Assembly (NCBI GenBank): GCA_002781365.1
Contig: PETN01000037.1
Span: forward strand, 20,319-84,318
From: Sulfurimonas sp. CG01_land_8_20_14_3_00_36_23
Lineage (GTDB): Bacteria > Campylobacterota > Campylobacteria > Campylobacterales > Sulfurimonadaceae
DNA: 64,000 bases
Reading direction: 5' to 3'
Of the stretch, positions 1-64,000 are shown piece after piece; positions within the stretch are counted from its first letter, which is position 1; each line of letters starts with the position of its first letter. The notes under the pieces are model-generated. The model was not told the origin of the DNA. It ran no database searches and saw only the letters and a list, made by a program, of their open reading frames with translations. A program made the position numbers and the translations under genes.

Positions 1-1
1 T

Positions 2-1333
2 TTATCCTCGATTATTATCTACATATCTTTAAAAGATATTATTATAGAACATAATAAAAATAATCTCAAAAATGCTATTATCCTTATGGAATTAGAGCTT
101 GATAAAGTGGATGAATTAGACTCTTATGTCGCACAAGTTCATAAACAAACATCTTTAAGAGTGACAATTATTGATAAAGATGGAGTTGTGATTGGAGAGT
201 CCAATACAGATAAATCAACTATGCAAAACCATGCAAATCGTTATGAAGTGATGCATTCTAATAAAGATGAATTTGCACATGTTACTAGATATTCAAAAAC
301 TCTTAAAGTTGATTTTTTATATGTAGTGCATAAAACGTTATATAAAAATCAACCAATCTATCTGAGACTCTCCATGAGTTTATCTCAGGTGATGCGTGAC
401 TACTACTCTTTATGGTCAAAGTTGGCAACTGCTTTTGTTTTTATGATTTTGATTGCTTTTTATATTTCAAAGTTGATGAGTCATAGAATTATCTATGATA
501 TAGAACAAATTACAAGCTATTTAGATGAGATTTCAAGTAAAAATTATAGGGCAGTGATAAAAACAAAATATTTTTATGAGTTTTTGCAAATCTCATTAAT
601 GCTTAAAAACCTTGTAAAAAAACTTACTACCCGTGAGAAACAAAAGCGAAAATATACTGCTAAGTTACGGCTTATGAATAAGCAGAGAAATGATATATTA
701 TCTGCAATCTCTCATGAGTTTAAAAATCCTGTTGCATCTATAATAGGATATGCACAGACGCTTGAAGAGGACCCAGATATCTCCCCTAAAATCCGTGCAA
801 AATTTTTAGAAAAGATAAGTTCTAATGGAGATAAAATATCTAAAATGCTTGATAGATTGGCACTCTCTGTGAAGCTTGAAAACAGTGATATAGAGATAAA
901 AGAGAGCCTGTTTGACCTTAAAAGCTTAGCAGAAGAGGTGATGGCAAACCTCTCTTTAAAATACAAAGAGAGAGAGCTTATTGTAAAGGGTGAGAGTACG
1001 CTTATCAATGCAGATAAAACAATGATAGAACTTGTCCTCATAAATCTTATAGACAACGCTCTTAAATACTCACAGAGTGATGTGACTCTGTTTATAGATG
1101 ATACGCATGTTCGCGTTATAGATAGGGGAATAGGGATTAAAGAGGATGAAATCTCTAAGATTACAGGAAAGTTTTATAGGGTTCAAAAAAATAGTTGGGA
1201 TAACTCTATGGGAATAGGCTTAGCGATGGTGAGTTATATTCTACGTGCACATCACTCAAGTTTAGAGATAGAGTCTGTGTATGCCCAAGGTTCAACTTTT
1301 AGTTTTAATATTCAAGCGATGATGAAATCATAG
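2..1333 (+). CDS. Sensor histidine kinase, 5' truncated by window start
   Basis: Reading frame is open from base 2 through the listed ORF (86..1333); HisKA H-box 'ISHEFKNPVASIIGY', N-box 'LINLIDNALKYS', G-box 'MGIGLAMVSYIL'. Confidence 0.85.
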   Translation, partial: LSSIIIYISLKDIIIEHNKNNLKNAIILMELELDKVDELDSYVAQVHKQTSLRVTIIDKDGVVIGESNTDKSTMQNHANRYEVMHSNKDEFAHVTRYSKTLKVDFLYVVHKTLYKNQPIYLRLSMSLSQVMRDYYSLWSKLATAFVFMILIAFYISKLMSHRIIYDIEQITSYLDEISSKNYRAVIKTKYFYEFLQISLMLKNLVKKLTTREKQKRKYTAKLRLMNKQRNDILSAISHEFKNPVASIIGYAQTLEEDPDISPKIRAKFLEKISSNGDKISKMLDRLALSVKLENSDIEIKESLFDLKSLAEEVMANLSLKYKERELIVKGESTLINADKTMIELVLINLIDNALKYSQSDVTLFIDDTHVRVIDRGIGIKEDEISKITGKFYRVQKNSWDNSMGIGLAMVSYILRAHHSSLEIESVYAQGSTFSFNIQAMMKS

Positions 1334-1407
1334 CATTTTGCAATATTTTTAGAGTTAGATTTCTCCTTTGGTTATAGTGCTACTTGAATTAACAAGTAGG
1401 ACTTCCA

Positions 1408-1620
1408 ATGAAAAGTTTTCACTCTATCATAGCTGTGTTAAGAGCGTATTTAGCAAATAGTAAAGATATAAAAATTTTAGATAAAGATGTGGCAAAAGCC
1501 TTGGGAATGTCGCAGGCAAACTTTGCGACACTTAAAAGAAGGAATAGTATTCCTTATGAAAATATTTTGGAGTTTTGCAAAAAAGAGGAGCTCTGCTGTT
1601 TAGATATTTTTTATGATTAG
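1408..1620 (+). CDS. Small helix-turn-helix protein (CI-repressor-like)
   Basis: 70 aa; 'DKDVAKALGMSQANFATLKRRNSIPYENILEFCKKE' resembles a phage CI-type HTH domain. Confidence 0.6.
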   Translation: MKSFHSIIAVLRAYLANSKDIKILDKDVAKALGMSQANFATLKRRNSIPYENILEFCKKEELCCLDIFYD

Positions 1621-1622
1621 CT

Positions 1623-3365
1623 TTATATCTTTGATTGAACGGTTACCTTTCTAGCTTCAAAGAGCTCTATGGCTTTTTGAACCATAGGCTCTTCCATGAT
1701 GTCTGTACCATTTATTTCTTTTGTTGCGTCTTCACTTTCTGTGCAGTTTGTGACACAGCTTGCACTTCCACCCATCTCAGCATCTTCTATCATCGAACTG
1801 CTTTGTGCGTTGGGTATGAAGGGTTGCTCTCTTGCTTGTGGGGTTTCTTCTTGCTGCGTAGGAACTGGAATTACGTCATTTTTTTTTTCTTCAATTTCCT
1901 CTGAACAAGCAACACCTTTAATCTTTGTCTCAAAGCCAAAGAGTTCTCGAACGAGTTGTTTTATCACTGTATATCCATGTTTGAGTGCTTTTTTACACTC
2001 TTCATTGGCACAACTCTCCCATGTCAAAACATTCTCTTCGTAGGAAATAAACTTGATGTTATTTGTAAAACACTCCCCAAGCGCATAGTTTCTATCTTTA
2101 ATTTTTACTACAAGTGCTTCAAAAGTTTTGGCATGTGGATTTGGCATGTGGAAATCTTCACTAGGAAGAGTCTCCTCCTCTGCTTTGGCATGTGGAAACT
2201 CTTCAGCAGGCATAGCAGGTGCTTGCTCTTCCTCTTGTATAGGTGTTTTCTCTGGTGTTGCAGTTTGTATCTTGATGGTAGATATCTCAGGGCGCTGTAT
2301 CTCTTTTTGAAGCGACTCAATCATCTGGTCCACCTCTTTGATTCGAAGGGCTTCAACCATTTTGAAAAAGATAAGGGAGAGCACAAAGGAGCCTTCAGCA
2401 TTAATACTAAAAAGATATTTTGAGTCACTTAAGATTCTAAAAAACCTATCTAAGACTAGGGTAGAAAAGAGAGCATCTTGATTATACATTCTCTCTTTGA
2501 GATAGGCGATAAGCTCATCTACAACCATCTCCGCTTCATAATCCTCGAGTATTTTTGTGTACTCCACCAACTGTGCATAGTTTTTTGAAAATACAGCACT
2601 AAATAAATCTGCAATAAATTTAGGATCTACAAGTCCAAGCATATCTGTGACTGTTTGAACATCTACATGCCCTTTGGAGTAGATGATAGCTTGGTCTAGA
2701 AGTGTGAGTGTATCTCTAAGACTTCCACTTCCGCTTCTTGCAAGTATCTCTAGTGCAGCACTCTCATACTGTAGATTTTCAAGGTGTAAAATATGCGCCA
2801 AATGATCCACAATTTTGTTTGTTGCAATACTCTTAAATCGAAAGTGTTGCGTTCGACTTAGGATGGTTGCCGGAAGTTTAAGTGGGTCTGTTGTCGCTAA
2901 GATAAACTTCACATAAGAAGGAGGCTCTTCAAGCGTTTTTAGAAGTGCATTAAAAGCCTCTTTTGTGAGCATGTGGACTTCATCGATGATAAAGATTTTA
3001 AATCTTGCCGTGGCAGGTTTATACTTCGTTTGCTCTACCAAGTCTCTGATGTCATCTATCTTTCTTGAAGAAGCACCATCCATCTCCACAATATCCATGT
3101 GACGGTTTTGTAGTGCAAGTGTACAATTTTGACAAACACCACAAGGCTGGTGTGTCATGCCATCTTCACAGATAAGCGCTTTGGCAAATATACGCGCAGT
3201 TGAAGTTTTTCCACTCCCTCGAAGTCCTGAAAAAAGGTAGGCATGGGAGAGACGGTTGGAGTCAAGTGCAAGTGAAAGCGTTTGTGAAATAGTCTCTTGA
3301 CCGATAAGCTCATCAAAGTTAGTAGGGCGATATTTTCTTGCTAATACTTCTGACTTATCTTTCAA
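1623..3365 (-). CDS. dnaX: DNA polymerase III subunit gamma/tau
   Basis: 'LARKYRPTNFDELIGQE', Walker A 'GLRGSGKTS', zinc-binding Cys cluster, 'IIDEVHMLT', 'LEEPPSYVKFILATTDP'. Confidence 0.95.
   Translation of the reverse strand: MKDKSEVLARKYRPTNFDELIGQETISQTLSLALDSNRLSHAYLFSGLRGSGKTSTARIFAKALICEDGMTHQPCGVCQNCTLALQNRHMDIVEMDGASSRKIDDIRDLVEQTKYKPATARFKIFIIDEVHMLTKEAFNALLKTLEEPPSYVKFILATTDPLKLPATILSRTQHFRFKSIATNKIVDHLAHILHLENLQYESAALEILARSGSGSLRDTLTLLDQAIIYSKGHVDVQTVTDMLGLVDPKFIADLFSAVFSKNYAQLVEYTKILEDYEAEMVVDELIAYLKERMYNQDALFSTLVLDRFFRILSDSKYLFSINAEGSFVLSLIFFKMVEALRIKEVDQMIESLQKEIQRPEISTIKIQTATPEKTPIQEEEQAPAMPAEEFPHAKAEEETLPSEDFHMPNPHAKTFEALVVKIKDRNYALGECFTNNIKFISYEENVLTWESCANEECKKALKHGYTVIKQLVRELFGFETKIKGVACSEEIEEKKNDVIPVPTQQEETPQAREQPFIPNAQSSSMIEDAEMGGSASCVTNCTESEDATKEINGTDIMEEPMVQKAIELFEARKVTVQSKI
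2130..2198 (+). repeat. Three GGCATGTGGA-family copies in the dnaX linker
   Basis: gGGCATGTGGAt (2130-2139; T at 2140), TGGCATGTGGAAA (2142-2154), TGGCATGTGGAAA (2186-2198); encode 'PHAKTF', 'FHMPN', 'FPHAKA'. Confidence 0.9.
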
Positions 3366-3421
3366 ATAAATACTCCATTTTTAAGTAAAATGATTTTAGC
3401 ATTTAATGGGTTAAAATATTA

Positions 3422-5182
3422 TCAAAGCAGCGTACTAATCGAAATATTGTTTGAAGCATTTTTTGCAACTTTTTTTTGAAGAGATAAAATGTTGTTTATA
3501 TCTGAGCTAGATCGATTGGATGTTTTTTGCTCTATAAATATTGCGGATGCACTTACAGTTGAAAGTGGAAATTTTTTCATATTTCCATCCCTGTCTTTAC
3601 TTACAATAGACTCTTTTTCTCTATCTTCTAAAGAGTAAAATGATTTGACATCCTCCGTAAAAATTTTAATAATAAGGAGTATCTTTTCTATAAATTGTTT
3701 GCTCTCTTCCTCTTTAAACTCTATGGCAATAAAAAAGTCATCTCCGCCAATATGGGCAATAAAAAACTCTTTTGCCAAATGTTTTTTTAGAATCTCTGCA
3801 AACAACAAGATAACTCTGTCTCCATTTCTAAAACCATAAACATCATTAAATGCTTTGAAGTTATCTAAGTCAAAATAGCATAGCATAAAATTGTTTCTAC
3901 TTTTAGAGATTTTTTCAATATACCTCTCAATCATGGTATTCCCAGGAAGTTTTGTTAAAGGGTTCTGTTCTCTTGCAAAAAGGAGGTTCTCCTCATTCAT
4001 TATATTAATAATTGCTCTAGCAGAGAGCCAACCATAGTATTTAGAATTTTTTGTGACAATGGTGCCTATCGCCTCTTTGTTGTTGGAGAAGAGTTCTATA
4101 ATAGTTGCAATATCACTATTTACATCCGTAAAAGAGCAGGGCTTAATGAGATTTTTGAGTTTGGATTTGCTATTGGTGTCATTTTTGATAAGTGAAATTC
4201 CATATGGGGAGTATAAAAAATCTTTAATCTGTTGCTCTTCTATAATCCCAATGGGCTCATTGTCCATATCAACAATTGGAACCACTGAAATCTCTTTGTT
4301 CTTTTTAAAATACTCAACGACATAATCCATTTTTGTTCTGATGTTAATTGGAGCTACTTTAATGAGATGTTTTTTTATATTTGAATCGTTAGCGGAGTCT
4401 CTTTTAGAGCTGTTAATCAATTCAATGATGTCAGCGTAGTTTTGGATTATCTCTATTGGATTGAGTGTTGGTCTTTGAACAAGGTAACCTTGGGCTAAAT
4501 TACAGCCAAGCTCTTTACAGATAAAATACTCCTCTTTTGTCTCAACACCCTCTGCAACTACTTTGATGCCAAGTTGTATGCAGAGATTGATGATGTTTCT
4601 GACAATTAACTTCTTTTTGATATTTTTTTCTATGTTTGAGAGAAAGAATCTATCAATTTTTAAGATGTCAGGTGCACTGTTGTAGAGAAGTTTGTATCCA
4701 GAGTGACCAGTTCCAAAGTCATCCAGAGCGATTGAGAAGTTTTCTTGTTGATAGTGGCTTAAAACAGCGCTTATATCACAGTGTCTTGAAATCTCATGTC
4801 GTTCTGAAATCTCAAAGCAGATATTATCTTTCTTTAAATTGAATTTTTCGAGTATTTTCTCAGTATTACCTGTTTCAAAGTCACTCATCTCAAAAAGACG
4901 GTTATCTAAATTATAAAAGAGTTTCATATCTTCGTAGTGATTTATCTCTGTAAATTTTTGAATCGTCTTTTCTCGTAGGGCAAGGTCAAAAGCATAGAGG
5001 ATTCCCTCATCATACACTGCATCAAAGATATGAAAAATTGATTTAAATCCTATATTATTATGATTTCTTAAAAGAGCCTCGACAGCATATATCTTTCCTG
5101 TATGAATATTGATAATTGGCTGAAATGCTATATCTAAAATTGCTAAGTTCTCAAGCCATTTCGTGGGCAATTTGTTTTTCAT
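3422..5182 (-). CDS. EAL-CBS-GGDEF domain signalling protein (c-di-GMP)
   Basis: EAL motif 'YAVEALLRN', 'LALDDFGTGHSGY', 'KVVAEGVET'; C-terminal degenerate GGDEF 'HIGGDDFFIAI'. Confidence 0.85.
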   Translation of the reverse strand: MKNKLPTKWLENLAILDIAFQPIINIHTGKIYAVEALLRNHNNIGFKSIFHIFDAVYDEGILYAFDLALREKTIQKFTEINHYEDMKLFYNLDNRLFEMSDFETGNTEKILEKFNLKKDNICFEISERHEISRHCDISAVLSHYQQENFSIALDDFGTGHSGYKLLYNSAPDILKIDRFFLSNIEKNIKKKLIVRNIINLCIQLGIKVVAEGVETKEEYFICKELGCNLAQGYLVQRPTLNPIEIIQNYADIIELINSSKRDSANDSNIKKHLIKVAPINIRTKMDYVVEYFKKNKEISVVPIVDMDNEPIGIIEEQQIKDFLYSPYGISLIKNDTNSKSKLKNLIKPCSFTDVNSDIATIIELFSNNKEAIGTIVTKNSKYYGWLSARAIINIMNEENLLFAREQNPLTKLPGNTMIERYIEKISKSRNNFMLCYFDLDNFKAFNDVYGFRNGDRVILLFAEILKKHLAKEFFIAHIGGDDFFIAIEFKEEESKQFIEKILLIIKIFTEDVKSFYSLEDREKESIVSKDRDGNMKKFPLSTVSASAIFIEQKTSNRSSSDINNILSLQKKVAKNASNNISISTLL

Positions 5183-5233
5183 AGAAGAAGTGTAATCTGA
5201 AAATATTTCAGTAGGGTTACAAAAAAGAGGTGC

Positions 5234-5977
5234 TTAAAGAGATAACCACTTTTTAGCAATATTGCGAAGTGCTTCAGGGTTTTCTGAGGCAAAAAATTGG
5301 AGTTGAGGGTTCTTGTATTTGGTTTTAAAAACAAACTCTTTTTCTAACTGCTCAACAATTGCATCCCCTGAGTGAATCAGAAGTGTCTCTTTGCCAAAGT
5401 AGGTCTGTAGAGCATCTGAGAGGAGAGGGAAGTGTGTACATCCTAAAATTACAGCATGTGGAATTGTGAGCTCTTTAAAGTAGTGCTCAAATGTAGAGTT
5501 TATAATTTCACCGCTATATATCTCCTCTTCAACAATTGGCACCAAGAGTCCTGTTGCTTTTGCCTGAAGATTTTTAAAGCCTAATTTAGAGAGCCCTAGT
5601 TCATACGCTTTTGACTTTACGGTTGCTTTTGTACCTAAAATCAGAATATTTGAATCTTTATCGCTGATGGAGTTTTTTGTAGCTAAGATACCCGCTTCTA
5701 CAACACCTATAACAGGGCAAGAAGAGGTCTCTCGCATCTCATCAAGTGCGTAAGCACTCACTGTATTGCAGGCAACTATAATAAGGTCAAGTTTAAAGTT
5801 TTTGAAAAACTCTACTGCTTCAATAGCATAACGGATAATCGTATTTTTATCTTTTATCCCATAAGGAACACGGGCAGTATCACCGAAGTAGATTATCTCT
5901 TCAAAGAGTTGATGTTCTAAGAGCGACTTAACAACAGTTAAGCCACCGATTCCACTATCAAATACACCAACTTTCAT
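5234..5977 (-). CDS. murI: Glutamate racemase
   Basis: 'GVFDSGIGGLTVVK', 'IVACNTVSAYAL', 'VILGCTHFPLL'. Confidence 0.95.
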   Translation of the reverse strand: MKVGVFDSGIGGLTVVKSLLEHQLFEEIIYFGDTARVPYGIKDKNTIIRYAIEAVEFFKNFKLDLIIVACNTVSAYALDEMRETSSCPVIGVVEAGILATKNSISDKDSNILILGTKATVKSKAYELGLSKLGFKNLQAKATGLLVPIVEEEIYSGEIINSTFEHYFKELTIPHAVILGCTHFPLLSDALQTYFGKETLLIHSGDAIVEQLEKEFVFKTKYKNPQLQFFASENPEALRNIAKKWLSL

Positions 5978-5979
5978 TT

Positions 5980-7329
5980 TTAGGCGTTGTGGTTCATGCT
6001 TTCAAGGAACTCTTCATTCGTCGCATTTTTACCCATTGTAGTGTAGATAAATTTAAGAGCTTCGACTTCATTGTCTTGTTTATGAAGCATTTGACGAAGG
6101 ATAAATACTTTTTGTAGAACTTCAGGACCGATAAGAAGTTCATCTTTTCTCGTACCAGACTTAAGAATGTCAATGGCTGGGAAGATACGTCTCTCAGCGA
6201 TTTTTCTATCAAGAACCACTTCCGAGTTACCAGTTCCTTTGAACTCTTCAAAGATAACTTCATCCATCTTGCTTCCAGTATCCACAAGTGCAGTAGCGAT
6301 AATTGTTAAACTTCCGCCTTTTTCTATGTTACGCGCAGCTCCGAAGAATCTTTTTGGTTTGTGAAGTGCATTTGCATCCACACCACCCGAGAGTACTTTA
6401 CCACTTGATGGAGTCACTGTGTTATATGCACGTGCAAGACGCGTGATAGAGTCAAGAAGGATGACAACATCTTTGCCAAGCTCAACACGTCTTTTTGCTT
6501 TTTCTATAACCATCTCAGCTACTTTGACATGATTTTTCGCAGGCATATCAAAGGTTGAACTGTAAACTTCACCTTTGACACTTCTCTCCATATCTGTTAC
6601 CTCTTCAGGTCGCTCATCCACAAGAAGAACCATCAAATCTATCTCAGGGTGGTTTGTAGAGATTCCATGTGCAATCTCTTTTAAAAGTTCTGTTTTACCA
6701 CTTCTTGGAGGTGCAACAACAAGACCACGTTGCCCTTTACCAATAGGAGCAAATAAATCCATCATACGACCTGTTAAACCTTTTTCACGGTACTCTAATT
6801 TGATTTGGTCGAGTGCATAAAGTGGAGTTAGATTTTCAAAAAGAGGTCTTTTCTTACTCTCTTCTGGTGGGAGTGAGTTTACAGCTTCTATTTTAATCAA
6901 AGCATAGTAGCGCTCTTGCTCTTTAGGAGGTCTTACTTGACCTGTAACAACATCTCCATTTCTTAGAGCAAATCTTTTGATTTGAGTATTTGAAACATAG
7001 GCATCATTGATACTCTCATTAAAACTTTTATCAATGGAGCGGATAAATCCATAACCATCTTGCATTATCTCTAAAATACCACTAAAAAGGATAAACCCAC
7101 CCTGTGCAGTTTGAGCTTTTAAAATTTCAAAGATAACATCTTGTCTTTTGAGCTCATTTGGGTCTTCTACATTGAGTTCTGTAGCAATTGCAACTAACTC
7201 TTCAATACTTTTAATACGAAGGTCATCTATAGTAGCACCTTGTGCAGGTGTGTGAGAACGAGATTTAGTGCTTGTTTTAGGTGCAGTTTTTGGGGTTTTG
7301 CGAGGTTGTTGTGAATTGTTTTCACTCAT
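5980..7329 (-). CDS. rho: Transcription termination factor Rho
   Basis: '[26 protein letters not shown]', '[13 protein letters not shown]', '[12 protein letters not shown]'. Confidence 0.97.
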
Positions 7330-7442
7330 AAAGTAAGTACCTTGATGTAATTGAGATTTTTTCTAGGAAAGGGTTGTATGTTTTAATGACACATTTTACA
7401 CTATTAAAAGTATGAAAGTCAAGTTTAGGGTTCTGTGGTATC

Positions 7443-7949
7443 TTAAAGAAGGGATTGAACCTGTAGAAATCCCTGCCAAAGAAGCGCACTTAAGAGACCC
7501 GCTGTGAATCCTGCAATAATATCATCCCCCATAACTCCAAGACCACCGCTCATCTCTCTATCAACTCTTCCGATGATAGAGGGTTTGACAATGTCAAAGT
7601 ATCTAAACAGAGCAAACGAGAGAAGACTTTGAATAAGAAATCCATTTTGAAAATCTGTAACTTCACTCATTCCTACACCCATAGCAGGTGCAACACTAAG
7701 AGCAAACCACATGCCAGAGAGTTCATCGATTACGATTCTCTTATCATCGTGAATACCGCTACTGAGCTCATATTTGTTGATAGCTTTTATTGCAATGACA
7801 CTAATGAGAAGTGCTGCCAAAAAGAGAGTTTGCGCATCAAAATAGATTAAGATCAGCATTCCAAGAGGTAAAGATACCAATGTGCCGACCGTTCCAGGTG
7901 CTTTTGGGGAGAGACCGCTATACCCCAATGTTATAAAAAACCAGTTCAT
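7443..7949 (-). CDS. pgpA: Phosphatidylglycerophosphatase A
   Basis: 'GYSGLSPKAPGTVGTLVSLPLG', 'IVIDELSGMW', 'GDDIIAGFTAGL'. Confidence 0.9.
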   Translation of the reverse strand: MNWFFITLGYSGLSPKAPGTVGTLVSLPLGMLILIYFDAQTLFLAALLISVIAIKAINKYELSSGIHDDKRIVIDELSGMWFALSVAPAMGVGMSEVTDFQNGFLIQSLLSFALFRYFDIVKPSIIGRVDREMSGGLGVMGDDIIAGFTAGLLSALLWQGFLQVQSLL

Positions 7950-7956
7950 TTTTTTC

Positions 7957-9147
7957 CTATGTTAATGATGTTGTTTGATAAAGTTTCATTAACTCTAAAT
8001 AGAAATCTTTTTCAGAGTGCTCTTCTAAAAGCCCCTCTACTGGCAAAAGATCATAATAGAGTTTTTCTAAGTTTTTAAACCTATTTGGAATCAGCTTTGA
8101 GAGTATAAAAGAGGAGATCTCTTTTCTGATTAAAACAGCAGGAGGGAGAAGGCCTAACTGAAGAAGTTCTAATATAGAATCAGCATGATAAGAGATTTGA
8201 TGATGTTGTCCATGCGGGCAAGTGTTTTTACTCACGAGTGTTCTACACTTGTCACAATAGACATATTCACTGGCTATCTCTATCTCAATATCGATTCCGA
8301 CAACTCTGTCGATAATAGATTTGTTCGAGTTACAATCATAAAACATACCAAGTCCAGCATGATTACGTCCAACTGTCAGCCTATCACAACCATAGTTTTT
8401 TGCAACGATAGCATCTATGATAATCTCATTGTATCCAGCAAAAATGTAACTATTTTCTAGAGGGACGATGACTACTTTATTTTTTGGTAAAAAATTATTG
8501 ATAAAAAACTCTAAGGCCTCTTTTCTTATATCAAAGGAGAGATTGGTACTATTATATGGTTTGAGGAGAAAGATAACTAGTAAGTCCGTTGTATCGAGTG
8601 TTTGTCTTATTAAACGCTCATGAGCACGATGAAGGGGATTGACTGCCATAACAAGAGAGCTCGTATGCTTTGCATTTATAAGCTCTTTAGCCTCTTGCAC
8701 CGCTTTTTGGTTTTTATTTTTGTGGTGATTAAGAAGAGTGTACTCTCCACTTATAGCCCAGCTTCCAAGTCTTTTTATGGTTGTCATGACTCCTGGATGG
8801 GATAAGTCATCTGTTCCATAAATATGTTTTGTTCTTTCACCTGGATCTATCTGAAATATTTCATCTATTATTAATGTAGCGTAAGGAGAACCCTCACAAA
8901 GAATTGTTACCTCTTCCCCTTTTTGAAGCGTCTCAATAATTTGCTTATTTTTTTTACCAGATGGAGCCAAAATGAAAGGGAATGGAAATGTCTTGCCATT
9001 AATGAGTCCTGTTCGTAGAACCTCTTTGCTCTCTTTTTCTCCCATAAGACCTGTTACGGGGTATAGAAGACCATTTTTAACTAACTCTAATGCTGAGGCC
9101 GCTTCTCTATCTATGAGAAGAGTTTTATTTTTTCTTGATGATGTCAT
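7957..9147 (-). CDS. sat: Sulfate adenylyltransferase-family protein (ATP sulfurylase-like)
   Basis: 'VMAVNPLHRAHERLIR' (HxxH) and 'LTVGRNHAGLGMFYD' (cf. GRDHAG) plus C-terminal Cys cluster 'CDKCRTLVSKNTCPHG'. Confidence 0.75.
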   Translation of the reverse strand: MTSSRKNKTLLIDREAASALELVKNGLLYPVTGLMGEKESKEVLRTGLINGKTFPFPFILAPSGKKNKQIIETLQKGEEVTILCEGSPYATLIIDEIFQIDPGERTKHIYGTDDLSHPGVMTTIKRLGSWAISGEYTLLNHHKNKNQKAVQEAKELINAKHTSSLVMAVNPLHRAHERLIRQTLDTTDLLVIFLLKPYNSTNLSFDIRKEALEFFINNFLPKNKVVIVPLENSYIFAGYNEIIIDAIVAKNYGCDRLTVGRNHAGLGMFYDCNSNKSIIDRVVGIDIEIEIASEYVYCDKCRTLVSKNTCPHGQHHQISYHADSILELLQLGLLPPAVLIRKEISSFILSKLIPNRFKNLEKLYYDLLPVEGLLEEHSEKDFYLELMKLYQTTSLT

Positions 9148-10012
9148 ATTTTTTTCGTTTTTCCCATAAACTTTTGCGGGATATTCCTAGTTTTTTTGAT
9201 AGTTCTGTATCAGGAAATTTATGCTGGTAGTTTAAAACAATGTATTTGACATAGTCTTCTATAGGGAGTATTTCCCCTTGGTCAAAAATGTTGTTTTCAC
9301 TTTTTATCTCTAGAATAGGGTGGTTGATCTCTTCTACTTTTTCAGTACTTGAGACAATCACTTTTTTATTTGCAATCACATCACAAAATGCTTTCTTGTC
9401 ACTCTTTTTAAGTGTTTGAAAATTGATGATGTAGATAATAGAGTTTTGAGGGAGCAGTGCGATTTCAGCAATGGCATCGGGATCACTCAAGCTAATAAAG
9501 TGCAGTGGTAAGTTTTTTGTATAAGCATGTTTAAATGCAAAAGCATCCGAGTACTTCTGAAAGCTAGAAAAGATAAATAGAGGGAGTTCAATCGCATTGT
9601 GATTATGCTCTTGTGTTACACCTGCAAAAGAGTGATTGAGATATTTTTCATACGCTCCATTTCTCTTTTTTAATTTTTCATAATCTTGATAGTGATCTAT
9701 CTTTCGTATGAGTTCTTCAATCATAAATGGCTTTAGAATATAATCTTTTGCGCCTGCACTGAGTGGTTTTGATACCGTATCATTACTAATATAAGAGACC
9801 ATTAGAAGTATTATAGAGTTTTTAAATGTATTAATTACAGGGTTGAAGTCCTGCCCATTGATACTTGTTGAGAGTAGAACAACATCATAATTATTGCTTT
9901 TAATTGCATCTTTAGTCGATGTACATAATTCACATATATGACCTAATTCACCAAGTTTTGTAGCGATACTCTGCGCTAGATATATCTCGTTTTCTATTAT
10001 CAGTATTTTCAA
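9125..10012 (-). CDS. Response-regulator protein with Fis-type HTH and no recognisable AAA+ Walker motifs
   Basis: N-terminal receiver-like 'ILIIENEIYLAQSIATKL...DVVLLSTSI...AGAKDYILKPF'; C-terminal 'LSKKLGISRKSLWEKRKKY'; overlaps the start of the downstream sat-like gene. Confidence 0.65.
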   Translation of the reverse strand: MKILIIENEIYLAQSIATKLGELGHICELCTSTKDAIKSNNYDVVLLSTSINGQDFNPVINTFKNSIILLMVSYISNDTVSKPLSAGAKDYILKPFMIEELIRKIDHYQDYEKLKKRNGAYEKYLNHSFAGVTQEHNHNAIELPLFIFSSFQKYSDAFAFKHAYTKNLPLHFISLSDPDAIAEIALLPQNSIIYIINFQTLKKSDKKAFCDVIANKKVIVSSTEKVEEINHPILEIKSENNIFDQGEILPIEDYVKYIVLNYQHKFPDTELSKKLGISRKSLWEKRKKYDIIKKK

Positions 10013-10033
10013 TTTCTTACCTTACTTAAATAT

Positions 10034-11152
10034 CTATTCTGTCCAATCAAAATATTTTACATTTGCATTTGCAATCACACCGACACCTTCGCCTCGTCCA
10101 ATAAATCCAAGTTTTTCTGTTGTTGTAGCTTTTATGTTTACTCTAGAACTCTCAATATTCAATATCTCTGCAAGAACTTTTCTCATTTGAACTTTATAGC
10201 CTTCTAGTTTTGGTTTTTGGGCAGCGATGGTGATGTCCACATTTACAATGATAAACCCAAAATTATAGATTTTTTTGACAACTCTTGCTAAGAGCTCTTT
10301 TGAATCTATTCCTTTGTACTCTTTAGCAGTATCTGGAAACATCATCCCAATATCGCCCATACCTGCAGCACCTAAAAGTGCGTCAATAAGCGCGTGAATG
10401 GCAACATCTCCATCGCTATGTGCCTTGAACCCAAACTCTGAATCTATTTTGACACCACCTAGATACATGGTACCTTTCTCATCAAAGGCATGGACATCAA
10501 AACCTGTTCCACTGAGGGTGTCTTTCGATGGAGCTTGCAAGCAAGATAACTTTTTTAAGTCTGTGTTAAAAGTTATCTTATGTGCCTCTTCCTCACCTAA
10601 AATAAACTCTCTTGTTCCACCGTTAGCTACTATCGCGCTACTCTCATCTGTAAACTCAATAGTTGTCTCTAGTGCCTTTTTCAAAGCTGAGGTGTTTGAG
10701 AGCTGCGGAGTTTGAACTCTTTTTACTTTATCTCTATCTATAGTAATGTTTTCATAGACAACAGTATCTGAGATAGGCAAGTAGGGAACAATTGAGTCCG
10801 CTTTATTTTGATAAGAGATGATTTTTTTAAGAAAATTTTCACTTATACATGACCTTGCAATATCACTCACTAAAACAAATTCGCTCTGAACTTCTTTGAG
10901 GGCATTTTTAAGTGACGCTTGTCGTGTCAAACCACCCTCTAAAAAAGTATAGTCACAATAGGATTTCATAAAAGCAATATCATCACTAGAAGAAGCGATT
11001 ATTATCTTCTCAAATAACTCAGTTTTTTGAAGTCTATCTGCCACAAATTGCCACAAAGGCTTATTCCCAACCCTTAGCCACTGCTTTTTAACATCCAGCT
11101 CAAACCTGCTGGATGCTCCAGCCGCAAGTAAAATAAGTGTCAATTGAGACAA
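10034..11152 (-). CDS. ispDF: Bifunctional IspD/IspF (MEP pathway)
   Basis: 'LLAAGASSRFELDVKKQWL' (IspD) and 'GTGFDVHAFDEKG...GGVKIDSEFGFKAHSDGDVAIHALIDALLGAAGMGDIG' (IspF). Confidence 0.95.
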   Translation of the reverse strand: MSQLTLILLAAGASSRFELDVKKQWLRVGNKPLWQFVADRLQKTELFEKIIIASSSDDIAFMKSYCDYTFLEGGLTRQASLKNALKEVQSEFVLVSDIARSCISENFLKKIISYQNKADSIVPYLPISDTVVYENITIDRDKVKRVQTPQLSNTSALKKALETTIEFTDESSAIVANGGTREFILGEEEAHKITFNTDLKKLSCLQAPSKDTLSGTGFDVHAFDEKGTMYLGGVKIDSEFGFKAHSDGDVAIHALIDALLGAAGMGDIGMMFPDTAKEYKGIDSKELLARVVKKIYNFGFIIVNVDITIAAQKPKLEGYKVQMRKVLAEILNIESSRVNIKATTTEKLGFIGRGEGVGVIANANVKYFDWTE

Positions 11153-11348
11153 AAAGACTCCTGTCAGTTTAAGGTGTTACAAAATTATACACATATGAAG
11201 CTTTTTTTTATCTTGAAAGTGAGATTGGTGTGATATTTTTTTTATGAATGAACTGAAATATATTTTCAGTCCGCCTACTTTATATTAGATTAACTTTATT
11301 TGATTATATTTCCAATACTATTAAAATATGTAAACAGATAAAAATTGA

Positions 11349-12758
<1,410 letters not shown>

Positions 12759-12768
12759 AAAATAAAAC

Positions 12769-12803
12769 TATCTAAATAAGACATTATTTGTCTTATTTAG
12801 ATA
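12769..12803. terminator. Hairpin terminator after thiC (15-bp perfect arms, 5-nt loop)
   Basis: TATCTAAATAAGACA-TTATT-TGTCTTATTTAGATA between thiC stop and mrp start. Confidence 0.7.
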
Positions 12804-12839
12804 TGATAAAGTTCTGAATATAAATTAAAGGAAAAATAA

Positions 12840-14009
12840 ATGACAGAAGAGATTGTTAAGTCTGCACTTTGTAAGGTTTTATATCCTGGTTTTACCAAGG
12901 ATATTGTAACTTTCGGATTTGTAAAAAATATAGTTACTAATGGCAATGATGTAAGTTTTGATGTAGAGATTACATCCAGTGCTCCTGAAGTGGCAGAGCA
13001 AATTAAAGATGATGCAATAACAGAGCTAAAAGCTATCGGTGCATCTAATGTTGCTTGTAATGTAATAGCTCCAACACTTCCAAGAGAGAGTTCATCACGT
13101 GGGAAAAATATTGCTCCACAAGTAAAAAACTTTTTGATGGTAAGTTCTGGAAAAGGTGGTGTTGGTAAATCAACTACATCTGTCAATATAGCGATAGCAC
13201 TTGCCGCACAAGGCAAAAAAGTAGGTCTTTTAGACGCAGATATCTATGGTCCAAATATCCCTCGTATGATGGGTATTGCAGATATAAAACCAGAGGTAAA
13301 TGGAAATAAAGTTCTTCCTATTAAAGCGTATGGTATTGAAGTGATGTCAATGGGTTCTTTGATGGAACCTGGACAATCACTCATCTGGCGTGGCGCAATG
13401 GTCATGAAAGCAATCGAGCAGTTTTTAAGAGATATATTATGGTCTGAGTTGGATGTTTTAGTTATCGATATGCCTCCAGGAACAGGTGATGCACAACTGA
13501 CTTTAGCTCAAAGTGTACCTGTTACTGCGGGTTTAACTGTTACAACACCTCAAGGTGTCTCTTTAGATGATTCTCGTCGCTCTTTGGATATGTTTAAAAA
13601 ACTTCATATTCCAATCGCTGGTATTATTGAAAACATGAGTGGATTTATCGCACCAGATACTGGTGTGGAGTATGATATTTTTGGTAAGGGAACATCTCAG
13701 CCTATGGCAGATGAGTTTGATACTAAAATTATTGCAGAGATTCCAATCGAGCCTGGTATAAGAACAGGTGGAGATGATGGAAAACCTATCTCATTTGTAA
13801 ATCCAAGTTGTGAGAGTTCAAAGCGCTATTTTGCTGCTGCTGAATCTATTTGGGCAATGATTGAAGAGATTAATGCGAATGGCGGAGTTGATAACAGAGC
13901 GGTTCAACCTACTACTCCTCCTGGTGTAAGTGCATGTTCAACAGCATCTGCTCCTAAACAACCTCAAGCACAAAGTGGAAGTTGTGGAACAGGGTGTGGT
14001 TGCCACTAG
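12840..14009 (+). CDS. mrp: Mrp/ApbC-family Fe-S cluster carrier P-loop ATPase with Cys-rich C-terminal tail
   Basis: 'VSSGKGGVGKSTTSVNIAIALA', 'DIDMPPGTGDAQLTLAQ'; C-terminus 'GSCGTGCGCH'. Confidence 0.93.
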   Translation: MTEEIVKSALCKVLYPGFTKDIVTFGFVKNIVTNGNDVSFDVEITSSAPEVAEQIKDDAITELKAIGASNVACNVIAPTLPRESSSRGKNIAPQVKNFLMVSSGKGGVGKSTTSVNIAIALAAQGKKVGLLDADIYGPNIPRMMGIADIKPEVNGNKVLPIKAYGIEVMSMGSLMEPGQSLIWRGAMVMKAIEQFLRDILWSELDVLVIDMPPGTGDAQLTLAQSVPVTAGLTVTTPQGVSLDDSRRSLDMFKKLHIPIAGIIENMSGFIAPDTGVEYDIFGKGTSQPMADEFDTKIIAEIPIEPGIRTGGDDGKPISFVNPSCESSKRYFAAAESIWAMIEEINANGGVDNRAVQPTTPPGVSACSTASAPKQPQAQSGSCGTGCGCH

Positions 14010-14017
14010 TTAAAAGT

Positions 14018-14048
14018 ACGACGCACTCTCTGCGTCGTTTTCTCTCTT
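14018..14048 (+). terminator. Rho-independent terminator after mrp
   Basis: ACGACGCA-CTCTC-TGCGTCGT followed by TTTCTCTCTT. Confidence 0.75.
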
Positions 14049-14067
14049 AAAAAATAGTTTTACAATT

Positions 14068-14080
14068 TGGCATGTGGAAA
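14068..14080 (+). repeat. GGCATGTGGA-family repeat copy
   Basis: ttTGGCATGTGGAAAtgg, intergenic between mrp and the GGDEF gene; next to inverted arms AAATGGAAA/TTTCCATTT (14078-14108). Confidence 0.85.
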
Positions 14081-14119
14081 TGGAAAAAGTAATTCTCAAT
14101 TTCCATTTGAGCAGAAGCT

Positions 14120-15523
14120 CTAGCAAACATTCTCCATCTCTGACATCTTAGCGAGATAGTGAACAATTTTATTTCTACCTGTTGTTTTTGCAACATAAAG
14201 CGCTGTATCTGCAAACTTAATACATTTCCAAATCGTATCGCCATCTTTTGGATATTGAGCTATACCGATACTCATCGTCTTCTTCATAGGCTCACTTGTT
14301 CCGACATCAAACGCTAATGCTCCAAAAGCAGCGTGTATCTTTTGTGCTACAGCCTGTGTTCCTTCTTCATTTGCATTATGGAGTAAAACGACAAACTCCT
14401 CTCCACCATATCTTATAGCAAGGTCTGATTCACGAATGTTCTCTTTTAAAACCTTCCCTATCTCTACGATAACTTTATCACCAACATCATGTCCATAAGT
14501 GTCATTGACCATTTTAAAGAAATCTACATCTAGCATCATAACAGAGTAGGAGTCTTTCGTTCTTTTGGATACTTTGGCTACTTGGTCAATAAACTCTTCT
14601 AAAAATCTTCTATTGTAAAGCCCAGTCATTGCGTCTCTTAGTGAAGATTCTCGAAGCTTATCCATAAGGATTTTACTCTCAATCACAGGTTTTGCAGCTT
14701 CTAAATAGTGCTCTATATTTGGAATTATGGAGTTTAGTTTATGAAGTTCCTTTAAATCTTTAGCTGCGATAGAGATGATTAAGGATGCATCACTGTTTAT
14801 GCTAAATGGAATACAAATATAGTGAAATTCATTCGCATGACAGGTTTTACAAAGGTCGATAAATTCAGTTGAGATAACATTACTATGTGTTCTATTGGCT
14901 CTACACTCCAGAGCGTCTAAATTGACATGCTCAAAACATATGCTTTCATACTCCTCAGAACAAAACAGCTGTTTTCTTGTATTAGAGATATTATTGACCT
15001 CATAGAGTGCAAATGAGTGAATTAAATATTTTATTTTAAGGACATCCACAATTCTTGAATAAACCATGCTCTTTGATGCATCGAGTTCAATCGTTTTTTT
15101 AAATTTATAAATATCAGAAAGCTCATGTATAATTGTTTTAGCTTCATATAATGGATCATCTGAATAGGAAGAGTTTGGCGGCATGAAAGTGGAGAGGTTC
15201 TGTTTTATATCCCCAAAAGTCTCCTGCATTTTGCTAAAGAGTGTATTTATATTTGAAACAATGCTCTTTTCATCGCCAGTAATGGTAGTTTTAAAACGAT
15301 GTGTAAAGTTGCCGCTGTGTGCTTTTTTTATACCGACTTGGAGGTTTATAAATAGTTTGAGGTAGGGAGAGACATAGTGATTGATGAGGAAAAGAACGAC
15401 CACAATAAAAAGTAAGTTAATTCCAAGTATCTTTAAAATTGTGAGCATTCCACTATTTCTCATGTCACTTATGTCAAACTCCATGCTAATAGCACCAAGT
15501 TGTGTCCCCTCTCTTGACATCAT
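14120..15523 (-). CDS. GGDEF diguanylate cyclase, 3' part of a frameshifted sensor gene
   Basis: 'RDAMTGLYNRRFLEEFI', 'IRYGGEEFVVLL'; continues the upstream CxxCH sensor ORF (15486..15971) across a one-base frameshift. Confidence 0.8.
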   Translation of the reverse strand: MMSREGTQLGAISMEFDISDMRNSGMLTILKILGINLLFIVVVLFLINHYVSPYLKLFINLQVGIKKAHSGNFTHRFKTTITGDEKSIVSNINTLFSKMQETFGDIKQNLSTFMPPNSSYSDDPLYEAKTIIHELSDIYKFKKTIELDASKSMVYSRIVDVLKIKYLIHSFALYEVNNISNTRKQLFCSEEYESICFEHVNLDALECRANRTHSNVISTEFIDLCKTCHANEFHYICIPFSINSDASLIISIAAKDLKELHKLNSIIPNIEHYLEAAKPVIESKILMDKLRESSLRDAMTGLYNRRFLEEFIDQVAKVSKRTKDSYSVMMLDVDFFKMVNDTYGHDVGDKVIVEIGKVLKENIRESDLAIRYGGEEFVVLLHNANEEGTQAVAQKIHAAFGALAFDVGTSEPMKKTMSIGIAQYPKDGDTIWKCIKFADTALYVAKTTGRNKIVHYLAKMSEMENVC

Positions 15524-15971
15524 GACAGCTAAGACAATTTACAGAAGCAGCATGTGAAGTCGCTGTGTAGGGAATCGTTACACGAAGAAGAATCTTATTT
15601 GCATTTTCAGTGACTTTTTTGACAATTTTTCCATGCGTGAGTACTTCGTTGTCTATACTGTCTCGCGCTGTTTCATTAATAAACCCATTGCCATACTGTT
15701 TGATAACATTGTCAGATCGAGAAATCCATAAAGATTGAATCTCCTCGTTTCTCGATATCTGATCTAAAAAATACTCTCTTTTGTCCATGATACCATTAAC
15801 CATATGTGCAGTCAAACTATCTTTTACAATTGTGGCTGTCATTTTGGCCTTTTCAGTAGCACTATTGATGATGTACTCTCTAAAATTTAGAGATATATTA
15901 ATGATGGTAGCAGCTGTTAAGCCAAGGAGCATGAGTGTGACGGCCAGTAGAAGTTTAGATTTTGTTTGCAT
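15486..15971 (-). pseudogene. N-terminal sensor part (TM + CxxCH heme motif) of the same GGDEF protein, split by frameshift
   Basis: 'VNCLSCHDVKRGDTTWCY*' overlaps '...SREGTQLGAISMEFDISD' in another frame; dropping one base restores HDVK(R/E)GTQLGAISMEFD. Confidence 0.7.
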
Positions 15972-16047
15972 TGAGTTTCACTTTTATGAAAATTTGTAAA
16001 AGATAATACCCTATAAACAATTAATTGTATACATAAAATGTTTTTTT

Positions 16048-17862
16048 TTATTCTACGGTTACACTTTTTGCTAAATTTCTTGGCATATCTACATCATTTC
16101 CAAGTCTGATAGAAATTTCAAGTGAAATAAGTTGAACGACAACCATCATCTCAAAAAATTCAAGCATATAATCTCGGCATGTGGAAATCTTTATAAAATC
16201 ATCTGCTTTATTGAACTCTAGTGGACTTATCGCACATATAGTCGAGTCTCTAGCACTTAGCTCTTCCACATTACTTTTTGATTTTTCATAGAGAAGATGT
16301 TGAGGGAGCAGGGCGATTGTAAAGAGCTCAGGGTCTGCAAGTGCGATAGGACCATGTTTCATCTCACCACTTGGATACCCCTCCGCATGGAGATAAGAGA
16401 TCTCTTTTAGTTTTAATGCACCCTCAAGAGCAAGTGGGAAAAAGATGTCACGCCCTATAAAGAAAAAGCCATGTCCATGGAGGTATCTTTTGGAGAGACG
16501 TTTGATTTTTTCATGCAACTCATCTGTAACTATGAGAGAAGCTGGAACCTCTCTTAAAAGTGAAATTTGTCTGATAATCTCCTCTTTTTTAAGAGCGCCT
16601 CTTAATTTTGCAACATAGAGCGTGAGCATCCAAAAGAGAGTCACTTGTGTAGCAAAAGCTTTTGTAGAAGCTACCCCTTTTTCTATCCCTGCACGCGTAA
16701 GAATACTTGCATCGGAGAGTCTTACCATGGAAGAGTTATCCACATTACAGATAACAAGTGTTCTTAGTCCTGCTTTTTTTGCCATCTTTAAAGTTTCAAG
16801 AGTATCTGCAGTTTCGCCACTTTGGGAGATGACAACAAAAAGTGTGTCTTTTGTCATAATAGGCTCTCTATATCGAAACTCACTTGCTATTTCAACGGAA
16901 GTTTTTATCTTTGCATATCTCTCAAAGAGATAAGAAGCACTCAATGCTGCATGGTAAGAGGTTCCACATGCACAAAGTTTTATCTCATGGATGCCATCAA
17001 AGAGACTCTTATCTATCTCATCAAAAAGAATCTCCTCATCACTTAATCTTCCCATCATGGTATCCACGATAACATCACTCTGTTCATAAATCTCTTTTTC
17101 CATAAAGAAACGGTAACCATCTTTTTGAGCAGAGAGTTTGTCCGTTGAGAGTTTTGAGAAATGAGGCGCTTTTTTCTCTCCATCTTTTGAAAAAATACTA
17201 AGTTCCTCAGCACTTACAAAACCATAATCCCCATCTTCAAAATAGTTCACATCGGTGCAGTGACCGATGAGTGGTGTATCAGAAGAGGCAAAATATTTTT
17301 CACCCTCTGCATTGATTCCAACGAGCATAGGAGAGCCCTGTTTTGCAAAAAAGATAGTTTTATCTTCAGCTTTAGTCACAAGCAAGATGGCAAAAGCACC
17401 TTCTAACTCTTGTATTGTTGCTCTAAAAGCCTCAAAAGCATTATGCATTGATTTTAAATTTTTCTCAAACTGGTGGACGATGACTTCTGTATCTGTTTGG
17501 CTTAAAAATTGAACCCCGCTCTCCATAAGCTCTTTTTTTAATGTAGAGTAGTTCTCAATAATACCATTATGAACAACATAGGAGTTCTCACCTAAATGTG
17601 GGTGGGCGTTAAGTTCTGTAGGTTTTCCATGTGTTGCCCATCGTGTGTGACCGATTCCAACAGCAAAACCCTCTGTGATAAAATCTTTTGTTTTCTCTTG
17701 TAGGTTTACAAGTTTACCAATAGCTTTAAAACTCTCAAACTTATTGTTCGATAAAACAGCTATTCCTGCAGAGTCATAGCCTCTATATTCTAGCTCTTTG
17801 AGTCCATCAAGTAAAATTTCTTTTGTATTTTTTTTCCCTACATATCCAACGATTCCGCACAT
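16048..17862 (-). CDS. glmS: Glutamine-fructose-6-phosphate aminotransferase
   Basis: 'MCGIVGYVGKK', 'IGHTRWATHGKPTELNAHPH', SIS domains, C-terminal 'NLAKSVTVE'. Confidence 0.97.
   Translation of the reverse strand: MCGIVGYVGKKNTKEILLDGLKELEYRGYDSAGIAVLSNNKFESFKAIGKLVNLQEKTKDFITEGFAVGIGHTRWATHGKPTELNAHPHLGENSYVVHNGIIENYSTLKKELMESGVQFLSQTDTEVIVHQFEKNLKSMHNAFEAFRATIQELEGAFAILLVTKAEDKTIFFAKQGSPMLVGINAEGEKYFASSDTPLIGHCTDVNYFEDGDYGFVSAEELSIFSKDGEKKAPHFSKLSTDKLSAQKDGYRFFMEKEIYEQSDVIVDTMMGRLSDEEILFDEIDKSLFDGIHEIKLCACGTSYHAALSASYLFERYAKIKTSVEIASEFRYREPIMTKDTLFVVISQSGETADTLETLKMAKKAGLRTLVICNVDNSSMVRLSDASILTRAGIEKGVASTKAFATQVTLFWMLTLYVAKLRGALKKEEIIRQISLLREVPASLIVTDELHEKIKRLSKRYLHGHGFFFIGRDIFFPLALEGALKLKEISYLHAEGYPSGEMKHGPIALADPELFTIALLPQHLLYEKSKSNVEELSARDSTICAISPLEFNKADDFIKISTCRDYMLEFFEMMVVVQLISLEISIRLGNDVDMPRNLAKSVTVE
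16176..16187 (+). repeat. GGCATGTGGA-family repeat copy in glmS
   Basis: cGGCATGTGGAAAt; encodes STC of 'KISTCRDYM' on the minus strand. Confidence 0.85.
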
Positions 17863-17880
17863 ATTGAGCCTTTAAAGAGT

Positions 17881-20391
17881 TTAATTTGTTAGTAGTTTAT
17901 AAATTTTGTCGACATTATTGCATATATCATTTTGTTTTTCCATTAAGAAAGAGTCTCGGACTTTATGTTTCGTACTATGGATTTTAGCCGTAACGATATT
18001 TATCTGCAACTCTTCAAAACAATCCATAATATAAGCTAAAAGACCTCTCTGGTTCGTTGTGTTAATTGTAAGTTCAGCATGTGTAAGTGAGTGCTCACAA
18101 TCTATGTTTAACTGGCTCTTTGTAATATCAATCTTTTTGATTTGAACATGCCGACTCATATCAAAAGCATTCTCTATTACACTCTCAATTGCTGATACTT
18201 CATCCTCGCTTATGGTGTCCACAAAATCTATTTTAAAGTATTTTAAGTCATCAAAAAGCGTAAAGATTTCCATAGAACCTACATCTAGATAACTAAGTGT
18301 TGCAAGGAGATAGCTAATATTTAATGGAATTCTTCTATAAATCTCTATAGTGAGTGAAGCGGATGCTTTGACGCTATAACTATAAGCTTTTGTCTCATTT
18401 GCTTTTAGGGCAATATTTAAAATATCTGCAGGAGTATGCCTAAAGAAAAAGAGATTGGATTCAACTCTTAAAACTTTTGTTTGCAAAAGTTTAGGCAGTT
18501 TTTGAAAATCTTCATTGTTTTGAACTCTTTTTTCTATAATAACTCTCTTCTTAGCATCTGTAATTCTGTCGCTGTTTTGAGAGATTTCTAAAGAGCTGAG
18601 ATATAAATCTTTTAAGAGTTTAGAGTTAAAAGAGTTGAAAATATGTTCACCAACACCATTCACATCCGCATACGTTAAAACATAGAGAAGTTTTAGGTTT
18701 TTAGAATCTACTATACTTGACATAAATTTATAGAGGGCTCTCTCATTATGAATATTTTGCTTGAATGCGACACTGCTCATAAGGACATGATTCCTTACCA
18801 AAGTTACAGCTCTTGCAACATGTTCCTCTTTGAATCCTAAGGTTTTTACAAAAGGGAGGATGAGTTTTGCACCTACTTCACTGTGGTCTTGAACACGCCC
18901 TTTACCTGTATCATGAAAAAGGACAACAACCTTCAAGAGTAGTTTCTCCTCATCGCTGAACTCATCATAAATCGCTTGAATAAAAGGCTCTTTTATGTTT
19001 TCTAAAGCTTCTACGCATTTGATAGAGTGCAGGTCTACAGGATAGGTGTGATAGCCATCAAACTGAGGAAGATGGAGCACTTTCCTAAAATTTAAAAAGA
19101 GGTGATGTAAAATCCCTGCATCATAAAAAAGTTTCAAAAAACAGTACATATGCTTTTTCTTGAAAAGCTCTTTTAAGAGAGAGTAGGTTTTTTTGCTTAG
19201 GGGATGGGTAATTGTTGTATAGGTAAATTGATTTAAAAAACCTGCATCAAAGTGATACTCTTTATCAGCAAGAGAGACTAAAATTTGTAAGAGATGGTTG
19301 ATGGACTCAATTTTGAGATTAAAGGATGCGAGAATGCGTGAATCATACTCATAAATCCCTCTACTGAGGCGATTTTTTCTAAATTTTCCAATATTATGCA
19401 TATCTACCAAGTAGGGTCGTACCATTTTTTTAACAAATATCTGAGTGAAATTACTGATACGCCATTGTGCTTCTAATACCTTACTAACAAGTCTTCTCTC
19501 ATTTGAAAATCCAAGCATTTTGTTTACACTTGGCATATGTTCAAGCAGAAGTCTGTCCTCTTGTTTGTTGCAAATAAGATGTAGTGCACTTCTCACACGA
19601 AAGAGAAGTTCTAAGGCGATACGATAATCTTTATACTCCTCATCTTCAAAGAGAGTGTTACTTAAATCTTTGAGCGCTGCCACTCCATAGATAGTCTGTG
19701 CCACCCATGTTATAAGTTGTGCATCACGAAGACCTCCAACACTCTCTTTAATGTTTGGCTGCATAGAGATAGGATATCTCTTTCTTCGGATTTGAGCTTC
19801 ATTGACTTTGGCTAAGACAAACTCTTTTGGATTATGAAGGCGGATTCTATTTAACTCCTTTTGTGTTGCGTGCCAAGTAAAGGCAGAACCCGTAATAAAT
19901 CTCGACTCCATCAAAGAGGTTCGTATGGTTATATCTTCACCCGCAGCTTTGAAAAGGTCGTTTGTATTGTGTACTCTATGTCCAAGTTTGAGTCCAGCAT
20001 CCAGTGCTAAATAGAAAAGTTTTTCTATGATGCGCTGCGTGTTAAACCCCTCTACCTCTTCATAAACGATTAACAAATCTATGTCGCTATGAACACACAA
20101 CTGCTCTCTTCCATAACTTCCAAGTGCAATAATGGCTATGGGAATAGAGCCACGCATTGGAAGGTAGTTTCCAAACATTCTTCGAAGAATTGTTTTATAC
20201 ATTAAAGAGAGAATGGAGTCAAGTTTTTTTGTATGCTTTACTAAAAAATCTTTTCCCTGACTCTGTTCAAAAAGTTCAGGAAGTGACTCTTTGTACTCTT
20301 TTATAAATTGTTTGAAAAGTTTAGAGAGTTCAAAGTCTGAACCATTGTTCTCAATAATATTTTCAATATGTAGCAGTAAGTCCATTTGCAA
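17881..20391 (-). CDS. glnD: Bifunctional uridylyltransferase/uridylyl-removing enzyme GlnD-like
   Basis: NTase motif 'ALGSYGREQLCVHSDIDLLIVYE', HD domain 'LFHDTGKG', C-terminal ACT-like region. Confidence 0.92.
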   Translation of the reverse strand: MQMDLLLHIENIIENNGSDFELSKLFKQFIKEYKESLPELFEQSQGKDFLVKHTKKLDSILSLMYKTILRRMFGNYLPMRGSIPIAIIALGSYGREQLCVHSDIDLLIVYEEVEGFNTQRIIEKLFYLALDAGLKLGHRVHNTNDLFKAAGEDITIRTSLMESRFITGSAFTWHATQKELNRIRLHNPKEFVLAKVNEAQIRRKRYPISMQPNIKESVGGLRDAQLITWVAQTIYGVAALKDLSNTLFEDEEYKDYRIALELLFRVRSALHLICNKQEDRLLLEHMPSVNKMLGFSNERRLVSKVLEAQWRISNFTQIFVKKMVRPYLVDMHNIGKFRKNRLSRGIYEYDSRILASFNLKIESINHLLQILVSLADKEYHFDAGFLNQFTYTTITHPLSKKTYSLLKELFKKKHMYCFLKLFYDAGILHHLFLNFRKVLHLPQFDGYHTYPVDLHSIKCVEALENIKEPFIQAIYDEFSDEEKLLLKVVVLFHDTGKGRVQDHSEVGAKLILPFVKTLGFKEEHVARAVTLVRNHVLMSSVAFKQNIHNERALYKFMSSIVDSKNLKLLYVLTYADVNGVGEHIFNSFNSKLLKDLYLSSLEISQNSDRITDAKKRVIIEKRVQNNEDFQKLPKLLQTKVLRVESNLFFFRHTPADILNIALKANETKAYSYSVKASASLTIEIYRRIPLNISYLLATLSYLDVGSMEIFTLFDDLKYFKIDFVDTISEDEVSAIESVIENAFDMSRHVQIKKIDITKSQLNIDCEHSLTHAELTINTTNQRGLLAYIMDCFEELQINIVTAKIHSTKHKVRDSFLMEKQNDICNNVDKIYKLLTN

Positions 20392-20477
20392 TCTTTAATT
20401 TTTTTGTAATTATATTGTAATAGAATAAATTTGTTATAATCCACAGGATTAAATAATAGACAATTTGGAGAGAGAAG

Positions 20478-20765
20478 ATGACAATCACAAAAAGAGTGAC
20501 ATTTATTGCCAAGCCAGATGGCATAGAAAAAATGAAAGAACTTTTGAGTGCTATGGTGGCTCCTAGTAAAGCTGAGGATGGCTGTATCTTTTATGAAATA
20601 TTTCAATATGAAAACAGACCTGAAAAATTTATGGCGTATGAGAGTTGGAGAGATGAAGCAGCTCTTGATGGACATAAAGCCTCAGCGCATTATAAAATTT
20701 ATAAAACAAGTTATGAACCTTTTTGTGCCGATAAATATAGTGATGAATTGGAAGTATTAGGATAA
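20478..20765 (+). CDS. Antibiotic biosynthesis monooxygenase (ABM)-fold protein, LsrG/YgiN-like
   Basis: 95 aa; 'EDGCIFYEIFQYENRPEKFMAYESWRDEAALDGHKASAHYK'; first gene of the lsrK operon. Confidence 0.75.
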   Translation: MTITKRVTFIAKPDGIEKMKELLSAMVAPSKAEDGCIFYEIFQYENRPEKFMAYESWRDEAALDGHKASAHYKIYKTSYEPFCADKYSDELEVLG

Positions 20766-21940
20766 TGGAAAATTTATGGAGTGATGAAAAATCATTAGAG
20801 TATAAAAGTGATTTAGCGTTAAGAGTCTATACTTCAAACTTATTGGGTCAAAATGATGCATTGGTGTTACATGGTGGTGGAAATACCTCAGTAAAGAGCA
20901 GAATTGATGGCGAAGATGTGCTTTATGTCAAGGGAAGCGGTTGGGATTTAGTCTCCATTAAAGAGGAGGGTTTTGCTCCCGTTAAACTTGCAACACTCCT
21001 AAAAATGGCAAAACTTGAACAACTCAGTGATACGGATATGGTAAGTGGACAAAAAGCTGCCATGCTAGACAAAGAGGCTCCAAACCCTTCTGTAGAAGCA
21101 ATTTTGCATGCACTTATTCCCTACAAATTTGTGGACCATACCCATGCGGATGCTGTGGTGACTATCTCAAACTCTGAGAATGGAGTTGAGCATATACAAA
21201 AAGTTTTTCCTAACTTTTTAATTGTGCCTTATGTGATGCCCGGATTTTTGCTTGCACAAACGATTGAGAGAATGACACAGGGCTTGGATTGGGAGAGCAT
21301 TGGTGGCATCATCTTGCATCATCATGGCATTTTTACTTTTGATGAGAGTGCAAAAAAATCTTATGAGAAGATGATAGCGGCAGTCACTTTAGCGGAGGAG
21401 TTTTTAGAAAAAGAGGCTCCTCTCGATGTAGGACATGCCTATATAGAGAGTAAGTGTGACATTAAAAGAATCGTAGCTTTTATGTCAAAAGAGAAAGGGT
21501 ATGATGTGGCACTGAGCATTAACCAATCTCCCCTCGCACTCTTTTACTCCTCACAGGAAAACTTAAAAGCTTTTGCTTCAAGAGGTGTTTTGACTCCAGA
21601 ACATATTATCCGTACAAAGAGAACTCCTTTGGTTGTGGAAGCAGAAAATCTTGAAGAGGCTACGCGTGAATATAAAGAGGAGTATATGAGATACTTCGAT
21701 ACATTCGCAACAGATGAGGTCTGCTTAAACCCCTCTCCAAACTATATGATTATAAAAAATTCTGGGGTTATCTGTTTTGGTAAAACTTCAAAAGAAGCAA
21801 GTATCATTAATGATATTGTTACGCATACGATGATGGCAGTTTTACGTGCGGATAAACTGGGTGGATATAAAAGCATAAGTTTACAAGAGAGTTTTGAGAT
21901 GGAGTACTGGGAACTAGAACAAGCGAAGTTGAAGAGATAG
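20765..21940 (+). CDS. Class II aldolase/adducin-family protein
   Basis: 'VLHGGGNTSVKSRIDGEDVLYVKGSGWDL', 'DHTHADAVV', 'ILHHHGIFTF'. Confidence 0.85.
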   Translation: MENLWSDEKSLEYKSDLALRVYTSNLLGQNDALVLHGGGNTSVKSRIDGEDVLYVKGSGWDLVSIKEEGFAPVKLATLLKMAKLEQLSDTDMVSGQKAAMLDKEAPNPSVEAILHALIPYKFVDHTHADAVVTISNSENGVEHIQKVFPNFLIVPYVMPGFLLAQTIERMTQGLDWESIGGIILHHHGIFTFDESAKKSYEKMIAAVTLAEEFLEKEAPLDVGHAYIESKCDIKRIVAFMSKEKGYDVALSINQSPLALFYSSQENLKAFASRGVLTPEHIIRTKRTPLVVEAENLEEATREYKEEYMRYFDTFATDEVCLNPSPNYMIIKNSGVICFGKTSKEASIINDIVTHTMMAVLRADKLGGYKSISLQESFEMEYWELEQAKLKR

Positions 21941-21941
21941 T

Positions 21942-23504
21942 ATGTCTTATTTAATGGCGATAGATGCAGGAACAGGAAGTATAAGAGCGGTTATTTTTGA
22001 CACCAAAGGGAATCAAATTTCGGTTGCGCAAAAAGAGTGGACACATTTAGAAGAGGCAGGAGTTGTCAACTCTATGTGTTTTGATTGTGAGAAGAACTGG
22101 CTCTTGGTATGTGAATGTATTCAAGAAGCTTTGGCATGTGGAAATATTAGAGGCGATGAGATTCTCGCTCTGAGTGCGACAAGTATGCGTGAGGGAATCG
22201 TGCTCTATGATAAAGAGGGCAAAGAGCTCTGGGCAGTTGCAAATGTGGATGCAAGAGCTTCGGCTGAGGTAAAATTTCTCAAAGAAAACTTTAGCGGTAT
22301 CGAAGAGGAGTTTTATCAACTCTCAGGTCAAACTTTTGCACTTGGCGCACTTCCAAGAATTTTATGGCTCAAAAACAATAAACCAGAACTCTATGAAAAA
22401 GTGGCAAATATCTCTATGATAGGCGACTGGATTTTAGCCAAACTCAGTGGAGTGATAGCAACAGATCCAAGTAACGGCGGAACAACAGGAATCTTCTCTT
22501 TAGAGAATCGCGATTGGCATGTGGAAATGGCAAGCAGGATTGGTATTAAAGATAACATCTTTTCCACATGCCACGAAGTTGGAACGGTTATAGGAACGGT
22601 TACGAAAGAAGCAGAGTCTCAAACAGGGCTTTCAACAAAGACAAAAGTCGTAACAGGCGGCGGTGATGTTCAGCTCGGCTCTGCAGGTCTTGGTGTAGTC
22701 GAAGTAGGACAAGTTGCAGTTTTAGGCGGTTCGTTTTGGCAACAGGTGGTTAACATCCAAAGTCAAACACCACCTCCAAAAGATATGGGAATAAGAGTCA
22801 ATCCACATGTCGTTAGTGGACTCTCTCAGGCAGAGGGAATTACCTTTTTTAGCGGTTTGATTATGCGCTGGTTTAGAGATGCTTTTTGTGAGATGGAGAA
22901 ACTTGAAGCCCAAAAACGAGGTATTGATACTTACGCCGTTTTGGAAGAGAAAGCTTCAAAAGTGCCAGTGGGTTCATACGGGATTATTCCTATCTTTTCA
23001 GACTCTATGAAGTATGGCAAGTGGTACCATGCGGCTCCAAGCTTTTTAAATCTGAGCATTGACCCAGAGGTTTGCAACCGTGCTTCGATGTTTAGAAGTC
23101 TAGAGGAGAATGCGGCGATAGTCTCTGGCATAAATCTCGATAACATCAGAGCTTTCAGCGGTATAAAAATCGATGAACTTGTCTTTGCTGGAGGTGCAAG
23201 TCGTGGCACTTTATGGTCTCAGATTTTAGCAGATGTGACAGGGTGTAGAGTGAAAATTCCAAAAGTGACAGAGGCAACGGCACTTGGTGCAGCAATGGCT
23301 GCAGGTGTTGGGGCAGGGATATATACTTCATTAGCAGATGCCGCAAAAGAGTTAGTTGTATGGGAGAGAGAGTATCTGCCAAAGAGAGAAAATTTTGAGA
23401 AGTATCAAGAGATGAAGCAGAATTGGCAGAGGGCTTACTTGGCACAGCTTAAACTAGTAGATGAAAATGTAACTATTAGCATGTGGAAAGCACCCGGTTT
23501 ATAG
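21942..23504 (+). CDS. lsrK: Autoinducer-2 (AI-2) kinase LsrK-like, FGGY family
   Basis: 'YLMAIDAGTGSIRAVIFD', 'SMREGIVLYDKEG', 'GGGDVQLGSAGLGVV', 'YHAAPSFLNLSIDPEVCN', C-terminus 'SMWKAPGL'; strongly resembles enterobacterial LsrK from memory. Confidence 0.85.
   Translation: MSYLMAIDAGTGSIRAVIFDTKGNQISVAQKEWTHLEEAGVVNSMCFDCEKNWLLVCECIQEALACGNIRGDEILALSATSMREGIVLYDKEGKELWAVANVDARASAEVKFLKENFSGIEEEFYQLSGQTFALGALPRILWLKNNKPELYEKVANISMIGDWILAKLSGVIATDPSNGGTTGIFSLENRDWHVEMASRIGIKDNIFSTCHEVGTVIGTVTKEAESQTGLSTKTKVVTGGGDVQLGSAGLGVVEVGQVAVLGGSFWQQVVNIQSQTPPPKDMGIRVNPHVVSGLSQAEGITFFSGLIMRWFRDAFCEMEKLEAQKRGIDTYAVLEEKASKVPVGSYGIIPIFSDSMKYGKWYHAAPSFLNLSIDPEVCNRASMFRSLEENAAIVSGINLDNIRAFSGIKIDELVFAGGASRGTLWSQILADVTGCRVKIPKVTEATALGAAMAAGVGAGIYTSLADAAKELVVWEREYLPKRENFEKYQEMKQNWQRAYLAQLKLVDENVTISMWKAPGL
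22132..22144 (+). repeat. GGCATGTGGA-family repeat copy in lsrK
   Basis: tTGGCATGTGGAAAt; encodes 'ALACGN'. Confidence 0.9.
22515..22527 (+). repeat. GGCATGTGGA-family repeat copy in lsrK
   Basis: TGGCATGTGGAAA; encodes 'WHVEM'. Confidence 0.9.
22561..22573 (-). repeat. GGCATGTGGA-family repeat copy in lsrK, inverted relative to 22515
   Basis: TTTCCACATGCCA; encodes 'FSTCH'. Confidence 0.9.
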
Positions 23505-23549
23505 ATTTAGATATAATTCGCGACAATTTAACAATTTTTAGGGTAAGAA

Positions 23550-24611
23550 ATGAATTTAAAAACTAAGATTTTATCGGGTGAACGTGTAGATTTTGACGAG
23601 GCTCTGAGCCTTTACGATATGGATTTTTTTGAGCTTGGCGACTTGGCAGATGCAAAAAGAAAAGAGCGTCACGGTAAAAAAACATACTTCAACATCAACC
23701 GTCATATCAATCCGACAAATGTTTGTGCAGATGTATGTAAGTTCTGCGCCTACTCAGCTACAAGAAAAAATCCAAATCAGTACACGATGAGCCATGAAGA
23801 GATTATGGAAATCGTAAAAGATATAGACTCCCGTGGAGCAAAAGAGGTGCATATTGTTTCTGCACATAACCCAAATGTAACGCTGGAGTGGTACTTAGGG
23901 ATTTTTAAAAAAATCAAGCTAGCCTATCCTCATCTTCACATTAAAGCACTTACAGCCGCAGAGGTTGATTTCCTCTCGCGTCATCACTCCATCACTTATG
24001 ATGAAGTGCTTGACCTTATGGTTGAAAATGGGGTTGACTCTATGCCAGGAGGCGGTGCTGAAATCTTTGATGAAAAGGTGCGTGACTTTATATGTAAGGG
24101 GAAAGTGACATCAGAGCAGTGGATTGAGATTCATAAGAAGTGGCATGAACGCGGTAAAAAGTCAAATGTTACTATGCTTTTTGGGCATGTGGAAAGTAGG
24201 GCAAATCGTATCGACCACATGATGAGAATCCGAGCTTTACAAGATGAAACGGGTGGCTTTAACTGTTTTATTCCTCTTGTTTATCAAACTGAGAATAACT
24301 ATCTTAAAATCGAAGCACCTATTACCGCAAATGAGATTTTAAAAACGATGGCAATCAGCCGTATTGTTTTAGATAATGTTCCAAACTTGAAGGCTTACTG
24401 GGTCACTTCTACTGTAAATCTAGCCTTAGTCGCACAAGAGTTTGGCGCAAATGATTTAGATGGAACGATAGAAAAAGAGTCTATAAACTCAGCCGCAGGG
24501 GCAAAAAGTGCCAATGGTGTCAACTTAGAAGATTTTACAGCACTTATAAAAAATAGCGGTTTTGTTCCAGTGGAGCGAGATAGTATTTACAACGAAATCA
24601 AAGTCTGGTAA
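23550..24611 (+). CDS. mqnE: Aminofutalosine synthase (radical SAM, menaquinone biosynthesis)
   Basis: Radical SAM 'CADVCKFCAYS', 'SMPGGGAEIF', 'HKKWHERGKKSNVTMLFGHVE'. Confidence 0.93.
   Translation: MNLKTKILSGERVDFDEALSLYDMDFFELGDLADAKRKERHGKKTYFNINRHINPTNVCADVCKFCAYSATRKNPNQYTMSHEEIMEIVKDIDSRGAKEVHIVSAHNPNVTLEWYLGIFKKIKLAYPHLHIKALTAAEVDFLSRHHSITYDEVLDLMVENGVDSMPGGGAEIFDEKVRDFICKGKVTSEQWIEIHKKWHERGKKSNVTMLFGHVESRANRIDHMMRIRALQDETGGFNCFIPLVYQTENNYLKIEAPITANEILKTMAISRIVLDNVPNLKAYWVTSTVNLALVAQEFGANDLDGTIEKESINSAAGAKSANGVNLEDFTALIKNSGFVPVERDSIYNEIKVW
24184..24195 (+). repeat. GGCATGTGGA-family repeat copy in mqnE
   Basis: gGGCATGTGGAAAg; encodes 'GHVES'. Confidence 0.8.
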
Positions 24612-24618
24612 AGAGGGC

Positions 24619-25428
24619 ATGGATATAACGGTTGTCATTCCAACCTACAACCGTTATGAAGTGCTACAACGCGCTGTAAAGTCTGTTTATGCTCAATCCC
24701 ACATGCCTCGTGAGGTCATTATAATTGATGATGGCTCTACAGATAACACTTCACAAATTCAAAACCTTTTTCCACATGCCACTTATATTTACCAAAAAAA
24801 TGGAGGTGTCTCCTCTGCTAGAAATTTGGGGATACAACATGCTTCATGCCAATGGATTGCCTTTTTAGATTCGGATGATGTTTGGCATGTGGAAAAATTA
24901 GCACGTCAGGTGGAGTTTCACAAAAAGAACCCAGAGGTAGCTATGAGTTATACGGATGAGAGATGGGTAAGAGAGGGTGTAGAAGTGAAGATGCCTCAAA
25001 AGTTTCACAAAGTTGGTGGAGAGATTTTTGATGCCTCTCTATCTCACTGTATTATCGCCCCCTCTGCAGCTTTAATCCATAGAAAACTCTTAGACGAAGT
25101 AGGGCTTTTTGATGAGAGTTTAGAGGTGTGTGAAGATTATGATTTGTGGCTTCGTGTGGCATGTGGAAATAAAATAGGTCTCGTCCATGAAAAACTTATA
25201 ACGAAGTATGGCGGGGATGTGGATCAGTTAAGTATGAAGTATTGGGGAATGGATAGATTTCGGGTGCGAGCACTGGAAAAACTAGTAGATTCAAACAAGC
25301 GAGAGCGTGTAATTCAAACACTTCTTCAAAAATATGCGCTACTTCTAAAGGGTGCAATAAAGTATGCTAAAATAGCGGAGATTAAAGAGTATGAAGGAAA
25401 GATACAATATTATGAACAGCTTAACTAA
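24619..25428 (+). CDS. Family 2 glycosyltransferase
   Basis: 'MDITVVIPTYNRYEVLQRAVKSVYAQS', 'IIIDDGSTDNT', 'GVSSARNLGI', 'WIAFLDSDDVWH'; upstream in-frame TTG at 24562 is probably not used. Confidence 0.92.
   Translation: MDITVVIPTYNRYEVLQRAVKSVYAQSHMPREVIIIDDGSTDNTSQIQNLFPHATYIYQKNGGVSSARNLGIQHASCQWIAFLDSDDVWHVEKLARQVEFHKKNPEVAMSYTDERWVREGVEVKMPQKFHKVGGEIFDASLSHCIIAPSAALIHRKLLDEVGLFDESLEVCEDYDLWLRVACGNKIGLVHEKLITKYGGDVDQLSMKYWGMDRFRVRALEKLVDSNKRERVIQTLLQKYALLLKGAIKYAKIAEIKEYEGKIQYYEQLN
24769..24781 (-). repeat. GGCATGTGGA-family repeat copy in GT2 gene
   Basis: TTTCCACATGCCA; encodes 'FPHAT'. Confidence 0.9.
24883..24895 (+). repeat. GGCATGTGGA-family repeat copy in GT2 gene
   Basis: tTGGCATGTGGAAAA; encodes 'WHVEK'. 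Confidence 0.9.
25157..25169 (+). repeat. GGCATGTGGA-family repeat copy in GT2 gene
   Basis: TGGCATGTGGAAAT; encodes 'VACGN'. Confidence 0.9.
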
Positions 25429-27544
25429 CGAGACAAAACGTACCATTATTTATATCCTCGTCGCTTTTACTTTCTCTGTGCTTATGAGAATGATTTGGGT
25501 CTATCAGTTTTCCGATTATGAAACTTTTAAATATGCTGGTCAGTTTATGATAAATACGAATGATGGCTACTACTATGCTGAAGGTGCTAGAGATATTTTA
25601 AGTGGAATTTCTCAAGAGAATGATATGTCACCCATCACATCCGCAGTTTCACAACTCACTGCATTTTTTGCAACTGTTTTACCTTTTTCGTTTGAGTCCG
25701 TTATCTTTTATATGCCCGCTTTTTTAAGCGCTCTTATTGTTGTGCCAATCATTCTCATAGCAAGAAGTTTAAAGAACCTTGAAATGGGTCTCATCGCTGC
25801 ACTTTTAGCTTCGATTGCTTGGAGTTACTATAACCGTACTATGATTGGGTATTATGATACGGATATGCTAAACATTGTTTTACCAATGTTTCTGCTCTGG
25901 TCGATTATTTGGGCGATAAATACAAATGAAGATAAATATCTGCTTATTACAGCTTTAGATATTTTAGTTTATAGATGGTGGTATCCTCAAAGTTACTCTT
26001 TGGAATTTTCCTTTTTTGCTCTTATCTTAGTCTATGCTCTCTTTTTTGAGAAGAAAAATCTCTATAACTATAAACTCTTGGCAATTATGATGTTGGCTAT
26101 GATTAATATGGATGGCTTTATCCGATTTCCTCTCGTGTTACTAGCTTTTTATATCTTTAAACAAGAGCGATTTCAAAAACATGTTTATCCTATTTTAGCA
26201 ATCTCGATCGTTCTATTTTTTGCCTCAGGTGGCTTTGAACCTATCTGGGCACAGCTAAAAGGGTATGTTTTTAAAGATGCTATAAATATTGGTGAGGAGG
26301 GTCTGAAACTTCACTTTTTTAGCGTTATGCAAACAATTAGAGAAGCAGGACAAATTCCTTTTGAAACTTTTGCAAATCGTATAAGCGGGCATAGTGTAAC
26401 TTTTGTTCTCTCTCTTGTTGGTTTTATCTATCTGACATATAGACACAAAGTGATGCTTCTTGCACTTCCTATGCTGGGACTTGGCTTTTTGGCAAGTGTC
26501 GGTGGACTCCGATTTACGATTTATGCTGTGCCAATTTTGGCATTTGGAATCGCCTTTTTGATTACGGAACTTACAAGATATGTTACCGATAAAAAGAGTA
26601 TTAAGTACTTTTCATTGATTGCTTTGACGCTAGCTGTTTTATACCCAAATATAAAACATATAGAGTCCTACAGAGTTCCAACTGTTTTCAATGCGGACGA
26701 GGTACAAGTGCTCACTGATTTATCTCACATTGCACAGCGAGAGGATTATGCTATCTCATGGTGGGATTTTGGCTATTCAATACGATACTATGCAGATGTA
26801 AAAACGCTTGTAGATGGGGGTAAACATAGTGGAAGTGTGAACTTTCCTGTAAGTTTTATGCTCACAAATCCGCAAGATGTCTCAGCAAAACTTGCAAGAC
26901 TTGATGTAGAGTTTACGGAAAAAGCTTTTCAAATTCAAAAAAACAATCAAGAGCTTAATGAGTCTAAAAGAAGAGTCCTTTTTTCTAATATAGAAGAGAT
27001 GACAAAAGAGTATGGCTTCAGTGATACAAATGATTTTCTGCTCTCTTTGCAAACAGATATCCACATGCCAAAAAAGACAAGAGATGTCTACTTCTTTTTG
27101 CCTTATAGAATGTTGGAAATCTATCCGACTGTTACACTCTTTTCAAATTTAAATCTTATGAACGGCAAAAAAAATCAGACACCATTTTTCTTTGTAAGTA
27201 GAAACTTTAAAGAGTTAAAAGAGAGCATAGAGTTTGGATCTGGCATCTCTTTAAACAAGAGGGAACAAAGCTTAAATATTGGAAAACAAAAGGTTGGAAT
27301 CCATAGAATTGTAACTACCTCTTATGACCAAAATATGCAGTTTAAAAAGAGTGTTCAGTTTTTGGATGCAAATGCACCGCTTACGCTTATCTACATGTCT
27401 TCCTACAACACATTTTTGATTGTGGATGAAAAAAGTTATAATTCACTTTACATTCAATTGATGGTTTTAGAAGCGTATGATGCAACTCTTTTTGAAAAAG
27501 TTATTGCAACCCCTTACGTGAAGGTCTATAAACTTAAGCTATAA
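25415..27544 (+). CDS. pglB: STT3/PglB-family oligosaccharyltransferase
   Basis: Multi-TM N-terminus, 'NDGYYYAEGARD', catalytic 'WWDFGYSIRYYADVKTLVDGGKHSG'; ORF opens at 25391, start assigned approximately. Confidence 0.9.
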   Translation, partial: NSLTNETKRTIIYILVAFTFSVLMRMIWVYQFSDYETFKYAGQFMINTNDGYYYAEGARDILSGISQENDMSPITSAVSQLTAFFATVLPFSFESVIFYMPAFLSALIVVPIILIARSLKNLEMGLIAALLASIAWSYYNRTMIGYYDTDMLNIVLPMFLLWSIIWAINTNEDKYLLITALDILVYRWWYPQSYSLEFSFFALILVYALFFEKKNLYNYKLLAIMMLAMINMDGFIRFPLVLLAFYIFKQERFQKHVYPILAISIVLFFASGGFEPIWAQLKGYVFKDAINIGEEGLKLHFFSVMQTIREAGQIPFETFANRISGHSVTFVLSLVGFIYLTYRHKVMLLALPMLGLGFLASVGGLRFTIYAVPILAFGIAFLITELTRYVTDKKSIKYFSLIALTLAVLYPNIKHIESYRVPTVFNADEVQVLTDLSHIAQREDYAISWWDFGYSIRYYADVKTLVDGGKHSGSVNFPVSFMLTNPQDVSAKLARLDVEFTEKAFQIQKNNQELNESKRRVLFSNIEEMTKEYGFSDTNDFLLSLQTDIHMPKKTRDVYFFLPYRMLEIYPTVTLFSNLNLMNGKKNQTPFFFVSRNFKELKESIEFGSGISLNKREQSLNIGKQKVGIHRIVTTSYDQNMQFKKSVQFLDANAPLTLIYMSSYNTFLIVDEKSYNSLYIQLMVLEAYDATLFEKVIATPYVKVYKLKL
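27060..27070 (-). repeat. GGCATGTGGA-family repeat copy in pglB
   Basis: TCCACATGCCA; encodes 'HMPKK'. Confidence 0.75.
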
Positions 27545-27570
27545 ATAATAAAATGCACTATTGAAAAATT

Positions 27571-28422
27571 TTGAGGATAAATAAGTTGAAAAATAAAAGA
27601 GTAAGAAAATGCCTTTTCCCTGCCGCAGGTTATGGTACAAGGTTTCTACCAGCTACAAAAGCAATCCCAAAAGAGATGCTTCCCGTTCTTACAAAACCAC
27701 TTTTACAATATGGTGTTGAAGAGGCGATAAGTGCAGGTTTGGACACTATGGCTATTGTTACAGGGAGAGGAAAACGTGCAATTGAAGACCATTTTGACAT
27801 CTCTTATGAACTTGAGCATCAGATTAAAGGTACATCCAAAGAACACTATCTCACTGAGATTCGCGATGTAATTACTAAGTGTACTTTCTCTTATACGAGA
27901 CAGATTGAGATGAAAGGCTTAGGGCATGCGATTCTAAGCGGAGAAACACTTATCGGAGATGAGCCTTTTGCTGTAATTCTTGCTGATGATTTATGTGATA
28001 ATGAAGAGGGAGATTCTGTTTTAACTCAGATGATAGAAGTGTATGAAAAGTATAAATGCTCTATTGTAGCAGTGGAAGAGATACCACTTAAAGATAGTAA
28101 TAAATATGGTGTTATTGCAGGTGTTGAGATAGAAGAGTCTCTAATTAGAGTTATTAATATGGTTGAAAAACCTGACCCAAAAGATGCACCGTCGAACTTG
28201 GCAATCATTGGACGCTATATACTAACCCCAGATATATTTGATATTATTAGAGAGACAAAGCCTGGAAAGGGCGGAGAGATTCAGATAACAGACGCACTCC
28301 TTGAGCTTGCAAAAGAGGGAAAGGTAATCGCTTATAAATTTAAGGGCAGACGATTTGATTGTGGCTCTGTGGATGGGTTTGTAGAAGCAACGAACTATTT
28401 TTATAAGAAGGAAACACTATGA
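27571..28422 (+). CDS. galU: UTP-glucose-1-phosphate uridylyltransferase
   Basis: 'CLFPAAGYGTRFLPATKAIPKEMLPVLTKPLLQYGVEEA', 'VEKPDPKDAPSNLAIIGRYIL'; TTG start. Confidence 0.95.
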   Translation: MRINKLKNKRVRKCLFPAAGYGTRFLPATKAIPKEMLPVLTKPLLQYGVEEAISAGLDTMAIVTGRGKRAIEDHFDISYELEHQIKGTSKEHYLTEIRDVITKCTFSYTRQIEMKGLGHAILSGETLIGDEPFAVILADDLCDNEEGDSVLTQMIEVYEKYKCSIVAVEEIPLKDSNKYGVIAGVEIEESLIRVINMVEKPDPKDAPSNLAIIGRYILTPDIFDIIRETKPGKGGEIQITDALLELAKEGKVIAYKFKGRRFDCGSVDGFVEATNYFYKKETL

Positions 28423-29633
28423 TTTATCAACACAATTTTAATCCAACGATATCCGATGAGGATGTTTTTAATGAAATAGTAGAAGAAAAAGAGTATATAG
28501 GCTACTATAATCTTGTTAATCAAGAGACACAAGGGTTTAAAGAGTATGCTTGCTCAGTAAAACAAAAAAATATAGTTGTGATTGGAATAGGGGGAAGTAC
28601 TTTAGGAACTTATGCAATTTATAAGTTTTTAAAACATTCTAAAACACTCACGAAACAACTTTACTTTTTAGAGACTACAGATCCTATAGATATTAAATCA
28701 AAACTAGAACAAGTTGACTTGGCAGATACGCTCTTTATAGTTATATCAAAATCGGGAACAACGATTGAGACAATCTCTATCTTCAAATATATACACTCTT
28801 TGATAACACTTGACAAAGAGAATACTTTAATTATTACAGAGAATGACTCTAAACTCAATGCTTATGCAAAAGCAAATAGTATGAAAACTTTTGAAATTCC
28901 AAAAGATGTAGGGGGTAGATTTTCTGTTTTAAGTGCTGTCGGTCTGCTTCCACTAGCAATAGTTGGCATAGATATAGATGAACTTCTCTTAGGTGCAAAA
29001 GAAGTTCATGAAGCCTTTTTCAATGTAAAAAACAGTAGAGAAGTTTATATAAGGGTGCTTAAAAAAGCAAGATTCTTAACTGAGTATAAAAATAGTTTCA
29101 ATATCAATGTAGTCTTCTCTTACTCTTCAAGATTAGAGGGGTTTAACAAGTGGTATATACAGCTTTGGGGAGAGAGTTTAGGTAAAGTAGACGTGAATTC
29201 TACAAGACAAGGACTCACTCCTATTGGGATTATTGGACCCATAGACCAGCACTCTTTTTTACAGCTCATTGTAGAGGGTAAAAGAGATAAGAGTGTGACG
29301 GTCATAAAGGTGGATGATTTTTATAGTGATTTGAAAATACCCCCAACGAGACTAAAAGGATTGGAAGAATTAGATTATATTGATAATATAGAGTTCTCCT
29401 CGCTTATAAAAAGTCAGGCAGACTCCACAATAGAGTGCATTAATAACTTAAATGATATACCATGTGATGTTATCACAATCGATGGGGTTAGTGAAAAAGC
29501 AATTGCAAGCCTGATGTATGAGTATGAACTTTTAACTTCTGTCTGTGCAAAATTTATGTATATAAACGCATATGACCAACCAGGTGTCGAGAGTGGAAAA
29601 ATAATTTTAAAAGAGAAATTAAGAAATATTTAA
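28419..29633 (+). CDS. pgi: Glucose-6-phosphate isomerase
   Basis: 'VVIGIGGSTLGTYAIYKFL', 'GRFSVLSAVGLLPLAIVGID', 'AYDQPGVESGK'. Confidence 0.95.
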   Translation: MIYQHNFNPTISDEDVFNEIVEEKEYIGYYNLVNQETQGFKEYACSVKQKNIVVIGIGGSTLGTYAIYKFLKHSKTLTKQLYFLETTDPIDIKSKLEQVDLADTLFIVISKSGTTIETISIFKYIHSLITLDKENTLIITENDSKLNAYAKANSMKTFEIPKDVGGRFSVLSAVGLLPLAIVGIDIDELLLGAKEVHEAFFNVKNSREVYIRVLKKARFLTEYKNSFNINVVFSYSSRLEGFNKWYIQLWGESLGKVDVNSTRQGLTPIGIIGPIDQHSFLQLIVEGKRDKSVTVIKVDDFYSDLKIPPTRLKGLEELDYIDNIEFSSLIKSQADSTIECINNLNDIPCDVITIDGVSEKAIASLMYEYELLTSVCAKFMYINAYDQPGVESGKIILKEKLRNI

Positions 29634-29659
29634 GTCACTATAGTGTGCTTAAGTAGCTT

Positions 29660-29962
29660 AGAACAAAAAATCTACTACCACTCTAAAAGATTCACTCGAA
29701 AATTTTGAAAGCCAAAAAAATAGTATGGAAATCATTCAAATCTCTAAACTAGAAGAACAACAAGACTTTAATGAAACCTTAGAACTACAAAAATACAGAG
29801 GTGATTGGTAATATAATGACAAATGATTATGCAATTAAGCCTAAGAAGATGCTGATAGTTGTTGTTGCTTTTGTGAGTGGATTGATTCTTTCAATCTTTT
29901 TAATCTTTTTTATGGAGTTTATCAAGGGTATGAGAAAAGAGGAAGAGATAACCCCAAACTAA
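29660..29962 (+). pseudogene. Remnant of Wzz-type polysaccharide chain-length determinant C-terminus
   Basis: In-frame 'EVIGNIMTNDYAIKPKKMLIVVVAFVSGLILSIFLIFFMEFIKGMRKEEE' (second TM + conserved basic preamble of Wzz); upstream frames contain stops. Confidence 0.6.
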
Positions 29963-29992
29963 ATGCGGGGTTATCAAAGAAATCTTATTCGA

Positions 29993-31171
29993 TTAGACGA
30001 TGATATGTCCTACAAATTTACTCATGTTATCCATTATCTCTGAGCCTTTTCTAAAACTCATTCCACATGCCTCATAGGCAAAGAAAACACCAGCTTGGTA
30101 TTTTGCTCCATTGATATCTTTTGGAAACTCTACATACTCCTGATAAACCTTTTTATAGTTGCCATAAGGTCCATCCATCTCCTCTAGTAGTGTGCCATTA
30201 GCATCGATAATCTTAGTATTTGCACCTTCTCTGCCAAAAACAGTTTTTTCGACTTGTTTGATGCCTTGAAGTGGCTCAAAAGAGGTTTGAAGTAGATAGG
30301 GTGAATCAGGAAAAAGGTCACATAAGATTTTCATCATTCCTTTAGATTGAAAAAGGAGTGTATAGGCAGGGTTGATGATGATAGCCTTTTGGTTGTTCAT
30401 AATATTCGTAAGCGTTGTTGCAAGCTCTGGTTCATCATGGGCTATATCCTCCCAAGGATAGAGTTTAAACCAATACTCATAACTATTATCATGAGCATCA
30501 GAGATTCCGTTCTCATCAAACTGTACATTACTAAGATACTCAAAACCAGTATTAAAACCTGCATCAGTTGCCATCTGTTGAAGAAGTCTTGTCGTTGCCT
30601 CCTCTTCATCATTCTCATCTACACAGGAGAACAGAATTTTCCAGCCATCGTATCTCTCATTAAAAAGTTCTGTATCATCAAAAAGCGTAATTACTCTTTT
30701 AAAGTTTTCACTTATCGCTTCATAAACATTATTGAACTGTTTCTCTTCATCCATACCGTTATGTTTTAAAAGTGCCCATTGAAGAAGGGCAGTTTCGAAG
30801 AGACTAGTTGGTGTATCTGCATTAAACTCTATAAGTTTAATTGGTTTTTTATCTATGCCACCTGCTAAATCAAAACGACCATAAAGGTGCCAGTGTACAT
30901 CATTTTCCCAACTTTTTTTGATTGCATCTACAAGGTTAAAAGGGATTCCCAGTTCAAAAAAGAGCTCATTATTAATGACATGCTCAGCAGCTTGAACATA
31001 CATATCATAGATAGTATTTACAGCTTCATAGTAATCTTCTGCTTCTTGTGCAGAGATTTCAACTAAGGCATCGTTTACATATTTAGTTGTATCACTATCC
31101 GTATGCCAAGTGAAGCCAAGCTCTTCTAGCGTGGCATCGTCAAGTGGGTTTATATTTTGTAGTGTTACCAT
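29993..31171 (-). CDS. Glutathionylspermidine synthase-family (YgiC-like ATP-grasp) protein
   Basis: 'LIEFNADTPTSLFETALLQW', 'GREGANTKIID', 'QEYVEFPKDINGAKYQAGVFFAYEACGMSFRKG'. Confidence 0.88.
   Translation of the reverse strand: MVTLQNINPLDDATLEELGFTWHTDSDTTKYVNDALVEISAQEAEDYYEAVNTIYDMYVQAAEHVINNELFFELGIPFNLVDAIKKSWENDVHWHLYGRFDLAGGIDKKPIKLIEFNADTPTSLFETALLQWALLKHNGMDEEKQFNNVYEAISENFKRVITLFDDTELFNERYDGWKILFSCVDENDEEEATTRLLQQMATDAGFNTGFEYLSNVQFDENGISDAHDNSYEYWFKLYPWEDIAHDEPELATTLTNIMNNQKAIIINPAYTLLFQSKGMMKILCDLFPDSPYLLQTSFEPLQGIKQVEKTVFGREGANTKIIDANGTLLEEMDGPYGNYKKVYQEYVEFPKDINGAKYQAGVFFAYEACGMSFRKGSEIMDNMSKFVGHIIV
30061..30071 (-). repeat. GGCATGTGGA-family repeat copy in ygiC-like gene
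   Basis: TTCCACATGCC; encodes 'ACGMS'. Confidence 0.7.
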
Positions 31172-31173
31172 AA

Positions 31174-31743
31174 TCAGCTTCCGAAACTTCTACTACTAGA
31201 TGTTGAACTTCTGCTTGATGAACCAAAAAAACTCTTTTTTGCTCCACCGCTTGAGGCTCTTGAAGCCGCAGAGCGACTATAGGCACTCTTGTTGGATGAA
31301 GCTGAGTTTTTTGAGAAATTTTTATTGTTCATCAAAGCATTTCCTATCATATTTCCAAGAAGGGAACCAGCAGCAACTGCTAAAATTGTGCCTGCTAAGC
31401 CCATTCCTGCACTTCCTCCACCCTCTTGAAGCGTCTCAGAAGTGCCGTTTTGTACCTTTTGATACTCCTGTTCTGCAAGAGCTTTCATCTCCGCTTCATT
31501 CATAAATCGCTCTACTGTGTTGCCATTCTCATCTTTTTCACGAATAATAGCTCTACTTGGACCATCTGTTGGCATCTCTTCAACAACAATATACTTGCCA
31601 TTTGCCTGTTGTTCTATAATTAAGAAGCGGTTTTGCTGCTCTTGGTTTTGTTGTGGTGCTTCACAACCAGTAAGGATACTCATCATCATTACGCCAGCAC
31701 TACCAAGTGCAACTCCGCCTGCTATTGAAGAAATATGTTTCAC
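31174..31743 (-). CDS. UPF0323-type lipoprotein, Ser-rich C-terminus
   Basis: Lipobox 'ILTGCEAP', Gly-rich TM 'GLAGTILAVAAGSLLGNMIGNAL', Ser/Gly tail; coupled to the YgiC-like gene. Confidence 0.75.
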   Translation of the reverse strand: MKHISSIAGGVALGSAGVMMMSILTGCEAPQQNQEQQNRFLIIEQQANGKYIVVEEMPTDGPSRAIIREKDENGNTVERFMNEAEMKALAEQEYQKVQNGTSETLQEGGGSAGMGLAGTILAVAAGSLLGNMIGNALMNNKNFSKNSASSNKSAYSRSAASRASSGGAKKSFFGSSSRSSTSSSRSFGS

Positions 31744-32213
31744 TACTTTAACTCCTTTTTATTAAGTGTGATTTTTTTCTGAAGAGCATTGTCGTACATT
31801 ACAACCTTCTCTCTTCCGCTATAGTAAATTGTGCCTGTATAGCTGTACTTTTTTGTGTAGAGAGTTGCATTCTCTTTCATAAAAAGTTTTGCTCCTAAAC
31901 TATGCCCTATAGGTGGTATTAGTGTTGAAAACGCAAGTGTTAAAAGTGTCCCAGTGATGAGGAGCGTAAATTTATTGCTGGTGGTATAGATAATAATAAA
32001 CCCTGTAATTAGCGTAAGCGCAAGGTAAAGATAGATATTTTGATTATCGGCAAATAAAATATTGTAATAGAGATCAATCTCATAAAAATCTATATAGTTC
32101 TGTTTGATGCCTAAAAAAATAAAAAAATCCAAAATAAATGTAAAGAGCATACCCGTTAAAAACGCTTGAAAAAATTTACTCATCGCACCCTCCTCATTCT
32201 TTTTTTGTTGCAT
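31743..32213 (-). CDS. Hypothetical membrane protein
   Basis: Several hydrophobic segments; overlaps flanking genes in operon-like order. Confidence 0.55.
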   Translation of the reverse strand: MQQKKNEEGAMSKFFQAFLTGMLFTFILDFFIFLGIKQNYIDFYEIDLYYNILFADNQNIYLYLALTLITGFIIIYTTSNKFTLLITGTLLTLAFSTLIPPIGHSLGAKLFMKENATLYTKKYSYTGTIYYSGREKVVMYDNALQKKITLNKKELK

Positions 32214-32611
32214 TGAATCAGAGTTGAAGAACTTCTTTCCTGCAACCCATTTCTGTCTTCTACTATTATATCTGCTTTATTCTCACAAAAACCTCTCTCA
32301 AATTTTTTACTTGCTTCATTTGCAGAAGTTGAGAAGTTCCATTTTGAGTTTTTTAGTATAGTGGAGTTAAGTGAATTGTTGGCAACTCTAAAAGCTCTAT
32401 TTTTTACTATGAATGTTGTTTTTTTACTGCGGCGAACTAAATTTTTTCTATTTTGGGGAATTCTATTTCCACATGCCAATAAATCTTTGAAGCTTGCATA
32501 GACTTTGATAAAGGGCTTGGATGCTGGGCGTGATTTTATTTGGGAAAGTTTGTCTGAATTTTGAGAGATAAAACCGACAGTAGTGTCGGTTTGCAGGAGG
32601 ATGACAGGCAC
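32180..32611 (-). CDS. Short Sua5/YciO/YrdC-family protein
   Basis: 'MPVILLQTDTTVGFISQNSDKLSQIKSRPASKPFIKVYASF'; probable GTG start at 32611. Confidence 0.75.
   Translation of the reverse strand: MPVILLQTDTTVGFISQNSDKLSQIKSRPASKPFIKVYASFKDLLACGNRIPQNRKNLVRRSKKTTFIVKNRAFRVANNSLNSTILKNSKWNFSTSANEASKKFERGFCENKADIIVEDRNGLQERSSSTLIQCNKKRMRRVR
32466..32478 (-). repeat. GGCATGTGGA-family repeat copy in Sua5-like gene
   Basis: TTTCCACATGCCA; encodes 'LACGN'. Confidence 0.9.
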
Positions 32612-32613
32612 TT

Positions 32614-35600
32614 TTACGCTAGGAAATCTTGAAGTGCGGATACATCGGACCATGAGCTGTTACCCATCTCATCAAGAGCTAAAATAGTTGCTCGTGCTGC
32701 ACTGAGTGTCGTAAAATAAGGTATGTTCTTTCTCAGTACTTCTTGACGTATAACGATAGCATCTTTTTTAGAGGTATTGTTATCTGAAGTGTTGATTGCC
32801 ATGTGGATTTCATTGTTCTTCATATTGTCCTCTATATTTGGACGACCTTCAGAGATTTTAAGAACGCGCTCACATGGAATACCATAATTCTCTATGATTG
32901 CTTGCGTACCTTTTGTCGCAACAAGCTTAAAGCCATGTCTATGAAGACCTTGTGCAATCTCAATCGCATGTACTTTATCACTATCAACAAAAGATAAGAA
33001 ACATGTTCCACCAGTAGGGATTTTATTGCCTGCTGAGAGTTGTGCTTTTGCAAAAGAGATTCCGAAGTTAGAACTAATACCCATAACTTCACCTGTGGAC
33101 TTCATCTCAGGTCCAAGCACTAAGTCCGCACCATAGAGTTTATGGAAAGGAAACACAGCCTCTTTGACAGAAACATGGTTTTTGAGGTGTGGTTTTAAAA
33201 GTCCATTCTCCTCTGTGACAATATTATAGTTATCATAGTATTTTAAGGCACTTCTTAAACTCTCTCCTACCATAACACGAGTAGCAACTTTTGCCAAAGG
33301 CATACCAGTAGCCTTAGATACAAAAGGAACAGTACGAGAAGCACGAGGATTTACCTCTATAAGATAAATCTCATTTTGAAAAATAGCGTATTGAACATTC
33401 ATAAGTCCAACAACACCAAGACCAAGTGCAATCGTTTTCGTTTGTTGCTCTATGTTCTCAATCATCTCTTTTGATAAATTTACAGGAGGAAGTGAACATG
33501 CACTATCTCCCGAGTGGATTCCAGCCTCTTCGATATGTTGCATAACAGAACCGATATAGACATCCTTTCCATCACAGATAGCATCCACATCAAGCTCTAT
33601 TGCTTGGTCTAAAAACTTGTCAATTAAAACAGGTGCTTCATTTGAAACGGAGATTGCAAGTGCCATATATTGTGCTAACTCTTCTTGGCTATAAACGATT
33701 TTCATCCCACGACCACCTAGAACAAAAGAGGGACGTACAAGAACAGGGAAACCTAATCTCTCCGCAATTGCAGGTGCTTCCTCTTTTGTACGCGCAAGAC
33801 CATTTGCGGGTTGTTTGAGTCCATGTGCAGTTACAAAATTAGAAAAGAGTTCTCTATCTTCTGCAAGGTCAATCACAGCCGAAGGTGTTCCTGCAATCTT
33901 TGCACCTATTTTTGTAAGTGAATCTGCAAGTTTAAGCGGAGTCTGCCCACCAAAGTGAACGATGATACCATCTGGTTGCTCATTTTCTATAACTTCTCTC
34001 ACATGCTCAAAGTCGATAGGTTCAAAATAGAGTACATCCGAAGTGTCATAATCCGTAGAAACAGTTTCAGGGTTACAGTTGTACATAATACACTCAATAT
34101 CCATCTCTTTAAGTGCAAAAGCTGCATGAACACAACAGTAGTCAAACTCTATACCTTGCCCGATTCTGTTTGGTCCACCACCAAGAATAAGAACTTTTTT
34201 CTTATCACTTACACGATTCTTTACGTTAGGGAGTTTGGTGATATTTGTTGTTGAGTAGAGATAGGGAGTCAGTGCTTCAAACTCAGCAGAACAAGTATCT
34301 ACTTCATTGTATTCTAAGCTAATGCCAAGTGATTTTCTTGCACTATAAACTTCATTTTCACTTACTTTATGATTTGAATTTTTAGTGATAAGTTGCGCGA
34401 TTTTTTTATCTGAAAACCCATCTACTTTTACACTTCTCATAAAATTTTCATCGTGTAAGATTTTATCTGTAATGGTACTTTCCATTTGAATTAACTCTTC
34501 GATTTGGTATAAAAACCAAGGGTCGATTTGGCATGTGGAAAATAGTTCTTCAACGCTCATACCACGACGGAAACCTTCTGCAACATAGAGCATTCTATCA
34601 GCATTTGGACGACGAATTTCATGCTTCACAAATTCAGTGTCCGCATCTATCTCATCAAAACCACAAAGTCCAGTCTCTAATGAACAGAGTGCTTTTTGCA
34701 TAGACTCTTTAAAAGTACGACCTATTGCCATAACTTCACCCACTGACTTCATACTTGTACTCAAAGTATTTTCAGCTTCAGGGAATTTCTCAAATGTAAA
34801 ACGAGGTATTTTAGTGACGACATAATCGATTACAGGCTCAAAAGAGGCAGGTGTTCCAGTAATGTCATTTGTGATTTCATCAAGGGTAAAACCAACGGCT
34901 AAAAGAGTTGCAACTTTGGCAATAGGATACCCTGTTGCTTTACTTGCAAGTGCAGAGGAGCGAGAAACACGAGGATTCATCTCGATTACAATCATACGCC
35001 CTGTTTTAGGGTCGATAGAGAACTGTACATTACTTCCGCCTGTATCTACACCGATTTCTCTTAAGATTGCAAAAGAGGCATTTCGCATTCTTTGATACTC
35101 TTTATCCGTTAAAGTAAGCGCTGGAGCAACAGTAATACTGTCTCCTGTATGCACACCCATCGGGTCAAAATTTTCAATCGCACAGACGATGATACAGTTA
35201 TCAGCTTTGTCACGGATAACTTCCATCTCATACTCTTTCCAGCCTAAAAGTGACTCTTCTATGAGGATTTCAGTGACTGGAGATTCATCCAAACCGCGTG
35301 CTGCAAGTTTTTTAAATTCATCCATATTATAAGCAACACCAGAACCACCACCTGCAAGTGTAAATGAGGCTCTAATGATAATAGGAAAACCGATTGCATT
35401 TGCTGCTGCAAGTGCATCTTCCATGTTGTAAGCATATTTTGAGAATGGTAAATCCATACCAATTTTTATCATTGCATCTTTGAATGCTAATCTGTCTTCA
35501 CCTTTATGTATTGCTTCTGGAGATGCACCTAAAAATTCTATTCCTTCAAGCATCCCTTTCTCATACATACTTGTAGCAACATTAAGTGCAGTCTGTCCGC

Positions 35601-35871
35601 CCATCGTTGGAAGTACAGCATCTACCTTCTCTTTCTTGATGATTTTAGCAATCACATCTTCTTTGATTGGTTCTATGTAGGTTCTATCTGCAAACTCAGG
35701 GTCTGTCATAATAGTTGCAGGATTTGAGTTGATGAGGATGACACGGTAGCCCAACTCTTTTAATGTTTTAACCGCTTGTGTCCCTGAATAATCAAATTCA
35801 CATGCTTGTCCAATAATGATTGGTCCTGACCCTATAAGTAAAATAGTCTTAATATCTGTGCGTTTTGGCAT
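32614..35871 (-). CDS. carB: Carbamoyl-phosphate synthase large subunit
   Basis: '[52 protein letters not shown]', duplicated ATP-grasp domains. Confidence 0.98.
34529..34541 (+). repeat. GGCATGTGGA-family repeat copy in carB
   Basis: tTGGCATGTGGAAAA; encodes 'LFSTCQID' on the minus strand. Confidence 0.9.
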
Positions 35872-35966
35872 TTGAAACCTTTAATAAATGTGCGTAAAAA
35901 ATTTGTTTATTATAGACAAAAGGCACTTAAAATTTGATGAGTTTTTCTAAGAAATAGAGATGTTGA

Positions 35967-36713
35967 TTAGTACTCAAAAGTATAGATAAGAGAAGCTAAT
36001 CCAGAGAAGATAAAAGTATCATTTACAATTGGACTATTTGCGGCTTCATTCGAGAGTTTATCAACTTTAAGATTGATAAAAGCAGAGAGCTCTTTTGTAA
36101 AAGGGTAGGTGATGTATGTTTGAAGACCATATTGTAAGCCTGCATTTGTTTGATAAGCTACTCTTGAAGGAGTTGCTTCATTCTCTTGTACACCATAATA
36201 GTAGTTGGTAAACTGAGATGACTGGTAGGTCAGTGTAGCACTAGGGTAGAGTGAAAAATCTCCAACTTTAAACTCGTACCCAAGCTCTGATTCGATAACC
36301 CAACTATTAGTGTTATTTAAAATGTCATTCATAGCCATTATCTCAAAGTAGGCTTTATCTGCTTTTAGACTAAAAGCTACACCAGCTTCAAAGGAACTCT
36401 TTTTATCTTCCATTCCTGTAAGTGCGTTAGAGTCCGTACTTTTATAGCTGTATGGTCTTGGCTGTGTAGTTAGAGAAAGCCCCCAAGAGTAGTCATCATT
36501 TTTTTTACCTAAAAAGTACACTCCAAATCTCGTCCATCGAATATAAGCAATGCCATTGTCAAAAAAGAGAACAGGAGAGGGTGTTAGGATGGGCGAAACA
36601 TCTTTATAGGGTTGTGTCTGCATCCATGGACCAAGACCAAGAGTGATTTTCTCTTTTTTATCCTCCGCAATAGCAGTAAAGAAAATTAAAATTAAAATAA
36701 CTAGGTATTTCAT
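35967..36713 (-). CDS. MipA/OmpV-like outer-membrane protein (putative)
   Basis: Signal peptide; 'LGLGPWMQTQPYKDVSPILTPSPVLFFDNG', C-terminal beta-strand ending 'YTFEY'. Confidence 0.6.
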   Translation of the reverse strand: MKYLVILILIFFTAIAEDKKEKITLGLGPWMQTQPYKDVSPILTPSPVLFFDNGIAYIRWTRFGVYFLGKKNDDYSWGLSLTTQPRPYSYKSTDSNALTGMEDKKSSFEAGVAFSLKADKAYFEIMAMNDILNNTNSWVIESELGYEFKVGDFSLYPSATLTYQSSQFTNYYYGVQENEATPSRVAYQTNAGLQYGLQTYITYPFTKELSAFINLKVDKLSNEAANSPIVNDTFIFSGLASLIYTFEY

Positions 36714-37471
36714 CTGACGCTCCTTATTATATGAAAGTAGTTTGGATCATTCGCTTTGTAATAAGGCTCAATGATAGCATTTTGGTACCCTTGTGATTTT
36801 TTGACAGAGAGTACTTTCCCAACCTTTAACCCTTTAAAAAAGATTTTGTCAAGTCCAGAGGTAACAACTTCATCCCCAACTTCTACAGTAAACCATGCGG
36901 GAATAAATTTTACAACCAAATTGTGTCCATTGTTTCCATGTACAATTCCAGGTGCTAAGCCTGAACCAACATAAACAGCATAGGAACTTTTAATATCCCT
37001 ATTTAAAAGAGCGAGTGGTTTTTTATCTTGTGAGATAACAATTCCAGCCACAAGCTCTTTATAGGTAAGCCCATAAATTTTAGTAGGGTCATAATCATCA
37101 ATCTCAAGCCAAACTTGATTTAAGTCTCCAAATTTAGAGTAGGAGATAGTTCGTACAAGTTCAACTTTTGGATCTGTTCTTAATTTTGAACTGTTCTCTT
37201 GAAAGAGGTCATTCACTTCTGAAGCTAACTGCTGCATTACAAGATGATTATTCTCATATTGGCTCAGTTGTTGTGTTAACTCTTCTATGTGTTTGGCTTG
37301 GAAAAAGTGCTTGTCAATTGTGTTTTCTACAAATTCACTTGCATTATGATAGGTGGACTTAATTTGATTAAGAGCTGAAGTTAAAGGGCCTTGAATCGTA
37401 TTTGAAAAATAGAGTGCACCCAAAAAGAGTGCAAAAAAGATTGTAAAAAAGCTAAAGAGCTTTTTATTCAT
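36710..37471 (-). CDS. mreC: Rod shape-determining protein MreC
   Basis: N-terminal TM, coiled coil, 'GDEVVTSGLDKIFFKGLKVGKVLSV'; downstream of mreB. Confidence 0.9.
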   Translation of the reverse strand: MNKKLFSFFTIFFALFLGALYFSNTIQGPLTSALNQIKSTYHNASEFVENTIDKHFFQAKHIEELTQQLSQYENNHLVMQQLASEVNDLFQENSSKLRTDPKVELVRTISYSKFGDLNQVWLEIDDYDPTKIYGLTYKELVAGIVISQDKKPLALLNRDIKSSYAVYVGSGLAPGIVHGNNGHNLVVKFIPAWFTVEVGDEVVTSGLDKIFFKGLKVGKVLSVKKSQGYQNAIIEPYYKANDPNYFHIIRSVR

Positions 37472-38501
37472 TTTCGAAAAGTTCTTGTAGTAAATCTATC
37501 TCTTCAAGTGCTCTTCCTGTCCCTCTAGCAACTGCTAAAAGAGGTTCATCTGCAACAAAAACAGGGATTTTTACAATATTAGATAAATATTTATCAAGTT
37601 GGCGAATTAAAGCCCCACCACCTGTTAGGATAATTCCATGGTTTACAATGTCTCCCGCTAAATCTGGTGGCATTTTTTCAAGTACATCTCTAAGTGCTTC
37701 TGAAATCTCTTTAAGAGGCTCTTTCATCGCTTCTCTTGCATCTTCACTTGTGAGTTCAACTGAACTTAAAAGTCCTTCAACTTGGTCACGCCCATTGACA
37801 ACCATTGTTAACTCTTCATCAAGAGTCGCAGCAGTACCAATATTGATTTTAATCTCTTCAGCCGTGCGCTCTCCGATTAAAAGATTGTATTTTTTCTTTA
37901 CATAATCTACGATAGCTTTATCGAGTTTGTCTCCAGCCGTACGAATTGATTTTGAAAGCACCAATCCACCAAGAGAAACAACCCCGATTTCAGTTGTACC
38001 ACCACCAATATCAACGACTAAATTTCCATGAGGCTCACGAATATCGATTCCAGCCCCAATTGCCGCTGCCATTGGCTCTTCAATAAGAAAAACTTCACGA
38101 GCACCAGCACTTAGAGCTGACTCACGAACAGCTTTTCTCTCAACCTGTGTTAAACCATAAGGAACACAGATAATAATTCTTGGACTGATTAATGAACTAC
38201 GACCATGCGCCTTTTCTATGAACTTTCTAATCATCTTTTCAGTCATGTCAAAGTCAGCAATAACTCCATCTCTCATAGGACGGATAGCTTTGATATTTCC
38301 AGGAGTTTTTCCAACCATATCTTTTGCTTCTTGTCCAACTGCTAAAACTCTCTGCACGCCATGTCTTTCAGTTTTTACTGCAACAACAGAGGGCTCATTG
38401 ATGATGATTCCTCTCCCTTTTGCAATTACGATTGTATTGGCAGTTCCTAAGTCAATGGATAAATCATTTGAGAAAAGACCTATTAATTTATTAAATATCA
38501 T
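37464..38501 (-). CDS. mreB: Rod shape-determining protein MreB
   Basis: 'SIDLGTANTIVIAKGRGIIINEPSVVA', 'VDIGGGTTEIGVVSLGG'. Confidence 0.98.
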   Translation of the reverse strand: MIFNKLIGLFSNDLSIDLGTANTIVIAKGRGIIINEPSVVAVKTERHGVQRVLAVGQEAKDMVGKTPGNIKAIRPMRDGVIADFDMTEKMIRKFIEKAHGRSSLISPRIIICVPYGLTQVERKAVRESALSAGAREVFLIEEPMAAAIGAGIDIREPHGNLVVDIGGGTTEIGVVSLGGLVLSKSIRTAGDKLDKAIVDYVKKKYNLLIGERTAEEIKINIGTAATLDEELTMVVNGRDQVEGLLSSVELTSEDAREAMKEPLKEISEALRDVLEKMPPDLAGDIVNHGIILTGGGALIRQLDKYLSNIVKIPVFVADEPLLAVARGTGRALEEIDLLQELFENE

Positions 38502-38510
38502 TTTTTTGCC

Positions 38511-39749
38511 TTATGCTGTTTTTTTTGTAGATTTTTTGATGTACACTGGCTTCTCACCATTCTCAATTACCTCTTTGGTAATTAAAACCTCATAGCCGCT
38601 GTACTCTGGGAGTTCATACATAATATCTATCATATTCTCTTCTAAAATAGCACGAAGTCCACGCGCCCCTGTTTTTCTTACAAGTGCTTTTTTTGCGATA
38701 CTAAGAAGTGCTTCCTCTTCAAAGTTTAACTCAACTTCATCTATGGAAAATAGTTTTTTATACTGTTTTACAAGTGAGTTTTTTGGTTCTGTAAGGATTC
38801 GAACCATATCATGCTCATTGATTTCATTTAACGATGCAATAATTGGTAATCTACCAACGAGCTCAGGGATGAGTCCGTAAGAGACTAAATCATCTGGTTC
38901 AACCATATCAAAAGTAGGTTTTTGCTCATCTTTGGTCTTCTTCTCATGCCCAAAGCCTAAGACATTGTTTCCTTGCTTTCTTTTTAATATCTCTTCGAGA
39001 CCATCAAAAGCGCCACCACAGATGAAGAGAATATTTGTTGTGTCTATAGAAGTAAACTCTTGATTAGGGTGTTTTCTTCCACCTTTTGGTGGAATGTTTA
39101 CGTGCGCACCCTCAATGATTTTAAGAAGTGCTTGTTGCACACCTTCTCCTGAAACATCACGCGTGATAGAGCGGTTTTCACTCATGCGTGAAACTTTATC
39201 TACTTCATCTATAAAAACGATCCCTTGCTGTGCTCTCTCAATATCTCCATCTGCAGCTTGTAAAAGTTTTGTAAGAATGTTTTCAACATCCTCTCCAACA
39301 TATCCAGCTTCCGTTAGGCTTGTTGCATCTGCAATAGCAATAGGTACATTTAAAACTCTTGCAATTGTTTGTGCCAGAAGTGTCTTACCACTTCCCGTTG
39401 GACCTATGAGGAGTACATTTGATTTTGATATCTCTGTATCATCATCTGAAACATTTTTAGTCTTGAAAATTCTTTTATAGTGGTTATAGACTGCCACACT
39501 TAAAAGTTTTCTAGCTCTCTCTTGACCGATGATGTATTCACCTAAAAATGCATCTAACTCTTTAGGTGTCATAAGTTTGGTTACAGTATCAACAAGCTCT
39601 TGTGTCTCATGGCTCTGCGGCTCATCACCAAACATGATTTTATAAGCAGAAGTTACACAGTTCTTACAGATATAAACAGCATTTCCAGCTATTAAAGGGT
39701 TTGCATCGCTTTCGCTTGCATCACAAAAACTACAGTGTCTATGAATCAT
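38511..39749 (-). CDS. clpX: ATP-dependent Clp protease ATP-binding subunit ClpX
   Basis: Zn finger 'CSFCDASES...CKNC', '[18 protein letters not shown]', '[13 protein letters not shown]'. Confidence 0.97.
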
Positions 39750-40549
39750 ACATTTTTCCTCTCATATGGAATCCCACGTTTTGTTTTGAGTATAAAGTTA
39801 CAAAGGTTTTGAACATGATGATTCTGAGTTTTTTCAAGGAGTTCATTTGCCACATCTTTAAGTGGTTTCCCAGATTCAAAAAGTTCTTTATAGGCATGTT
39901 TAAGCTCATCTATCTCCTCTCTTTTGAGGTTTCGTCTTAAGCCTGTTAAGTTAAGTCCGCGAAGATATGCACGATTTCCCTCAGCCATGCAGTATGGTGG
40001 TACATCTTGCGCGAGTGCAGAAGCACCTGCTATCATTGCATAATCACCGATATGCACAAACTGGTGGATAGGTGTCATGCCGCCAATAACAGCATAATCT
40101 CCCATTTCCACATGCCCAGCTAAAGTTGCAGCATTTGCAAGGATACAGTGGTTTCCGATGAGAACATCATGACCGATATGCACATAACCCATAAAAAGAT
40201 TGTGTGAACCAATAATAGTCTTTCCACCGCCACCTTTTGTACCAGGGTTAAAGAGTGTAAACTCTCTTATTTTATTGTTGTCACCTATGATAAGTTCAAC
40301 ATCTTCACCCGCAAATTTCAGATCTTGAGGAACTGAACCGATTACGGCATGTGAAAATATATGGTTGTTTTTACCAATGGTTGTTTTCCCATAGATGGAT
40401 GTGTTTTGGTCGATGACCGTTCCATCCCCTATAGTCGTTTGTGAAGAGATTAAGCAATAAGGACCTATCTCTACATTTTTTCCAATAATGGCGCCCTTTT
40501 CTATAATAGCTAAAGGGGAAATTTTACTATTTGGCATTGTTCGCCTCAC
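39746..40549 (-). CDS. lpxA: UDP-N-acetylglucosamine acyltransferase LpxA
   Basis: Hexapeptide repeats; '[32 protein letters not shown]'. Confidence 0.95.
40105..40116 (-). repeat. GGCATGTGGA-family repeat copy in lpxA
   Basis: TTTCCACATGCCc; encodes 'AGHVEMGD'. Confidence 0.75.
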
Positions 40550-40589
40550 TCTGTTGAACTGTAGTTCTTGTACGCAATATTTTACCTTT

Positions 40590-41039
40590 TTACTTATCTA
40601 CAATCATAGCTTTTAATTCAGCCTGAGAAACGAGTACATCATCTACATAAGCTTTTCCATCAAGCATCCAGATAGAACCTTTGCGTTTTATAACACTGAT
40701 ACGGTACTCTAATCTGTCTCCTGGTCTCACAGGTGAACGGAATTTTGCTTTGTCGATGCTCATGAAGTAAACTACTTTGTTCGCAGCTTCCTCTTCTGTC
40801 ATATCATCCATGCTTTTAAATGCAAGAATTCCGCCAGCTTGGGCCATTCCTTCGAGTATCATAACGCCTGGATAAATTGGGTGACCTGGAAAATGTCCTT
40901 GAAAAATATTGTCACCAATTGTTACATTTTTAAAACCTACAAGTGTTTCGTTTTTTACAATATCCGTAACACGGTCTAAGAGTAAAAAAGGGTATCTGTG
41001 AGGTATGATTTTTTGTATTTCCATAACATCCATAATCAT
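40590..41039 (-). CDS. fabZ: 3-hydroxyacyl-ACP dehydratase FabZ
   Basis: '[13 protein letters not shown]', '[27 protein letters not shown]'. Confidence 0.97.
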
Positions 41040-41088
41040 GAGTATTTCGCCTTATATAATAATTTGGGCTATTTTATCTAAACAAATA

Positions 41089-42171
41089 TTAGATTATGAT
41101 TATTTTCTCTTTTGTGTCTTCATAAGTTTTTGCATCGAGGTGGATTGTTAGTTTGGCATCGCTCAAAGTCTCCATGACAATGAGAGGAGTTAAATCGTAA
41201 TTTCCACATGCCAAAGATGCTCTTATCTTTAACTCCTCTTCAAAGTTTGGAGGGTTGTAAATAAGCTCATTAAGATTTTTGTAGAGTTTTCCACATGCCA
41301 AGTTAAAAGTCTCAAGCGTGATAAATTTTATCTCTTCACGGTTAAAGTAGTGAATATTTGAAGCTTCAAACTCTATACGTCCTTGCGCCTGTTTTCTTGG
41401 GAGCGTGGAGTAGGAGAGGGCATAGGCAGGAATCGTTTTATTTTTCCCCTCAGTGACTTTAAAGCTGAGTTGACGGTAGTTTAAAAACTTCTGTTTTATT
41501 ATCTTATAGGCTATATTTTTATCTTCTAGCTCCATGCGATATTTGTACATCTCTAGCCTCTCCTCAATGGAAGCGGGTAAGATTTTGCCAGAGAGAGGCG
41601 AGAACATCTCATCCATCACTCTGTGTTGCTGCTCTCTTTGCATCGTCAGACCAAAAATACATCCGCAGTAGTCCTGACGGTAGAGCTGTTGCTCTTTTGT
41701 GACGCGGCTTTGGTCTTGTGTTCCGCCACCTGAGCGATAATCGACGGCTATAAATTCAAGCCCATGCTTTTTGTGAAAAGTATCTCCAGCTTTTTTTAAC
41801 TGCTCTTGAGATTTGAGTGGGCTAACGAGGAGGGTTGTTGTCATCTTGGTCTCACCTAGTTCAAGGGCTTTATGGGCACTTACATCAAAGCGTTTGTCAA
41901 AACAGACTTCACATCTTGCACCTTTTTCTGGCTCTTTTTCTAACCCTTTGACAGCCTGCATCCAAGCCTCAAAATCGTATTCGCCTTCAAGTAAATCTAT
42001 ACCTAGTTTTTTACAACTTCTTTGCACATCAAGATAGCGGAGTTGGTACTCTGAATAGGGGTGAATATTGGGGTCATAAAAAAAACCAGTAAGTTTTTCT
42101 TGGGGATAATCGTGTTGGAGTTTTTCTAAAAAAAAGTGCGAATCAACGCTACAACAGATATGTACTAAGAT
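41089..42171 (-). CDS. queH: Epoxyqueuosine reductase QueH; apparent non-canonical ATC start
   Basis: Frame extends above the ORF-track start (GTG 42027) to encode '(M)LVHICCSVDSHFFLEKLQHDYPQEKLTGFFYDPNIHPYSEYQLRYLDVQRSC'; C-C pairs, 'YRQDYCGCIFGL'; in-frame TAA at 42183-42181. Confidence 0.85.
   Translation of the reverse strand: MLVHICCSVDSHFFLEKLQHDYPQEKLTGFFYDPNIHPYSEYQLRYLDVQRSCKKLGIDLLEGEYDFEAWMQAVKGLEKEPEKGARCEVCFDKRFDVSAHKALELGETKMTTTLLVSPLKSQEQLKKAGDTFHKKHGLEFIAVDYRSGGGTQDQSRVTKEQQLYRQDYCGCIFGLTMQREQQHRVMDEMFSPLSGKILPASIEERLEMYKYRMELEDKNIAYKIIKQKFLNYRQLSFKVTEGKNKTIPAYALSYSTLPRKQAQGRIEFEASNIHYFNREEIKFITLETFNLACGKLYKNLNELIYNPPNFEEELKIRASLACGNYDLTPLIVMETLSDAKLTIHLDAKTYEDTKEKIIII
41201..41213 (-). 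repeat. GGCATGTGGA-family repeat copy in queH
   Basis: TTTCCACATGCCA; encodes 'LACGN'. Confidence 0.9.
41288..41300 (-). repeat. GGCATGTGGA-family repeat copy in queH
   Basis: TTTCCACATGCCA; encodes 'LACGK'. Confidence 0.9.
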
Positions 42172-42186
42172 GTTTTTTCCTTAAGG

Positions 42187-42222
42187 TTTCCACATGCCAA
42201 GAGTCTCTCTTCTTGGCATGTG
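42187..42222. terminator. Hairpin built from two inverted repeat copies between ppiase and queH
   Basis: TTTCCACATGCCAAGA-GTCTCTCT-TCTTGGCATGTGcAAA; one arm is a perfect copy, the other has one mismatch. Confidence 0.75.
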
Positions 42223-42232
42223 CAAAGAGCGC

Positions 42233-42736
42233 TTATTTCTCTTCTAAAATCTCAATGCTCTTGATAGCATCTTGACCTTTGATGCTATCTAAAACATCAA
42301 AACTCTCTTTGTCATCGAGCTCAATCGCACCAAAAACTGTGTGAACGCCATCTAAGTGAGGCGTGTCAGCAAAACAGATGAAAAATTGACTTCCACCTGT
42401 ATTTGGTCCAGCGTGAGCCATAGAGAGTGTCCCACGACGATGACGAGAAGAGTTAAGTGCAGTTTCACATGGGATAGACCAATCAGGACCGCCTGTTCCA
42501 GTTCCGTGCGGACAACCACCTTGTGCCATAAAACCTGGAATTACACGATGAAAACTTAAATCATTGTAAAAACCTGTATTTGCTAAGTGTGCAAAGTTTG
42601 CAACTGTATTTGGAGTTTCATCACCAAAAAGTTTAATCCAAATAACACCTTTTGCAGTGGTTACTTTAGCCCATTTGAATTTTGCTATCTCTTCTGTAGT
42701 TATGTCGTATGTTTTTAATTTGTTTCTTCCAAACAT
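42233..42736 (-). CDS. Cyclophilin-type peptidyl-prolyl cis-trans isomerase
   Basis: 'VANFAHLANTGFYNDLSFHRVIPGFMAQGGCPHGTGTGGPDW', 'GGSQFFICFADTPHLDGVHTVFG'. Confidence 0.95.
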   Translation of the reverse strand: MFGRNKLKTYDITTEEIAKFKWAKVTTAKGVIWIKLFGDETPNTVANFAHLANTGFYNDLSFHRVIPGFMAQGGCPHGTGTGGPDWSIPCETALNSSRHRRGTLSMAHAGPNTGGSQFFICFADTPHLDGVHTVFGAIELDDKESFDVLDSIKGQDAIKSIEILEEK

Positions 42737-42846
42737 TGCTATTCCTTTGTAATAATTCTGAAATTATAGTAACTTATTCTTAAGGAAGTTTTTGAAACTT
42801 TACCCATTAATAAAAGCTAAACAATTAAAATGATATTGTTCACAAA

Positions 42847-44091
42847 ATGAAAAGTATCACATCACGCATCGAATCTTATTTGTTACGACGGCTAAGACCC
42901 ATGACGATAAACAAAGCAAATATATTCACAACTCTGTTTGTTCTTATATTTACTGTTATCTTCGCTTATCTACTCATTCAAGAAAATTATCATGATTATG
43001 AGAGAACGCTTATTTCTCAACAAAAAGTGCATGAGAGTAAAGAGACAAGTGATAAATATTATGCAGAGACGCAAAAAAAGTTAAATACTCTTTTGATTAA
43101 AAATACGATTGCTATCTCTACGCTGGCATTTATTCTCTTCTCCATTATGCTCGCTCTATATAAAATCTTTTATACCCTTATTCAAAGAGATATCCAAACA
43201 TTTTTAGATTTTTTCAAAGGCAATGCTTATCACGAAAGTGTCTTAAATCCACATGCCATATTTTTTAAAGAGTTTAAAGTAATGGTAGGGCATGCAAATG
43301 AGATGGTTGAAACGATTAACATGCAAAAAAGAACGCTTGAAGAGATGAATCTAGGACTCGAAGATAGGATAAAAGCAAAAACTTCCGACTTGATTTTAAT
43401 CAATAAAAACTTAGAAAAAGAGAAGACTTTTTCACAGGATTTACTCAACTCTCAAAAGGAGTTTTTAAAATATACGGTGCATGAAACAAACACTCCTCTG
43501 AGTGTTATCCTCACAAGTATTGAACTCTATGTGATGCAAAATAAAAAAGATAGACAGCTCTCAAAGATAGAGGCTGCCGCAAAAAATATCTTTAATATTT
43601 ATGATGATTTGAGTTACTTGGTAAAAAAAGATCAGGTAGTTTATCCTAAAATGGCTATCAACCTTGGGGAGTTTTTAACTTCTAGACTCGACTTTTTCTC
43701 TGAAGTCGCAGAGTTGTCCAAAATACGTTTTGATGCCATTGCACTCACAGAAAACCTTTATATATATTTCAACGAGACTAAGCTCCAGAGAATCATCGAC
43801 AATACAATTACAAACGCTATAAAATATACTCTGCCCAATGAAAATGTGACAATTACACTCACTCAAGAGGGAGCTTTTGTCGATATGTCCGCATCAAGCA
43901 GATCCAAAGAGATAAAAGATACAAACAAGATTTTTGAGGCATATTATAGGGAAGAAGAACATATAGAGGGTTTTGGAATTGGTCTGAGACTGGTCCGAAC
44001 AATCTGTGATGAAGAGGGTGTGAAAATCTCTCTTGATTCAAATAACGAAGAGACAACATTTAAGTATAGATTTCAAATGATGGGTGAATGA
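42847..44091 (+). CDS. Sensor histidine kinase
   Basis: Two TMs, H-box 'TVHETNTPLSVILTSIELY', 'NTITNAIKYT', 'GFGIGLRLVRTIC'. Confidence 0.88.
   Translation: MKSITSRIESYLLRRLRPMTINKANIFTTLFVLIFTVIFAYLLIQENYHDYERTLISQQKVHESKETSDKYYAETQKKLNTLLIKNTIAISTLAFILFSIMLALYKIFYTLIQRDIQTFLDFFKGNAYHESVLNPHAIFFKEFKVMVGHANEMVETINMQKRTLEEMNLGLEDRIKAKTSDLILINKNLEKEKTFSQDLLNSQKEFLKYTVHETNTPLSVILTSIELYVMQNKKDRQLSKIEAAAKNIFNIYDDLSYLVKKDQVVYPKMAINLGEFLTSRLDFFSEVAELSKIRFDAIALTENLYIYFNETKLQRIIDNTITNAIKYTLPNENVTITLTQEGAFVDMSASSRSKEIKDTNKIFEAYYREEEHIEGFGIGLRLVRTICDEEGVKISLDSNNEETTFKYRFQMMGE
43248..43258 (-). repeat. GGCATGTGGA-family repeat copy in histidine kinase gene
   Basis: TCCACATGCCA; encodes 'NPHAI'. Confidence 0.75.
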
Positions 44092-44747
44092 TGAAAATAT
44101 TATTGTTAGAAGATGAGATAATGCTCAATGAATCCATTCAAGAGTACTTAGAAGCTAAAGGGCATAGAGTGGATGCTTTTTTTGATGGAATCAAAGCTTT
44201 AGAATCTATCCAAAAAAATGCGTATGATTTATTAATCCTTGACATCAATGTTCCAAATATGGATGGTTTGACATTTTTAGAACATATCCATGCACTTAAA
44301 ATTCATGCTCCTGCCATCTATATTAGTGCTTTGGTTGATATTGAAGATATATCTCGTGCCTATAACCTTGGCTGTTTTGATTATCTCAAAAAACCATTTC
44401 ACCTCAAAGAGTTATCTCTTCGACTCGATAGAATTATTCTCTCAAATGAAGTGCCAAGAGTGCACTTAAGAGTATCAAAAAACTACAGTTATGACCAAGA
44501 ACATAGTACTCTTTTGTTCAATGGAGTGACGCAGGTGCTTACAAAAAGACAGTCGCAAATAATAGATATTCTTTCAAGAAACCGCGGAAGAGTTGTTGAC
44601 TTTGAGCAGTTTAGAATCTATGTCTGGGATGAACAAATCGTAGACAATGCAACAATCCGAGCAGAGATAAGCAGACTCAAAAAGTTTTTAAAAGAGGATG
44701 TTATCATTAACGTTCGCGGCATGGGGTATATGATAGATAAACCATAA
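44088..44747 (+). CDS. OmpR-family response regulator
   Basis: 'ILLLEDEIMLNESI', 'LLILDINVPNMDGLTFLE', winged-helix C-terminus; ATGA overlap with the HK gene. Confidence 0.93.
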   Translation: MMKILLLEDEIMLNESIQEYLEAKGHRVDAFFDGIKALESIQKNAYDLLILDINVPNMDGLTFLEHIHALKIHAPAIYISALVDIEDISRAYNLGCFDYLKKPFHLKELSLRLDRIILSNEVPRVHLRVSKNYSYDQEHSTLLFNGVTQVLTKRQSQIIDILSRNRGRVVDFEQFRIYVWDEQIVDNATIRAEISRLKKFLKEDVIINVRGMGYMIDKP

Positions 44748-44900
44748 ACCCTCGCGTATAGTTACTAGATTCAGTTTGTACCGTTTTTTAAAAAGTTTAT
44801 CACAGTTTTTTTCTTTTTTTGAAATATAGTGGGGATAAACTTTCAGAGTAATATCAAAATTTTTATGACTCAATATAGACGATACCCAACATAGGGTCAA
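44745..44900 (-). pseudogene. C-terminal remnant of a tyrosine recombinase/integrase
   Basis: Minus-strand ORF 44688..44900: 'WVSSILSHKNFDITLKVYPHYISKKEK' matches the typical 'WVSxxLGHKxxxxTLxxYxHYIP' integrase C-terminus; no upstream integrase body. Confidence 0.6.
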
Positions 44901-45013
44901 TTTGGTTGTTAAGTATCATAGTGCCTACTTTAACTACGCCGTTGACAATCTAGTAAACATATCATAAACTTTTAGATATAATTGAACAAAAAAGTAAGGG
45001 TGGGAATTCTATT

Positions 45014-46849
45014 TTGTTAAACTTAGAGAGTCACAATATGCAAAACCAAAAAATTAAAGAACTTGAGCGAGTTCAAGAATTAAAAAATATATTTCCTGAA
45101 ATTTTTGAAGACGGAAAACTTAATATTGAGAAATTTAAAAATATACTTTTTGACCTAAAAGATAATAAAACAGAACACTACAGCTTTAATTGGAGCGGTA
45201 AAAAAGAGTGTTATAAAATTATCAAAGAGAAGTCAAATGCAACGCTCAAAGTTGATGATGACAAAACTATGCAGGGTGGTGATAATGTCTTTATAGAAGG
45301 TGACAACTTAGAGGTTCTAAAACTTCTTCAAAATGCCTACCACAAAAAAATCAAGATGATTTACATCGACCCGCCATATAATAAAGACAGAGACTTTGTT
45401 TATAGTGATACTTGGGGAGACACTATCACAAACTATCTTATCCAAACAGACCAGCTTCGTGATGAGGGTTACACAAGTTCTAAAACTTCTAGTGTAGGTA
45501 GACGCCACACAAACTGGCTCAATATGATATATCCACGACTTTTGCTTAGTAGAAATCTGCTCAAAGATGACGGAGTGATTTTTGTAAGTATAGATGACGA
45601 TGAGATTCATAATCTTAGAAAAGTTATGGATGAGATTTATGGGGAAGAGAATTTTGTAGAACAAATTATTTGGAAGAGAAGAGCAACTCCACCAAATGAT
45701 AGGGTAATTGGTAGAAATCACGAGTATATTTTAATTTATGCTAAAAGGATTGAGGATTTAAAATTATATTTACAGCCAAGAAGTGAAAAACTTAATTCGC
45801 AATATGATAATCCAGATCATGACCCAAGAGGAAAATGGACTTCATCTGATTTATCAGCGAATGGAAAAGGAAATAGATTAGCTGAAAGTTGTATATTTCC
45901 AATTTTAAATCCAAATGATAACAAAGAATATAATCCTCCTAAAAATAAGTGTTGGCTGTATAATGAAACAAAAATAAAACAATTAATAAATGATGGAAGA
46001 ATTGGATTTAGAAAACAAAGTGGGGCACCATTTCTAAAAAGATATTTATCAGAGGTAAGAGATGGTTCAACCCTTCCAACTATTATTACTGATGGTGGTT
46101 TTTCAAGTGATTCTGCAAAAGAGTTAAGAGAACTTTTTGATAATGATTATTTTGATTTTCCAAAACCAGTTAATTTATTAAAAAAAATATTATTAGCTGG
46201 AACAATTGAAAATGATATTATTCTAGACTTTTTTGCAGGAAGTGGAACAACAGCCCACGCAGTAATGGAACTAAATCAAGAAGATGAAAAAGAAGGAAAA
46301 ATTGGTAATAGAAAATATATCTTAGTTCAACTTCCAGAAGCTACTGATGAAAATAGTGAAGCATATAAGGCAGGATACAAAAAAATCAGCGACATCACCA
46401 AAGAGCGAATTAAAAGAGTCATAAAAAAACTAGACTACAAAGATGGCTTTAAATCATACAGACTTGATAGCTCAAATTTTCAAGTCTTTAAAGAGCTAAA
46501 AAAACGACCAAATGATAGTTTTGAAGATATTATGAAGATGTTAAAGATGAGTGTTTTTAATGAAAACATCTTAACGCAAGGTGCAAAACATCTCGACATA
46601 GTCTATGAAATTGGACTGAAAAATGGGTTTAGCCTAAGTGCAAAAAATGAAGCAATACAAACAGAAAAATATAGTTTTATAAAACTTTTTGAAGAGAATC
46701 GAGAGTTTTATTTTTGTTTCGATAAAGAAATAAAAACAGATATTCAAGAGTTTATACCAAAAGAGGCAAAACTCATCTGTTTTGATAAAGCTCTCACTGA
46801 TAGCACGAAACTAAATCTTAGAGAAAATATAGATTTAGAGACTTTGTAG
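45014..46849 (+). CDS. mod: Type III restriction-modification methyltransferase subunit (beta-class m6A)
   Basis: 'KMIYIDPPYNKDRDFVYSDTW' (motif IV) precedes 'LDFFAGSGTTAHAVMELN' (motif I). Confidence 0.93.
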   Translation: MLNLESHNMQNQKIKELERVQELKNIFPEIFEDGKLNIEKFKNILFDLKDNKTEHYSFNWSGKKECYKIIKEKSNATLKVDDDKTMQGGDNVFIEGDNLEVLKLLQNAYHKKIKMIYIDPPYNKDRDFVYSDTWGDTITNYLIQTDQLRDEGYTSSKTSSVGRRHTNWLNMIYPRLLLSRNLLKDDGVIFVSIDDDEIHNLRKVMDEIYGEENFVEQIIWKRRATPPNDRVIGRNHEYILIYAKRIEDLKLYLQPRSEKLNSQYDNPDHDPRGKWTSSDLSANGKGNRLAESCIFPILNPNDNKEYNPPKNKCWLYNETKIKQLINDGRIGFRKQSGAPFLKRYLSEVRDGSTLPTIITDGGFSSDSAKELRELFDNDYFDFPKPVNLLKKILLAGTIENDIILDFFAGSGTTAHAVMELNQEDEKEGKIGNRKYILVQLPEATDENSEAYKAGYKKISDITKERIKRVIKKLDYKDGFKSYRLDSSNFQVFKELKKRPNDSFEDIMKMLKMSVFNENILTQGAKHLDIVYEIGLKNGFSLSAKNEAIQTEKYSFIKLFEENREFYFCFDKEIKTDIQEFIPKEAKLICFDKALTDSTKLNLRENIDLETL

Positions 46850-46857
46850 GAGATAAC

Positions 46858-48150
46858 ATGTCAAATATAATGCTAGAGAGTTTATATATAGATAACTTCA
46901 AAAGTTTTAAAGATAGTAAGTTTGAGTTTGGAAAGCTTAATTGTTTAATTGCTCCAAACAATACGGGAAAAAGTAATCTTGTAGAAGCTTTAGAGTTTCT
47001 TGATTCTTTAATTTATCAAGATGTTTCTAGAGCTATTGCGAAAGTTGGTTTGCAAAATATTCAAAATATTCATTATGTGGATAATAAGAAGATAGTAATA
47101 AATGCAAAATTCAAAATTCAAAACATGGTTCTACTTACAAATGAACTCATTGATTATAAATTAGAATTGGCATTTTTATTTAGTATGGATTTGAAAGCAA
47201 AAAAACATACTATAGATATTTTAGCAACTGGAAATAAAATTAAAAGTGTCACAATAGACAAGTCTGATTTAAAGTTAGGTTTTATTCCAAGGTTATTTGA
47301 TGATTTTAACGAGGAAGTTAATCATTATAAAACATATTTAGAAGTTTTAAAAAAGAAAAACTATAGAAGTTTTGACTTTGAATATAATCATTCTACTCTA
47401 AGATATAAAATTAATACGCAATATAAAAGTACTGAAAAGTTAATAGAGTCTTTATTTGAGCTAAATATTGATAAGAAAAATGAAACTTTATTTAAACAGC
47501 TGGATTTTAGACTTTTATTTAATAAAAGCTCATTATTCACTTCACATTATTTTCATCCAAATATGATTAAAGAAATACAAAATTCTGGTTATACATATTT
47601 TTTAAAAAATGGAACAAACTTATCTGAGTATTTAAGTATTTTAGATAAAGATGTTTTTGAAGATATATCAACATCATTGATAGGCGAAGTTGAACTTATT
47701 AACTCATTAGAATTGAGGGATAATTTTATAACAGAATTAGTCTTCAATGAAGAGGTAAATAATAAAGCTTATCCCATAAAGCTTCAAAAAATTTCAGATG
47801 GTACAGTTCATTTTGTAGCTGTTATGACAGCACTTATTGGTAATAAACATTCAATAGGAATGATGATTGAAGAACCTGAGAGACATCTACATATGAAAGT
47901 TTTATCTTATATCTTAAAGACTATGAGAGATGATGACAAGCAGATATTTTTTACGACTCATAGTACTGAATTATTATCTCAACTTGAACTTGATGAAATT
48001 ATTTTTATGTTTAGAGATTATAACGGAGATACAAAAGGGATACGGGCTAAAGATATTGAAAATATTAAAAAAATTATGAAAATTTATAAAGATGATTTAA
48101 TTGAGATGATTAAAATTGGTATTTTAGATAACTTAGAGGATGAGTTATGA
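46858..48150 (+). CDS. AAA-family ATPase (RloA/AbiLi/OLD-like) embedded in the RM operon
   Basis: 'LYIDNFKSFKDSKFEFGKLNCLIAPNNTGKSNLVEAL' Walker A; 'GMMIEEPERHLHMKVL' Walker B; 'QIFFTTHSTELLSQL'. Confidence 0.85.
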   Translation: MSNIMLESLYIDNFKSFKDSKFEFGKLNCLIAPNNTGKSNLVEALEFLDSLIYQDVSRAIAKVGLQNIQNIHYVDNKKIVINAKFKIQNMVLLTNELIDYKLELAFLFSMDLKAKKHTIDILATGNKIKSVTIDKSDLKLGFIPRLFDDFNEEVNHYKTYLEVLKKKNYRSFDFEYNHSTLRYKINTQYKSTEKLIESLFELNIDKKNETLFKQLDFRLLFNKSSLFTSHYFHPNMIKEIQNSGYTYFLKNGTNLSEYLSILDKDVFEDISTSLIGEVELINSLELRDNFITELVFNEEVNNKAYPIKLQKISDGTVHFVAVMTALIGNKHSIGMMIEEPERHLHMKVLSYILKTMRDDDKQIFFTTHSTELLSQLELDEIIFMFRDYNGDTKGIRAKDIENIKKIMKIYKDDLIEMIKIGILDNLEDEL

Positions 48151-48662
48151 AAATAGGTTTAATTGTAGAAGGAGATAGTGATAAACTTTTTTTTGAAAAA
48201 TATTTTAAACTTAACTTTAAAAAAAATATCATCGTTGTAAGTCCTGGGAAAAAAGGGACTTGTAGGATTTTAAATAAACAAAATATTCATAAAGACGTTC
48301 AAGGACTTTTAAAAAGAGGATGTGAAAAAGTTTATATTTTAGTTGATTTGGATACACAATGCGATAACAATCGGCAATTCGATTGTATTTTAGAACTTAA
48401 AGAGTGGTATAAAGAAAAAATACAAATTCAAAAACTAGAAAATACTTTGGTAGCAATAGTTGCAAAAGAGATAGAATCTTGGATGTTGTCTGCATGGGAA
48501 AACAGTGATAATAAATCAAAAGAAGATTTTAAGAAGAAATTTAATGAAAAAAAGAAATTAACAGAAGAAGATTTAGTTAAAAAATTCTTATCATCAAAAA
48601 AAGATATTCAAAAAGAAAACAATAAATCTTTAAAATACTTTTTAGAAAAGCTTGGAATATAA
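48147..48662 (+). CDS. Small TOPRIM-like protein (DUF4276/RloB-like, putative)
   Basis: 'IGLIVEGDSDKLFFEKYF' and 'VYILVDLDTQ' (TOPRIM-like E...DxD), 'AKEIESWMLSAWE'; overlaps the ATPase stop codon. Confidence 0.65.
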   Translation: MKIGLIVEGDSDKLFFEKYFKLNFKKNIIVVSPGKKGTCRILNKQNIHKDVQGLLKRGCEKVYILVDLDTQCDNNRQFDCILELKEWYKEKIQIQKLENTLVAIVAKEIESWMLSAWENSDNKSKEDFKKKFNEKKKLTEEDLVKKFLSSKKDIQKENNKSLKYFLEKLGI

Positions 48663-51224
48663 ATGCAAATAAAATACCTAAAACAACCCCATCAAGAAAA
48701 AGCTATAAATTCAACTATAGATATATTTCAAGGTCAACCAAAACAAGATAATCAGTTTGATATATTTGACGGTGAAGCGGTTTGTTTAAATGAACTTTTA
48801 CTATCACAAGATGATATATTGAGCAATTTAAATCAAATACAAAAGTTAAATAATATAGAAGAATCTTTGATGTTTCAAAGCTTGGATTTTTCTATTGAAA
48901 TGGAAACTGGCACGGGTAAAACTTTTGTCTATATCAAAACTATACTCGAGCTTTATGCCAAATATAGATGGAGTAAATTTATCATTATAGTTCCTTCTAT
49001 TGCTATCAAAGAGGGAGTTTTAAATTCACTTGATAGTATGAAAAGTCATTTTAAGAATGAGTTTAATTTTCCGTATGATTATTTTGAATATGATTCTAGC
49101 AGATTGGGCAGTTTAAAACACTTTATACGAGATGATACCTTGCAAATTATGATTATGACAATAGATAGTTTTAAAAGAGTTGGAACTGTACTTAATATGC
49201 CGAGAGAGGGGTTTGTAGGAACTCCAAAAATGAGTTTGCAAAAAACAAATCCTATTTTAATTCTTGATGAACCACAAAATATGGAGAGTGATTTAAGTAA
49301 AACAGCACTTAGTGAGCTAAATCCACTCTTTACCTTGAGATACTCTGCTACTCATAAAAATTATTATAATTTAGTTTATAGTTTGTCTGCAAAAGAAGCC
49401 CTTGATAACGGGCTTGTAAAACAGATAGATGTATTAGCTTTGAGTGAAAATCAAACTATTAATGATGTGTATGTAAATGTACAAAAAATAGAGATAGATA
49501 AATCTTCAAAAAAACCTGTTGCGACACTTGAACTGATAGTAAAAAACAAAGATGATTATGTAACAAAACCAGTAAAAATTAAAGGTGAAGATAGTTTAAA
49601 AGATAAAACAAAAAATCCTATCTATACTGGTTTTCTTGTTGATGAAATATCATATAAAGATATGTTTATAAAATTTGAGAATGGTTTAAAACTAGAGTTA
49701 AACGATGTAAATGGACAAGTAAAAAAAGAGATTCAAAAACAGCAAATCAGTGAAGCTATAGAGCGACATATGAGAAAGTTTGAAGAGCTTAAACTTCAAA
49801 ACATAAAAGTATTGAGTCTATTTTTCATAGATAAAGTTGCAAACTTCTTAAGTGCTGAAAATGGTTGGATGGAAGAGTATTTTATAAATGAGTTTGAGAG
49901 ACTCAAAGTTGCGTTTGAGAGTTTTAAAACTATAGATGCCAAAGAGGTATATGCGTACTATTTTGCAAAAAGAAAAGCTGGGTTTGTCGATGAACTTAAA
50001 AACAGTGATAGTGATAGAAAACTCCAAAAAGATACTTATGACTTAATAATGAAAGACAAAGAGAAGCTTTTGAGTTTTGAGGAGAGTAAAAGTTTTATAT
50101 TTTCACATAGTGCATTAAAAGAGGGTTGGGATAATCCAAATGTCTTTTTTATAACAACACTCAATGATACAAAGTCACAGATGAAAAAAAGACAAATTAT
50201 TGGTAGAGGCGTAAGGCTTCCTGTGAATTCAAGCGGACAAAGAATAGAAGACAAAGATATAAATAGGCTTACCGTAATAGCAAATGAGAGTTTTGATGAG
50301 TTCACAAGAGGACTGCAACAAGAGTATGATATCAATGGAAATGGAAGCCAATATACGAAACCAAACAACTTAGCTAAAGAGAAATACGCCAAAAGAAAAT
50401 ATAATGAAGATGATATAAAAGAGTTTAAAGAACTTTGGGAAAAGCTTAAACAAAAAACTATCTATGAGATACATTTAGATACAACGAAATACAAAGATGA
50501 AGTGAGTGAAAAACTAAAAAATATTGAAGTCAGAGAAAAAAAGATTGTAAAGCAGTTTGGAAATATTGAAAGTAGTTTTGATGGCTATGTGAGTGAGTCA
50601 AAAAGTACTAAGGTTGATGTTGAAGAGGAGTTGCCAAATATTGTAACAGTCATTGAAAAACATATTGCTCTTTCAAAACAAACAATTATTGAAATATTTG
50701 AAAAAGTCGGTATAGAAAAATTTACAAAAGAGTTCATAAAAAATAGCGACTCTTATATAAAACAAGCAATTGAAGCTTTTGAAGATGTAATGTTTTCCAT
50801 GTTAAGCAAAAGTGGATTGGTTTATAAAAAGATAGATGATTATTATGAATTTGCCAATATTTTCCCTGAAGAAATTTCAGGGTATAAGTTAGAAGATTGT
50901 AGAAAAGGGCTTTACGAAGCTGAACAATATGATTCGGATATTGAAAAGAATTTTATAAATTGTACTGATGCAAATGACTACAAGATTTTCACTAAACTGC
51001 CTAATAAATTTAAAATAAAAACTCCTCTTGGCACTTACAACCCTGATTTTGCCATAGTGAAACTTGATGAAAGTGAGGGTAGTTTTATTGTTGAGACAAA
51101 AGGTAGCGATAAAAAAAGGGACTCTCGTTCTCGTGAAGATTGGCAGATAGAATATGCTAAAAAGCATTTTGAATTAATAGGTCTGAAATATAAAGATAGA
51201 GTTACTAATTGTAGGGAAATATAA
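48663..51224 (+). CDS. res: Type III restriction enzyme Res subunit
   Basis: 'SIEMETGTGKTFVYIKTI' Walker A, 'LILDEPQNMES', 'KEGWDNPNVFFITTLNDTKSQMKKRQIIGRGVRLPV', C-terminal PD-(D/E)xK-like 'NPDFAIVKL...FIVETKGS'. Confidence 0.93.
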   Translation: MQIKYLKQPHQEKAINSTIDIFQGQPKQDNQFDIFDGEAVCLNELLLSQDDILSNLNQIQKLNNIEESLMFQSLDFSIEMETGTGKTFVYIKTILELYAKYRWSKFIIIVPSIAIKEGVLNSLDSMKSHFKNEFNFPYDYFEYDSSRLGSLKHFIRDDTLQIMIMTIDSFKRVGTVLNMPREGFVGTPKMSLQKTNPILILDEPQNMESDLSKTALSELNPLFTLRYSATHKNYYNLVYSLSAKEALDNGLVKQIDVLALSENQTINDVYVNVQKIEIDKSSKKPVATLELIVKNKDDYVTKPVKIKGEDSLKDKTKNPIYTGFLVDEISYKDMFIKFENGLKLELNDVNGQVKKEIQKQQISEAIERHMRKFEELKLQNIKVLSLFFIDKVANFLSAENGWMEEYFINEFERLKVAFESFKTIDAKEVYAYYFAKRKAGFVDELKNSDSDRKLQKDTYDLIMKDKEKLLSFEESKSFIFSHSALKEGWDNPNVFFITTLNDTKSQMKKRQIIGRGVRLPVNSSGQRIEDKDINRLTVIANESFDEFTRGLQQEYDINGNGSQYTKPNNLAKEKYAKRKYNEDDIKEFKELWEKLKQKTIYEIHLDTTKYKDEVSEKLKNIEVREKKIVKQFGNIESSFDGYVSESKSTKVDVEEELPNIVTVIEKHIALSKQTIIEIFEKVGIEKFTKEFIKNSDSYIKQAIEAFEDVMFSMLSKSGLVYKKIDDYYEFANIFPEEISGYKLEDCRKGLYEAEQYDSDIEKNFINCTDANDYKIFTKLPNKFKIKTPLGTYNPDFAIVKLDESEGSFIVETKGSDKKRDSRSREDWQIEYAKKHFELIGLKYKDRVTNCREI

Positions 51225-51456
51225 ATTTTTGGATGCTATCTCAGTGTCATTAATTAGTACCAAATACAAGCTATAAGAACTGAATTATTTAGCAATAAAT
51301 TAAGTGTAGTTTTTGTACTCGTTTTTAACAATAGAGTAGTACGCTAAAAAGGCATATATTTTACAACTACATGATAGACAAGCCCTGATTTATTGACTGT
51401 TACTTATATCAACATGAAGATGTAGAGAAGAGAAATTCGTAGATGAGATTTTAGAA

Positions 51457-51489
51457 TTGCTATGTTTGTGCTATGTTTCTAGCATAGTA
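51457..51489. promoter_or_regulatory. Operator-like repeat upstream of TRAP operon
   Basis: TTGCTATGTTTGTGCTATGTTTCTAGCATAGTA: GCTATG repeated at 11-bp spacing plus inverted CATAG; similar element at 54672. Confidence 0.5.
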
Positions 51490-51563
51490 TGGATGTGTTA
51501 TACTTCTGAAAATGTGTGGCTCTTGTAAGTTATATATTTTGATACCAATTATGAGGAAAAAAG

Positions 51564-52643
51564 ATGAATATTCTTAGACGAAAATCAACGAAGCTTTTAT
51601 TGGCTTCTGTTCTATTGGCAGGGCTGAGTACAGTCTCTTTTGCAAAAGAGAAAGTCTATACTTGGAAATTGGCTACAACTTGGGGACCAACACTCTCCCC
51701 GTTTATTGACGCTCCTCAAAACATGGCTAAAATGGTTGAAGAGATGTCCAATGGTAGATTGATTATTAAAATTGATGCAGCCAACAAACATAAATCTGCA
51801 TTTGGTGTTTTTGATATGGTCAAGGGTGGTCAGTACGATATGGCACACACTGCCTCATACTATTGGAAAGGAAAAGATGCAAATCTTCTACCGCTTACAA
51901 CAATGCCTTTTGGCATGACTGCACCTGAACAGTATGCATGGTTTTACCAAGGTGGCGGTATGGAACTTATGCAAAAAGCATATGCTCCGCATAAGATGCT
52001 CTCGTTTCCTGGTGGAAATACTGGAAATCAGATGGGTGGATGGTTTAAAAAAGAGATTAAAGCTCTGGATGACTTAAAAGGTCTTAAGATGAGAATCCCT
52101 GGTTTTGCTGGTGAAGTTATGGCGAAATTAGGTCTTGCTGTTACAAATATTGCTCCAGGTGAACTCTATACTTCACTTGAACGTGGCGCACTTGACGCTT
52201 TGGAATGGGTTGGACCAGGAATGGATATTAAGATGGGATTTCATAAAATCGCACCATTTTATTACACAGGTTGGCATGAGCCAAGTACAGAATTACAGTA
52301 TTTAGTAAATGAGAAAAAGTTTAGTAAACTTCCAAAAGATTTACAAGAAATTCTCTTAACTGCTATGAGAGTAAGTGCGTATGATATGTATATCCAAAAC
52401 TATGCTATGAGTGCAGATGCTTGGTCTAAGATAGCAACAGAGTATCCAAATATAAAAATCAAAACTTTTCCAAAAGAGGTTATGGATGCTATAAAAAAAG
52501 CAAATGCTGAGGTTGTAGCTGGATATACAAAAGCAAATCCTTTACTTAAAGAGATTGTAGATTCACAAAATGCTTTTCAGAAAAAAGCGAGACAGTGGAC
52601 TATCATGTCAGATTACCTTTACCTCAAAGATAATTTGGAGTAG
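51564..52643 (+). CDS. dctP: TRAP transporter substrate-binding protein (DctP family; possibly 2-oxoacid/monocarboxylate type)
   Basis: Signal peptide; 'YTWKLATTWGPTLSPF', 'GALDALEWVGPGMDIKMGFHKIAPFYYTGWHEPSTELQ'. Confidence 0.88.
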   Translation: MNILRRKSTKLLLASVLLAGLSTVSFAKEKVYTWKLATTWGPTLSPFIDAPQNMAKMVEEMSNGRLIIKIDAANKHKSAFGVFDMVKGGQYDMAHTASYYWKGKDANLLPLTTMPFGMTAPEQYAWFYQGGGMELMQKAYAPHKMLSFPGGNTGNQMGGWFKKEIKALDDLKGLKMRIPGFAGEVMAKLGLAVTNIAPGELYTSLERGALDALEWVGPGMDIKMGFHKIAPFYYTGWHEPSTELQYLVNEKKFSKLPKDLQEILLTAMRVSAYDMYIQNYAMSADAWSKIATEYPNIKIKTFPKEVMDAIKKANAEVVAGYTKANPLLKEIVDSQNAFQKKARQWTIMSDYLYLKDNLE

Positions 52644-52658
52644 TACAAAGGATATTAT

Positions 52659-53189
52659 TTGTTAAAGATTGAACGTTTTTTTGATAAATTTGCTGATATT
52701 ATCGGTGTGATAACGGCAATTACAATGGTTTTGATGATAGCCAATGTCTTTTATGATGTTATTACGAGATACCTCTTTAGGGTAAACAGTATTGCGATGC
52801 AAGAGATGGAGTGGCATCTTTTCTCCATCATTATATTGCTCGGTATGGCTTATACTTTAAAAGAAGATGGGCATGTACGTGTGGATATTATCTACGATAA
52901 ACTCTCATCAAGAAAAAAAGCCATGATAAATATGATGGGAGTGATTGTCTTTATTTTGCCTATTTCACTGCTTGTGGGAATAAGCTCGATTGAGAATGCT
53001 ACACAAGCATATATCTCTATGGAACAGAGTGGAAATCCTGGTGGTTTACACTATAGATGGATTATAAAAGCGCTGATTCCACTCTCCTTTTTAATGCTTA
53101 TCATCACATCAATAGGATTTTTTATTAAAAATTTAAATACATATAATGGCTTGCATCCTCTAAATGAGAAAGGAGATGTTGTAGTATGA
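52659..53189 (+). CDS. dctQ: TRAP transporter small permease (DctQ)
   Basis: Four TM; 'MQEMEWHLFSIIILLGMAYTLKEDGHVRVDI'. Confidence 0.9.
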   Translation: MLKIERFFDKFADIIGVITAITMVLMIANVFYDVITRYLFRVNSIAMQEMEWHLFSIIILLGMAYTLKEDGHVRVDIIYDKLSSRKKAMINMMGVIVFILPISLLVGISSIENATQAYISMEQSGNPGGLHYRWIIKALIPLSFLMLIITSIGFFIKNLNTYNGLHPLNEKGDVVV

Positions 53190-54562
53190 TTGGTATATCA
53201 ATGTTTTTTACAGCGCTCTTTATGCTACTGATAGGTTTTCCTGTTGCTTTTACTTTTGGAGCTGTTTCTGTCTTTTTTGGCTTTATCGCAGGTATCCTTT
53301 CTGTCTACACTGATGGTGGCTTTGATGCAGGGATGATGGTTGGTCTTATGGAAGGTGTGTCTGAAGGTATCGCAATGTTTGATTACATGCCTTTTAGAAT
53401 ATTTTCAATACAGCAAAATACTATTTTAATGGCTATTCCTATGTTTATCTTTATGGGAATAGTACTGCAAAAAACAGGTCTTGCGGAAAAACTTTTAGAG
53501 TCTATGGGCTTTTTATTTGGAGAGATAAGAGGTGGAATAGCCATCTCCACAGTTCTAGTGGGTTCACTCTTAGCCGCATCTACAGGTGTTGTTGGGGCTT
53601 CTGTTGTAGCGATGGGAGTCATCTCTCTTCCAGTAATGCTCAAATACAAATACAAACCAGAGTTGGCTACGGGGACAATATGCGCCTCAGGGACACTCGG
53701 TCAGATTATCCCTCCCTCTATTGTTCTTATTATTTTAGGAGATGTCTTTCAAGTTCCTGTTGGTGATCTTTTTCAAGCTGCTGTTTGGCCAGGACTCGCT
53801 TTAGTTGGTTCTTATATTCTCTATATTCTAATTGTCTCTTATCTGAAAAAAGATGTGGCACCTGCGATTCCAGCCAATCCTTCTCGAGGAAGTAAAAAAA
53901 AGCAAGTTTTAAAAGCTCTTATAGATATTATCCCCTCTCTCACACTTATTATCTTAGTGCTAGGTTCTATATTTGCAGGAATTGCAACACCTACTGAATC
54001 CTCTGCAGTTGGCTCAGTCGGTGCTGTGCTTTTGGCTCTTATCTATAAAACTTTTTCTTTTGCAATGATTAAAGAAGCTGCCTTAGAGTCTGTAAAAATC
54101 ACATCTATGGTCTTTGCCATATTAATAGGTGCAACTGCTTTTTCAATGGTATTTTCTTATACAGGGGGAGAGGAGATTGTTGCAGAATTTATGAGTAATC
54201 TTCCAGGCGATGATAAACTAGGCTTCATTATATTTACGATGGTAGTGATTTTGGTCTTAGGATTTTTTATTGATTTTGTTGAGATATCTTATATAATTGT
54301 TCCTATCTTAGTTCCAATCTCTGAAGCTTTAGGAATTAACCCTGTATGGTTTGCAATTTTAATCGCTATGAATCTACAAACTTCGTTTTTAACTCCGCCT
54401 TTTGGTTTTTCACTCTTCTATCTCAAAGGAGTGGCTCCTGCATCTGTAAGTACGATGCAGATTTATAGAGGAGTCATTCCTTTCATCTTTATACAAATCG
54501 TTATATTGATACTTTTAGCCTTCTTCCCTGAAGTGTTTGGCATCTCCTCTTTTTTAGAATAA
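53186..54562 (+). CDS. dctM: TRAP transporter large permease (DctM)
   Basis: 'AVWPGL', 'GTLGQIIPPSIVLIILG', 'TPTESSAVGSVGAVL'. Confidence 0.93.
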   Translation: MIGISMFFTALFMLLIGFPVAFTFGAVSVFFGFIAGILSVYTDGGFDAGMMVGLMEGVSEGIAMFDYMPFRIFSIQQNTILMAIPMFIFMGIVLQKTGLAEKLLESMGFLFGEIRGGIAISTVLVGSLLAASTGVVGASVVAMGVISLPVMLKYKYKPELATGTICASGTLGQIIPPSIVLIILGDVFQVPVGDLFQAAVWPGLALVGSYILYILIVSYLKKDVAPAIPANPSRGSKKKQVLKALIDIIPSLTLIILVLGSIFAGIATPTESSAVGSVGAVLLALIYKTFSFAMIKEAALESVKITSMVFAILIGATAFSMVFSYTGGEEIVAEFMSNLPGDDKLGFIIFTMVVILVLGFFIDFVEISYIIVPILVPISEALGINPVWFAILIAMNLQTSFLTPPFGFSLFYLKGVAPASVSTMQIYRGVIPFIFIQIVILILLAFFPEVFGISSFLE

Positions 54563-54568
54563 TTCTTT

Positions 54569-54600
54569 AGAACCAATCAACTAATTGGTTCTATCTTCTC
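54569..54600 (+). terminator. Terminator hairpin after dctM
   Basis: AGAACCAAT-CAACTA-ATTGGTTCT followed by ATCTTCTC. Confidence 0.6.
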
Positions 54601-54671
54601 ATCCATCAACCAAGTGTTACCTTTTCCAACATATTTAAAATTAGAGTATAAGATAGTATTAAATTTTTCCA

Positions 54672-54712
54672 TTGCTATGTTCATGCTATTTTAATGTTTT
54701 ACTATCATAGTG
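54672..54712. promoter_or_regulatory. Operator-like repeat upstream of DUF485-actP operon
   Basis: TTGCTATGTTCATGCTATTTTAATG...ACTATCATAGT; matches the 51457 element in repeat unit and 11-bp spacing. Confidence 0.45.
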
Positions 54713-54860
54713 CAAGTTTAGTACCAGTCATATAATAAGTTCAATAAGAATGAATGTGGCCGAGAAGTTATAAAGCTATATCTTCTGAGTAAGCGGCTTA
54801 ACTTAGCTTTAAGAGGTTTGGAACTCTCCTCACTTCTAAATAAATCTTTAAGGAAAACCT

Positions 54861-55175
54861 ATGAATAAAGAACTCGTTGATAAAATCAAGAATAATCCTG
54901 ATTATCAAGAATTAGTTTCTAAGAGAACTTCTTTTGCAATAAAACTTTCAATATCAGTGCTAGTAGTTTACTTCACTTTTATTTTGACAATTGCATTCAA
55001 TCCATCAGTACTTGGTGCACCATTGTCTTCTGACTCAGTTACTACAATCGGGATTCCTATAGGTGTAGCAGTTATTATATTTGCTTTTATTACGACAGGT
55101 ATTTATACTAAAAGAGCAAACGGCGAGTTTGATGATTTAGCAAATAAAATCAAAAAATCAGTAAAGGAAGACTAA
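54861..55175 (+). CDS. DUF485 family membrane protein (YjcH-like)
   Basis: 104 aa, two TM, 'NPDYQELVSKRTSFAIKLSISVLVVYFTFILTIAFNPSVLG'; upstream of actP. Confidence 0.9.
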   Translation: MNKELVDKIKNNPDYQELVSKRTSFAIKLSISVLVVYFTFILTIAFNPSVLGAPLSSDSVTTIGIPIGVAVIIFAFITTGIYTKRANGEFDDLANKIKKSVKED

Positions 55176-56840
55176 ATGAATAGAATATTTACTTTTTTAA
55201 TTTTAGGTGCAATCGCTGTATTTGCATCTGGTGCAATTGAAGGTGCTGTTGAAAAACAAGCGCTTAATATGTCTGCAATCGTAATGTTTGTTATCTTCGT
55301 TGGTGCTACTTTAGGTATAACTTATTGGGCTGCAAAACGTACAAAATCTGCAAAAGATTTCTATACCGCAGGTGGTGGTATTACGGGTTTTCAAAATGGT
55401 ATGGCTATCGCTGGTGACTATATGTCAGCTGCGTCTTTCTTAGGAATATCTGGTCTTGTTTACTTAAAAGGTTATGATGGACTTATCTACTCTATCGGTT
55501 TTCTAGTTGGTTGGCCAATTATTCTTTTCATGATTGCAGAACCTTTAAGAAACTTAGGTAAATATACATTTGCTGACGTTGCTGCGTACAGACTTCGTCA
55601 AGGTCCTATCCGTACTTTAGCCGCTTCTGGTTCTATCGCTACAGTTGTTCTTTACCTAATCGCTCAGATGGTTGGTTCTGGTAAACTGATTCAACTACTC
55701 TTTGGTCTTCAGTACGAAGTAGCCGTTATTTTGGTTGGTGTATTGATGGTTCTTTATGTAACATTTGGTGGTATGCTTGCAACGACTTGGGTACAAATTG
55801 TAAAAGCATTTTTACTACTTTCAGGTGCAACATTTATGGCTGTAGCTGTTATGGCACACTATAACTTTAGTTTTGGTTCACTTTTTGCAGCTGCTGTGGA
55901 TGTAAAAGGTATTGAAGTAATGAGTCCAGGTGGATTGGTTTCTGATCCAATTTCTGCGATTTCACTTGCAATTGCTCTTATGTTTGGTACAGCGGGTCTT
56001 CCTCATATCCTTATGAGATTTTTTACAGTGGGTGATGCTAAAGAAGCTCGTAAATCAGTATTTTATGCTACTGGTTTTATCGGTTACTTCTATATCTTAA
56101 CTTTCATTATCGGTTTTGGTGCGATTGTAATGGTTTTCCAAAATCCACAATATTTAGATTTAGCAAAACAAGCTGTTAGCGGTGGTTCTCCAATTCTTGG
56201 TGGAAACAATATGGCTGCAATTCACTTGTCTCACGCTGTTGGTGGTGACTTTTTCTTAGGCTTTATTTCAGCTGTTGCATTTGCAACTATTTTAGCTGTT
56301 GTGTCAGGATTGACACTTGCTGGTGCATCTGCTATATCTCATGACCTTTATGCTTCTGTAATTAAAAGAGGCAACGTAGATGGCGTGAAAGAGATGCAAG
56401 TTTCTAAAATTGCTACTGTAGCTCTTGGAGTTGTTGCAATTATTATGGGTATTATGTTTGAAAAACAAAATATTGCGTTCGTGGTTGGTCTTGCTTTTGC
56501 TATCGCAGCATCTGCTAACTTCCCGATTTTATTCCTCTCTATGTACTGGAAAAAACTTACAACGCGTGGTGCTGTAATCGGTGGTTCTATAGGACTTGCA
56601 ACAGCTGTAATGCTTGTTATCCTTGGTCCAATCGTATGGGTACAAATTTTAGGAAATGCAGAAGCAATCTTCCCTTATAAATACCCTGCATTGTTCTCGG
56701 TGACTGCAGCATTTATAGGTATCTGGTTCTTCTCTATTACAGATAGTTCACATGACGCTGAGAAAGAGAGAGAAGCTTTCGAAGCTCAATATATTAGAAG
56801 TCAAACTGGAATTGGTTCAGAAGGTGCTTCTGAGCACTAG
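55176..56840 (+). CDS. actP: Cation/acetate symporter ActP (sodium:solute symporter family)
   Basis: '[56 protein letters not shown]'. Confidence 0.93.
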
Positions 56841-56865
56841 TCTGCTATGTATGTTAAATTTATTA

Positions 56866-56895
56866 TTGGCATGTGGAAATTTTTCCACATGCCAA
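56866..56895. terminator. Perfect hairpin from two inverted repeat copies after actP
   Basis: TTGGCATGTGGAAA-TT-TTTCCACATGCCAA between actP and the DUF294 gene. Confidence 0.85.
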
Positions 56896-56911
56896 ACATT
56901 TGGAGTAAGTC

Positions 56912-58726
56912 TTGAGCATTTTAGATCAAAGAAAACTTATTGAATCGATTCATCCCTTTGAACTTTTAGAATCAACTACATTAGATAATCTGATGAAAAA
57001 GATTGATATTGCTTACTACCCAAAAGATACTCTCCTTATCTCAAAAAACCTTCCTTCTATTGCATTTTACATAATCATTAAAGGTTCTGTAGCTGAGTTT
57101 ATTGAAGAGGAGTTACATAATGTTTATAGCGCTGGTGATAGTTTTGATGCAGATGCTTTGATATATGAAAAGTGTGAGAGTCGATTTGTTGTGGATGAAG
57201 ACTTGATTTGTTATGAGATTAAAAAAGAAGATTTTCTTGATTTGATGCAAAACAAAAATGTTCAATCCTATTTTTTACAGGACTTTGTAACCCGACATCA
57301 GCATTTAAAAGAGCATGATGCTCAGAGTGATTTAACACCATTTTTAATGTCAAGAGTTTCAGATATGTTCTTACATGAAGCTTGTATTGTCGAGCCTAAT
57401 GAAACCATCTACAACTCTTTGGTACAGATGAAAGCGAAGAAAGCGGAAGTTTTACTATTGATGAAAGAGGATGCATGTTTAATTGTAACTGATACAGATT
57501 TGAGAGAGAAAGTTCTGCTTGGAAATATAGATGTAAGCAGTGAAATCCAAAAAATCGCTTCTAGTAAAGTTATAAGTATAGACATAAACGACTTTTTATT
57601 TAATGCTCTTTTGCTTATGACTCAAAATGCTATTAAACGCCTTGTAGTGACACAAGATGGGAAAATAAAAGGGGTTTTAGAGCAGATTGACTTACTAAGT
57701 TACTTTGCAAACCATTCCCATTTAGTTGCTGTTCAGATTGATAAAGCTCAGAGTCTCGATGATTTAAAAAATGTTCAAGAGGATTTAAAAAAACTTATCT
57801 TCCTCTTAAATTCTAAGGGCGTGAAAACACGTTATATTACAAAAATGGTTTCAACTTTAAACATTAAGATATACAAAAAAGTCTTTGATATGTGTGTTGA
57901 TGCAGATTTGAGAGAGAAGTGTGCTCTGATTGTTATGGGTTCAGAGGGTAGAGAAGAGCAATCTATAAAAACAGATCAGGATAATGCACTTATTATACAA
58001 AATGGAGTGGATGTAGAGCTTTTTACTGAACCGATGATGAAGCTTAATAATTATCTTCTTGCCTTAGGCTTTCCAAAGTGTGCTGGGAATGTTATGGTAA
58101 GTAATACCTTTTGGCGCAGAGATGTGAGTAGTTATAAAAAACTTATAGATTCATGGATGACAACACTTAGTGAAGAGAGTGTACAAAACTTAAGTATTTT
58201 TCTTGATGCTAAATGTGTGGCAGGTAACGCTGAACTTTTATCTGTTTTAACAAATCATCTTTATGCTAGTTTTCAAAATAGAGATGATGTTTTAGCGTAT
58301 ATTGCAAAGCCAGTTCTAAATTTTGAGACACCTTTATCTCTCTTTTCTAGTTTTGTTTTAGAGAAGAGTCATAACAATAAGTTAGACTTAAAAAAAGGTG
58401 GTATTTTTGCTCTTGTTCATGGCGTAAGAGCGCTCTCTTTACAGTATGAAGTCAAAGAGACAAATACAATACAAAGAATAAAAGCACTCAATAATAAGGG
58501 TGTTATAGATAAAAACTTTGCTACAGAGTTGATAGAAAGTTTTGATACGCTCTCAAGCATACGTCTCAAAGCTATGCTAGAGTCAAAAGATATAAGCGAG
58601 AGTAATTATATAAATCCAAAGAGTCTGCAAAAGAATCAGATGGATTTGTTAAAAGATAGTTTTAAAGTCATCAATAAATTTAAAAAATTTATGACTTTTC
58701 ATTTTCACTTAGCTATGGTGAGTTGA
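56912..58726 (+). CDS. DUF294 putative nucleotidyltransferase with cNMP-binding and CBS domains
   Basis: Cyclic-nucleotide-like N-terminus, CBS repeats, 'MGSEGREEQSIKTDQDNALII'; TTG start. Confidence 0.88.
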   Translation: MSILDQRKLIESIHPFELLESTTLDNLMKKIDIAYYPKDTLLISKNLPSIAFYIIIKGSVAEFIEEELHNVYSAGDSFDADALIYEKCESRFVVDEDLICYEIKKEDFLDLMQNKNVQSYFLQDFVTRHQHLKEHDAQSDLTPFLMSRVSDMFLHEACIVEPNETIYNSLVQMKAKKAEVLLLMKEDACLIVTDTDLREKVLLGNIDVSSEIQKIASSKVISIDINDFLFNALLLMTQNAIKRLVVTQDGKIKGVLEQIDLLSYFANHSHLVAVQIDKAQSLDDLKNVQEDLKKLIFLLNSKGVKTRYITKMVSTLNIKIYKKVFDMCVDADLREKCALIVMGSEGREEQSIKTDQDNALIIQNGVDVELFTEPMMKLNNYLLALGFPKCAGNVMVSNTFWRRDVSSYKKLIDSWMTTLSEESVQNLSIFLDAKCVAGNAELLSVLTNHLYASFQNRDDVLAYIAKPVLNFETPLSLFSSFVLEKSHNNKLDLKKGGIFALVHGVRALSLQYEVKETNTIQRIKALNNKGVIDKNFATELIESFDTLSSIRLKAMLESKDISESNYINPKSLQKNQMDLLKDSFKVINKFKKFMTFHFHLAMVS

Positions 58727-59364
58727 TGCTCTTTTCTTACTTTGAAAACCTTAAGCGAAAACGAAATTTTTCAAAACTAAAAGATGATAGTTTTGCCTAT
58801 CTTTTTGATGAAGACAAAAGTGGAGAATATGTTGTTTTTGATACTGAAACAACAGGATTAAATCCAAAAAAAGATGAAATACTCTCTATCGGGGCTGTAA
58901 AGATAAGAGGGAATAGAGTATTGACATCTGAAACATTTGAAGTTTATTTGAAAAACTTAAAAGAGATTAGTCCTAAAAGTATTGAGATACATCGTATTCG
59001 CCCATGTGATCTGCTCAATGCAAAAGATAGCGAGGATGCTATTAAAGATTTTTTGGCTTTTATAGGTTCGAGACCTTTAATAGGGTACTATTTAGAGTTT
59101 GATATAGCCATGATTAACAAGTATTTAAAGCCAATGTTAGGTATCTATTTACCCAATAAAAAGATAGAGGTATCAGAATTGTATTATGAGCAAACGATTC
59201 CCTTGATCCCACAAGGAAATATTGATTTGCGCTTTGATACAATATTAAAAACATGTTCGGTCCCAGATATGGGTGTTCATAATGCAGTTAATGATGCAAT
59301 CATGACTGCAATGATTTATTTAAAATTAAAAAAGGAAGATAAAAATGTCAGAAATACAAACTAA
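58723..59364 (+). CDS. 3'-5' exonuclease (DNA polymerase III epsilon-like)
   Basis: '[26 protein letters not shown]', '[14 protein letters not shown]' DEDDh motifs. Confidence 0.9.
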
Positions 59365-61309
59365 AAAGCAAATATTCAAACCAAATAAAGAGTTTAGCAA
59401 GAGTGCTAGAATTAAAAATATGTGTGAGTATCAAGCACTACAAGATGCAGCGATAGAGAATTATGAAGGTTTCTGGGGTGATTATGCAAAAGAGAAGTTG
59501 GATTGGATTGAACCGTTTACAAATGTAATGGATGAGCGTAAATTTCCTTTTGTAAGATGGTTTGATGGCGGTAAACTCAATGTTGCTGCTCAATGTATTG
59601 ACCGTCATTTAAATTCGCGTAAAAATAAAGCTGCAATTATCTTTGAAGGTGATAGAGGAGATAAGCAAATCATCACTTACCTTGAACTTTATTACAACGT
59701 AAATAAATTTGCTAACCTTCTTAAAAATGAGTTTGATGTAAAAAAAGGGGATAGAGTTGTTATCTACATGCCAATGATTCCAGAAGCTGCGTATGCAATG
59801 CTTGCTTGCGCTAGAATCGGTGCAATTCATTCAATCGTATTCGGTGGATTTTCATCTGAGGCACTTAAAGATAGAATCGAAGATGCGGCGGCAAAAGTTG
59901 TTATCACTGCAGATGGCGCATTTAGAAAAGATAAACCATATATGTTAAAACCAGTAGTGGACGCGGCAATCGATGCAAATTCACCTGTAGAAAAAGTTTT
60001 AGTTGTTCAGAGAAATGGTGAAGATGTTGAATGGGTAGCAGGAAGAGATTACTCTTATAATGAACTCATCAAAAGCCAATCCTCTATCTGTGAGGCAGAG
60101 GTTATGGATGCGGAAGACCCACTCTTCTTACTCTACACTTCAGGATCAACTGGAAAACCAAAAGGGGTACAACACAACTCGGCTGGATATATTCTTTGGG
60201 CTCAAATGACTATGGAATGGGTATTTGATGTAAAAGAGAATGATACTTATTGGTGTACTGCCGATGTTGGCTGGATTACAGGTCACACGTACATAGTGTA
60301 TGGCCCTCTTGCAATGGGTGCTACAACGGTTATGTTTGAAGGTGTTCCAACATACCCAGATGCTGGTCGTCCTTGGAAAATGGTTGAAGAGTACAAAATT
60401 AATCAATTTTATACAGCACCTACAGCGATTCGTGTGCTTCATAAAATGGGTGAAGATGAGCCTGCAAAATATGACCTTTCCTCTTTAAAAGTATTGGGAA
60501 CAGTAGGTGAACCAATTGACCCTCCAGCATGGAAATGGTACTATGAGTCTGTAGGTGGAAGCAAATGTGCAATCGTAGACACTTACTGGCAAACAGAGAC
60601 TGGTGGACATATTGTATCTCCACTTCCAGGTGCTACACCAATCAAACCAGCATGTGCTACATTCCCTCTTCCTGGAATCATGGCTGAGATTTTAGACCCT
60701 GCAACAGGTGAAAAAGCTGAAGTAGGTGAAGGTGGATACATGTGTGTCACTCGCCCTTGGCCATCTATGATTCGTGGTATATGGGGAGATGAAGAGCGAT
60801 TTGTGAAGTCCTACTTTGGCGATGTGAAAAAAGATGGCAAAGCAGTTTACTTTACAGGTGATGGTGCTATCTATGATGAAGATGGTTACATTACAATCAC
60901 TGGTCGTACAGATGATGTTATCAATGTTTCTGGTCATAGAATGGGGACAGCAGAAGTTGAAGCGGCTATCAAAAAACATCCAAATGTTGCTGAAGTTGCA
61001 GTTGTAGGCAAACCACATGATATAAAAGGTGAGGGAATCTTTGCTTATGTCGTTCTAAAATCGGATGATGGTATTGCAGATGAACTTGAAGAGATGAAGA
61101 CGATAAATAAAGTGATTCAAAAAGAGATAGGAAATATTGCTCTATGTGATGATATAGCTTTTGTTCCTGGACTTCCTAAAACGCGCTCTGGAAAAATCAT
61201 GAGAAGAATCCTTCGCTCAATTGCAAAAGGCGAAAAGATAACGCAAGATATTTCGACTCTTGAAGATCCAAGTATAGTAGAAAAAATAGCTACAATGGTG
61301 AACAACTAA
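59345..61309 (+). CDS. acs: Acetate-CoA ligase (acetyl-CoA synthetase)
   Basis: '[20 protein letters not shown]', '[10 protein letters not shown]', '[20 protein letters not shown]', '[14 protein letters not shown]'. Confidence 0.97.
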
Positions 61310-61320
61310 ACTCAATATAT

Positions 61321-61350
61321 TGGCATGTGGAAATCTTTTTCCACATGCCA
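61321..61350. terminator. Perfect hairpin from two inverted repeat copies after acs
   Basis: TGGCATGTGGAAA-TCTT-TTTCCACATGCCA between acs and pyrF. Confidence 0.85.
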
Positions 61351-61399
61351 TAACTACAAAGATGCTATAATCCCAATACTTAAATAATAAAGAGAACCT

Positions 61400-62083
61400 A
61401 TGGAATTGTGTGTTGCCCTCGATTTACCAACAAAAGAAGAAAATTTAAACCTCATTCGAATGATAAAAGATTATGATGTTTGGCTGAAGGTAGGACTTCG
61501 TTCTTACATACGTGATGGCGAGAATTTCTTAAAAGATATCAAAAAAATAAATCCAGATTTTAAAATATTTTTAGATTTGAAACTTTATGATATTCCAAAT
61601 ACCATGGCGGATGCTGCGGAATCGATTATGGGGCTTAATGTGGATATGTTCAATGTTCACGCAAGTGCAGGAAAAACAGCTATGTGTGAAGTGATGAAGA
61701 GATTACAGAAGTATGATACGAGACCAATAGTCTTGGCTGTAACTGCATTAACCTCTTTTAGTGAAGATGAATTTTCAGAAGTTTATGAAAAATCCATAAG
61801 TGAAAAAGCTGACCAATTTGCGAAAGATGCTTATGATAGTGGACTCGATGGTGTTGTATGCTCCGCTTTTGAGAGTGAGTCCATAAAAAGTGTGACATCA
61901 AAACAGTTTATGACCTTAACACCTGGTATTCGTCCATTTGGCGAAGATGCAGGTGATCAAAAAAGAGTAGCAGATGTAGCATTTGCAAAAAACTCCTTAG
62001 TAGATTTTATAGTCGTTGGGCGTCCAATTTACAACGCAAAAAATCCAGAAGAGGTTCTTAAAAGAATTTTAGAAACCCTTTAA
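61400..62083 (+). CDS. pyrF: Orotidine 5'-phosphate decarboxylase
   Basis: 'KIFLDLKLYDIPNTMADAAE', 'TPGIRPFGEDAGDQKRVADVAFAKNSLVDFIVVGRPI'. Confidence 0.95.
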   Translation: MELCVALDLPTKEENLNLIRMIKDYDVWLKVGLRSYIRDGENFLKDIKKINPDFKIFLDLKLYDIPNTMADAAESIMGLNVDMFNVHASAGKTAMCEVMKRLQKYDTRPIVLAVTALTSFSEDEFSEVYEKSISEKADQFAKDAYDSGLDGVVCSAFESESIKSVTSKQFMTLTPGIRPFGEDAGDQKRVADVAFAKNSLVDFIVVGRPIYNAKNPEEVLKRILETL

Positions 62084-62186
62084 GTCTAGCCCTTGGCTAG
62101 GCACAATTTAAGCAGAAAAATTTAAATGCATAATTTTAAGCTTTCTGTTATAATTATATGATTATAATTCCTGCCTTCAAACGAAT

Positions 62187-62276
62187 GGACGAGTGGGTGA
62201 GCGGCTGAAACCACATCCCTGCTAAGGATGCGTACGGGTAACTGTACCGAGAGTTCGAACCTCTCCTCGTCCACCA
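62187..62276 (+). tRNA. tRNA-Ser (anticodon GCT) with encoded CCA
   Basis: GGACGAG...CTCGTCC acceptor stem, anticodon loop CTGCTAA, long variable arm, GTTCGAAC T-loop. Confidence 0.95.
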
Positions 62277-62295
62277 CTTGAAGAAAAGCAACTCA

Positions 62296-62547
62296 TTAAC
62301 TCAAATCCTTTAACCTCCTATTCAAAATTGACCGTATTAGCTCTTTAAAGACTTCGGCAATAGTCTGACCCTTAATTGACTTATAATCATCTAAAATCGC
62401 CTTTTCTGATTCATCAATATAAAATTGAATCAATTTACTATTTTCACTTTTTTTATTGTCTCTAAACTTTGAAACTCTTGACCTTACTTTTCGCCTATTT
62501 AAATCTGCGATTTTCTTTTTTTGCTTTGCTGACAGTGTTTTATCCAT
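62296..62547 (-). CDS. Small basic protein, ribbon-helix-helix-like
   Basis: 83 aa; 'KLIQFYIDESEKAILDDYKSIKGQTIAEVFKELIRSILNRRL'. Confidence 0.5.
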   Translation of the reverse strand: MDKTLSAKQKKKIADLNRRKVRSRVSKFRDNKKSENSKLIQFYIDESEKAILDDYKSIKGQTIAEVFKELIRSILNRRLKDLS

Positions 62548-62559
62548 ATATGCCCTTTA

Positions 62560-62617
62560 GTTACATAGTAACAATATAGTAGAAACTACCTTAAGTAGGA
62601 CTTAAAGTAATCCTACT
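62560..62617. promoter_or_regulatory. Array of short palindromes upstream of the RHH-like ORF
   Basis: GTTAC-ATA-GTAAC, GTAG-AAA-CTAC, AGTAGGA-N10-TCCTACT within 60 bp. Confidence 0.45.
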
Positions 62618-62684
62618 TTGTTCATTTCACTATAATTATGTCCGATAACTTTTTATAGATAGCCAAGAGGTGGCTTCTTCTCAC

Positions 62685-63854
62685 TCACTCGTTCGTAATT
62701 GCCACAAAATCCCCCGACTTGATAACCTCTATCGCTATCGTGATATTTATTTCATCATCCGAATTTGTTGAAAATTTGAATATTTCGCCAAGAAAGGGAA
62801 TACCAGATAAATAGGGAATATCCCAATTATTCTCAGTATGCTTGTTTTTCTTAATACCAGAGAGCAGAAGCACCTTGTTATATTCTATATTTGTATTACT
62901 CTTTAGAGCTCGTTTATAAGTTTGTGGTGTTGTAGTTGTGCCAAGTGTAGATACTAAATCTTCTATTATTAAATCAATATCAAGGGTAATGTAATCATCA
63001 TATATAAAGCTCTTTCCATTGATTTTTAAACCTACGTCTTTGTAATCGAAAGAGTCCTGCTGTGATGTGTTCGTAGCCTCAGTTTTTGTACTTTGAACTA
63101 AATAAGGGATATTGTCAACTGCTTCAAATTTGAAAAGCTTATTATTTTTTGCAAGAATATAGGGGAACTGTTTCACAGTCATAAGACTGTTTTCGTTTAA
63201 AAGCCGCAAAGCACTATAAAAATCTACACTTGAAACAGTTGGATTGTTACTGGTGAGAGGTGCGACTATAGTGTTTAAAGCAATTTGGACAGTAGAGTCA
63301 ACACCTTTGAAAATTGAAGCATATTGCACACCTCTCTCTTTTGCTATATTGCCAGATTGTTCAAGTATTATGATTTTGAGCATAACTTGCTTTTGGATCA
63401 AGTCAATACTGCTTAGATATTTAATGATTTCGAGATAATCATTATTTGTGGATTTTATTAGAAATGCGTTTGAATCTTTTAAGTAAGTGTAATGTGAGCC
63501 TAATTGTTTGAGAACTGTTTCACAATCGCCAGAGCTATTGTATTTGAGTTTATATAAATGAGTGTCAAGCGGAACAGAGTCTAATTTACTCAGACGATAT
63601 GTGTCCCCGACTTTTGAAAATTTGAAACCTAATTTTTCAACGGAAAGTTTGAACATATTGAATAAATCTTTATCACTGATTTTCTCAGGAATGATAAGAG
63701 ATATTTTTTTATCTTTGAAATCTTCATCTATGAAAACATTGATATTGTTTTGAGTAGCTAAACGACTTGCAAACTCTTCTATCGAAATTTGTGTATTAGC
63801 GTGGAGCGATATTGTTAGAATTGCCAAAAATAGAAAGAGGTTTTTTTTCATCAT
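62685..63854 (-). CDS. Secretin-like protein (filamentous-phage pIV / type II secretin family)
   Basis: Signal peptide 'MMKKNLFLFLAILTISLHA', N-domain repeats, C-terminal secretin features 'VPYLVQS...YKDVGLKI...IPYLSGIPFLGEIFKF'; start set at 63854 behind 'AAGGAGATTCAAG'. Confidence 0.7.
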   Translation of the reverse strand: MMKKNLFLFLAILTISLHANTQISIEEFASRLATQNNINVFIDEDFKDKKISLIIPEKISDKDLFNMFKLSVEKLGFKFSKVGDTYRLSKLDSVPLDTHLYKLKYNSSGDCETVLKQLGSHYTYLKDSNAFLIKSTNNDYLEIIKYLSSIDLIQKQVMLKIIILEQSGNIAKERGVQYASIFKGVDSTVQIALNTIVAPLTSNNPTVSSVDFYSALRLLNENSLMTVKQFPYILAKNNKLFKFEAVDNIPYLVQSTKTEATNTSQQDSFDYKDVGLKINGKSFIYDDYITLDIDLIIEDLVSTLGTTTTPQTYKRALKSNTNIEYNKVLLLSGIKKNKHTENNWDIPYLSGIPFLGEIFKFSTNSDDEINITIAIEVIKSGDFVAITNE

Positions 63855-63979
63855 CTTGAATCTCCTTTTTTGTTTTGATGTAGTCGTATAAATCTTTTTT
63901 GCAGTCCAAGTGTAAGCCTCCCTAAAAACAGTACCACTTAGAACGGAATAATTCTGATAAAATAAATCAGGAGTATTCA

Positions 63980-64000
63980 TGCGAAGAAGTAAGTTTAGCG
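63980..64000 (+). CDS. Possible IS3-family transposase OrfA start (truncated by window end)
   Basis: Only 'MRRSKFS' visible after 'AGGAG'; resembles typical IS3 OrfA N-termini (M+RSRFSxEQI). Very short evidence. Confidence 0.3.

Follow-up and report, generated by a model that had tools for sequence, protein, structure and literature searches.

Why should a Type III restriction operon carry an ATPase and a small TOPRIM-like protein between its methyltransferase and its restriction subunit? We addressed this question for a locus in a 64,000-nucleotide stretch of Sulfurimonas DNA, the whole of which is called the window here. An earlier note, made from the DNA letters, had described mod, an ATPase, a 171-aa protein and res as tightly packed. 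The ORF coordinates bore this out, with an 8-nt gap between mod and the ATPase gene, a 4-nt overlap between the ATPase and small-protein genes, and a 0-nt gap between the latter and res. The features of the locus, in window positions, are given below.

44942-44982, + strand: overlapping pair of sigma-70-like promoter matches ahead of mod (TTGACA-17-TAAACT and TAAACA-17-TATAAT)
45014-46849, + strand: mod, Type III DNA methyltransferase, 611 aa (Pfam N6_N4_Mtase 2.6e-37; PADLOC MTase_III 1.6e-163; DPPY then FAGSG motifs)
45731-46213, + strand: probable target-recognition region (TRD) of Mod, about residues 240-400 (drop in identity to relatives)
46858-48150, + strand: OLD/PtuA-type ABC ATPase, HEC-01A-like, 430 aa (Pfam AAA_21 3.1e-18; PADLOC HEC-01A 2.3e-34)
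47098-47562, + strand: ATPase central domain (residues 81-235), hypervariable and a candidate sensor (divergence among close relatives; low model confidence)
47968-48147, + strand: C-terminal tail of the ATPase (residues 371-430), candidate site of TOPRIM-partner docking (tail identity tracks TOPRIM identity, not the ATPase body)
48147-48662, + strand: DUF4276/TOPRIM-like protein, HEC-01B-like, 171 aa (Pfam DUF4276 4.2e-9, above cut-off; PADLOC HEC-01B 4.7e-11)
48663-51224, + strand: res, Type III restriction subunit with helicase and PD-(D/E)xK endonuclease, 853 aa (Pfam ResIII 1.5e-14, RE_endonuc 1.3e-31; PADLOC REase_III 6.3e-190)

This arrangement is that of a tight operon, which supports the proposal of one transcriptional unit carrying an ATPase and TOPRIM-like pair. 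The promoter assignment upstream of mod is suggestive only; sigma-70-like matches in the region were not commoner than chance (40 found, 38.5 expected from shuffles). No repeats or inverted repeats of note were seen at the slot borders within the window. The outer genes identify the locus as a Type III restriction operon, with ATP-dependent cleavage and methylation activity predicted: Mod has an N6/N4 methylase domain with DPPY and FxGxG motifs and is encoded beside Res, in which Pfam recognizes an SF2 helicase followed by a C-terminal PD-(D/E)xK endonuclease. The mod frame starts with a TTG at 45014, an in-frame ATG follows at 45038, and no phase-variation repeats were found in the gene.

We then asked whether the gene order recurs. 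The complete order mod-ATPase-TOPRIM-res was found in three genomes at different chromosomal sites: the window, a Campylobacterales MAG (locus L003) and a Sulfuricurvum MAG (L004), the four proteins of the latter two being 64, 68, 72-77 and 79% identical to those of the window. Recurrence at 64-79% protein identity places the order beyond chance. Partial versions were present in two Sulfurimonas loci, L002 (in the same genome as G239), with the ATPase, a diverged partner and a res 83% identical to ours, and L007, where mod is followed by the beginning of the ATPase gene before the contig ends. Thus, the conservation of the pair with Type III restriction, on which the earlier note had let its proposal stand or fall, held. 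The probable TRD of Mod behaves differently from the rest of the protein: it shared 22-50% identity per 40-aa block with L003 and L004 versus 60-90% for most other blocks, and its core was 12-32% identical to G221 and G350. The window thus differs from L003/L004 by a swap of this region, with the pair retained in all of them, so the pair is not bound to a single DNA specificity. A close relative of the pair also lies beside a Fic gene at L086, in a genome (G303) that has no close mod or res. Many other ATPase-DUF4276 pairs stand alone with no adjoining Type III system. These cases indicate that the pair does not need one. Among plasmids, close relatives of the pair were limited to ATPase matches, all below 60% identity, with none for the small protein; a search of viral contigs gave no match for the ATPase.

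The ATPase had been called an AAA ATPase. Its ATPase nature stood (AAA_21), but its class is ABC/OLD-type rather than AAA+, and the suggested profile and Foldseek searches recovered PtuA, OLD, GajA and Rad50/SMC heads. Walker A residues N34, G37 and K38, the signature SDGT at 313-316 and E339 are conserved. Between these elements lies a hypervariable centre. Residues 81-235 were 47% identical between the window and L003 and 46% between L003 and L004, whereas elsewhere L003 and L004 shared 94% identity in Res, 89% in Mod, 98% in the ATPase tail and 83-89% in the nucleotide-binding lobes. At the DNA level, identity between the same two loci dropped to 52-67% across 47054-47533 of the window, against 82-97% in most of the remainder. 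The structural model was of low confidence at residues 125-193 and 208-213. A fast-changing middle domain within an otherwise conserved ATPase suggests a sensor, a role that we read from divergence only. The C-terminal tail, in turn, co-varies with the small protein, as observed in two informative genomes. Compared with the window, G239 is 86% identical in the ATPase body (301-370), 50% in the tail and 27% in the TOPRIM partner, while in G303 these values are 59, 83 and 76%. Because of this co-variation, the tail is a likely docking site for the partner.

We next asked whether the small protein is a TOPRIM protein. The EGDSD and DLDTQ motifs reported for it are present at residues 8-12 and 67-71, and E8, D67 and E110 are invariant across 19 relatives. 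The Pfam Toprim and OLD-like TOPRIM profiles gave 0.01, below the cut-off. In hhalign, its profile matched OLD-family TOPRIM domains gathered from Campylobacteria with P=3e-6 (P=5e-7 for the close subfamily), pairing E8 and D67-x-D69 with the TOPRIM Glu and DxD, versus P values of 0.06-0.76 for three controls. A weak link to DUF4435, the AriB family, aligned all three acids (P=1e-3). The AlphaFold model (pLDDT 75.7) alternates strands and helices, and a Foldseek search with this 171-aa model against the PDB returned generic alpha/beta hits, none below 1e-3 and none TOPRIM. Single-sequence and profile searches against PDB sequences likewise gave nothing convincing (Retron Ec67 TOPRIM, E=0.31). 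Overall, the profile comparison supports the TOPRIM-like label; TOPRIM homology is likely, and we infer that the protein is probably a nuclease. The second Asp of the DxD is present in the window protein but often absent in DUF4276 relatives; therefore, catalysis may be atypical.

Among known systems, the closest is HEC-01 (Hma-embedded candidate 01, PADLOC), which has the same two genes, an ABC-type ATPase followed by a DUF4276 protein. HEC-01A was the best PADLOC match of the ATPase (2.3e-34), and HEC-01B was the best, though weak, match of the small protein (4.7e-11), which is shorter, with 171 aa against 188-204 positions in HEC-01. HEC-01 is Hma-embedded by name, whereas the neighbours of our pair are mod and res. 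It is a candidate system, with no experimental report found in the literature searched. The earlier note had likened the pair to AbiL/RloAB and PARIS, and membership in either was rejected from the profile searches. PARIS (AriA-AriB) similarly joins an OLD-type ATPase to a separate TOPRIM nuclease, and the E, D, ExE pattern of the small protein resembles DUF4435. However, no DUF4435 (PF14491) match appeared at E<=1, and the ATPase matches AriA (1e-21) less well than HEC-01A. AbiL and RloA-RloB also couple an ATPase to a small TOPRIM-like partner; RloA-RloB is known from restriction-modification (RM) loci, Rlo standing for restriction-linked ORF. The RloB profile PF13707 was matched by one distant family member and not by the window protein. 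In OLD class 1 nucleases and Gabija, ATPase and TOPRIM are fused, unlike the two separate ORFs here. The ATPase resembles MAD3 and the small protein mad4 of the methylation-associated defence system MADS, but the MAD3 score was 57 bits against a cut-off of 420 and the other MADS genes are absent.

The pair could have been the only occupant of its position, and a res survey showed other cargo, so this idea was rejected. A Res search of 398 Campylobacteria genomes returned 37 matches, spread over 35 of them; four of the 37, at contig ends or with another gene order, fell outside the junction count. Of the 33 mod-res junctions judged, 16 carried cargo and 17 were empty, 12 of the 17 coming from a single genus (g19) and not each inspected individually. 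At least 12 of the 16 cargo-bearing junctions held a known or candidate defence family. Besides the HEC-01 pair of the window and the ATPase with diverged partner of G239, the slot housed CBASS, Pycsar, AbiD, PifA, MNT-HEPN, PDC-M04, PDC-S02 and PDC-S06 modules. Genome by genome, the cargo was PDC-S02 and RhuM (second locus of G239), PDC-M04AB (G350), AbiD (G221 and G238), PDC-S02 and Abi_2 (G015), PifA/KAP (G009), Schlafen AlbA_2 (G109), a Pycsar cyclase and TM effector (G234), PDC-S06 with a RhuM fragment and Fic (G029), a patatin-cyclase-E1E2-JAB CBASS with Schlafen (G031), MNT-HEPN (G195), RhuM (G237), and a pentapeptide/TM protein and, at another locus, NA37 with an unknown gene (both G348). 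At locus L094, the slot cargo is an AAA_13 protein that matches PrrC weakly. In a small control of seven flanking genes, none had a PADLOC match below 1e-4. Plasmid Type III loci of other phyla contained defence-like cargo in the same gap in three of nine cases (PDC-S02 in Chryseobacterium, HEC-05 of BrxU type in a planctomycete and DUF262 in Rhizobium). Some slot boundaries are scarless or overlapping, and others leave as much as 145 nt. At L078, the start of res is repeated exactly over 55 bp on the far side of the Abi_2 gene, with a decayed piece of res behind it, which suggests that an older res was replaced through recombination by incoming cargo and res. The mod-res gap therefore seems to be a slot in which modules for a second line of phage defence can be exchanged, and the presence of very different modules in it argues for an exchangeable second layer, not a partner built for this Mod-Res.

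We thus favour, with a probability of roughly 0.6, a Type III restriction operon with an exchangeable, autonomous abortive-infection-type module at the mod-res junction that acts as a second layer. In this putative mechanism, Mod and Res would restrict unmethylated phage DNA. The embedded ABC/OLD-type ATPase would sense an infection cue via its hypervariable middle domain and, with ATP, would release or activate the small TOPRIM-like nuclease that its C-terminal tail holds. That nuclease may then cut nucleic acid, either RNA or DNA of the cell or the phage, and the infected cell would be halted. The pair would act autonomously as the next layer once restriction is evaded, its place in the operon providing co-expression and co-transfer with restriction. 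Autonomy is supported by the relatives outside RM loci, namely L086 and the standalone ATPase-DUF4276 pairs.

The earlier note's idea that the module monitors or backs up Type III restriction is an inference. Direct monitoring is possible and open to test; here the ATPase would watch Mod-Res or its phage inhibitors, and the TOPRIM nuclease would fire only when restriction is blocked. Such behaviour has precedents in PrrC, which is embedded in the Type Ic RM system EcoPrrI (PMC12707154), and in PARIS, which is triggered by Ocr (PMC12839542); it would also suit a pair located inside the operon and the L094 cargo with its weak match to PrrC. However, close relatives of the pair persist at L086 without mod or res, many unrelated modules use the same slot, and the Mod TRD varies among genomes that keep the pair, so we regard this direct monitoring as unlikely. 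A bolder version is also unlikely: the junction would be a dedicated, widely used docking slot whose resident abortive module is wired to the state of Mod-Res, with the ATPase middle domain sensing phage anti-Type-III-restriction proteins. If true, that domain could serve as bait to find such counter-defence proteins. Alternatively, the pair might be a non-abortive part of restriction that processes Type III cleavage ends or cleaves incoming DNA whose sites are modified. The resemblance of the ATPase to the DNA-end-handling Rad50/SMC/OLD proteins and the operon position fit this idea, but about half of the resolvable junctions are empty and presumed functional, and abortive-type modules predominate among the cargo, which makes it improbable. 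Equally improbable is a passenger or selfish cargo without defensive role, gathered at a permissive junction by recombination of the kind recorded at L078, because defence families dominate the cargo but not the flanking genes, and the reading frames and catalytic motifs of the pair are intact at 67-77% identity.

The preferred reading, an autonomous second layer, extends to Type III restriction the theme of embedded defence. Abortive systems embedded in RM or BREX loci are already established. Apart from PrrC, TgvAB lies within a Type I RM system (PMC11411939), and DarTG2 and an ATPase pair occupy the space between hsdS and hsdR of Type I RM (PMC12255303). In the latter case, too, a fixed gap in an RM operon takes exchangeable defence modules, but the gap belongs to Type I, not Type III, and the cargo differs. 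The TOPRIM-OLD-ABC dyads proposed as BREX backup effectors (PMC12839542) also embed an OLD-ABC ATPase and TOPRIM in a methylation-based system, although their host is BREX and not Type III RM. The HEC and PDC systems were named by guilt-by-embedding work, as cited in PMC12988326. In the literature searched, the Type III mod-res gap was nowhere described as a slot, but the preprint of Payne et al. 2024 (10.1101/2024.01.29.577857) may include it. The slot offers a clean natural comparison, in which mod and res homologues that share 55-94% identity flank unlike defence modules, and it could be used to test whether such a module needs the restriction system in which it is embedded. The ATPase adds two mutable elements, the hypervariable centre and the partner-specific tail.

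The four-gene unit is also found in varying surroundings, its flanking genes differing from site to site. The upstream half at L007 and the downstream half at L002 point to a single site, flanked by genes of 1041 and 234 aa. The window's own genome has homologues of these two genes 9 nt apart at L127, which we deduced, by joining the evidence of two genomes, to be an empty site. Taken together, the differing sites and the empty site at L127 indicate that the operon is mobile as a unit.

As a separate observation on the neighbourhood, in the relative G415 the transporter genes found downstream at the window's site have their own two-component system upstream, and the ortholog of the window's response regulator is located elsewhere in that genome.

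Defence modules other than the ATPase-TOPRIM pair were found as cargo in the slot between mod and res at related loci, and a close relative of the pair itself was found with a different downstream neighbor:

L095:2678-8269, CBASS operon and Schlafen AlbA_2 gene, located between mod and res
L083:3518-5286, Pycsar cyclase and TM effector, located between mod and res
L086:7558-10018, close relative of the ATPase-TOPRIM pair, with a Fic gene in place of res downstream

The CBASS operon of L095 is entire, comprising a patatin effector, CD-NTase, E1-E2 and JAB. At another locus (L094:7116-8956), mod appeared to be split into two frames, and the slot cargo, PDC-S06, was still intact.

How such cargo may be exchanged is suggested by locus L078, in which a 55-bp exact direct repeat of the res start (copies at 3433-3487 and 4667-4721) flanks an Abi_2 gene and is accompanied by a decayed res fragment. 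We interpret the repeat and the res fragment together as the footprint of cargo exchange by recombination.

The TOPRIM-like partner at L002 (1249-1800) shares only 27% identity with the small protein of the window and carries DLKTE in place of DLDTQ; the adjoining ATPase is 67% identical to that of the window, and its tail, the candidate docking site for the partner, is altered too. The TOPRIM protein of the pair in L086 is 96% identical to that of L003, a locus with the full mod-ATPase-TOPRIM-res order, and the two loci have a downstream context in common.

A different gene order, namely large helicase, DUF4391-like protein, mod and res, recurred at L085, L104, L106, L132, L133 and L134, and in all of them the mod-res gap is empty. 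Additionally, the genome of the window encodes a second, unrelated Mod-like methyltransferase, which is divided between two contig ends (L126 and L127, on contigs C99 and C6) and lies close to the position that the HEC-01 Type III operon occupies in relatives.
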